Positions 1-43,231 of a stretch of DNA of 43,231 nucleotides are shown here, piece after piece. Under the pieces are notes generated by a model. The model did no database searches. It was not told the DNA's origin and saw only the letters and a program-made list of their open reading frames with translations. Position 1 is the first letter of the stretch, and every line of letters begins with the position of its first letter. Origin of the DNA: Dysgonamonadaceae bacterium (GTDB lineage: Bacteria > Bacteroidota > Bacteroidia > Bacteroidales > Dysgonomonadaceae); the NCBI GenBank assembly GCA_031269865.1, contig JAISYO010000188.1, positions 1-43,231 of the forward strand, in the 5' to 3' direction. Position numbers and translations under genes: made by a program.

Positions 1-24
1 TTAATTGGTATTGAGGGGTTTAGG
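1..24. repeat. Left copy of direct repeat flanking the R-M cassette (ttaattggtattgaggggtttagg)
   Basis: 23/24 identical to 2887-2910; may extend left beyond the window. Confidence 0.85.
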
Positions 25-153
25 ATTGCAAGGCACCGCCCACTACCGTAGTAATTTTATTACGATAGGACAAAAAAATGAATACTCTTCAAGAATAATT
101 TCGGAAATTAGAAAAAAAGCCGTATCTTTACAGAACGATAAATAAAGAATAAG

Positions 154-289
154 ATGCAGGAAATGACAGACTTATTAACAATAAAACAGGTAAGCGATTG
201 AGCTACGGATTATCTCGGAAAATCCGTAACCCCTTCTAATTGAATATTTTTTAGATACGCATACCGATAAATTTAAAAAGATAGCGTAA
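154..289 (+). pseudogene. Remnant of a DNA methyltransferase-type gene with HTH-like N-terminus (internally deleted, frameshifted)
   Basis: Frame from 154 reads MQEMTDLLTIKQVSD*ATDYLGKSVTPSN; after a frame change at ~239 reads IEYFLDTHTDKFKKIA*. Both pieces resemble separate parts of one Bacteroidetes methyltransferase family as I recall it. Confidence 0.5.
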
Positions 290-293
290 AGTT

Positions 294-485
294 ATGAAAA
301 ACAAGATTATATTTCAGATTGCAGAAGAAGATTTGCAAAACGAAGCAATCAATAGAATCGGCAGAAAATTGACTGACAATGAGATTGATATTGCAAAAGA
401 CGGAATAGAATGGGGTATTTCAGAGCCTCTTGATATTACTTACAATACAATTTTTACAGAAATGACAAGGTATAATAATTTATAA
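294..485 (+). CDS. Small conserved-looking hypothetical protein upstream of the methyltransferase
   Basis: 63-aa ORF, 12 bp upstream of the MTase ORF start, same strand. Confidence 0.55.
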   Translation: MKNKIIFQIAEEDLQNEAINRIGRKLTDNEIDIAKDGIEWGISEPLDITYNTIFTEMTRYNNL

Positions 486-497
486 AATGCTGAATAA

Positions 498-1766
498 ATG
501 GATATTAAAGAAAAAATATCAATAGAAGAATACAGCGGAAAACTCTACAAAATGAGAGTTTTTGAACCGAATGACAACAACGAAGCGGTTTTAACTCACT
601 TCATTAAAAACCATTTGAATGGCGATGCAAAATTTTTCAAAGAAGATGCAATTAAAGCAACAAAGAAAATTTTAGAATACAAATATCCTGACAAAAAAAT
701 CACACTACAAGTTGCAGAACAAGCACTGCAATATGGGCTTTTCGATAAAATGGAAAAAGTACCATTTCCATCACCAGACAAGCCAAAATTCAAATTTATA
801 GACTTATTTGCAGGTATTGGAGGTTTTAGGATAGCTATGCAAAATCTTGGCGGACAATGTATTTATACAAGTGAATGGGATTTAGAAGCACAAAAAACAT
901 ATAAAGCCAATTACGGCGAAATACCATTTGGCGATATTACCAAAGAAGAAACGAAAAAATATATTCCCGATAATTTTGATATTCTTTGTGCAGGTTTTCC
1001 TTGCCAAGCATTTTCAATAGCAGGCAAACGCAAAGGTTTTGAAGAAAACAGAGGCGTTTTATTCTTTGATGTTGCTGAAATTATTAGAAGAAAACAACCA
1101 AAAGCATTCTTTCTTGAAAATGTAAAAGGACTGTTGAATCACGACAAAGGACGCACGATTGAAGTTATTTTAGATGTATTACGTAATGACTTAGGCTACT
1201 TTGTTCCCGAACCACAAATAATGAACGCCAAAGATTTTGGAGTTCCGCAAAACAGAGAAAGAATATATATTGTAGGATTTCATAAAGATACAAAAATTTT
1301 AGATTTTGAATATCCAAAACCGACAAGCAAAAAAGTGCAATTTTTTAATGTAAAAGAAGAAAATGTTGTGCCAACAAAATATTATCTTTCAACGCAATAT
1401 GTTAAAACTCTCATTGCACATAAAGAGCGACACGCAAGTAAAGGAAATGGATTCGGTTACGAAATTATTAAAGACAGCGAAGTCGCAAATGCGATTGTAG
1501 TGGGCGGAATGGGCAGGGAACGAAATCTCGTAATTGACAATAGAATTACCGATTTTACCCCAACAACGCACATAAAAGGAGAAGTAAATCGTGATGGTTG
1601 GCGACGAATGACACCAAGAGAATGGGCAAGATTACAAGGGTTTCCTGATAATTTTATCATTCCTGTTTCTGATGCTTCAGCTTACAAACAATTTGGAAAT
1701 TCTGTTGCTGTTCCTGCAATTCAAGAAACAGCAAAAGTGATTATCAACAAATTAAAAATAAAATAA
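498..1766 (+). CDS. DNA (cytosine-5-)-methyltransferase, M.HpaII-like (predicted CCGG)
   Basis: C5 MTase motifs FIDLFAGIGGFR, GFPCQAFSIAG, ENVKGL, QNRERIYIVG, RRMTPREWARLQGFPD, QFGNSVAVP; strong M.HpaII resemblance. Confidence 0.93.
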   Translation: MDIKEKISIEEYSGKLYKMRVFEPNDNNEAVLTHFIKNHLNGDAKFFKEDAIKATKKILEYKYPDKKITLQVAEQALQYGLFDKMEKVPFPSPDKPKFKFIDLFAGIGGFRIAMQNLGGQCIYTSEWDLEAQKTYKANYGEIPFGDITKEETKKYIPDNFDILCAGFPCQAFSIAGKRKGFEENRGVLFFDVAEIIRRKQPKAFFLENVKGLLNHDKGRTIEVILDVLRNDLGYFVPEPQIMNAKDFGVPQNRERIYIVGFHKDTKILDFEYPKPTSKKVQFFNVKEENVVPTKYYLSTQYVKTLIAHKERHASKGNGFGYEIIKDSEVANAIVVGGMGRERNLVIDNRITDFTPTTHIKGEVNRDGWRRMTPREWARLQGFPDNFIIPVSDASAYKQFGNSVAVPAIQETAKVIINKLKIK

Positions 1767-1768
1767 TT

Positions 1769-2842
1769 ATGATTACAGGAAACAAAGGAGAGTGGAGTGA
1801 AATTTATACACTTCTAAAAATAATTTCCGACAAACAACTATTTGCGGGAGACTTTGATTTAAATAAAATTGAATCTCTGATTTTCCCAATTATCAAAGTT
1901 TTACGAGACGAGTCAAGTGGCACCTATGAATTTTCGTATGAAAACGATTTGGTTGTTGTTAAAGACAACTCAACTGAGTTTCGGATACCTGTATCCAAAT
2001 TTCAAGAACAAGCCGTTTGTTTGTTAGAAAAATTACAGAGTGAAACTTCTGCATCATTCTCAATTCCAGACGTTGAAGCATTCATAAATTCTTTTAATTC
2101 GCAATCTATTAAGGCTAAATCGTCAATAAAAAGTGATATTAGGGTTGTTATTCACGATTTGCGGACGGGAATGACACCTGAACTTGGTTTTAGCATAAAA
2201 TCTCAATTAGGTAGTCCTTCCACACTTCTAAATGCAGGCAAAACAACAAATATAACATATAAATTATGTGTTGAATTAACCGAAAATCAAATATCTCAAA
2301 TTAATGCCCTTGATACGAGGAGTAAAATAAAAGACAGGTTGAAAGAAATCGAAAAACAAGGTGGTACATTTATTTTTCAGAAAATGGACAGCCAAGTTTT
2401 TGAAAATAATTTGATATTGATTGATAGTTGCTTGCCCCAAATAGTTGCTGATATGGTTTTTGAGTTTTTCAATTCAGAAAATTCAAAAATTTCAGATTTG
2501 GTAAAATTTATTTCAATACTCAATCCTCTGAACTACAATTTAGACAACAAACACCCTTTTTATTTGTACAAAATAAAACGGCTATTAACTGATATTGCGT
2601 TGGGAATGATGCCTGCAACTGTTTGGACAGGCGAACTTGATGCAACAGGCGGATATTTGGTTGTAAAAGGCAATGGCGACGTACTTTGTTACCATATCTA
2701 CAACAAAAATGAGTTTGAGGACTATCTGTTTTTCAATACGAAATTGGAAACCGCGAGCAGTACAAGGCACGAGTTTGGCACAATTTATTCCGTTGATGAT
2801 GAGCTGTTTTTTAAACTTAATCTACAAATAAGATTTGTGTAA
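1769..2842 (+). CDS. HpaII-family type II restriction endonuclease
   Basis: Directly downstream of the M.HpaII-like gene (2-bp gap); motif GFSIKSQLGSPSTLLNAGKTTNITYK typical of HpaII-type REases. Confidence 0.85.
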   Translation: MITGNKGEWSEIYTLLKIISDKQLFAGDFDLNKIESLIFPIIKVLRDESSGTYEFSYENDLVVVKDNSTEFRIPVSKFQEQAVCLLEKLQSETSASFSIPDVEAFINSFNSQSIKAKSSIKSDIRVVIHDLRTGMTPELGFSIKSQLGSPSTLLNAGKTTNITYKLCVELTENQISQINALDTRSKIKDRLKEIEKQGGTFIFQKMDSQVFENNLILIDSCLPQIVADMVFEFFNSENSKISDLVKFISILNPLNYNLDNKHPFYLYKIKRLLTDIALGMMPATVWTGELDATGGYLVVKGNGDVLCYHIYNKNEFEDYLFFNTKLETASSTRHEFGTIYSVDDELFFKLNLQIRFV

Positions 2843-2886
2843 TGTACTGATTTTAAGGTATATTTAAAAAAAGGGTAGCAGTATGG

Positions 2887-2910
2887 TTAATTGGTATTGA
2901 GGAGTTTAGG
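2887..2910. repeat. Right copy of direct repeat flanking the R-M cassette (ttaattggtattgaggagtttagg)
   Basis: 23/24 identical to 1-24; ends 17 bp before the rarA stop codon. Confidence 0.85.
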
Positions 2911-2927
2911 GATTACCGTTCCCCCTC

Positions 2928-4202
2928 TTATTTCCCTTTCTTTTCGCCCCAGAGCTTCATCACCCATTCCAGCATCTTTGTTTCGGCGGCATTTTTCTGC
3001 GCTTTCCAAAAATGCAGGTTTTTCAGGTTGGGGGGAAGATAGTCTTGCTTCACGAAATTATTCTCGAAATCGTGCGCGTATTTGTAGTCCTTGCCGTAAT
3101 CGAGTTCCTTCATCAACGAAGTGGGGGCGTTGCGCAAGTGAAGTGGCACGGGCAAGTCGCCCGTTTGGTTCACGTTAGCCAACGCTTCTTCGATGGCGAG
3201 GTACGCCGAATTGCTTTTGGGCGACGTGGCGAGGTAAACGGTGGTTTCCGCCAGCACGATGCGCCCTTCGGGCCAGCCGATTTTCTGCAAGGTGTCGAAA
3301 CAAGCGTTCGCCAACAACAGCGCGTTAGGGTTGGCAAGCCCGATGTCTTCGGCAGCCGAAATAACCAGTCGTCGCGCGATGAATTTCGGGTCCTCGCCGC
3401 CAGCCACCATACGCGCCAACCAATAGATGGCGGCATCGGGATCGCTTCCGCGAATGGATTTGATGAACGCCGAAATGATATCGTAGTGCATTTCCCCGCC
3501 CTTGTCGTAAGCGGCAGGGTTTTCCTGCAAGCGTTCCGTAACGGCTTTGTCCGTGATCACAATTTCGTCGCCCGTTTCTGCCGAAACAACCAAGTCGATG
3601 ATGTTCAGCAATTTGCGTGCGTCCCCACCCGAAAAACGAAAGAGGGCGTCTGTTTCCGCCGCCTCGATGGTTTTTTCCCTCAAAATCACGTCCTCGCGCA
3701 AGGCGCGTTGCAGAAGCGTTTCGAGATCTTTTTTTTCCATCGGTTTCAGCACGTAAACCTGACAGCGCGAGAGCAAGGGGCGGATCACTTCAAAAGACGG
3801 ATTTTCAGTCGTCGCCCCGATGAGCGTTACCGTCCCCGTTTCCACGGCGTTCAAGAGCGAATCCTGCTGCGACTTGCTGAAACGGTGTATCTCGTCGATG
3901 AACAAAATGGGGCTGACGGCTTCGAAAAAGCGGTTGTTCTTGGCTTTGTCGATGATGTCGCGCACCTCTTTCACGCCCGAATTGATGGCGCTCAACTTGT
4001 AGAATGGGGCTTTGAGCGTGTTGGCGATGATGTTGGCGAGCGTGGTTTTGCCCACGCCGGGGGGACCCCACAAGATGATTGAGGGGATACGCCCGGATTC
4101 GATCATTTTCCGCAACACCGAATCCTTGCCGATCAGATGCGTCTGACCGATGTATTCATCTAACGTCTGCGGTCTGAGCCGCTCTGCCAAAGGTGCACTC
4201 AT
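2928..4202 (-). CDS. rarA: Replication-associated recombination protein A (AAA ATPase)
   Basis: Walker A GPPGVGKTT, Walker B ILFIDEIHRF; MSAPLAERLRPQTLDEYIGQ start chosen at 4202 rather than the listed ORF start 4295. Confidence 0.93.
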   Translation of the reverse strand: MSAPLAERLRPQTLDEYIGQTHLIGKDSVLRKMIESGRIPSIILWGPPGVGKTTLANIIANTLKAPFYKLSAINSGVKEVRDIIDKAKNNRFFEAVSPILFIDEIHRFSKSQQDSLLNAVETGTVTLIGATTENPSFEVIRPLLSRCQVYVLKPMEKKDLETLLQRALREDVILREKTIEAAETDALFRFSGGDARKLLNIIDLVVSAETGDEIVITDKAVTERLQENPAAYDKGGEMHYDIISAFIKSIRGSDPDAAIYWLARMVAGGEDPKFIARRLVISAAEDIGLANPNALLLANACFDTLQKIGWPEGRIVLAETTVYLATSPKSNSAYLAIEEALANVNQTGDLPVPLHLRNAPTSLMKELDYGKDYKYAHDFENNFVKQDYLPPNLKNLHFWKAQKNAAETKMLEWVMKLWGEKKGK

Positions 4203-4331
4203 CGCGTAAAAATTTTTGTGTGCAAAACACCTTCGCAAATATACAAAAAAATGATGAATGTTGAAAAGTTTTGAGTCTTTCCGTCTTTTCAGCAAATGTA
4301 GTCAAATTTATTTGATAAAATGTAAAATATA

Positions 4332-4363
4332 TTTGTCTATTTGAAAAGTTTATTTTACCTTTG
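4332..4363 (+). promoter_or_regulatory. Bacteroidetes-type promoter (TTTG - N20 - TACCTTTG)
   Basis: TTTG 4332-4335, TACCTTTG 4356-4363, upstream of the 4-TM protein gene. Confidence 0.6.
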
Positions 4364-4400
4364 TGGCGATAATTTTTGTTTCACTTTTAATTTTTCAGAT

Positions 4401-4907
4401 ATGAATAAACAATTTTTGTTTCCGCATTGGTGCAAACGCCTTGGGTTCTTTTTGTTGGTTGCCGGCATTTTATTGTTAGCCGCTAATGAATGGATACGCT
4501 CTTCGGGCATTTTATCTTTTCAGGGTTATGGAAATCATCTTTTCCAGATGGGCAAACAAACCGAAGGTAGGGTTGATATAACAATAAATCTTTTTGAGTT
4601 TTTATTTTCCGTCGGGGCATTGCTATTAGGTTTTTCGCGCGAAAAGGTTGAAGATGAATTTATTGCCGGAATCCGGCTTTCTTCTTTGTCGTGGACGGTA
4701 TTTGTCGTTTTTTCTGTTTCGCTTATTAGCGGCGTTTTAATGCAGGTTATTGATTTTTCCATCGAAGATTGGACGTCGTCGAATTCGTTTATGTTCTTTC
4801 TGTTTCTGAGAGGCTTAATCAGAGGAATAACATCCGTGCTGATATTCCACGCCCTATTGTTCAATGTCCTGCTTTTCAAAAATTCGAGGAAGGGGGTTGA
4901 AAAATGA
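4401..4907 (+). CDS. DUF2975-like membrane protein
   Basis: Four predicted hydrophobic segments; paired with a downstream YozG-type XRE regulator via ATGA overlap; likely start MNKQFLF at 4401 within ORF 4341..4907. Confidence 0.65.
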   Translation: MNKQFLFPHWCKRLGFFLLVAGILLLAANEWIRSSGILSFQGYGNHLFQMGKQTEGRVDITINLFEFLFSVGALLLGFSREKVEDEFIAGIRLSSLSWTVFVVFSVSLISGVLMQVIDFSIEDWTSSNSFMFFLFLRGLIRGITSVLIFHALLFNVLLFKNSRKGVEK

Positions 4908-5104
4908 AGAACAATATCCGCGTGCAACGCGCCATCGCCAATTTGACACAAGAAGAATTGGCTCGGAAAGTCGCGGTAAGCCGCCAAACCATCAATGCGA
5001 TGGAGGCAAACAAATATGTGCCTTCCACGGTGCTTTCGCTCAAAATCGCCCGCGTTTTCGGCAAGCCGCTCGAAGAAATTTTCTTTTTGGACGAAGACGA
5101 TTGA
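4904..5104 (+). CDS. XRE-family HTH regulator (YozG-like)
   Basis: MKNNIRVQRAIANLTQEELARKVAVSRQTINAMEANKYVPSTVLSLKIARVF; canonical HTH. Confidence 0.9.
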   Translation: MKNNIRVQRAIANLTQEELARKVAVSRQTINAMEANKYVPSTVLSLKIARVFGKPLEEIFFLDEDD

Positions 5105-5148
5105 CTGTTTTATCAGGACGAAAAGACAAGCCCTTATTTTTGCAAGTT

Positions 5149-5185
5149 CCCTTAGAAGCTGTTTAAATTTTACAGCTTCTAAGGG
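5149..5185. repeat. Palindromic repeat, family AGAAGCTGTTTAAATTTTACAGCTTCT
   Basis: Perfect 14-bp arms CCCTTAGAAGCTGT / ACAGCTTCTAAGGG with 9-nt loop; core shared with 27254-27436, 29337-29370 and 14151-14169. Confidence 0.85.
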
Positions 5186-5227
5186 CGCTTTGGGAAATAA
5201 GGGTTTTATTTACGCCATCGGCGAATC

Positions 5228-7639
5228 CTAAACGTCTTTCCGTCTTTTCAGCGAACCCACCGCCAAAACCGCGATGACAAGCCCCGCCGCGTAAAAATAG
5301 GGCGCGGCTTGCGCCACGTTGTCGGTTTGTCCGTAAGAGTGCATACCGCTCAACAGGTAATTCACGCCGAAGAAAGTCATCAAGGGCGAAGCGGCGGCGA
5401 CGACGGACGACAAGTTGAAAACCCACACGTTGTCTGCTTTTTTGATGAGGTGCAGGTGCGTAACGACGGCGTAAACCAATACCGTGATCAATGCCCACGT
5501 TTCCTTTGGATCCCAGCCCCAATAACGCCCCCACGACTCGTTTGCCCACACCGCGCCGAGAAAAGTCCCCACGCACATTAACGCCAGCCCGACAAGCAAC
5601 GCCAAGTTGTTGATGATGCTCAATTCGCGGACGCGCAACGAAACGGCAGTGGTTTTCGGGGCGAAAGCCATAAGCGATAAGTTGGTAAAACCGAGCAACA
5701 TACCGATTCCGAAAAAACCATACGCCGCCACGATAACCGCCACGTGAAACATTAGCCACGGCGATTTAAGGACGGGCACCAAGGTGCCGATTTGGGGTTC
5801 CAGCCAGTTGAGGCTCGAAACAAAGAGGATTACCCCCCCGAAAAGTGTCGCCAACGCCAGCGTAACAGAACTTTTCCGCCCGAAAATCAAGCCAGCCAAA
5901 ACAGTAGCCCAAGCCACATACACCATCGTTTCGTAAGAGTTCGTCCACGGCGCGTAGCCCGAAATGTACCACCGCATACCCATTCCGAAAGCGTGGGCAA
6001 GGAAGGCAGCGAAAATGACGGCGACAGCCATTTTCTCGCTCGCAAACGTCCACTTTTTCCTGCCGAACAGGTTGGCGACGGCAAAAACGAGCAGCAAACC
6101 GCCGACAATGAGGTAGGCTTTTTTGCAACGGTTGAAAATGTCCCAGCGGTTGTAAGCGATTTCCGCCCTGATTTTTTCGGGGCGGATCTGTCCGGGCGCA
6201 GCGAGCTGAATCTGATAGGTTTTCATCTTTTCCACCAACTCATCGGGTTTCCCCCAGTCGCCGCTGCGCAGCGATTCTCTCACTTCGTGCGAATATCTGC
6301 GGAAAAAGTGCAATACGTCTTCGCAGGGAAAGTTGATGAAATCGTCCCCGCGAGCAAGCCATTTCCGCGTGGAATCGCCGGGGTGGGGGAAAATCGCCAC
6401 TATTTCGGCTTGGCTCAACTGACGGAAAATCTGCACACGCTCGTCCAGTTTCATCAGCTCTTTGTCGAAAGGGCTTTGTTCGGCGGGCGATTTGGCGTAA
6501 GCCTCTTCGAGTTTTTGTTCCAATTTGTAATTCCCGAATGCGTCAAAAAGGCTCGCGTAGGCGCAATGCCCTTTCGGAAGGTGGTATTCTCGTTGGATTT
6601 CGGGGTTCGAAACGGCGATGAAGGGCACACGCGCCCACATTTCGGGCATCGTCAGCACACCAATCAAAAACTGATCGGGGTTGAGCTTCGCGATGGAAGT
6701 TTCCTTGTGCAGTTTCCGCAGAATCTCAGACGAAAAAGTGTTCATCGGCATAATCCGCCCACCCAACTGAACGGGAATCGAAGCGAAAACTTCCGCGTGC
6801 TTGGGACTAACCGCGTTTTTTTCAACGGATTGCCAGATAGATTTCTCAGCCATCGACTGTTGTGCTTTTACCGCCGTGAACGACAGGGCGAAAAACAGGA
6901 TTGTAAAAGCTGCAGCCTTCCTCGTTTCGCGCAACTGCGCCAGCAAACGCCGAAAGCGCGTGTTTTTCAGCGTGAAACTCATTATGAACCCTGCCAAGAG
7001 CAGGAAATAGCCGAAATAGCTGATATTGCGCCCTGCCACGTCCTGATTCACGGAAAGAATCGTGCCTTTCTCGTCCCGATCGTAAGAAGCCTGAAAAAAT
7101 CGGTAGCCCTTCACGTCCAATATGTTGTTCATAAAAACGCTCGCCTTGCGCACTTCGCCGTCGGTGTGGATACGCAAATCGCTTTCGAAAGACGAAGGGC
7201 TATGCGAACCGGGGTAGCGCGACAATCGGAAATCCGTCAGTTCCAATGCGAAAGGCAGTTTTTGGGTGCTCAGCCCCCTCGACGTCTGCACCATCATTTC
7301 ATCGCTTTTTTCCCCCTCGCGAATATGAATCTGCCCTTCCTTCCCCCACAAATGCGTAACGAGTGCGCCCAACAAAATGACAACGAATGCAAGATGCAGG
7401 GTTATCAACGCCCATTTTTTGCGTTTGACGTATTTTTTGCGGATCAACACCAATACGAAATTGAGCACCAGCAGAAATTGCAGGAAGATGAAGCCCGGCG
7501 AAAAATAAATCAGGGCTTTGGCTGCCGCCGTTCCGTAGTATTTTTCGATGAAGGTGGCAATCGCCAGCCCCGTGGCGAATATCGCCATAAGGACGATTGA
7601 CGCGGGGAAGGAAGACAACGTGCGGTTGAACGTATTCAT
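5228..7639 (-). CDS. ccsBA: Cytochrome c biogenesis protein, ResB/CcsA fusion
   Basis: N-terminal ResB-like part; C-terminal CcsA with WANESWGRYWGWDPKETWALITVLVYA. Confidence 0.88.
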   Translation of the reverse strand: MNTFNRTLSSFPASIVLMAIFATGLAIATFIEKYYGTAAAKALIYFSPGFIFLQFLLVLNFVLVLIRKKYVKRKKWALITLHLAFVVILLGALVTHLWGKEGQIHIREGEKSDEMMVQTSRGLSTQKLPFALELTDFRLSRYPGSHSPSSFESDLRIHTDGEVRKASVFMNNILDVKGYRFFQASYDRDEKGTILSVNQDVAGRNISYFGYFLLLAGFIMSFTLKNTRFRRLLAQLRETRKAAAFTILFFALSFTAVKAQQSMAEKSIWQSVEKNAVSPKHAEVFASIPVQLGGRIMPMNTFSSEILRKLHKETSIAKLNPDQFLIGVLTMPEMWARVPFIAVSNPEIQREYHLPKGHCAYASLFDAFGNYKLEQKLEEAYAKSPAEQSPFDKELMKLDERVQIFRQLSQAEIVAIFPHPGDSTRKWLARGDDFINFPCEDVLHFFRRYSHEVRESLRSGDWGKPDELVEKMKTYQIQLAAPGQIRPEKIRAEIAYNRWDIFNRCKKAYLIVGGLLLVFAVANLFGRKKWTFASEKMAVAVIFAAFLAHAFGMGMRWYISGYAPWTNSYETMVYVAWATVLAGLIFGRKSSVTLALATLFGGVILFVSSLNWLEPQIGTLVPVLKSPWLMFHVAVIVAAYGFFGIGMLLGFTNLSLMAFAPKTTAVSLRVRELSIINNLALLVGLALMCVGTFLGAVWANESWGRYWGWDPKETWALITVLVYAVVTHLHLIKKADNVWVFNLSSVVAAASPLMTFFGVNYLLSGMHSYGQTDNVAQAAPYFYAAGLVIAVLAVGSLKRRKDV

Positions 7640-7886
7640 TGTTGGCGGTTGAGTGATGAGTTTGGGAACGTGAAATTACAATTTTTATTTGAGAAACAGA
7701 CAAACAAGCCATCTATTTCTGCTTTATAACTACTTTTAATACTCAAAATGTTGGCGGCTAAGGCTAATATCACTACTTTTACGCGGTTAATTTGGAAACT
7801 TATGGCAAGTCCGGCGACGGCGATTTGAGGGTTTTAACACAAACAGACAGCCGATATGCTTGGAATTGCCTTAACATTATAATCGT

Positions 7887-9275
7887 ATGAAGTTCATTCT
7901 GAAAGTGTTACTTTTTTTGTGTGCCTTTGTCGGCACGGGGCGAGTCGTTGCCCAAAACAATGTGGTTGATGAAATTGTGTGGGTGGTGGGCGACGAAGCC
8001 ATTTTGAAATCGGATGTCGAAAACTACCGCAAGCAGATGCTGATGGATCGTCAGCGAATCGAGGGCGATCCCTATTGTTTCATTCCAGAACAACTCGCCG
8101 TGAACAAACTCTTTCTCGATCAAGCAAAAATAGACAGCATCGAGGTGCAGGAATCGAATGTGAACCGTATGTTAGAATACTACGTTAGCGAATATACTGC
8201 TTCGGCAGGTTCTGTCGAAAAATTAGAGGAATACTACGGCAAAAAACTGAAAGAAATCCGAAGCGATCTTCGCACCCAAATTCGTGAAGATCAGCTTATC
8301 AACGGGGCGCGAGATAAAATTACCGGCACGGTAACCCTTGCCCCTTCGGAAATCCGCAAGTTCTACAACGGCATTCCGCAAGACAGCCTTCCCTTCATTC
8401 CCACCACCTTGGAATTGCAAATCATTACCGCAGAGCCAAAAATTCCCTTGGCGGAAATCGACGCGGTAAAAGCCCGTCTTCGCCAATACACCGACGAGAT
8501 CACCAGCGGTAAATCTCAGTTCTCAACTTTGGCGTTGCTACATTCCGAAGATCAGGGTAGCGCCTTGAAGGGCGGCGAGCTTGGGTTCAGAACCCGTGTC
8601 GGATTACTTCCCGAATTTGCAAACGTGGCGTTTGCGCTGACTGATCCCGCCAAAGTGTCGAACATTGTCGAAAGCGAATACGGCTATCACATTATACAGT
8701 TGATCGAACGGCGCGGCGATATGGCGAACTTCCGCCACATTTTGCTCAAACCGAAGGTTATGCCCGAAGAATTGGACAAAGCCAAGCATCATTTGGACAC
8801 GATCAGAGAAAAAATCTTGGATAAAGATTTCCTCTTCGAAGGGAAAGAGTTTACTTTCGATATAGCCGCCACCTTCCTTTCAGCCGACAAAGACACGCGC
8901 AACAACAAAGGCATCATGGCGAACCAGAGCGATCGCAGTCGCAACTCAGGCACGGCGCGTTTCAATTTAGACGAATTAGAAGGGAACATCGCCAAAGTGG
9001 TGGGCGAGATGAAGGCTGGGGAAATCAGCCAGCCCTTCACGATGATAAACGACAAGGGGAAAGAGGTTGCCGCCATCGTCAAGGTAACAAACCGCATAGA
9101 AGGGCACAAGGCTAATCTATCGACTGATTATCAGATTGTTAAAATGATGGCGGAAAATCAAAAAAGGCAACGTATCCTCGACGAGTGGTTGCAAAAAAAG
9201 ATAAAGACTACCTACGTCCGCATCGATCCGGAATGGAAGGGGTGCGACTTCAAATACAAAGGTTGGGTAAAATAA
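7887..9275 (+). CDS. SurA-like periplasmic peptidylprolyl isomerase
   Basis: Signal peptide; DEIVWVVGDEAILKSDVE; PpiC rotamase motifs GELGFRTRVGLLPEFANVAFAL, VESEYGYHIIQLIERR. Confidence 0.88.
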   Translation: MKFILKVLLFLCAFVGTGRVVAQNNVVDEIVWVVGDEAILKSDVENYRKQMLMDRQRIEGDPYCFIPEQLAVNKLFLDQAKIDSIEVQESNVNRMLEYYVSEYTASAGSVEKLEEYYGKKLKEIRSDLRTQIREDQLINGARDKITGTVTLAPSEIRKFYNGIPQDSLPFIPTTLELQIITAEPKIPLAEIDAVKARLRQYTDEITSGKSQFSTLALLHSEDQGSALKGGELGFRTRVGLLPEFANVAFALTDPAKVSNIVESEYGYHIIQLIERRGDMANFRHILLKPKVMPEELDKAKHHLDTIREKILDKDFLFEGKEFTFDIAATFLSADKDTRNNKGIMANQSDRSRNSGTARFNLDELEGNIAKVVGEMKAGEISQPFTMINDKGKEVAAIVKVTNRIEGHKANLSTDYQIVKMMAENQKRQRILDEWLQKKIKTTYVRIDPEWKGCDFKYKGWVK

Positions 9276-9293
9276 AAAGGCAAAAAAACGGCG

Positions 9294-10898
9294 ATGAAAC
9301 AAAAATCTGAAACCGCATCGGGGGGCGTGCTGTTTTTCGCTATGCTTTTCCTCGTTTTGGTTGTCGCATACGCCCAGCAGCCACCCCCGAAAACGCAGCC
9401 TGGCGTCCGGATCATCGAAATGAAGAAGGCGGGCTTGCTCTACAAAACACCCGGTTCCGATGCCCAGATTTTGAAAGACGATGTCGTGTTTTACCACGAA
9501 GGGGCGTATATGTACTGCGACAGCGCGTATATGTACGAAACTACAAATTCTTTCGACGCCTTCGGGCACGTCCGTATGGTGCAGGGCGACACCATTTTTG
9601 TCTATGGCGATTTCCTCTATTACGACGGCAATACCCGCCTCGCCCGCCTGCGCGAAAACGTGAGAATGGAAGACAAGCAGGCTACCCTTTTTACCGACAG
9701 CTTGAACTACGATCGCAACCTCAACCTTGGCTACTACTTCGACGGGGGTATGCTCGTGGACAGCCTGAACGAGCTGACTTCGTTTTGGGGGCAGTACGAT
9801 CCCACAACGAAAGAATCGCTTTTCAGCGACAGCGTCAAGCTGACGAATCCCGATTACATTATTTTTGCCGACACGCTGAAATACAACACGGAATCGAAAA
9901 TCGCCAACATTCTCGGACCGTCCGTCATTCGATCGGACAGCGGATACATAAACACCACGCGGGGGTGGTACAACACCGTTACGGACGAGTCGCAGCTCTT
10001 GGATCGCTCGGAAGTGTACAGCAACGACGGCAGCAAAAAACTCGTTGGCGACACCATTTTTTACAACCAGAAAACGGGCGTCGGCATCGTGCACGGCAAT
10101 ATGTTTCTGCAAGACACGCTGCGCAAATCCATCATTCGCGGAAACTACGGCTATTACAACGACAAAACGGAATACGCCCTCGCCACCGATTCGGCATTCG
10201 CGGTTGATTATTCCCAAAAAGACTCGCTGTTTCTGCACGGCGACACCTTGGTAATGAAAACCGACACGCTCGGCAGGGAAATCAAGGCGTATTTCAACGT
10301 CCGCTTTTACCGCGAAGACATTCAGGGCGTTTGCGATTCGATGCAGTTCGTATCGAACGATTCCATCTTGTATATGTACCGCGATCCCGTCTTGTGGAAC
10401 CAAGGCAACCAGATTTCGGGCGACGAAATCAATATCCACGTCAATGACAGCACCATCGAAAAGGCGGTGGTAAAAACCAACGCGATGGCTATCCAGTCGC
10501 GGAACGTGGAAAACCAGTACAACCAGTTGAGCGGACGCGATTTGACGGCGAATTTCCGCGACGGCGAAATCCACGACATATTGGTGGAAGGCAACGCCAC
10601 CTCGTTGTATTACGCTTTCGATGAGAAAGATAGCACCATCATCGGACTAAACCACACCGAAAGCCCCTTCCTTTCGATGAAATTTAAAGATCGGAAATTG
10701 GAAAAGCTGAAAATTTGGGCGAACCCAAGGGCGTATATGGATCCGCTGTCCCTGCTCAAACCCGAAGATATGACGTTGAAAGGCTTCGTGTGGCTCGATT
10801 ATTTGAGACCGAAAAGCAACCGCGATATTTTCAGGGGGAACAAACGAAAAGCGGGGGACATTGAAACAAACCCCAAAAAACGGTTCGTGAGGGATTGA
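9294..10898 (+). CDS. OstA/LptA-like outer membrane biogenesis protein
   Basis: N-terminal signal/TM segment; repeated OstA-type beta repeats (DDVVFYHEGAYMYCDSAYMYE..., GDFLYYDGNTRLARLRENVRM). Confidence 0.78.
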   Translation: MKQKSETASGGVLFFAMLFLVLVVAYAQQPPPKTQPGVRIIEMKKAGLLYKTPGSDAQILKDDVVFYHEGAYMYCDSAYMYETTNSFDAFGHVRMVQGDTIFVYGDFLYYDGNTRLARLRENVRMEDKQATLFTDSLNYDRNLNLGYYFDGGMLVDSLNELTSFWGQYDPTTKESLFSDSVKLTNPDYIIFADTLKYNTESKIANILGPSVIRSDSGYINTTRGWYNTVTDESQLLDRSEVYSNDGSKKLVGDTIFYNQKTGVGIVHGNMFLQDTLRKSIIRGNYGYYNDKTEYALATDSAFAVDYSQKDSLFLHGDTLVMKTDTLGREIKAYFNVRFYREDIQGVCDSMQFVSNDSILYMYRDPVLWNQGNQISGDEINIHVNDSTIEKAVVKTNAMAIQSRNVENQYNQLSGRDLTANFRDGEIHDILVEGNATSLYYAFDEKDSTIIGLNHTESPFLSMKFKDRKLEKLKIWANPRAYMDPLSLLKPEDMTLKGFVWLDYLRPKSNRDIFRGNKRKAGDIETNPKKRFVRD

Positions 10899-10964
10899 TA
10901 AGGACAATAAATTTTTTTTATTCTGATATTTGCGCTATTTTTGCAGCCTGAAACGAAAAAGGCA

Positions 10965-11038
10965 GGTCCGGTAGCTCAGCTGGATAGAGCAACAGCCTTC
11001 TAAGCTGTGGGTCTTGGGTTCGAATCCCAACCGGATCA
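10965..11038 (+). tRNA. tRNA-Arg (anticodon TCT)
   Basis: Acceptor GGTCCGG/CCGGATC, anticodon stem ACAGC-CTTCTAA-GCTGT, T-arm TTGGGTTCGAATCCCAA. Confidence 0.95.
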
Positions 11039-11049
11039 CTTCCCTATTG

Positions 11050-11077
11050 CCGTGCGAGAGAACTCGCACGGTTTTTT
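11050..11077 (+). terminator. Intrinsic terminator after tRNA-Arg
   Basis: CCGTGCGAG AGAA CTCGCACGG followed by TTTTTT. Confidence 0.88.
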
Positions 11078-11089
11078 CGTTATTTCCGC

Positions 11090-11554
11090 TTACCTTTTCC
11101 AAAATCTTTCCGTCCAATCCACCATCGCGCCCCCTTCGATGCGGTAGAACCGTTGGTTGGTAGTCGGCGAATCAAGTCCGCCGAGGGCTTCTATGTAAGC
11201 ACCGAGTTTGATGTAGTCGAATGTTTGCAAGGTGCTGTCGGAAAATGTATTACGCCCCGAATACCATGCCGTTTTGACACGCCTGCCGGTTGCGTTGCGC
11301 AAAAAAACCGACAAGCGTTCCACTTCCTGCGGATTGGAATCGCCACCCATAAAACAAACGCACGTGATGGCGTCCCGGTACTTTTCGAGCAAGACCGCCA
11401 ACACATTTTCGTCCAATATCTCGCCAATATCTTCCATCAGATGAGGACTATGACAGCCCTTGCAAGCGTTAGGGCAGCCTGAGATATTGATTGCCAACGT
11501 TACTTCGCAGGGGACTTCCTGAAAAACGATGTCATAATTATGAAACCTTAGCAT
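11090..11554 (-). CDS. nrdG: Anaerobic ribonucleoside-triphosphate reductase activating protein
   Basis: Radical SAM CPNACKGCHSPHLM motif; overlaps the nrdD 3' end. Confidence 0.93.
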   Translation of the reverse strand: MLRFHNYDIVFQEVPCEVTLAINISGCPNACKGCHSPHLMEDIGEILDENVLAVLLEKYRDAITCVCFMGGDSNPQEVERLSVFLRNATGRRVKTAWYSGRNTFSDSTLQTFDYIKLGAYIEALGGLDSPTTNQRFYRIEGGAMVDWTERFWKR

Positions 11555-13622
11555 AATAACGACGCGCAGCCTCTTCCTGCCGGGGTTGTGAGAAATTGCT
11601 AACCCTTTTCATATAGCCTATGATGCGGGTTAAGTAGTCCACGTTCTGACTTTTGCACACGGGACATTCTTTCAAGTTGCGCTTGTCGATGTGTCCGCAA
11701 TCGTTGCAAACCGTGTTGGGAATGTTGAAGGTAAAATAGTTGCAGCCTTCCTGCGTAGCCACCCGCAACAGTTGTGCGTACTGTTCCTTGCTCAAATGTT
11801 CTTCCAGATTCAGATGCAGGGCAGAACCACCCGTCAGGTGCTCGATGTATTTTCGTCCGTGCAGTCGGAATTTGTCGATGACGTTCAGCGACTCGTCTTC
11901 CACGATGTAGAAATAGCTGTTGTAGCAATCGCGTTTTACCGCGTATCCGTCGCGCCTGTCCCATTTGGCGTGTTTCACGCCCACGTTTTCGGCGGGAATC
12001 ATTTCGCAGTTGAACATTACGTCTTTGCTGCGGTATTTCTTGTTGTACTGCTCGATGATGCCGAGCACCTGCTGCACAAAACTCTCATATTTAGGATTGT
12101 CGCTGATTTCTATTCCCAAAAACTCGGCGGCTTCCACCAAGCCGTTCACGCCGATCGTCAGGTATTGTCGCGAAAGATTGATGTAGCCGGCATCGAACAA
12201 GGGCAACATACCTTTTTCCTGCATATATTTCAAGTTCTCGTTGTACGCCAACTGCACCTTGTGCACCAAATCGACGATTTCTTCCAAATAGAACTGAAAA
12301 AGGATTCCTTTTTTGGCTGCGTGCTGAATGCAGCGGTTCAAATTGATCGTCAGAACGCTTTTCGAGCCGGTGGAAACACCGCCAGCCCCCAGCGTGTAAC
12401 TGAATCCGTTGTCTTGAATTTCGTTGCGCAAACGGCAGCAACTGCTCAACGAATCGGCGTTGTCGCTTATGTACGTGAAGAACGAATGCCCTTCGGCATA
12501 CATTTCAGCCGTGAAGTCGCCATATTCCTTGTCTTTGGGTGCGCCGTCCTCAGTCAGCAAAGCCATCGTTTCCACCGGGAAAGTCAGGACGGAACGGGTT
12601 CTTTCGCGGTTAAACCAGCTCATAAAGCGTTTTTGCAACCAACTGATCGATTCCCAATCCGGCTTGCTCCCATCAGGAAACACAAAATTCCCGAAGAGGC
12701 TTTCAAAATAGTAACGATCGTAATATGAGATGTTCCAAAACACCGCTTGGAAATTCCGCGCCCCGGTGGGTTGGTTGATGGAATAGACAATTTGCTCGAA
12801 ATGATCGGTAATTACCTTGTCAATCGTGCGTTGCCGTTTGGATAAATCAACCACCCGATCGGCGTTCAGGTAGTAATCCCTGCCGTATTCCAAGCCGATG
12901 AAATAATTCATATACATAAGAAATTCCGGTGTGGCGCAAGCCCCGCTCAGCATACTCGAAACCATAAAAACCATATTCACGAAGCCGCCGCAAAATGATC
13001 GCAGGTTGGTGGGGGCTTTCGAGTTCCCCCCGATGGACGTTGTGCCACCAATCAGCCAAGGGTACATCGTAATGCTTGCGCAGTAGTTGGCAAGGCTCGT
13101 TTCGTCGTTTTTGTAGATGTAGTGGCTGTTCAGCAAGTCGACGTATTTGTCGGCGACTTCTTTCCCGAACATTTCCTTGATGCGATCAGTCAGCATTCGG
13201 CGGTTGAGCCGTATGAAATTGGATTTGGGCAACTCGCCGATGAGCGTAGCCATATTTTTGTTTTCCACATTGGCGTTGGCGTCGAACTTGCTACCCGAAG
13301 CGGCGTTCGAAGCATCGCAGTAGTCCATCAGGAATGTGAGTTTGTCGCGCACTTCGCGATCTTCCAAATGCTTTTGACGGTAAAGCATATAGGCTTTGGC
13401 TACGGCATAATACCGTTCTGCCATCAGGGCGATTTCCACCTGATTTTGCACTTCTTCCACGGTAATGTCGTTCGTGATGTTTACGCGGCAAAGGATATTG
13501 CCGATTACGTCCTGCGTGGCATAACTGCCTACCGACAAAAACGCCTTCGATATGGCGTTCTTGATTTTCTCGATGGAAAAAACTTCTTTTTTCCCGTCTC
13601 TTTTGACAATGAATAATTCCAT
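11538..13622 (-). CDS. nrdD: Anaerobic (class III) ribonucleoside-triphosphate reductase
   Basis: ATP-cone N-terminus MELFIVKRDGKKEVFSIEKIKNAI; C-terminal zinc motif CNDCGH...CPVCKS; RIIGYMKRV end; start set at 13622. Confidence 0.95.
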   Translation of the reverse strand: MELFIVKRDGKKEVFSIEKIKNAISKAFLSVGSYATQDVIGNILCRVNITNDITVEEVQNQVEIALMAERYYAVAKAYMLYRQKHLEDREVRDKLTFLMDYCDASNAASGSKFDANANVENKNMATLIGELPKSNFIRLNRRMLTDRIKEMFGKEVADKYVDLLNSHYIYKNDETSLANYCASITMYPWLIGGTTSIGGNSKAPTNLRSFCGGFVNMVFMVSSMLSGACATPEFLMYMNYFIGLEYGRDYYLNADRVVDLSKRQRTIDKVITDHFEQIVYSINQPTGARNFQAVFWNISYYDRYYFESLFGNFVFPDGSKPDWESISWLQKRFMSWFNRERTRSVLTFPVETMALLTEDGAPKDKEYGDFTAEMYAEGHSFFTYISDNADSLSSCCRLRNEIQDNGFSYTLGAGGVSTGSKSVLTINLNRCIQHAAKKGILFQFYLEEIVDLVHKVQLAYNENLKYMQEKGMLPLFDAGYINLSRQYLTIGVNGLVEAAEFLGIEISDNPKYESFVQQVLGIIEQYNKKYRSKDVMFNCEMIPAENVGVKHAKWDRRDGYAVKRDCYNSYFYIVEDESLNVIDKFRLHGRKYIEHLTGGSALHLNLEEHLSKEQYAQLLRVATQEGCNYFTFNIPNTVCNDCGHIDKRNLKECPVCKSQNVDYLTRIIGYMKRVSNFSQPRQEEAARRYYAKVS

Positions 13623-13756
13623 AATATACAACCTGTTATAATAAAGTTCATTAGAACCCGTTTCTTGGCAGGACACGAAAGGAAAGAGGTTAAGAAGTTG
13701 GTATAAAACCAGTTCTGCGCCGCCTTTCGCCCGAAAGCCCCAGTAATATGCAACAT

Positions 13757-13945
13757 TGGGCAGGTATTCTGACTTGTTTCGGGCAGTGCGCCTTCCCGTC
13801 GGAAACCGACAGTGGCATAAGAATGCACTTCCTTTTAGCGAAACTTACAGCTACGGGGATAGTCCCTGATTTTCACAGGATTCCCTTTTGGAAACTTAAA
13901 AAGTTTCTTCATCTCTGTTGCCTTCATTGGCAACGGAAAGAACCA
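13757..13945 (-). promoter_or_regulatory. Cobalamin (B12) riboswitch upstream of nrdDG
   Basis: Minus strand reads GGGAATCCTGTGAAAATCAGGGACTATCCCCGTAGCTGTAAG ... GCCACTGTCGG ... GGGAAGGCGCACTGCCCG ... AAGTCAGAATACCTGCCC, the characteristic B12-box architecture; upstream boundary approximate. Confidence 0.92.
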
Positions 13946-14150
13946 AATGTCGAAGACAAAGATATGTATTATTTTTGTTTCGTCCGCCACGCCGGACGTT
14001 AAGTTATTAACAGTTTTGGGAACCGTTTTAATTTTTACGAAATAATTTAAATCCCAAAACCAATGAATACTCATAAAATATTGAATATAAATATATTACA
14101 TCAAAATATCAAAATTTAGTGCATTACAACTAATCACGATAAAACAGATG

Positions 14151-14169
14151 AGCTGTAAAATTTAAACAG
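14151..14169. repeat. Degenerate copy of palindromic repeat core
   Basis: agctgtaaaatttaaacag is the reverse complement of CTGTTTAAATTTTACAGCT. Confidence 0.6.
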
Positions 14170-14239
14170 GTTTTTTGGGGGAAAATGCTCGCGGAAAAAT
14201 TTTCAAAGCACATTTTTATCGGGAAAAATGCCGAAACCT

Positions 14240-14270
14240 TTTGCATTTTAAAAAAATAGAAGTAACTTTG
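14240..14270 (+). promoter_or_regulatory. Bacteroidetes-type promoter for rpsO
   Basis: TTTG 14240-14243, N19, TAACTTTG 14263-14270. Confidence 0.65.
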
Positions 14271-14312
14271 CGAGCCAAAAGTTTTTATAGTGATCATTTA
14301 TAAAACCAATTT

Positions 14313-14582
14313 ATGTATTTAGATTCTGAGAAAAAGAAAGAAATCTTTGCCCAATACGGGAAGTCTAACACTGATACCGGCTCGCCAGAAGCGCAGATAG
14401 CATTGTTTTCGTACCGTATTTCGCATTTGACTGGACACTTGAAGTCAAACAAAAAAGATTATACTACGGAACGCTCGTTGAAAATTTTAGTGGGTAAACG
14501 CCGCCGTTTGCTCGATTACCTGATCGATCAAGATATTGAACGATACAGGGCAATCATCAAAGAACTTGGTATCAGAAAATAA
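14313..14582 (+). CDS. rpsO: 30S ribosomal protein S15
   Basis: 89 aa, GKSNTDTGSPEAQIALFSYRISHLTGHLK...LKILVGKRRRLLDYL. Confidence 0.97.
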   Translation: MYLDSEKKKEIFAQYGKSNTDTGSPEAQIALFSYRISHLTGHLKSNKKDYTTERSLKILVGKRRRLLDYLIDQDIERYRAIIKELGIRK

Positions 14583-14600
14583 AATTTTCAAGGAAAATTA

Positions 14601-14638
14601 AAAAAAGGGTGGGTAACAACGATTACCTGCCCTTTTTT
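14601..14638 (+). terminator. rpsO intrinsic terminator
   Basis: AAAAAAGGGTGGGTAA - CAACGA - TTACCTGCCCTTTTTT. Confidence 0.85.
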
Positions 14639-14826
14639 ATGTCCGCCCGGCTGATTGCCGCAAGCCACGAAACGGCATTTATGCCCCCAAAGTATGCGAT
14701 TTGAATGGGCGTGCGCCGTAACAGAGGCTCGACTCGCAACGGCTATATCAACTATGCATCAGCATTTTATGATATCTCCACCTAAAAAACATATTTTAAA
14801 ACTATGTTTTATAATATACTTTTTTA

Positions 14827-14858
14827 TTTGGTAGATTGTCAAACGTCCGCTATCTTTG
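14827..14858 (+). promoter_or_regulatory. Bacteroidetes-type promoter without a downstream ORF
   Basis: TTTG 14827-14830, N20, TATCTTTG 14851-14858. Confidence 0.6.
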
Positions 14859-14863
14859 CAGCG

Positions 14864-14953
14864 ATAACCTAAAACAATCTTTTTTACCTTGATACTAATA
14901 TCTATATTAACCGAAGACAAAAGGGGACATCTTGATCAAGGTGTCCTCTTTTA
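14864..14953 (+). ncRNA. Candidate small RNA (about 90 nt)
   Basis: Promoter at 14827-14858, no ATG before the hairpin 14919-14952 (AAAAGGGGACATCTTG AT CAAGGTGTCCTCTTTT). Confidence 0.35.
14919..14952. terminator. Hairpin, probable bidirectional terminator
   Basis: 16-bp stem with two G-U-type pairs, flanked by A and T tracts; lies downstream of the XRE gene on the minus strand as well. Confidence 0.6.
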
Positions 14954-14973
14954 ATTTGGGGGGTATGCTGCGA

Positions 14974-15192
14974 TTATTCCACGTCTAAAAGTTCAGCCAA
15001 TTTAACTTCGAGCACTTCACATATTTTGCATAAAGTTCCAAGCGTTGGGTTGGTGCGCCCTTTCTCTATCCGTATCAAATTATTGTATCCGACGTCCAAC
15101 TTGTCAGGCAATTCGGTTAAGGACAAATTTTTCTCTATCCTCAATTCCCTTATTTTCAGCCCGACAAGACGATATATTTCTTTTTTGTCCAT
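14974..15192 (-). CDS. XRE-family HTH regulator
   Basis: MDKKEIYRLVGLKIRELRIEKNLSLTELPDKLDVGYNNLIRIEKGRTNPTLGTLCKICEVL. Confidence 0.88.
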   Translation of the reverse strand: MDKKEIYRLVGLKIRELRIEKNLSLTELPDKLDVGYNNLIRIEKGRTNPTLGTLCKICEVLEVKLAELLDVE

Positions 15193-15204
15193 TTTTTCTA
15201 TCAA

Positions 15205-15504
15205 AAATGATTGGACTGTAAAGAAAATTGATTATTTTTAGGAACAGTTCTCGCGTTGGCGATGACTTCGTGTTACACGTTAGCGTATTCGGTTGGAACC
15301 GGAGCAAAGGGCAATCAAACAGTTACAGGTAAAAATCACTATGTAATTGCTGGCTTAGTGCGCGTAGGCGGTAAAACACCTACCGATTTGGCAGCCGGGG
15401 CAAAAGATTATGATGTGAAAATCACACATTCTTTTATCGACGGTTAGCTTTCTGTCATCACTGGCGAAATTTACACCCCCGCAACAGTTGTTATTACCAA
15501 ATAA
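15205..15504 (+). pseudogene. Degraded Bor-family lipoprotein gene
   Basis: LALAMTSCYTLAYSVGTGAKGNQTVTGKNHYVIAGLVRVGG...KITHSFIDG*LSVITGEIYTPATVVITK*; in-frame TAG at 15445-15447, and no start codon in frame for a full signal peptide. Confidence 0.65.
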
Positions 15505-15506
15505 TA

Positions 15507-15701
15507 TTGAAGGGGATTCTAATCATCGCGGGCAGCTTCCTTGCCATAATGGGTTTGGTGCAGGCAGGAAAATTGCTTCCATATCTGGGCGAACTGACGG
15601 AATATGGCAAGGGCTACTTTTGCGGTGCGATTATCCTGCTTATCATAGGCGTTAGCCTGATAATTATCGGAATACGAATTAAAAAAAATAAAAATCAATA
15701 A
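15507..15701 (+). CDS. Small two-TM membrane protein
   Basis: 64-aa ORF with two hydrophobic segments; TTG start. Confidence 0.4.
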   Translation: MKGILIIAGSFLAIMGLVQAGKLLPYLGELTEYGKGYFCGAIILLIIGVSLIIIGIRIKKNKNQ

Positions 15702-15795
15702 GAGGCATTAACCACATATCCCCTTATCTTGCGGGATAGGGGATATGTAGGAATGAGGTTATCGAAATCCTTATAATTTGATGTTATTCTGTTCT

Positions 15796-17697
15796 TTACG
15801 GCACAATTTCCACCATCGGTGCGCCTTCGCGCACCACGTCGCCCGCCTTCACGAAAACGCGGTGTACCGTCCCTGAGAAATTTGAAGTGATGTCGTTTTC
15901 CATCTTCATCGCTTCCAAAATCAAGAGGTTTTTCCCTTTCGTTACCTTGTCCCCCGGTTTAACATAGACTTCGAGTATCGTTCCGGGTATCGGACATTCC
16001 ACCAAATTTCCAACGATGGGTTCTTCATCGGTTTTTTGTCCGGGTTTCGCTTGTTGCCCAAGGGTTTCGGCAACGGGTGTTTCTTCTTTGTGTCGCGCCT
16101 TAAATTCTTCCTCGCGCTTTTTCCTCAGGAAACCCGTCGCGACGGTGGGAAAAAGTTCGAGCAGCAGCACCTCTTTTTCGTTTTTCGCCAAGGGCAGTTC
16201 GCCGTATTCGGGCAGAAGCGGATTGTCCTGCATTTTGTGCTTGCCGGTGTCGTAGGGCGTTTCTTCGCGTGTCCCGGCAATCAGCAAGCGAAATTCTGGA
16301 TCCACCGGGACAGGCGTCTGCCCATATTCGCCCTTTACCAAAGCGATAAACTGGTTGGACGGGTTAGTGTATTTCGGACGTCCGTTTTTGATGTTGATCG
16401 CCGAATTTACGGCTTGCGCCCCCACAATCTGGCTGGTAGGCGTTACAAGCGGCGGAAGCCCGGCATCGAGGCGCACGCTCGGAATGAGTTTCATAGCGTC
16501 TTCGAGAATGTCGAGCGAATTAAATTGTTTCAACTGCGCCACCATGTTGGTGTACATACCGCCGGGGATTTCGGCGTTTTTAACCAATTCGTTCGGCTTG
16601 GGGAAATTGAAATAGGCTTCGATGGCATAGCAGGCTTTCAACAACGCCGTTTCGTCATTCCGTTTCGCCGCTTCGACGGCGTTGTCAAATTCACGATCTA
16701 TTTCCGCCGGAAGCGTGTCGGTCAGCGGATTGAAGGGCTTCGGGAACTGCTTAACCGCATCGACGGCATCCAATTCCTTGCGGATTTCGAGCAATTGCTC
16801 GTTGATTTTGGCGACAGCTTCCATATTCACGTCGAGTTCGACACCAAGTTTTTTGCAGAAAATGTAAATCAGCTCGATGGCGGGGGCGGCAGGTCCGCCC
16901 GCAAAATTCCAAATCGCCGTGTCCACGACATCGGCACCCGCAACGATAGCCGCCAACACCGCGCCCAAACCGTAGCCGGGGGTGCAGTGCGTGTGGAAGT
17001 CGATGGGGACGTTCAGGTTCTGCTTGAACGACGTTACCAATGCGTTCACACGCGCCGGCGGAATCAATCCGCTCATATCCTTGATTGAAATCATATCGGC
17101 GCCCAACGCCAACATTTCCTTGGCTTTGCCCAAAAAATACTCGTCGGTAAAAACCGGCTGGCGTTTGGGTTGTTCGTACTTCTTGCCGAAAAGACTGCTC
17201 AGAAAACCGCCTTTTTTCCCTTCCTGCGCCGCATCGTCGTATTTCGGATCCACGGTGTAGCAAACGGCGCAATCCGCCATTCCTCCGTATTTCTTGATGC
17301 ACTTCACACTCGATTTTATGTTGTCCACGTCATTCAGCGCATCGAAAATACGCATAATGTCAAGCCCCGAAGCCACCGCGTTTTTGAAAAATCCGTCGAT
17401 AATTTCATCGGGGTAAGGTGCGTAGCCGAAGAGGTTGCGCCCACGAGAAAGAGCCGTCAGTTTCGATACGTTCCCGACGACGGACTTTATCTTTTCGAGT
17501 CTTTCCCAAGGATTTTCGCCCAAATAGCGCATCACTGAATCGGGGACGGCGCCGCCCCATACTTCCATAGCGTAAAAATTAGCGTCTTTGTAGTAGGGCA
17601 ACACCCTGTCCACCTGCGATTGGTTCATTCGCGTAGCGAAAGCCGACTGCTGTCCGTCCCTCAACGTGAGGTCTCTAATCAAAAGTTTTTTGTTCAT
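15796..17697 (-). CDS. oadA: Oxaloacetate decarboxylase alpha subunit / biotin carboxyl-carrier fusion
   Basis: LLIRDLTLRDGQQSAFATRM N-terminus; biotin site LILEAMKMENDI at C-terminus. Confidence 0.92.
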   Translation of the reverse strand: MNKKLLIRDLTLRDGQQSAFATRMNQSQVDRVLPYYKDANFYAMEVWGGAVPDSVMRYLGENPWERLEKIKSVVGNVSKLTALSRGRNLFGYAPYPDEIIDGFFKNAVASGLDIMRIFDALNDVDNIKSSVKCIKKYGGMADCAVCYTVDPKYDDAAQEGKKGGFLSSLFGKKYEQPKRQPVFTDEYFLGKAKEMLALGADMISIKDMSGLIPPARVNALVTSFKQNLNVPIDFHTHCTPGYGLGAVLAAIVAGADVVDTAIWNFAGGPAAPAIELIYIFCKKLGVELDVNMEAVAKINEQLLEIRKELDAVDAVKQFPKPFNPLTDTLPAEIDREFDNAVEAAKRNDETALLKACYAIEAYFNFPKPNELVKNAEIPGGMYTNMVAQLKQFNSLDILEDAMKLIPSVRLDAGLPPLVTPTSQIVGAQAVNSAINIKNGRPKYTNPSNQFIALVKGEYGQTPVPVDPEFRLLIAGTREETPYDTGKHKMQDNPLLPEYGELPLAKNEKEVLLLELFPTVATGFLRKKREEEFKARHKEETPVAETLGQQAKPGQKTDEEPIVGNLVECPIPGTILEVYVKPGDKVTKGKNLLILEAMKMENDITSNFSGTVHRVFVKAGDVVREGAPMVEIVP

Positions 17698-17863
17698 ATT
17701 GGTTAGATTACAATATTGGTTCTTTATTTTGTTTTATTGAATTGGGATCTTTTTTAAAACAAATTTGTGTGTTCAATGGTTTTCAAAATCGTAAAATAAA
17801 TGATTGTCCGCAAAAGCGACCTCTCGCACAAAGGGGATTTTTGCCGCTTTTGCGGACATTTGT

Positions 17864-19615
17864 TTATTTTTTTCTGTCCTTCCGGTGCGATTTTCCGTTG
17901 CCCTTGGGACGTTTCTGCCAAAAGCCTTCGTTGCCACCTTTCCCATCGCCCGAAGCGGATTCCTCTTGGGCGATTTCCACCACGATGCGACGATCATCGA
18001 CAAACATATCCTTGAATGCCTTAACTACCTGACGCGCACTTTCTTCTGGAACTTCAAAGAACGAGAAGTTCTTCAATAAATCTATTCTTCCGATGCGCAC
18101 TTTTCCGGGTACGTGATCGTTGATGAAGCCCATCAGATTGCCGGGGTTGGTGCCGTCGGTTTTCCCAAGGTTGATGAAAATGCGGGCGTATCCCCTTTCT
18201 GCCTTGCGCGAGGAATTGTTGCGATCGCCACTGCCTCGTTCTCTTTTTTCGTATTTCTCTTTCCTTTCTTTTTTCGACGAGAAATCAGAGGGTTCCTCAA
18301 TTTCTTTGGCTTTCTGATAGTATTCGATCAGGCGGTTAAATTCCAAGGAAACCACGCGCTTGACGATGTCTTCTTTTTCCAACCATTCGAGCTTGCGGAA
18401 AATGGAAGGCAGCAAACGGGCGATTTCTTCCTCGTTCACTTTCACTTTTTCCACCTTGTCCATAAAATTGAAAAGTTGCTTTTCGCAAATGGCGTCGCCG
18501 CTTGGAATCTGCCGCTTTTCAAATTTTTTGTTGATCATTTTTTCGATCTGCCCTATTTTGCCTTTTTCCTTCACGTGAATGATGGATATGGACGTCCCCG
18601 TTTTTCCCGCCCTTCCGGTTCGTCCGCTGCGATGCGTGTACACTTCGGTGTCGTCGGGCAAGCCGTAATTGATGACGTGCGTGATGTCGTCCACGTCCAA
18701 GCCGCGAGCCGCCACGTCGGTAGCCACCAAAAGTTGCAGGTTGCGGTTGCGGTATTTGTTCATCACGAAATCGCGTTGCGCTTGCGAGAGATCGCCGTGC
18801 AGGGAATCGGCATCGTAACCGTCCTGAATCAGCTTGTCGGCGATTTCCTGCGTTTCCTTGCGCGTGCGGCAAAAGATGATGGCGTAGATGTTGGGATAGT
18901 AGTCGGCTACACGTTTCAACGCCAAGTATTTATCCTTTGCCTGTACGATGTAATAAATGTGTTTTACGTTGAGTGCGCCTTCGTTTTTTCGTCCGATGGT
19001 AATTTCCACCGGGCTGTTCATATATTTCCGCGTGATACGCGCAATTTCTTGGGGCATCGTGGCGGAAAACAGCAGCATCGATCTGCCGTCGGGGACTTGT
19101 CCCAAAATTTCGTCGATGCTTTCCGTGAAACCCATATTCAGCATCTCGTCGGCTTCGTCCAGCACCACGGTGTGCACGTTTTCCAACGAAACGGTTTTGC
19201 GGTTCAGCAAGTCGATCAAGCGTCCGGGGGTAGCGACGATGATGTGCACCCCGCGTTTCAACGCGCGGATTTGGCTTTCGATGCTCGATCCCCCGTAAAC
19301 GGGCAGGATTTTTATATCGGCAACGAATTTGGAATACTCGCTGAGATCGTCCGCGATTTGCAGACAGAGTTCGCGCGTGGGACAGAGAATAAGCGTCTGC
19401 GGCGAATGCAGGCTTACTTTGGTTTTCTGAATGATGGGAATACCGAAAGCGGCGGTTTTTCCGGTTCCGGTTTGTGCCAACGCGATAATATCGCGGGTTT
19501 GCGCCAACAACAGGGGGATTACTTCTTCCTGGACGGGCATAGGTTGTTCAAAACCCATTTCTTGGATTGCCTTGATAATTTGCGGGGCAATCCCTAATTC
19601 TTCGAATGTCTTCAT
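17864..19615 (-). CDS. deaD: DEAD-box RNA helicase (DeaD/CsdA-like) with RNA-binding C-terminal domain
   Basis: AQTGTGKTAAFGIP, VVLDEADEMLNMGF, SATMP, HRSGRTGRAGKTG; basic C-terminus. Confidence 0.92.
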   Translation of the reverse strand: MKTFEELGIAPQIIKAIQEMGFEQPMPVQEEVIPLLLAQTRDIIALAQTGTGKTAAFGIPIIQKTKVSLHSPQTLILCPTRELCLQIADDLSEYSKFVADIKILPVYGGSSIESQIRALKRGVHIIVATPGRLIDLLNRKTVSLENVHTVVLDEADEMLNMGFTESIDEILGQVPDGRSMLLFSATMPQEIARITRKYMNSPVEITIGRKNEGALNVKHIYYIVQAKDKYLALKRVADYYPNIYAIIFCRTRKETQEIADKLIQDGYDADSLHGDLSQAQRDFVMNKYRNRNLQLLVATDVAARGLDVDDITHVINYGLPDDTEVYTHRSGRTGRAGKTGTSISIIHVKEKGKIGQIEKMINKKFEKRQIPSGDAICEKQLFNFMDKVEKVKVNEEEIARLLPSIFRKLEWLEKEDIVKRVVSLEFNRLIEYYQKAKEIEEPSDFSSKKERKEKYEKRERGSGDRNNSSRKAERGYARIFINLGKTDGTNPGNLMGFINDHVPGKVRIGRIDLLKNFSFFEVPEESARQVVKAFKDMFVDDRRIVVEIAQEESASGDGKGGNEGFWQKRPKGNGKSHRKDRKK

Positions 19616-19778
19616 CTTTTAATTTTAAATTATTGAATGTGCGGATCTTCGATATTTTTCTCTTAACCCACCAAATCACGACATTACACATTAAAAGATG
19701 AGAGAAAAACAGAGATTCCAAGCGATTCGGAAACACAACAATGAGGGACTCTCATTTCTTCATTTTCCAAATCGGCTG

Positions 19779-19786
19779 CAAAGGTA
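19779..19786 (-). promoter_or_regulatory. Probable -7 element (TACCTTTG) for the DEAD-box helicase gene
   Basis: Reverse complement of CAAAGGTA; -33 element not obvious. Confidence 0.4.
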
Positions 19787-20091
19787 CATAAAATAAATGA
19801 GATATTAGGAAATTGTTTTGAATTTTCGAATCATTTGGAATAAAAACCGATAAAAGTCATAATACATTTTTGTCGAAATCCATACGAATATCCGACGCCC
19901 AATCGTTAATTTACGTCCCTTCGCCGATTTTCAGGTCGAAAAACTGAAATTCTTCGGTCAGAAGAAACGATACCGCCGGCTTTGTGCAGGGAATGGAGTT
20001 GCTTGTCAATTTCTCTTCTGCCAAAGATGAAAACGCGGAGGTGTTTATTTTTATCCGGCAAATAAACGATTGACAACATTCAAAACAGTTT

Positions 20092-21198
20092 CTACGGATT
20101 GTAGAACAGATACTTTCTCAATATCGTTTTTTTGCCTTGGCTAACCTTCAATTCTTTTTCGAGGTAGTTGTCCACCGAGCCGTATCGCTGCTTGATGTAG
20201 TCGATGGTGTATTCAAGGTAAACCCTGTTCACGGAAAGCATCGCGGTGATGGCTTCCTGCATATATTCGGGAAGGGTTTGCGCGTAGTCGATGGTGGTGC
20301 GCACGTCGATGGTGCGGTTCGACAGCAGGTAATCGTCCATTATCGCGCTTTCGGGGACACCCAACGCCGACAGTATCAGGAAGGAAGCCAAGCCCACGCG
20401 ATCTTTGCCCAAGGCTTCGGAAAGAAGTATCGGGTAGTTGCTTTCGCCCGTCAGCAGATCAAACATTTCGCCAAATTCCTTTTTGTAGTTTTCAATGATG
20501 TCGATATAGGAATCCTGCACGTAGCGGATTGCGTCGGCGCGGGTAAAGTTTTTTTCATTGATGTGTTTTTCCATCACTTCATTGTCCATCAAAGGAATGG
20601 GAAGCGAAACGCGGCGAATGTCGGGGTGAAGGGTAAGCGGGAAAGCCTGAGCGTTTTTGTCAGAGCGGAAATCCACCACCGTTCTTATCCCCAATCTTTT
20701 TATCCTTTCCTGATCGAAGAGGTTGGCGTTGCTCAAATCGCCCGAACGGAAGATTTTTCCCCAACGAAGCTGCTTGTTGTCCATGCTGTAATAACCGCCC
20801 ACATCGCGGAAATTCTTGATCTTGTCCATTTCTATAACCCTGTTGGACACAATCCCCGAATAAACGCCGCTCGTACTCAACAAGAAAAATTCGCGTATGC
20901 TTGTTTGTGTGGGGTTTATCCGCGCCACCTGATCGCTGATGTCAGTGGACGCCACGGGCGTGAAGGCATTCAGGGAACTGTCGGAAGCGGAAGAGTAAAT
21001 GTCGATTTTCCCCTCTTGATCGGGGCTTACTTCCCATTTCAACAAAAATTCCCCGTCCTTGTCCTTTTCGGCAACGGAAGTTATCTTAATAGTTGAAGCA
21101 CAACCGTTTCCAAAAAGCAACAAGGCAATAGCGAATGATATGACACCTAACTTTTGCACTCTACACATTGAAAACAACGGCAAATATAGTGAAAACAT
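20092..21198 (-). CDS. Tyrosine phosphatase-like lipoprotein (Y_phosphatase3 type), apparent catalytic Cys loss
   Basis: KNFRDVGGYYSMDNKQLRWGKIFRSGDLSN and LGKDRVGLASFLILSALGVPESAIMDDYLLSN; P-loop reads LLSEALGKDRVG. Confidence 0.8.
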   Translation of the reverse strand: MFSLYLPLFSMCRVQKLGVISFAIALLLFGNGCASTIKITSVAEKDKDGEFLLKWEVSPDQEGKIDIYSSASDSSLNAFTPVASTDISDQVARINPTQTSIREFFLLSTSGVYSGIVSNRVIEMDKIKNFRDVGGYYSMDNKQLRWGKIFRSGDLSNANLFDQERIKRLGIRTVVDFRSDKNAQAFPLTLHPDIRRVSLPIPLMDNEVMEKHINEKNFTRADAIRYVQDSYIDIIENYKKEFGEMFDLLTGESNYPILLSEALGKDRVGLASFLILSALGVPESAIMDDYLLSNRTIDVRTTIDYAQTLPEYMQEAITAMLSVNRVYLEYTIDYIKQRYGSVDNYLEKELKVSQGKKTILRKYLFYNP

Positions 21199-21752
21199 TT
21201 TATCTCATAAATCCTTTTATATAAGGTATTAACAATAAATAAACAGTTTGGTTTTATTTTCAACACTTTTATATTTGATTGGGCGAAAAATTGTATATTC
21301 GTAGCATTATTTTTGGCGAAGGGACGATTGGGTTTCTCAAATTTTTTCTTGTTGATAATTTGTGTACAGCTTGTAAATAACAAAATCGTAAATTTATTTT
21401 GAAAATTAAATGTCGCATTCGTATATCAACTTTCTTTGGATCTCAAAAATAATTGGCATTTATTTTTGTCCGAATCTTCATCTAATTTTCAACAGCCGAT
21501 GGTGGCGACATCCGAAAAAATTATTAACTTTGCCTTTCATCAACTATTTTTGATAAGAGTTGCAATGGATGGATTATCAAGTAAAAAATTGAGCAGGAGC
21601 TTGTTCATTACTTGTGCATAAAACAACAACGGATTATGATATGTTCAAAGGCTTGTTTTTCGAAAAAAATAATCAACAATATCAACAGCCTATTATCATT
21701 ATCATATTTAAAATTTTTAGATTTTTAAATTCATATTATTATATTTGTTTTG

Positions 21753-22697
21753 ATGAAAAAGCAAGATTTGATTGAAAAAATAAATTTTCTGCGCAAGAAA
21801 AAAAATGCCATTGTGTTGGCGCATTATTATCAAGAGTCTGATATACAAGATATTGCCGATTTCGTGGGCGACAGCCTCGCTTTGGCGCAATGGGCAGCGA
21901 AAACTTCCGCCGACATTATCGTGCTCTGCGGCGTGCATTTTATGGGCGAAACCGCCAAGATACTCAGTCCTGCGAAAAGGGTTTTCATTCCCGACGCCGA
22001 CGCCGGCTGTTCCTTGGCTGACAGTTGCCCCGCCGACAAATTGGCGGAATTTGTGAAGGCGCACCCTGCGCACACGGTTGTTTCGTATGTGAACACTACC
22101 GCAGCTGTTAAAGCATTGACTGATATAGTTGTTACGTCCACCAACGCGAAACAGATTGTGGATTCGCTTCCGCAGGACGAAAAAATAATTTTCGGTCCCG
22201 ATAAAAATTTGGGCGATTACATCAATAAGCTCACGGGGCGCAATATGTAGCTTTGGAACGGGGCTTGCCACGTGCACGAACAATTTTCGATCGAAAAGAT
22301 TTTGCAATTGAAGAAACAATATCCCGATGCCTTGTTGCTCGCGCACCCCGAATGTAGGAAATATCTTTTGGAAATAGCCGATCACGTGGGATCCACCTCT
22401 TCCATCTTGAAATTTGCCGGAAAGTCCGCCGCCAAGCGTTTCATCGTGGCTACCGAATCGGGAATACTGCACCAAATGCAGAAAGAAAATCCCGAAAAGG
22501 AATTTATCCCCGCTCCACCGGAAGATTCCACTTGCGCTTGCAACGATTGTATTTTTATGAAAATGAATACCTTGCAAAAACTTTACGATTGTTTGAAGAA
22601 CGAAAGCCCCGAAATTTTCGTGGACGAGGAAATTCGCCTGAAAGCTGTAAAGCCAATAGAAAGAATGTTGGAAATTTCGGAAAAATACGGGTTGTGA
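21753..22697 (+). pseudogene. nadA: Quinolinate synthase gene interrupted by an in-frame TAG
   Basis: ORFs 21750..22250 and 22272..22697 are in one frame; TAG 22248-22250 lies between TGRNM and LWNGACHVHEQFS; Fe-S cysteines retained. Confidence 0.85.
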
Positions 22698-22784
22698 AAT
22701 CATTTTCGGTAAAAATTAGAACAATTTCTTGGTGCCGTTTATTTTTGTACCTTTGTAGCCTGAAATTAAAAAACGAAGGAATTT

Positions 22785-23888
22785 ATGGCACTTCAATGCG
22801 GCATTGTGGGGCTTCCCAACGTGGGTAAATCCACGCTTTTCAACTGTTTGTCGAACGCGAAAGCGCAGGCGGCGAATTTTCCCTTTTGCACCATCGAACC
22901 CAACGTGGGCGTGATAACCGTCCCCGACGAGAGGCTGAACAAATTGGCTGAGTTGGTGCACCCGCAAAAAATCGTGCCCACCACGGTAGAGATTGTCGAT
23001 ATTGCCGGGTTAGTGAAAGGCGCGAGCAAGGGCGAGGGATTGGGCAACAAGTTTTTGGCGAATATCCGCGAAACCGATGCCGTTTTGCACGTCTTGCGTT
23101 GTTTCGACGACGACAACGTTACGCACGTGGACGGAAGCGTAAATCCGGTGCGCGACAAAGAAATCATCGACGCCGAATTGCAGTTGAAAGATCTCGAAAC
23201 CATTGAATCACGCATTTCCCGCGTGGAAAAACAAGCCAAAACAGGGGGCGACAAAAGCGCAAAATTGGCTTTCGAGGTGTATGCCAAGATTCGCGAGGCG
23301 TTGCTCAAAGGCGAATCGGCTCGCACGGTAACTTTCGAAACGAAAGACGAGACAAAGGCGGCTCGCGAACTCTTTTTGCTGACTGCCAAACCTGTTTTGT
23401 ACGTCTGCAACGTGGACGAGGCAAGCGCGGTAAACGGCAATAAATACGTGGACGAAATACGCGAAGCCGTGAAAAACGAGAACGCCGAAATTCTTGTCGT
23501 TGCCGCAAAAATAGAATCTGAAATTGCTGAATTTGAGAACTATGACGAGCGCGAACTCTTCCTTTCGGAAATCGGATTGGGAGAATCGGGAGTGAACCGC
23601 TTGATAAAAGCGGCGTACAAGCTACTCAACCTGCAAACCTTCCTCACGGCAGGACCGCAGGAAGTGCGGGCGTGGACTTTCGAGAAAGGTTGGAAAGCCC
23701 CGCAATGCGCTGGCGTGATCCACACCGATTTCGAAAAGGGCTTTATCCGCGCCGAAGTGATAAAATACGCCGATTATCTGTCCTACGGATCGGAAGCCGC
23801 CGTGAAGGAAGCCGGAAAAATGAACGTGGAAGGCAAGGATTATCTCGTGCAGGACGGCGACATTATGCACTTTCGGTTTAATGTGTAG
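22785..23888 (+). CDS. ychF: Redox-regulated ATPase YchF
   Basis: GIVGLPNVGKSTLFNCLSNAKAQAANFPFCTIEPNVG; C-terminal FRAEVIKYADYL...DGDIMHFRFNV. Confidence 0.96.
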   Translation: MALQCGIVGLPNVGKSTLFNCLSNAKAQAANFPFCTIEPNVGVITVPDERLNKLAELVHPQKIVPTTVEIVDIAGLVKGASKGEGLGNKFLANIRETDAVLHVLRCFDDDNVTHVDGSVNPVRDKEIIDAELQLKDLETIESRISRVEKQAKTGGDKSAKLAFEVYAKIREALLKGESARTVTFETKDETKAARELFLLTAKPVLYVCNVDEASAVNGNKYVDEIREAVKNENAEILVVAAKIESEIAEFENYDERELFLSEIGLGESGVNRLIKAAYKLLNLQTFLTAGPQEVRAWTFEKGWKAPQCAGVIHTDFEKGFIRAEVIKYADYLSYGSEAAVKEAGKMNVEGKDYLVQDGDIMHFRFNV

Positions 23889-23891
23889 TTT

Positions 23892-24536
23892 TTACGGCAT
23901 CGTGCAATAATACAACAGCCCGACAGTGAAATAGTTGTTGCCAAAATCGTTGTTTATTTTCGATGATTTGGAAAACGGCGCAATGTGATAGGCTGCCGAA
24001 ATCCCCCAATCTTTACAAACCAACTGCGCCCCCGCCTGCAAGTCGATGGTGGTAATGTCGTAATAATCCTTGGTTTTTCGCGGAATGCCGTATTCGTCAA
24101 TGTATTCGTAAACATTCTTCACTTTGTTGGTAAAAAAAGCTGCGCAACCGATACCGCAATGGGGTAGCAACGTCAGGTTTTCGTTTATTTTTGTCCGAAG
24201 AAAAGAGTATCGCAGCCCGATAAGCCCGAAAACGTTGGTTTTGGTGTCGTCAAAATCCAAATAGCGAAAACTATGCTTGCCAATGGGTGCGCCGATTTTA
24301 AAATCGAGGGACAAGATTCCGCGGTTTTGGAACGGAAAATTCAAGTCCAACCCGAAAGCAGGCGCGAACGAAAAAATGTGTTGAAGGTTGCCCATCGGCA
24401 CCACGCTACCCACGCTTATCCCGATAGAAGCTCGGTTGTCCTCTTCTTCAAACGGTTCGTCTTCGAGCAACAATTGCGCAAACTGACAGGGCAGTACGCA
24501 AACAAGCATCAGCAGGGCAATAAAAATTTTCTTCAT
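23892..24536 (-). CDS. Outer-membrane beta-barrel protein (porin-like)
   Basis: Signal peptide, alternating beta-strand pattern, terminal YFTVGLLYYCTMP. Confidence 0.65.
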   Translation of the reverse strand: MKKIFIALLMLVCVLPCQFAQLLLEDEPFEEEDNRASIGISVGSVVPMGNLQHIFSFAPAFGLDLNFPFQNRGILSLDFKIGAPIGKHSFRYLDFDDTKTNVFGLIGLRYSFLRTKINENLTLLPHCGIGCAAFFTNKVKNVYEYIDEYGIPRKTKDYYDITTIDLQAGAQLVCKDWGISAAYHIAPFSKSSKINNDFGNNYFTVGLLYYCTMP

Positions 24537-24593
24537 CGTGTTGTCGTTTAGGGTGCAACGTTTCAGCCACGCATTTTGTTTGACGTGAAAAGA

Positions 24594-25331
24594 TTATTCG
24601 AAAGAAAGATAGGGCTTCAAGCGTTCGAGATCGCCTTCCGTAAACTCGTCGAGCATCGACAGCTCGTCAATGGAAGCAATGTTTCCTTTCCGTGTCCGTA
24701 AATTCACAATCGCCTTCACGTGATTGTATTCGAGGTAGGGGTGTTTCAGCAGTTCCTTGAATTCCAATTTGTTGATGGCTATTTTCACAAAAACCTCATC
24801 TTCCTTCACAAAGGGGCTTACCTTGGCAAACAGTTCGTTGTCGAAGCCATACACTTCGCGAAGTTGGTTCACGGAAGCGAAACCGCCGAGCCTATCGCGA
24901 TATTTCACGATCCGTCCGGCAAACGCGCTACCGATGCCGGGGATTTTCTTCCATTGCGCCGTGTCGGTTTCGTTGAGCGAGATGCTTTCCCCCGCCGACA
25001 ATTTTTCCGTTTTCGGGTACGATGGGTACGAATGGGGTATATTTTCTTGTATTCCCCCCTTTTCGTATTGTTTTTTCTCGTATCGGTTTGTCGTTATTCG
25101 TTGGTTACGTGCGTAATAGCTCGCGCTTGTGTCGTTTTGCCGTTTTTCCAATTCCGTATGGAAACGGGCAAGTTCGCCGTCCAAGGAATCTTTGCGCGAA
25201 GAGTCGAAGGCGAATTGTTCGCGGTTCGACAAAACAACGTTCAGTACGAAGAGCAATACAATGACAACCAACAACAAAATAACCGCCACTTTTTCGCCCG
25301 ATTGAAAATATAGAAAATCTTTCCATTTCAT
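24594..25331 (-). CDS. Helix-hairpin-helix (ComEA-like) protein with N-terminal TM
   Basis: IPGIGSAFAGRIVKYRDRLGGFASVNQLREVYGF and repeated HhH-like segments. Confidence 0.85.
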   Translation of the reverse strand: MKWKDFLYFQSGEKVAVILLLVVIVLLFVLNVVLSNREQFAFDSSRKDSLDGELARFHTELEKRQNDTSASYYARNQRITTNRYEKKQYEKGGIQENIPHSYPSYPKTEKLSAGESISLNETDTAQWKKIPGIGSAFAGRIVKYRDRLGGFASVNQLREVYGFDNELFAKVSPFVKEDEVFVKIAINKLEFKELLKHPYLEYNHVKAIVNLRTRKGNIASIDELSMLDEFTEGDLERLKPYLSFE

Positions 25332-25467
25332 AGTTTTTGAGATTTTGAACCGATGAAATTCTGCCTATCGCGTGCAAACATACAATGTTTTCTTTGTTTT
25401 TCAAAGTTTTTTGGATTTTATGTATTACCTTTGAATGAGAAACGGTTTCTGAACGAAAAAAACGGAT

Positions 25468-26700
25468 ATGGTTTTAAATTACATTTGGATTGCTTTTTTC
25501 CTTGTCGCTTTCGTCGTCGCCATTTGCAAACTTGTTTTTCTTGGCGACACGGGCATTTTTACCGAGATAATGCATTCCACTTTCGATACCGCCAAGCTCG
25601 GTTTCGAGATTTCCCTTGGGCTTACCGGCGTTTTATCGCTTTGGATGGGCATTATGAAGATTGGGGAAAGGGGCGGAATGATCGAGTTTTTTTCGCGAGC
25701 CTCAGCCCCTCTGTTCAGCAAGCTATTCCCCGATATTCCCAAGGGACACCCTGCCTCGGCTTCAATCCTGATGAATATCTCGGCGAATATGCTTGGGCTT
25801 GACAATGCGGCGACGCCCTTCGGATTGAAGGCGATGAGCGAATTGCAGGAACTCAACCCGAAAAAAGACGCGGCTTCCAACCCGATGATAATGTTTTTGG
25901 TGCTGAACGCATCGGGATTGACGCTGATTCCCGTTTCGGTTATGGTGTATCGCGCCCAATTGGGTTCGGCAAACCCTTCCGATGTCTTTATCCCGATAAC
26001 GATTGCCACCTTCGTAGCCACCTTCGCGGGCGTTTTGGCGGTTTGTTTCAAGCAGCGCGTCTCGGTTTTCAACAAGGCGATTATGGGCTTTTTCGGGGGG
26101 ATTTCGCTTTTCATCGCCGCCACGGTTTGGCTTTTCAATTCGATGCCGCAGGAACAGGTTTCAAAAGTTTCGTCGTTGGTAGCCAACGCCATCTTGTTCG
26201 GCATCATCGTCGCCTTCCTAATCAAAGGGCTGCGCAAGAAAATAAACGTGTTCGATGCCTTTATTGATGGCGCGAAAGACGGTTTTCAAACTGCCGTGCG
26301 CATTATCCCCTACCTGATCGCGTTGTTGGTGGGCATCGGCGTTTTTCGGGCTTCCGGCGCGATGGATTTCATGATGGACGGGCTTCGAGGATTGGTGTCG
26401 ATGACGGGTTTCGATGCCCGGTGGGTGGACGGAATCCCGACTGCCCTGATGAAACCCCTCAGCGGAAGCGGTGCGCGGGGTATGATGATCGACACGATGA
26501 AAAATTTCGGCGCGGACTCGTTCGCGGGGCGGTTGTCCTGCATCTTGCAGGGGGCTACCGACACCACTTTTTACATTGTCGCGGTTTATTATGGGGCGGT
26601 AAACATTAAAAATTCGCGCTACACCGTTTCCTACGCGCTCTTGGCGGATTTGACGGGGGTAATCGCCGCGATTTTCGTAACCTATCTGTTCTTTGGGTAG
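25468..26700 (+). CDS. Nucleoside-recognition / SpmA-SpmB fusion membrane protein
   Basis: ISANMLGLDNAATPFGLKAM (SpmA) and GARGMMIDTMKNFGADSFAGRLSCILQGATDTTFYIVAVYYGAV (SpmB). Confidence 0.9.
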   Translation: MVLNYIWIAFFLVAFVVAICKLVFLGDTGIFTEIMHSTFDTAKLGFEISLGLTGVLSLWMGIMKIGERGGMIEFFSRASAPLFSKLFPDIPKGHPASASILMNISANMLGLDNAATPFGLKAMSELQELNPKKDAASNPMIMFLVLNASGLTLIPVSVMVYRAQLGSANPSDVFIPITIATFVATFAGVLAVCFKQRVSVFNKAIMGFFGGISLFIAATVWLFNSMPQEQVSKVSSLVANAILFGIIVAFLIKGLRKKINVFDAFIDGAKDGFQTAVRIIPYLIALLVGIGVFRASGAMDFMMDGLRGLVSMTGFDARWVDGIPTALMKPLSGSGARGMMIDTMKNFGADSFAGRLSCILQGATDTTFYIVAVYYGAVNIKNSRYTVSYALLADLTGVIAAIFVTYLFFG

Positions 26701-26733
26701 ATATAGTTTTGTCATTTTCAATGAATTGAATGT

Positions 26734-27174
26734 ATGCCAATCACTTTTCAAGCGGAAAACCACCTGTCGTTTCCTTCCTTCGTCAAACGGCGGAAAACGG
26801 CGGCGTGGATTAAGCAAGTCGCCGAAAAATACGGCAAGAAGGCGGGGGACGTCAATTATCTTTTTTGCGACGACGAGCGCATTTTGTCCGTGAACAAGCA
26901 ATACCTTTCCCACGATTACTACACCGACATTATCACTTTCGATTTTTCGGGGGGGGGCAGCGTTTCGGGCGACATTTTCATCAGCCTCGACACGGTAAAG
27001 AGCAATTCGCAAAAGTATCAAACGGATTTTGTCGAGGAACTGCACCGCGTTATCATTCACGGTGTTTTACACCTCTGCGGCTTGAAAGACAAATCCGCCG
27101 AGGAAGCGGAAAAGATGCGGAAAGCCGAAAACGAAGCCTTGGGGTTGTTGGATTTCAAGACAAAGCAATCCTGA
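26734..27174 (+). CDS. ybeY: rRNA maturation RNase YbeY
   Basis: YLSHDYYTDIITFDF...SGDIFISLDTV...HRVIIHGVLHLCGLKDK. Confidence 0.93.
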   Translation: MPITFQAENHLSFPSFVKRRKTAAWIKQVAEKYGKKAGDVNYLFCDDERILSVNKQYLSHDYYTDIITFDFSGGGSVSGDIFISLDTVKSNSQKYQTDFVEELHRVIIHGVLHLCGLKDKSAEEAEKMRKAENEALGLLDFKTKQS

Positions 27175-27253
27175 AAAAGATTGGGTACGCAAAAATCAGA
27201 CACAAATTGCAGATGATTTTTTTGATTTTGGTTCAATAATAGATTTGATTTTT

Positions 27254-27436
27254 AGAAGCTGTTTAAATTTTACAGCTGATCTTTTTTATCGCTATTTTAA
27301 GATGGATTTTTTGCTTTACATTTGCAGATTTAGCGGGCTAAATCGAGAATGGGAAGTGAAAAAGACGCTTAAAAGAGCAGAAAAAAGCAGCTGAGAATAC
27401 TACAATATATTATTTCGTTAAAATTTAAACAGCTTC
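27254..27436. mobile_element. MITE-like element, 183 bp
   Basis: Perfect 19-bp terminal inverted repeats AGAAGCTGTTTAAATTTTA / TAAAATTTAAACAGCTTCT; central 8-bp palindrome GATTTAGC-GG-GCTAAATC at 27327-27344; no ORF. Confidence 0.7.
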
Positions 27437-27482
27437 TTAATGTTCGAAACCCTTTTCCCCCTCAATTCTCTACTTCGCGTTT

Positions 27483-29189
27483 TCAGCCCTTTTTCAGCTG
27501 TGAATCAAGCTCTTTTGAGCGTTCCACCGCCAAGTGGATATTGGAACAGATATTTTCGTCGTTGATGATGGCGGGGATCGTGGATTTTCCGAGACTCTTG
27601 CGCACGTCGGAGTTTACGCCCGAAAGGATGACCTGTATTTTTTCCTTTGCCGAATTTCTGCACAGCGTTTCGAGGTTTCGTATCCCGGTGGAATCTATAA
27701 AGGGCACTTTCCTCATGCGGATGATCCGGATATTCGGTCTTTCGCCTATCTCGCGCATCTTCTCGTCGAATTTGTTGGCGATGCCAAAGAAAAACGGACC
27801 GTCTATCTCATAGACTTCCACGCCTTTGGGCAGGTAAAGCGTTTCGTTGTCGAGGTTGCCGGAATGGGATTCCATCTCTTTCGAGAGATCAATTTTCCCG
27901 GTGGTGTGCGAGATGTGGGTACTTTCCGACATACGTTTCAAGAAAACGAAGATGGCGAGTATCAGCCCCACCTCGATGGCGATGGTCAAATCGAAAACCA
28001 CGGTCAGGACAAACGTGGTCAGCAGCACCGCGAGTGTCGATTTGCCTTGTTTGGCAAGGGCGAGGAACGAGCGCCATTCGCTCATGTTGTACGACACCAC
28101 CACCAGCACCCCGGCGAGGCAAGCCATCGGGATATGTTTCGTGAGGTCGCCCAAAAACAGCAGGATGAGCAGCAGCACAACAGCGTGGATGATTCCAGCC
28201 ACGGGCGTTCTTCCGCCGTTGTTGATGTTCGTCATCGTGCGGGCGATAGCCCCCGTTGCCGGGATTCCGCCGAAGAAAGGGGTAATGATATTGGTAACGC
28301 CCTGCGCCACAAGTTCCATGTTGGAATTGTGCTTGTAGCCCGTAACGCCGTCCGCCACCGTTGCCGAGAGCAAAGATTCAATCGCGCCGAGCATAGCGAT
28401 GGTAAAGGCTTCGGGGAAGAGGAGGCGGATGGTTTCGAGGTTGATGCCGACAGGTTCCATTTCGGGCAGTTGGCTGTTGATGACGAAACGGTCGCCGATG
28501 GTTTCGATATTCGTGAAATTGGTGTATTCTTTCAGCAGATAGGCGACAACCGTCATCAACACGATGGCGATGAGCGAGCCGGGAATCTTCTTCGATATTT
28601 TGGGCGTGAGGAAAATAATCGCCACGCTAAGTACGCCGATAGCCAGCACAATCCAGTTCAGGGTGTCGAAACATTGCAGGTAAACACCCCATTTGCTGAA
28701 AAAATCGGAAGGGAGCTTGGGGGTTGTCAGCCCGAAAAAATCCTTCATCTGAGTGGAAAAAATAGTGAGCGCGATGCCGCTCGTGAAGCCCACCACGATG
28801 GGATAGGGGATAAATTTGATGACGGTTCCGAGTTTGAGGAAGCCCATCAGCACGAGCATCGTTCCCGCCAGCACGGTGGCAATCGCCAGCCCTTCCACGC
28901 CGTGGCGTTCCACGATGCCGTAAACGATGACGATGAATGCCCCGGTGGGACCGCCGATTTGCACGTTGCTCCCGCCCAAGAAAGAGATGAGGAATCCGGC
29001 GATGACCGCCGTGATAATCCCTTTTTCGGGTGTTACGCCCGACGAGATACCAAACGCGATGGCAAGCGGCAGCGCGACAATTCCGACGATGATTCCCGCC
29101 ATCAGATCAGCCGTGAATTTTTCCCTGTTATACGTTTTGAGGGAGAGGAATAGCGAAGGCTGGAAATCTTTAAGAAACGACAATTGCAT
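27483..29189 (-). CDS. SulP-family anion transporter with STAS domain
   Basis: AGIIVGIVALPLAIAFGISSGVTPEKGI...GGSNVQIGGPTGAF; C-terminal STAS PFIDSTGIRNLE. Confidence 0.95.
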   Translation of the reverse strand: MQLSFLKDFQPSLFLSLKTYNREKFTADLMAGIIVGIVALPLAIAFGISSGVTPEKGIITAVIAGFLISFLGGSNVQIGGPTGAFIVIVYGIVERHGVEGLAIATVLAGTMLVLMGFLKLGTVIKFIPYPIVVGFTSGIALTIFSTQMKDFFGLTTPKLPSDFFSKWGVYLQCFDTLNWIVLAIGVLSVAIIFLTPKISKKIPGSLIAIVLMTVVAYLLKEYTNFTNIETIGDRFVINSQLPEMEPVGINLETIRLLFPEAFTIAMLGAIESLLSATVADGVTGYKHNSNMELVAQGVTNIITPFFGGIPATGAIARTMTNINNGGRTPVAGIIHAVVLLLILLFLGDLTKHIPMACLAGVLVVVSYNMSEWRSFLALAKQGKSTLAVLLTTFVLTVVFDLTIAIEVGLILAIFVFLKRMSESTHISHTTGKIDLSKEMESHSGNLDNETLYLPKGVEVYEIDGPFFFGIANKFDEKMREIGERPNIRIIRMRKVPFIDSTGIRNLETLCRNSAKEKIQVILSGVNSDVRKSLGKSTIPAIINDENICSNIHLAVERSKELDSQLKKG

Positions 29190-29212
29190 AGAAACTGTTT
29201 AAATCTTAACGA
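29189..29212. repeat. Single-end copy of the palindromic repeat family
   Basis: tagaaactgtttaaatcttaacgaaat matches the reverse-complemented right end of 27254-27436 (agaagctgtttaaattttaacgaaat). Confidence 0.6.
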
Positions 29213-29336
29213 AATATCTTTTCGTTGTAAAACGGGGGCAAAGGTACGAATTAATTCACATTATCGGTACTATTTAGAAATGAAATTAAACAAACCATCG
29301 TTCCAAGCCAATATTATTCATGGCATAGAGTTTACA

Positions 29337-29370
29337 TTAAGAAGCTGTTTAAATTTTAACAGCTTCTTAA
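29337..29370. repeat. Palindromic repeat copy
   Basis: TTAAGAAGCTGTT TAAATTTT AACAGCTTCTTAA, perfect 13-bp arms. Confidence 0.85.
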
Positions 29371-29409
29371 AGTGTAAAAAACAAAAAAAATCAAATTTCG
29401 TTGGAGACG

Positions 29410-30078
29410 TCAAATCAAGCCCTGCTCCACCATTACGATGGCGTGTTCCACCAAGCGATCTTCGCCGAAGGGGTCGTACCTTTTTTTGAGGCTGTTGCCA
29501 AAAAGTCCCGCCAAGGCATTATACGTCCATGCCTTGAAAGTTCCCATGAAAGCGTCCACGATGGTGTAGGAAGCCGAATTAGTTTCCCTGTCCACCAATT
29601 TAATCAGCAACTGCCCCTGCGAGCGGGTAAGTTTGCTCATCTTGGGCTTATAGGAGTCGTACAGATATTTTTCCATCAGGTTGAGGTGTTTCTGCCGCGC
29701 CTTGTCGTCGGGCAGGGTTTCCATATATTCGTATGTTTCCTTGATGATTACGGCGATTTCCTTGGCGTAGGGCAATGTCTTCTTCACGTCGCGTGTCAGC
29801 TTGTCGTACTGTATCCGTTGTTTTTGGGAAGCGAAACGCATTTTGGAATACTTGATGAAATCGCAGAGCGTGATGCAAGCAACAGTGTCTGCCCCGACGA
29901 CGACGGCGGGGTAAACATTGGGCAAAACAAAATACGTGTTGCGTGAAATGGGCGAGCCGGATCCGCTATACGAAACGTAATAGTCTTGGGCCGCCGCGGG
30001 GATTGACAACACGCCGAACCAAGCAAATAATATGAGAATCGTTTGTTTCTTCATAATTCCACAACAAAGATATATCAT
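29410..30078 (-). CDS. DUF4294-like protein
   Basis: Signal peptide; KLTRDVKKTLPYAKEIAVIIKETYEYMETLPDDKARQKHLNLMEKYLYDSYKPKMSKLTRSQGQLLIKLVDRE. Confidence 0.85.
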   Translation of the reverse strand: MIYLCCGIMKKQTILILFAWFGVLSIPAAAQDYYVSYSGSGSPISRNTYFVLPNVYPAVVVGADTVACITLCDFIKYSKMRFASQKQRIQYDKLTRDVKKTLPYAKEIAVIIKETYEYMETLPDDKARQKHLNLMEKYLYDSYKPKMSKLTRSQGQLLIKLVDRETNSASYTIVDAFMGTFKAWTYNALAGLFGNSLKKRYDPFGEDRLVEHAIVMVEQGLI

Positions 30079-30256
30079 TGTTTCGTGCGGAAATGAAAAA
30101 ATGGCGTTAAGTGTAGTTAATTAATCCACGGATATGTAGGGTTTTAAGTGAATAATATCGAATTAAAGGCAAAGAAAAAGCCAAAACAGGCAAAAACTAT
30201 TCCCAAAAAGGTTCGCCAAACGGGAAATATAGCTTATCTTTGAGAGGGAAATTGGT

Positions 30257-32089
30257 TTGAAAAAAAAAAACCCTATGGAATACTATCATTTAGGAGAATT
30301 GATTCATCGGCGGGCTGAAAAATACGGTTCGCGCACCGCCCTCAAATACCTTGACGAGGCGGACGAATGGGCTAACCTCTCGTGGACTGCCTTTTCCGAT
30401 AAAGTGTTGAAAACCGCTATGGCGATGGCAGAAATGGGCATTCAGCCGGGGGACAATATCGGCATTTACGCGCAAAATATGGAAAAATACTTTTTCACGG
30501 ATTTCGGGGCATACGCCAACCGCGCCGTGATGGTGCCGATGTATGCCACCTCAGCCCCCACGCAGGTGCAATACATTGTGAACGATGCGCAAATCAAGGT
30601 GGTTTTCGTGGGCGAGCAGTTTCAATACAACAACGCCTTCAAGGTGCAGCGCGAAAATCCGGTGTTGGAACGGCTGATTATCTTCGACAGGAAAGTGGTG
30701 CTGAACCCCGAAGACAAAACGTCGGGGTATTTTGACGATTTCATTACCACCGGCGAAAATTCGGAGTCGGAGGCATTAGTGAAAGCGCGGCTGAAAAATT
30801 TGAGGAAAACCGATTTGGCGACGATTATTTACACTTCGGGGACGACGGGCGAACCAAAAGGCGTGATGATCGATCACGAAAATTACTTGCAGGCCTTGAA
30901 AATCCACGACATTCGCCTCACGGAATGTTCGGATAAAGATTTGTCGATGTGCTTCCTTCCGCTCACGCATATTTTCGAGAAGGCGTGGTCGTACTACTGC
31001 CTTCACAAGGGCATAACCCTCGCCATCAATCGCGATCCGGGCAAAATTCGCGAATCGCTGAAACAGATCCGCCCGACGTTGATGAGCAACGTGCCGCGGT
31101 TTTGGGAAAAGGTGTACGATGGCATTCGCGAGCGTATGGACGCTTCGTCGGGGTTTGTCAAATGGCTGTTCAACGATTCCGTGAAGACGGGAAAGAAATA
31201 CAACCTCGCGTATCGGAACGAAGGCAAAAAAGCCCCTTTCGGCACGGCGTTGAAGTTTTTTATTTATCGGCACACGGTTTATTTCCTCATTCAGCGCGTG
31301 GTGGGCATCGAGCGCGGAAATTTCTTCCCGGTGGCGGGTGCGCCGCTTTCCGATGCCATCAACGAATTTTTGCAGAGCATCGACGTCCACATTATTTACG
31401 GCTACGGACTGTCAGAAACGACGGCTACCGTAAGCTGTTTCCCCCACACCGGCTTTAAAATGGGCACGGTTGGAGCGGTTATGCCGAAAGTTACCGTGAA
31501 AATCGGGGAAAACGATGAGGTTTTGGTAAAGGGGAAATCGGTAATGAAGGGTTATTACAACAAGCCCGAAGCCACAAAAGAAGCCTTTACCGAGGACGGA
31601 TTTTTCAGGACGGGCGATGCGGGGCGTTTGGAACAATGCGGCGATTACACCTGCATCGTGCTGACTGACAGGATAAAAGATCTCTACAAAACGTCGAACG
31701 GCAAATACATTGCGCCACAAATGATCGAAACGCGCATCAGCGAAGACAAATACGTGGATCAGATTGCGCTGATCGGCAACGAGCGGAAATTCGTGAGTGC
31801 GCTGATCGTCCCCGATTTCGGGGTGTTGAAAACCTACGCCGATTCGCACGACATTCCCTACGATTCCGAGAACGACTTGGTGGAAAACCCCCGCATTTAC
31901 GACTTCATCTTTGGGCGGATAGAGTTGTTGCAGGCGCAATTCACGTCCTACGAGAAAATCAAACGCTTCGCCCTGCTTGCCCAACCCTTCACGATGGAGG
32001 CAGGCGAATTAACCAATACGCTGAAAGTCAAACGGAAAGTGATTTTGGAACATTATGCCGACGTGATTGACAAGCTGTATGAGGGTTGA
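30257..32089 (+). CDS. AMP-binding long-chain acyl-CoA ligase
   Basis: IIYTSGTTGEPKGVMIDH, YGYGLSETTATVSCF, FFRTGDAGRLE. Confidence 0.93.
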   Translation: MKKKNPMEYYHLGELIHRRAEKYGSRTALKYLDEADEWANLSWTAFSDKVLKTAMAMAEMGIQPGDNIGIYAQNMEKYFFTDFGAYANRAVMVPMYATSAPTQVQYIVNDAQIKVVFVGEQFQYNNAFKVQRENPVLERLIIFDRKVVLNPEDKTSGYFDDFITTGENSESEALVKARLKNLRKTDLATIIYTSGTTGEPKGVMIDHENYLQALKIHDIRLTECSDKDLSMCFLPLTHIFEKAWSYYCLHKGITLAINRDPGKIRESLKQIRPTLMSNVPRFWEKVYDGIRERMDASSGFVKWLFNDSVKTGKKYNLAYRNEGKKAPFGTALKFFIYRHTVYFLIQRVVGIERGNFFPVAGAPLSDAINEFLQSIDVHIIYGYGLSETTATVSCFPHTGFKMGTVGAVMPKVTVKIGENDEVLVKGKSVMKGYYNKPEATKEAFTEDGFFRTGDAGRLEQCGDYTCIVLTDRIKDLYKTSNGKYIAPQMIETRISEDKYVDQIALIGNERKFVSALIVPDFGVLKTYADSHDIPYDSENDLVENPRIYDFIFGRIELLQAQFTSYEKIKRFALLAQPFTMEAGELTNTLKVKRKVILEHYADVIDKLYEG

Positions 32090-32125
32090 GCGAGGATAAG
32101 GTTTAAATTTTAAATTAATGAAGAA

Positions 32126-35119
32126 ATGAAAAACAAAGAATTATTCAAAAATTATCCCGATAGGGATTTTATGTCAGCGGAAGGGTTGAAGTCCCTTCTC
32201 AGCCCTGCGTGCCGCAGGTGCGCAATACTTGGATTGATGTTGCTTTTGGCGGTTTCGGGGATTGCCCAAGTACCTCCCCCTTCCTGCTACGAACCCACCC
32301 GCAACGAGGGTATCGCCGCATACAACAAAGGCGAATACGACAAGGCGATAACATATTTTTATCTTGCACTGAATACTTGTCCCGACATGCCGAACAACAA
32401 CGACTTGCAGGCATATATTGACAAATGTATCGCCGCAAAGGGAAAAAAGGCGGATAACGATGCGGAACGGAAAAAACAAAGGGAAGCAAAAAAGAAACAA
32501 AAAGCAGAAAAAACCACCCTTATTTCCGACAAAGGAGTGGTAATCAACGGAATCACATGGGCAACCCGCAATGTGGATGCGCCCGGAACATTTACTAAAA
32601 ATCCCGAAGATGCAGGAATGTTTTATCAGTGGAACCGAAAAATAGGTTGGAGCAGTGCTTCCCCCATGGTTAATTCCGATGGAGGTACAACTTGGGACGA
32701 AACACATATCGATGGCTCAACTTGGGAAAAGGCAAACGATCCATGCCCATCGGGATGGCGGGTGCCGACATGGTTTGAGTTTGAACGCCTGTTAAATTTC
32801 GGTAGCGGATGGATAACAAAAAACGGAGTTAATGGACGGATTTTCGGCTTCGACTCAAACACGCTTTTTTTGCCGGCTGCGGGTTGGAACAGCAACAGCA
32901 ACAACGACAATCTGTCTGGCAATTATTGGTCTGCCACTCCTTACGGTTCAACGAACTTTACGTGGGGCTTGACTTTTAGCAGCTTCCTCCGCATAGGCGT
33001 GTTCTATGGCTTCCGCAACGGTGGACATTTGGTTCGTTGCGTGGCGGATTCGTCCCCCTCTTGCTATGAGCCCACTCGTGGCAAGGGCAAAGACGCATAC
33101 AAAAAAGGCGAATACGACAAGGCAATGATGTATTTCAACCTTGCGAATACTTGCCCCGACAAGCCGAGTAACAACGACTTGCAGTCATATCTCAATAAAT
33201 GCAAGGACGCAAAGGAAAAGGCAGAGGCAAAGCAACAGATGCAAGATAAAGCCGAGCAACTTGCACTGCGAGTTGGAGGCATAGCAATCAACGGCGTTGT
33301 TTGGGCGAAAAGCAATGTGGATGCGCCCGGCACTTTTGTCAAAAATCCCGGAGATGACGGAATGCTCTATCAATGGAACGGAAAGAAAGGCTGGTATTCC
33401 ACTGGTGACGTTTCCGGCTGGGACAGCATAACACCAAGCAGTACGATTTGGGAAAAAGTAAATGATCCGTGCCCTGCCGGTTGGCGAGTGCCGACAAGAT
33501 TTGAGATAGAAAGTCTGGCAAGTTCCGGCAGAGAGATAATAAAAAACGGTTTTTCACGCCTTGCGTTCGGTTCGGGTTCCAATACGGTACTATTGCCTTC
33601 CGTTGGCTACCGCGCCGGCAACAACGGTACGTCCTACGGTTTGGGAGACTTCAGCTACTATTGGTCTGCCACCCCCGATAGTTTGGAACGTGCGTGGGGC
33701 TTGTTCTTTTTCTACTACCCCGATGGTGGTACTAACGGACGCTCGTACACGCGCAGCCTCCATCGTAACTGCGGTTTTCCGATCCGTTGCGTGGCGGAAG
33801 ACGACACGCCGAATAACAATGCGGAACAAAAACGACAGTGGGAGGCGGAAGTGCAAAAGCGGATAGAAGCAGAAGCAAACCGAAAGTACGAGGCAGAAGC
33901 AAGGCGACAGATGCAAGAAAAAGCCGAGCAACTTGCACTGCGAGTTGGCGGAGTGGCAATCAACGGCGTTACTTGGGCAACCCGCAATGTGGATGCGCCC
34001 GGCACTTTTGCCAAAAATCCCGAAGATGCAGGAATGTTCTATCAATGGAACGGAAAGAGAGGCTGGGCTTCAACGGGCGACGTTTCCGGCTGGGACAGTA
34101 GCATTCCAATCGGTACTACTTTGGAAGAGGCAAACGATCCATGTCCGCCGGGTTGGCGAGTGCCGACAATGGTTGAGATGGAAATACTATTAAGCTCTGG
34201 TAGTCAATGGAAAACACAAAACGGTGTAGATGGACGTGTATTCGGTTCCGGCTTAAACACGGTGTTTTTGCCTGCTGCGAACAACCGTCTCAACGATGGT
34301 AACCTTGATGGTAGCCTCAACCGCATCAACAGTAAGGGAGGCTTCTATTGGTCTGCCACCCCCAACGGTTCGAACTTTGCATGGGGTATGCTCTTCGGTG
34401 GCGGTCGCCGTGCGAATATGCTTTTCGGCTACCGAGGCAATGGTTATTCAGTCCGTTGCGTGGCGGAAGACGACACGCCTAATGAAGATGTGAAACAAAA
34501 ACAACAGAGGGAGGCGGAAACGCAAAAGCAGAAAGAGGCTGAGCAACAAAGGCAAAGAGAGGCAACGCAAAAGCAAAAACACGCCGAGCAACTTGCAGCA
34601 CGAATTGGCGGAGTGGCAATCAACGGCGTTGTTTGGGCGAAAAGCAATGTGGATGCGCCCGGCACTTTTGCCAAAAATCCCGAAGATGGCGGAATGTTTT
34701 ATCAATGGAACAGAAAGAAAGATTGGACATCCACGGGCGATGTTTCGGGTTGGGACAGTAGCATTCCAATCGGTGCGACTTTGGAAAAGGCAAACGATCC
34801 ATGCCCGTCGGGTTGGCGAGTACCCACAATGGCTGAATTTGAAAGCCTTCTCGATTCCGGTAGCAGATGGACAACGCTCAACGGCGTGAATGGACGTGTA
34901 TTCGGATCACGTTCCAATACAGTGTTTTTGCCTGCGGATGGAAGACTTGTCCATGGCGATGGTTCGCTCAGCAATCAGGGAGATAGGGGCGACTATTGGT
35001 CTGCCACCCCCCACGGTTTGCTCAATGCGTGGTACTTGACTTTTGACGGTAGCTACGCGGGCGCGGGTGGCTACTACTGTCGCAACTTCGGCTTTTCAAT
35101 CCGTTGCGTGGCGGAGTAG
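32126..35119 (+). CDS. Secreted protein with four tandem FISUMP-type (Fibrobacter succinogenes major paralogous) domains and TPR-like/coiled linkers
   Basis: Four copies of VxINGVxWAxxNVDAPGTFxKNPEDxGMFYQWN...ANDPCPxGWRVPT...YWSATP...RCVAE; two CYEPTRxxGxxAYxKGEYDKAxxYFxLxNTCPDxPxNNDLQ units. Confidence 0.9.
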   Translation: MKNKELFKNYPDRDFMSAEGLKSLLSPACRRCAILGLMLLLAVSGIAQVPPPSCYEPTRNEGIAAYNKGEYDKAITYFYLALNTCPDMPNNNDLQAYIDKCIAAKGKKADNDAERKKQREAKKKQKAEKTTLISDKGVVINGITWATRNVDAPGTFTKNPEDAGMFYQWNRKIGWSSASPMVNSDGGTTWDETHIDGSTWEKANDPCPSGWRVPTWFEFERLLNFGSGWITKNGVNGRIFGFDSNTLFLPAAGWNSNSNNDNLSGNYWSATPYGSTNFTWGLTFSSFLRIGVFYGFRNGGHLVRCVADSSPSCYEPTRGKGKDAYKKGEYDKAMMYFNLANTCPDKPSNNDLQSYLNKCKDAKEKAEAKQQMQDKAEQLALRVGGIAINGVVWAKSNVDAPGTFVKNPGDDGMLYQWNGKKGWYSTGDVSGWDSITPSSTIWEKVNDPCPAGWRVPTRFEIESLASSGREIIKNGFSRLAFGSGSNTVLLPSVGYRAGNNGTSYGLGDFSYYWSATPDSLERAWGLFFFYYPDGGTNGRSYTRSLHRNCGFPIRCVAEDDTPNNNAEQKRQWEAEVQKRIEAEANRKYEAEARRQMQEKAEQLALRVGGVAINGVTWATRNVDAPGTFAKNPEDAGMFYQWNGKRGWASTGDVSGWDSSIPIGTTLEEANDPCPPGWRVPTMVEMEILLSSGSQWKTQNGVDGRVFGSGLNTVFLPAANNRLNDGNLDGSLNRINSKGGFYWSATPNGSNFAWGMLFGGGRRANMLFGYRGNGYSVRCVAEDDTPNEDVKQKQQREAETQKQKEAEQQRQREATQKQKHAEQLAARIGGVAINGVVWAKSNVDAPGTFAKNPEDGGMFYQWNRKKDWTSTGDVSGWDSSIPIGATLEKANDPCPSGWRVPTMAEFESLLDSGSRWTTLNGVNGRVFGSRSNTVFLPADGRLVHGDGSLSNQGDRGDYWSATPHGLLNAWYLTFDGSYAGAGGYYCRNFGFSIRCVAE

Positions 35120-35162
35120 GTTTTACTATTTTCAATGGTTATGAGAAACAAAATCAAATTCA

Positions 35163-35194
35163 TTTGATTTTGCCCTCAGCTTTCACTACCTTTG
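35163..35194 (+). promoter_or_regulatory. Bacteroidetes-type promoter for leuS
   Basis: TTTG 35163-35166, N20, TACCTTTG 35187-35194. Confidence 0.65.
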
Positions 35195-35218
35195 CAACAA
35201 TTTTTTAAGGATAGAAAA

Positions 35219-36820
35219 ATGGATTACAATTTCGGAGAAATAGAAAAAAAGTGGAAGCAATACTGGATTGACAATCAGACGTATAAAGTAACGGAAGACG
35301 CATCGAAACCAAAATACTACGTCCTCGATATGTTTCCCTACCCTTCGGGTGCCGGCTTGCACGTGGGGCATCCACTGGGATATATCGCGTCCGATATTTT
35401 TTCGCGCTACAAACGCTTGCAGGGATTCAACGTGCTTCACCCGATGGGTTACGATGCCTACGGGCTTCCTGCCGAGCAATACGCCATACAGACGGGGCAG
35501 CATCCGGCGATAACCACCCGCAACAACATTGCGCGATATAGGGAACAGCTGGACAAAATCGGCTTCTCTTTCGATTGGAGCAGGGAAGTGCAGACTTGCG
35601 ATCCGGCGTATTACAAGTGGACTCAATGGGCGTTCATCAAAATGTTCCATAGCTATTATTGCAACGACGAACAACAAGCACGCCCCATCGCCGAACTAGT
35701 TTCCGTTTTCGAGCGGCAAGGCACAAAAGATTTGAATGTCGCGTGCAGTGAAGAAATCAGCTTCACTGCCGAAGAATGGAATGCCAAAACCGAAACCGAA
35801 AAACAGCAAACCTTGATGAACTACCGCATTGCCTACCTCGGCGATACGATAGTAAATTGGTGCGCGGCGTTGGGAACGGTGCTCGCCAATGACGAAGTGA
35901 GCGAAGGATTGTCCATTCGGGGCGGTTATCCGGTGGAACAGAAAAAGATGCGCCAATGGTGCTTGCGCGTTTCGGCATACGCCCAACGATTGCTCGACGG
36001 CTTGGATATGGTGGAATGGACTGATTCCCTGAAAGAAACGCAACGCAATTGGATCGGGCGTTCGATGGGCGCGGAAATGGATTTTCAAATCGACAATGAA
36101 AAATTGCCGTCGATAAAAATTTTCACGACAAGGGCAGATACCATTTTCGGCGTTACTTTTATGGTGCTTGCGCCTGAAAGCGAATATGTTAAACAGTTGG
36201 TTACTCCCGATCGAAAAGCGGAAGTGGAAACCTATCTCGAAAAAACCAAGAAGAAAACCGAGCGCGAGCGCATCGCCGATAAATCGGTTAGCGGTGTTTT
36301 TTCTGGTTCTTGCGCGATTCACCCCTTCTCTGGCGAGCAAATCCCCATCTGGATTTCCGATTACGTGCTGGCAGGATACGGAACGGGCGCAATTATGGCT
36401 GTTCCCGCGCATGACAGCCGCGACTATGCTTTTGCCCGGTATTTCAACCTGCCGATTATCCCCCTTATCGAAGGTTGCGACGTGTCGGAAGAAAGTTTCG
36501 ATGCGAAAGAGGGCGTTATGGTTAATTCGGGATTCCTGAACGGACTGACGGTAAAAGAAGCGATTCCTCGCGCCATAGACGAAATAGAAAAACTCGGTTT
36601 CGGGCGGCGAAAAATAAATTACCGCCTGCGTGACGCCATTTTCAGCCGTCAGCGTTATTGGGGCGAGCCTTTCCCGATTTATTACAAAGACGGTATGCCA
36701 TACACGGTTGCCTTAGAGGATTTGCCGATAGAACTGCCCGAAGTGGATAAATTTCTGCCTACGGAAACAGGTGAACCACCGCTTGGGAGGGCGAAGAACT
36801 GGGAGTATGAGGAAAAGTAA
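35219..36820 (+). CDS. leuS: Leucyl-tRNA synthetase, N-terminal fragment (HIGH motif and editing domain)
   Basis: [18 protein letters not shown]..., [19 protein letters not shown]; ends [17 protein letters not shown]; start set at 35219. Confidence 0.95.
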
Positions 36821-36838
36821 TTTTAAAACATTCACAAT

Positions 36839-37537
36839 ATGGACAAGATTTCATTCATATTACTGTTGCTTGCTTTCGGCATGAATATAGTGGCGCAAGA
36901 AACATATCCTACTGAATCAGAAAAAGATTTGTACTGGCAACCAGAAAGGCAAATTCAATTCTCTGATTATCAATCAACCATTGATATTAATTGTATTAAA
37001 TATAACGAAAAATATGGCGTGCAAATGTCGTCAAATATTGGTTTTAGAAAAATTGTTGATGTTCCTAAAAAACGAGGGAAAATAGATAAAGGTTATATTG
37101 TTCCCGTTTTTTGCAAAAATTGTTCTTGTATCCTTTCGGAAGATTCTTTGGGATTGTTGGTTGATAGATTATTGTTTGACATTACAGAAACTTGTGCGAG
37201 AAGTGCTCGTAAGGATTTGTCCGATTTTCAAATAACAGGAAACATAGATAATCCTAATGCAATGTTTTTTACTTCGATAACAAATAAATGGGACGAATTT
37301 AGAAAAGGTGTTTTTGCTACAATAATAAAAGAAGTTTTGGTTGATAAAATTGATACGGCATACATAAGTTGGCGAAAAATTGTTGATGAAAAGTTAGAAC
37401 AAACAAAAGAATATGCGACAACGCCAAAAGATTGTTATAGATTTGTTGCGGGAAAGCCTGTTGAAAAAGGATATAAACAGGCAAAAACTATTGTGGGCGA
37501 TATGAGAAGAAATAAGGAAACCGAAAAAACAAATTAA
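36839..37537 (+). CDS. Hypothetical secreted protein inside the leuS locus
   Basis: 232 aa, predicted signal peptide MDKISFILLLLAFGMNIVAQ; no family recognised. Confidence 0.75.
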   Translation: MDKISFILLLLAFGMNIVAQETYPTESEKDLYWQPERQIQFSDYQSTIDINCIKYNEKYGVQMSSNIGFRKIVDVPKKRGKIDKGYIVPVFCKNCSCILSEDSLGLLVDRLLFDITETCARSARKDLSDFQITGNIDNPNAMFFTSITNKWDEFRKGVFATIIKEVLVDKIDTAYISWRKIVDEKLEQTKEYATTPKDCYRFVAGKPVEKGYKQAKTIVGDMRRNKETEKTN

Positions 37538-37539
37538 TT

Positions 37540-38922
37540 ATGCCCACAACCTGCACATATCAACTTCCCGACAGCAATATTTCACTTGAAGTGTTGCTCG
37601 AAGACGGCAGCGTTTGGCTGACGATAGACCAAATGGCGATGCTGTATGGCAGGTCGCGAGCAACCGTCAATGAACATATCTTGAATATTTTCAAAGACGG
37701 CGAACTTTTGCGCGAGAATGTAACGAGAAAAATCGGAATTTCCGATTTTTCTTCCGGTGTTTCCACCAAGCCGACGAACTACTATAATTTCGATTTAATT
37801 CTCTCGCTCGGCTACCGCATCAAGTCGCCGCAAACCGCGCCGTTTCGTGTGTGGGCAACCGACAGGATAGCAGAAGTAAAAGAGCTACAAATGCCTATAA
37901 TACAGGAAAATAGCGACATAGTTTTTTACTCCGACCCCGATGGGAAATTGCACGTAGAACTCACTTTCGACGGCGATACTTTTTGGACTACACAGCGCAA
38001 AATGGGCGAACTTTTCAGCGTCGAAACACATACGATTAACTACCATTTGACACAAATTTTTGAGTCAAATGAGTTGAATCGGTATTCAGTTATTCGAAAA
38101 ATTCGAATAACTGCCCCCGATGGAAAACAGTACGACACGCTCTTTTACAACCTTGATGCGATTATCGCAGTGGGGTATCGGGTAAATTCGGTGCGGGCAA
38201 CGCAGTTTCGTACTTGGGCAACGCAGGTTTTGAGTGAATTTCTTCGCAACGGTATTGCAATGGACGACGAGCGTTTTAAAAAAGGGGACAAATGGAGTAA
38301 AGAACATTTTCAAATGGTTTTGGAACGGATTCAGGAAATTCGCACTTCTGAACGGCTATTGTATCAGAAAATTACCGATATTTATGCAACGGCAGACGAT
38401 TACCGGAAAGATGCTTTAACCACGCGGCATTTCTACGCCAAAGTGCAAAATAAACTGCATTGGGCGATTACGGGGCAGACGGCGGCGGAAATCATTTACA
38501 CCCACGCCGACGCCTCGAAACTGAATATGGGCTTGACGAGTTGGAAACTTGCGCCACACGGAAAAATTATGAAATCCGATGTGGATATTGCCAAAAATTA
38601 TTTGTCGGAAGAACATATCAAAGAACTCAATCAGATTGTTTCGGCATATTTGGATTTAGCGGAAAACCGTGCTAAACGACACATTACCACCACGATGGAA
38701 GATTGGGCGATGTTTTTGGACAGTTTTTTGGAGCTTTCATCGTACCCGATTTTGCTCGATGCAGGAAAAATTACTGCCGAGCAGGCAAAAATCAAAGCGT
38801 ATGAGGAATATAACAAATTCCGCGTAATTCAGGATAAAAGATACGAATCGGATTTTGACAAAGAATTACGATTGTTAATGGAAAAACAAGCTGAATATCA
38901 AAAAACTAAAAGAGAAAATTAA
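37540..38922 (+). CDS. RhuM-family protein with duplicated N-terminal domain
   Basis: Second half starts [85 protein letters not shown] (RhuM); first 120 aa repeat the same pattern. Confidence 0.88.
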
Positions 38923-38926
38923 TTTT

Positions 38927-40102
38927 ATGGAAACTAAAAAATACCCTCTCGAGCTAAACACTATGCCCGGTTTTGCCGGCAGTTCGGCGTATTACCTGCG
39001 CTATATGGATCCGCACAACGACAAGGAATTGGTTTCGGAAAAAGCCGATGGCTACTGGCGGAACGTCGATTTGTACGTCGGCGGAACGGAACACGCTACC
39101 GGACACTTGATTTACAGCCGTTTCTGGAATAAATTCCTATACGATTTGGGCGTTTCCGCAGAGGAAGAACCCTTCAAAAAATTAGTGAACCAAGGTATGA
39201 TTCAGGGGCGGAGTAATTTTGTGTACCGCGTCAAAAACACGAACACCTTTGTTTCGTTCAATTTGATGGGGCAATACGAGGTAACGCCGATCCACGTAGA
39301 TGTAAACATTGTTTCGAACGACATATTAGACATTGAGGCGTTCAAAAATTGGAACCCCGAATACAAAACCGCCGAGTTTATCCTCGAAGACGGGAAATAC
39401 GTCTGCGGTTGGGCGGTGGAAAAAATGTCGAAGTCGATGTTCAATGTGGTAAACCCCGACGACATTGTTGAAAAATACGGGGCGGACACCTTGCGTTTGT
39501 ACGAGATGTTCCTCGGTCCCTTGGAACAGTCGAAACCTTGGGACACCAACGGAATCGACGGCGTGCACCGTTTCCTGCGCCGGTTGTGGAACTTGTTTTT
39601 CGACAACGGCGAATTGGCTGTTTCCAACGGCGAAGCCACGAAAGACGAATTGAAATCGATCCACAAGCTCATCAAGAAAGTAACGTTGGACATCGAGTCT
39701 TTTTCGTTCAACACCTCGGTTTCGGCGTTTATGATTTGCGTGAACGAACTCACGCAGCTGAAATGCAACAAACGTTCCGTTTTGTCCGATTTGTTGGTTT
39801 GCATCGCGCCTTTCGCGCCGCACATCGCTGAAGAGTTGTGGCACGTCATCGGCAATCAGACGTCGGTTTGCGATGCAAAATGGGTGTCCTACAACGAAGA
39901 ATACTTGAAAGAAGCCTCGTTCCCCTACTCTATCTCGTTCAACGGAAAATCGCGTTACGTCTTGGAATTTCCTGCCGAAGCCGGCAATCAGGAAATCGAG
40001 GCAGCTGTGCTTTCGCACCCCAATTCGGCAAAATGGCTCGAAGGGAAAACGCCGAAAAAAGTGATCATCGTCCCGAAAAAAATAGTGAACGTCGTTGTTT
40101 AA
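38927..40102 (+). CDS. leuS: Leucyl-tRNA synthetase, C-terminal fragment (KMSKS motif, anticodon-binding domain)
   Basis: [24 protein letters not shown]...[21 protein letters not shown]...[41 protein letters not shown]. Confidence 0.95.
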
Positions 40103-40114
40103 AAAAATAACCGT

Positions 40115-40984
40115 ATGACTAAAAATATTCGTTACCTGAAATCTTTCTATTGGAAAGATTATGTTACCATTACCCTCGGACTTTCCCTTTTCGTGGTGGG
40201 TTTTACCGGTTTCATCGTCCCCAATCAGATTGTAGCCGGGGGCTTGGGGGGCGTGAGCCTTCTGCTCAAATCGGCATTCGGCGTCCCGGTTTCCGTAACG
40301 TATTTGGTGGTAAACAGCGTGTTGCTCGTGATGGCGTGGTTTATCCTCGGCAAAAACTACGTGATGAAATCGTTCTACGGGGTAATGGGCATCAGTTTGT
40401 TGATGGGTGTTGGCGAGAAACTGATTAGCGAACCCTTGATTCACGCCGATCCGCTGATGTCGAGCATCATAGGGGCGGTGTGCTGCGGTGTGGGTTTGGG
40501 CTTGGTTTATTCAACTAACGGAAGCACGGGGGGAACCGACATTGTCGGCGCGATGATTACCAAATACCGCTATATCAGTATGGGGCGCGGTTTGCTTTAT
40601 ATCGACATTGTTGTCGTGGCGAGTTCCTTTTTGCTTTTCCATAGCGTGGAAAAGATTATTTACGGACTGATTGTCATTTCCGTGATGTATTACACGGCGG
40701 ATATGGTTCTCAACGGGGCGAAACAATCGGTTCAGTTCATCATTTTCTCGGCGAAATACGATCAGATCGCCTCGCATATCAATTCGGAACTGCATCGCGG
40801 CTGCACCATTCTCGACGGCACGGGGTGGTATTCCCAACAACCTCAGAAAGTGATTATTGTGTTGGCGCGCAAAACCGAATCCGTCAGCATTTTCCGTTTG
40901 GTAAAACGCATCGATGAGAACGCCTTCATTTCGCAGAGCAACGTGGTGGGCGTGTATGGGAAAGGCTTCGATCAGATTAAGTGA
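40115..40984 (+). CDS. YitT-family membrane protein
   Basis: FIVPNQIVAGGLGGVSLLL, YSTNGSTGGTDIVGAMI, C-terminal DUF2179-like segment. Confidence 0.93.
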   Translation: MTKNIRYLKSFYWKDYVTITLGLSLFVVGFTGFIVPNQIVAGGLGGVSLLLKSAFGVPVSVTYLVVNSVLLVMAWFILGKNYVMKSFYGVMGISLLMGVGEKLISEPLIHADPLMSSIIGAVCCGVGLGLVYSTNGSTGGTDIVGAMITKYRYISMGRGLLYIDIVVVASSFLLFHSVEKIIYGLIVISVMYYTADMVLNGAKQSVQFIIFSAKYDQIASHINSELHRGCTILDGTGWYSQQPQKVIIVLARKTESVSIFRLVKRIDENAFISQSNVVGVYGKGFDQIK

Positions 40985-40991
40985 TTGTTTG

Positions 40992-42872
40992 TCAAATTGT
41001 TGCAAATTCGCTTAATTCCAACCACCGCATCGTTTTCTCGTCGATGAGGCTCATCAATTCGCTGGTGCGCTTGGATGCGGAAATCAGTTCGTCGGCAGGT
41101 AGTGTCCCCGACGATAGTTTTTCGGTAAGCACCTCTTTTTCAGATTCCAATGCCTCGATATCTTTTTCCAACTGCTCAAATTCGCGCTGTTCCTTGAAGC
41201 TGAGCTTTGTTTTTCCGGCGGTTTTCGGCTTTTGCGCTTGCGTGGATTCCTGCCGGACGGTTTTGGCTTCGCCGGCGTGTTTTTTTCCCTCGTCCGCCTT
41301 CCATTCGCGGTATTGCGTGTAATTGCCGGGGAAATCTTTGATTTTTCCCCCACCCTCAAAAACAAGCAGATGATCCACTACCTTGTCCATAAAATAGCGA
41401 TCGTGCGAAACGACAATCAAACAGCCTTTGAATGAGCCGAGGTAATCTTCGAGGATATTCAGCGTAACGATGTCCAAATCGTTGGTTGGCTCGTCCAACA
41501 CGAGGAAATTGGGGTTTTTAATTAGCACCGTGCAGAGGTAGAGCCGCCTTTTTTCGCCGCCGCTGAGCTTGTACACGAAATTGTGCTGTTTTTCGGGCGG
41601 GAAAAGGAAATGTTGCAGGAATTGCGATGCCGTAAGGCGGCTGCCGTTGCCCAACTCGATGACTTCGGCGATGTTTTGCACCACGTCGAGCACCTTTGTC
41701 TGCCCGTCGAATTGCAACCCCTCCTGGCTGTAATAGCCGAAATTCACGGTTTCGCCGATGTCGAAACGCCCCTCGTCGGGTTTTTCCAAGCCGAGCAGCA
41801 TCTTCACGAAAGTGGTTTTTCCTGCGCCGTTGTTGCCGACGACGCCCATTTTTTCGTAACGGGCAAAGATGTAATTGAAATCGCGGGCGATCACGGTGTC
41901 CCCGAACCGCTTCCCCACATGTTCCGCCTCGAAAATCTTGTTGCCGATGTAACCACCTTTCGCGGCTAATTGCACGTTTTGCTCGCGTTTCTGCTGTCGC
42001 GCCTTCTCTTCGAGCGAATAAAACGCATCGATGCGCGATTTGGCTTTCGTGCCACGCGCTTGCGGTTGTCGGCGCATCCAATCGAGTTCTTTGCGAAGCA
42101 GATTTTGGGCGCGATCTATTTCGGCGTTTTGGCTTGCCGTCCGCTCGTCCCGCTTTTCGAGGAAATAGGAATAGTTTCCCTTGTAGGAAAAGAGTTGGCG
42201 GTTGTCAATCTCGATGATTTGCGAGCAGACGCGATCGAGGAAATAACGATCGTGCGTAACCATCAGCAAGCCGATGTTCGATCGGCTCAGGTAATCTTCG
42301 AGCCATTCCACCATATCGAGATCGAGGTGGTTGGTAGGCTCGTCGAGGAAGAGCAATTCGGGTTCGCTGATGAGCGCGTTTGCCAACGCCACGCGCTTGA
42401 TTTGTCCGCCCGACAATTCGCCGATTTTCCGATCGAGACGGGTAATTTTCAGCTGTCCCAATATCTGTTTCACGCGCTGTTCGTAGTCCCAAGCCTTGTG
42501 CAAATCCATTTGGGCGATGATTTCGTCCAACCCGTCCTGCTTCCCCGAAGCGATGATTTCTTCGTATCGGGCGATGATTTTCACGGCTTCGCTATCGCTT
42601 TGGAAACAGGCTTCCAACACCGTCAGTCCGGGGTTGAATTGGGGCGACTGTTCCAAATACGCCCTGCGGATGTCGTTCCGAAAAACCACGCGCCCCTCGT
42701 CGCAAGGCTCTTTTCCGGCGATGATGTTGAGCAGGGTGGTTTTCCCCGATCCGTTTTTGGCGATCAGCCCTATTTTATCGCCTTCGGCAATGCCGAAAGA
42801 GAGCTTGCGGAACAAAACCAAATCGCCGAAGCTCTTGGAAAGGGAATCTATTTGCAACAGAGGGTTTGCCAT
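40992..42872 (-). CDS. ABC-F family ATP-binding protein (Uup/EttA-like)
   Basis: Two ABC domains (GKNGSGKTTLL, GNNGAGKTTFVKM; LSGGQIKRVALA, LSGGEKRRLYL); true start MANPLLQIDSLSKSFG at 42872. Confidence 0.93.
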   Translation of the reverse strand: MANPLLQIDSLSKSFGDLVLFRKLSFGIAEGDKIGLIAKNGSGKTTLLNIIAGKEPCDEGRVVFRNDIRRAYLEQSPQFNPGLTVLEACFQSDSEAVKIIARYEEIIASGKQDGLDEIIAQMDLHKAWDYEQRVKQILGQLKITRLDRKIGELSGGQIKRVALANALISEPELLFLDEPTNHLDLDMVEWLEDYLSRSNIGLLMVTHDRYFLDRVCSQIIEIDNRQLFSYKGNYSYFLEKRDERTASQNAEIDRAQNLLRKELDWMRRQPQARGTKAKSRIDAFYSLEEKARQQKREQNVQLAAKGGYIGNKIFEAEHVGKRFGDTVIARDFNYIFARYEKMGVVGNNGAGKTTFVKMLLGLEKPDEGRFDIGETVNFGYYSQEGLQFDGQTKVLDVVQNIAEVIELGNGSRLTASQFLQHFLFPPEKQHNFVYKLSGGEKRRLYLCTVLIKNPNFLVLDEPTNDLDIVTLNILEDYLGSFKGCLIVVSHDRYFMDKVVDHLLVFEGGGKIKDFPGNYTQYREWKADEGKKHAGEAKTVRQESTQAQKPKTAGKTKLSFKEQREFEQLEKDIEALESEKEVLTEKLSSGTLPADELISASKRTSELMSLIDEKTMRWLELSEFATI

Positions 42873-43059
42873 TTTTTTGGGTTGCGGAATTGCGAATCGG
42901 ATTTTTTCGTTGCAAAGATAACATAAAATACGCGAATCCGGCCGTGAAGGAAATACAGTTTTACAAAACGGATAAAATTTTCTAAAAAAGTTCGTTTTTC
43001 CCGCTTGCCGTAAAAAAAAATTGTCTAAATTTGCACTTAGAATCAATGCAGTGATAGAT

Positions 43060-43231
<172 letters not shown>

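Follow-up and report, generated by a model that had tools for sequence, protein, structure and literature searches.

A cobalamin riboswitch in the leader of the class III ribonucleotide reductase operon nrdDG of a Dysgonamonadaceae bacterium

The nrdDG operon and its leader

The window, a 43,231-nucleotide stretch of contig from a Dysgonamonadaceae bacterium, carries on its minus strand the genes of a B12-independent, oxygen-sensitive class III anaerobic ribonucleotide reductase (RNR) and its activase. The reductase gene nrdD (11538..13622) was identified by TIGR02827 (978 bits, cut-off 568), PF13597, PF03477 and its translation, which contains an ATP cone, a CxxC...CxxC Cys4 site, and the glycyl-radical motif RIIGYM near the C-terminus. 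It overlaps by 17 nt with nrdG (11090..11554), whose product is a radical-SAM activase with a CxxxCxxC motif in its translation and a TIGR02826 score of 170.6 bits (cut-off 151.7). Both family scores exceed their cut-offs, bearing out the original prediction that a class III nrdDG operon lies here. The start of nrdD is most likely the ATG at 13622 rather than the listed GTG at 13676; the ATP cone begins at the former (MELFIVKRDGKK...).

Upstream of nrdD, a cmscan of the window returned a full-length match to the Rfam cobalamin riboswitch RF00174 at 13962..13742 on the minus strand, covering model positions 1 to 189 of 189. Its score of 94.1 bits, with an E-value of 2.7e-22, against a gathering score of 31.5 bits excludes chance, and the aptamer is complete. 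Apart from this riboswitch, the window matches Rfam only with a tRNA (10965–11038). The RF00174 match ends 120 nt before the nrdD start and, since nrdD and nrdG follow directly downstream on the same strand, the aptamer sits in the leader of the nrdDG operon. A cobalamin riboswitch had been predicted at 13757–13945, about 135 nt upstream of nrdD, and the Infernal match confirms it; the distance is exact when counted from the ATG at 13622 to 13757. The predicted span is in the right place but slightly short, as the aptamer including P1 extends over about 13950..13749.

The anatomy of the aptamer can be followed along the minus strand. The prediction had quoted two strings as B12 box, both correctly placed on this strand, but only the second, AGTCAGAATACCTGCC (13759..13774), is the B12 box. 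The first, GTGAAAATCAGGGACTATCCCCGTAGCTGTAAG, located at 13876..13844, belongs to the P4-P5 region. The P5/L5 element at 13851..13862 (CUA-UCCCCG-UAG) holds in its loop the CCCG that forms one half of a kissing loop and is present in 53/53 aptamers, while the conserved core segment GCCACTG (13810..13816) is found in the relatives' aptamers too. The other half of the kissing loop is supplied by the P13/L13 hairpin GCUUUCGGGCGAAAGGC (13722..13738, minus strand), whose CGGG loop is complementary to the L5 CCCG. Among 53 leaders, 52 have CGGG shortly 3' of the aptamer; in a control stretch, the final 56 nt of these leaders, the motif turns up in 4 of 53. Kissing loops between L5 and L13 have been described for cobalamin riboswitches (PMC9600662), and the window has both elements. 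The two halves are nearly invariant, so covariation lends the contact no support.

At the 5' edge of the RF00174 match, and overlapping it, TATCTTTG (13957..13964, minus strand) fits by pattern match TAnnTTTG, the −7 element of Bacteroidetes promoters. No clear −33 TTTG was found upstream of it. The pattern precedes all four cobalamin riboswitches of the source genome. Among the nrdD riboswitches, 51 have their aptamer start present in the sequence, and in 45 of these the pattern lies no more than 4 nt from it. At the place expected for a −33 box, immediately 5' of the nrdD promoter element, is an inverted repeat, CGTCCG-GCGTGG-CGGACG (13981–13998), in single copy in the window; it is possibly an operator.

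The remainder of the leader, 3' of P13, is where the leaders diverge from one another. In the window, CCTTTCG (13676..13682, minus strand) is complementary to the P13 3' arm (CGAAAGG) and may compete for it (local fold −12.7 kcal/mol, z −2.1). Pairing of this arm with a downstream pyrimidine stretch had seemed conserved by eye, yet the duplex in the window is no better than shuffles (z +0.4), and it is therefore listed only as possible; across the leaders, z falls below −2 in 11 of 50, with a mean of −0.9. In several leaders the P13 5' arm and the P6 3' strand (CCCGAAA/UUUCGGG) also seemed by eye able to exchange partners, a reading that was rejected because normal aptamer pairing explains the P6 strand.

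The cobalamin economy of the source genome

The draft assembly of the source genome comprises 2.39 Mb in 202 contigs and is 86% complete. A class II, B12-dependent RNR, NrdJ, is encoded on contig C67 (TIGR02504, 592 bits), which bears out the prediction of an nrdJ in the genome. No class I RNR small subunit was found in this 86% complete draft; judged from the draft, NrdJ and NrdDG are the only two routes to deoxynucleotides.

Counting that of the window, the genome holds four cobalamin riboswitches. In keeping with the prediction, which proposed a search for B12 transporters, two of them, on contigs C56 and C181, precede BtuB-like TonB receptors; behind each receptor come a probably BtuG-like DUF5074 protein and a PKD_3 protein. 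The last of the four, on C92 (L016:3413-3644), has no receptor and stands before a DUF4988/DUF5074 protein that may be a stand-alone lipoprotein binding B12. Neither cobM/cbiF nor a corrinoid adenosyltransferase (PF01923, PF02572) was found in the draft. Receptors under riboswitch control together with the absence of cobM/cbiF fit a B12 scavenger, which the source bacterium probably is. The locus would be a clear case in which a cofactor gates the choice between isozymes, in a bacterium that probably scavenges that cofactor.

Distribution among the Bacteroidales

Named Bacteroidales genomes supplied 80 nrdD loci for the comparison with relatives, 79 of them with enough upstream sequence and one genome counted twice (L030/L046). 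RF00174 precedes nrdD in 52 of the 79 loci and is absent from 27. The genome encodes nrdJ at 50 of the 52 loci with the riboswitch versus 19 of the 27 without it (Fisher p 0.002). When kinship is allowed for, using independent pairs taken from the NrdD tree, the association is not significant; it is therefore consistent with the prediction and no proof of it. A class I small subunit was found in 3 of 50 cases. In this order the combination of a riboswitch and nrdDG with nrdJ is genuine and occurs widely.

On the NrdD tree the riboswitch must have been gained or lost 17 times, with 8 or more of these changes on well-supported branches. Two leaders appear to preserve what such a loss leaves behind. 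The nearest NrdD relative, from a Prevotellaceae MAG (88% identical; L018:1900-2001), has retained the promoter element, P2-P4 and part of P5. Before nrdD of Parabacteroides sp. PH5-46 (L024:1820-2001), the promoter, P2 and a P13 remnant are left. We read both, from their sequences, as putative riboswitch remnants.

Other NrdD families, retrieved as a comparison by a search with NF006732, come from genomes in the family and order to which the window belongs, and the same switch stands before two of them. One is a PRK07111-type NrdD accompanied by NrdG (L009 typed; L006, L008 and L010 alike by NF006732 score), the other a PRK08270-type NrdD accompanied by NrdG2 (L011 and L012 typed; L103 by similar scores). 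All of these genomes carry nrdJ, while the one complete genome that has such an nrdD without a riboswitch (G032, locus L005) lacks it. This pattern agrees with the isozyme logic, in small numbers. That two further NrdD families with different activases stand behind the riboswitch indicates that the switch has been retained in front of differing enzymes. The Bacteroidales thus place one switch before three NrdD/NrdG families, and have gained or lost it many times with its remnants still recognisable, so that the control has persisted, or returned, across replacements of the enzyme.

Two local variations were observed at these loci. At L100:447-1240 (genome G010), riboswitch and nrdD are separated by an additional reading frame, short and lipoprotein-like. 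In two Bacteroides genomes (L049:1340-1544 and L050:1346-1550), a second cobalamin riboswitch lies next to that of nrdD, in divergent orientation.

Proposed control and its alternatives

These elements make up a model that we consider very likely: a riboswitch with an L5-L13 kissing loop precedes nrdDG, a corrinoid lowers nrdDG expression, and NrdJ then makes the deoxynucleotides. The transcript would begin just after the TAnnTTTG element at 13957–13964 and run through the riboswitch into nrdD and nrdG. With corrinoid plentiful in the cell, the aptamer would bind it, the L5-L13 contact would lock P13, and nrdDG expression would fall, leaving dNTP supply to the B12-dependent class II NrdJ. With B12 scarce, the aptamer would stay empty and nrdDG would be expressed. 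The gene company and the riboswitch anatomy are observed at the locus; we infer that a ligand binds, in which direction control works and at which step. Counted against the model are the U at 13766, the lack of a convincing terminator in the window, the adenosyltransferase not found in the 86% complete draft, and the 19 riboswitch-less nrdD loci in genomes with nrdJ.

That B12 lowers nrdDG expression is most likely by analogy with the B12 riboswitches measured in Bacteroides thetaiotaomicron, which repress about 70-fold at 37 nM cyanocobalamin (PMC6143338) and for which premature termination is the proposed mechanism (PMC12751083). At the step controlled, transcription termination seems somewhat more likely than translational control, an outcome of lesser though real probability in which the ligand-stabilised P13 would alter pairing of the leader at 13623-13721 and mask the start region. 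Translational control would suit a window leader without a strong hairpin and U-tract, where a consensus scan between the aptamer and the nrdD ATG found no intrinsic terminator, and in Chlorobi the genes behind cobalamin riboswitches are reported to be regulated mainly at translation (PMC8620254). It is opposed by the leader set as a whole, in which hairpin-plus-U-tract structures average −8.2 kcal/mol versus −4.1 kcal/mol for shuffles, by the plain terminator-like hairpins in the leaders of the relatives L036 and L019, and by the distance of the competing segment from the start codon, over 50 nt. The best terminator-like hairpin of the window leader (−12.3 kcal/mol, z −1.5, weak U-tract) competes with P13, which would permit the reverse polarity: a ligand-stabilised P13 that blocks the alternative hairpin at 13728..13676 so that B12 raises nrdDG. 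Such an ON switch is very improbable, being physiologically senseless for a B12-independent isozyme beside nrdJ and contrary to the repression exerted by the sister riboswitches of Bacteroides (PMC6143338); the poor showing of the competing duplex against shuffles in the window also tells against it.

The variant base in the B12 box allows two further explanations. The aptamer agrees with 68 of the 69 columns of at least 90% conservation in the relatives' alignment, and its single departure is position 13766 in the J6/3 joiner, a U (T in the DNA) where relatives have G in 48 cases and A in 2. A change at so nearly invariant a position might weaken or abolish binding, leaving nrdDG on at any B12 supply, and no more than remnants of the riboswitch are left in the nearest NrdD relative, L018, and in L024. 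Decay of this kind is nonetheless improbable: the remaining 68 conserved columns, L5 and L13 are all intact, and the same AATA box recurs in the C181 riboswitch before a BtuB-like receptor, which makes decay private to this aptamer, or a sequencing error, less plausible and an assembly error at 13766 unlikely. The other two riboswitches of the genome do not have it. The J6/3 change from AGA to AUA is thus found in 2 of the 4 riboswitches of the genome (that of nrdD and one btuB-like) and in 0 of about 60 others compared; 1.54 Mb of one same-genus genome gave no B12-box match. There is a slim chance that the change alters which corrinoid is preferred or how tightly it is bound, and that both operons therefore answer to another corrinoid or concentration than the remaining two.

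Comparison with known systems

Borovok et al. (2006) reportedly demonstrated by experiment that the Streptomyces nrdABS operon carries a B12 riboswitch through which B12 represses the B12-independent RNR. That enzyme is likewise under a B12 riboswitch, but it is of class Ia, whereas the RNR of the window is of class III.

Isozymes of B12-dependent enzymes form a standing class in the cobalamin regulon (PMC3766115), and this kind of arrangement has been known from other bacteria since 2003–2004; the window is a further instance. For Desulfovibrio vulgaris and Desulfuromonas, whose genomes likewise encode nrdJ, B12 elements upstream of class III nrdDG were described in 2004, and the same repression logic was proposed (PMC545781, citing Rodionov et al. 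2003). Those bacteria belong to another phylum, and their B12 synthesis genes are also under B12 elements (PMC545781). A literature search, thin on subscription papers, found no paper on nrdD riboswitches in Bacteroidales.

In Chlorobium, a cobalamin riboswitch was described in the nrdD 5' leader in 2021, with btuB genes controlled too (PMC8620254). There, control is described as mainly translational and cobalamin synthesis genes are present (PMC8620254), while the source genome of the window is without cobM/cbiF. The btu loci of Bacteroides thetaiotaomicron, a member of the same order, share the riboswitch family and have receptor genes like those of the C56 and C181 loci, but their riboswitches control B12 uptake rather than an isozyme (PMC6143338, PMC12751083).
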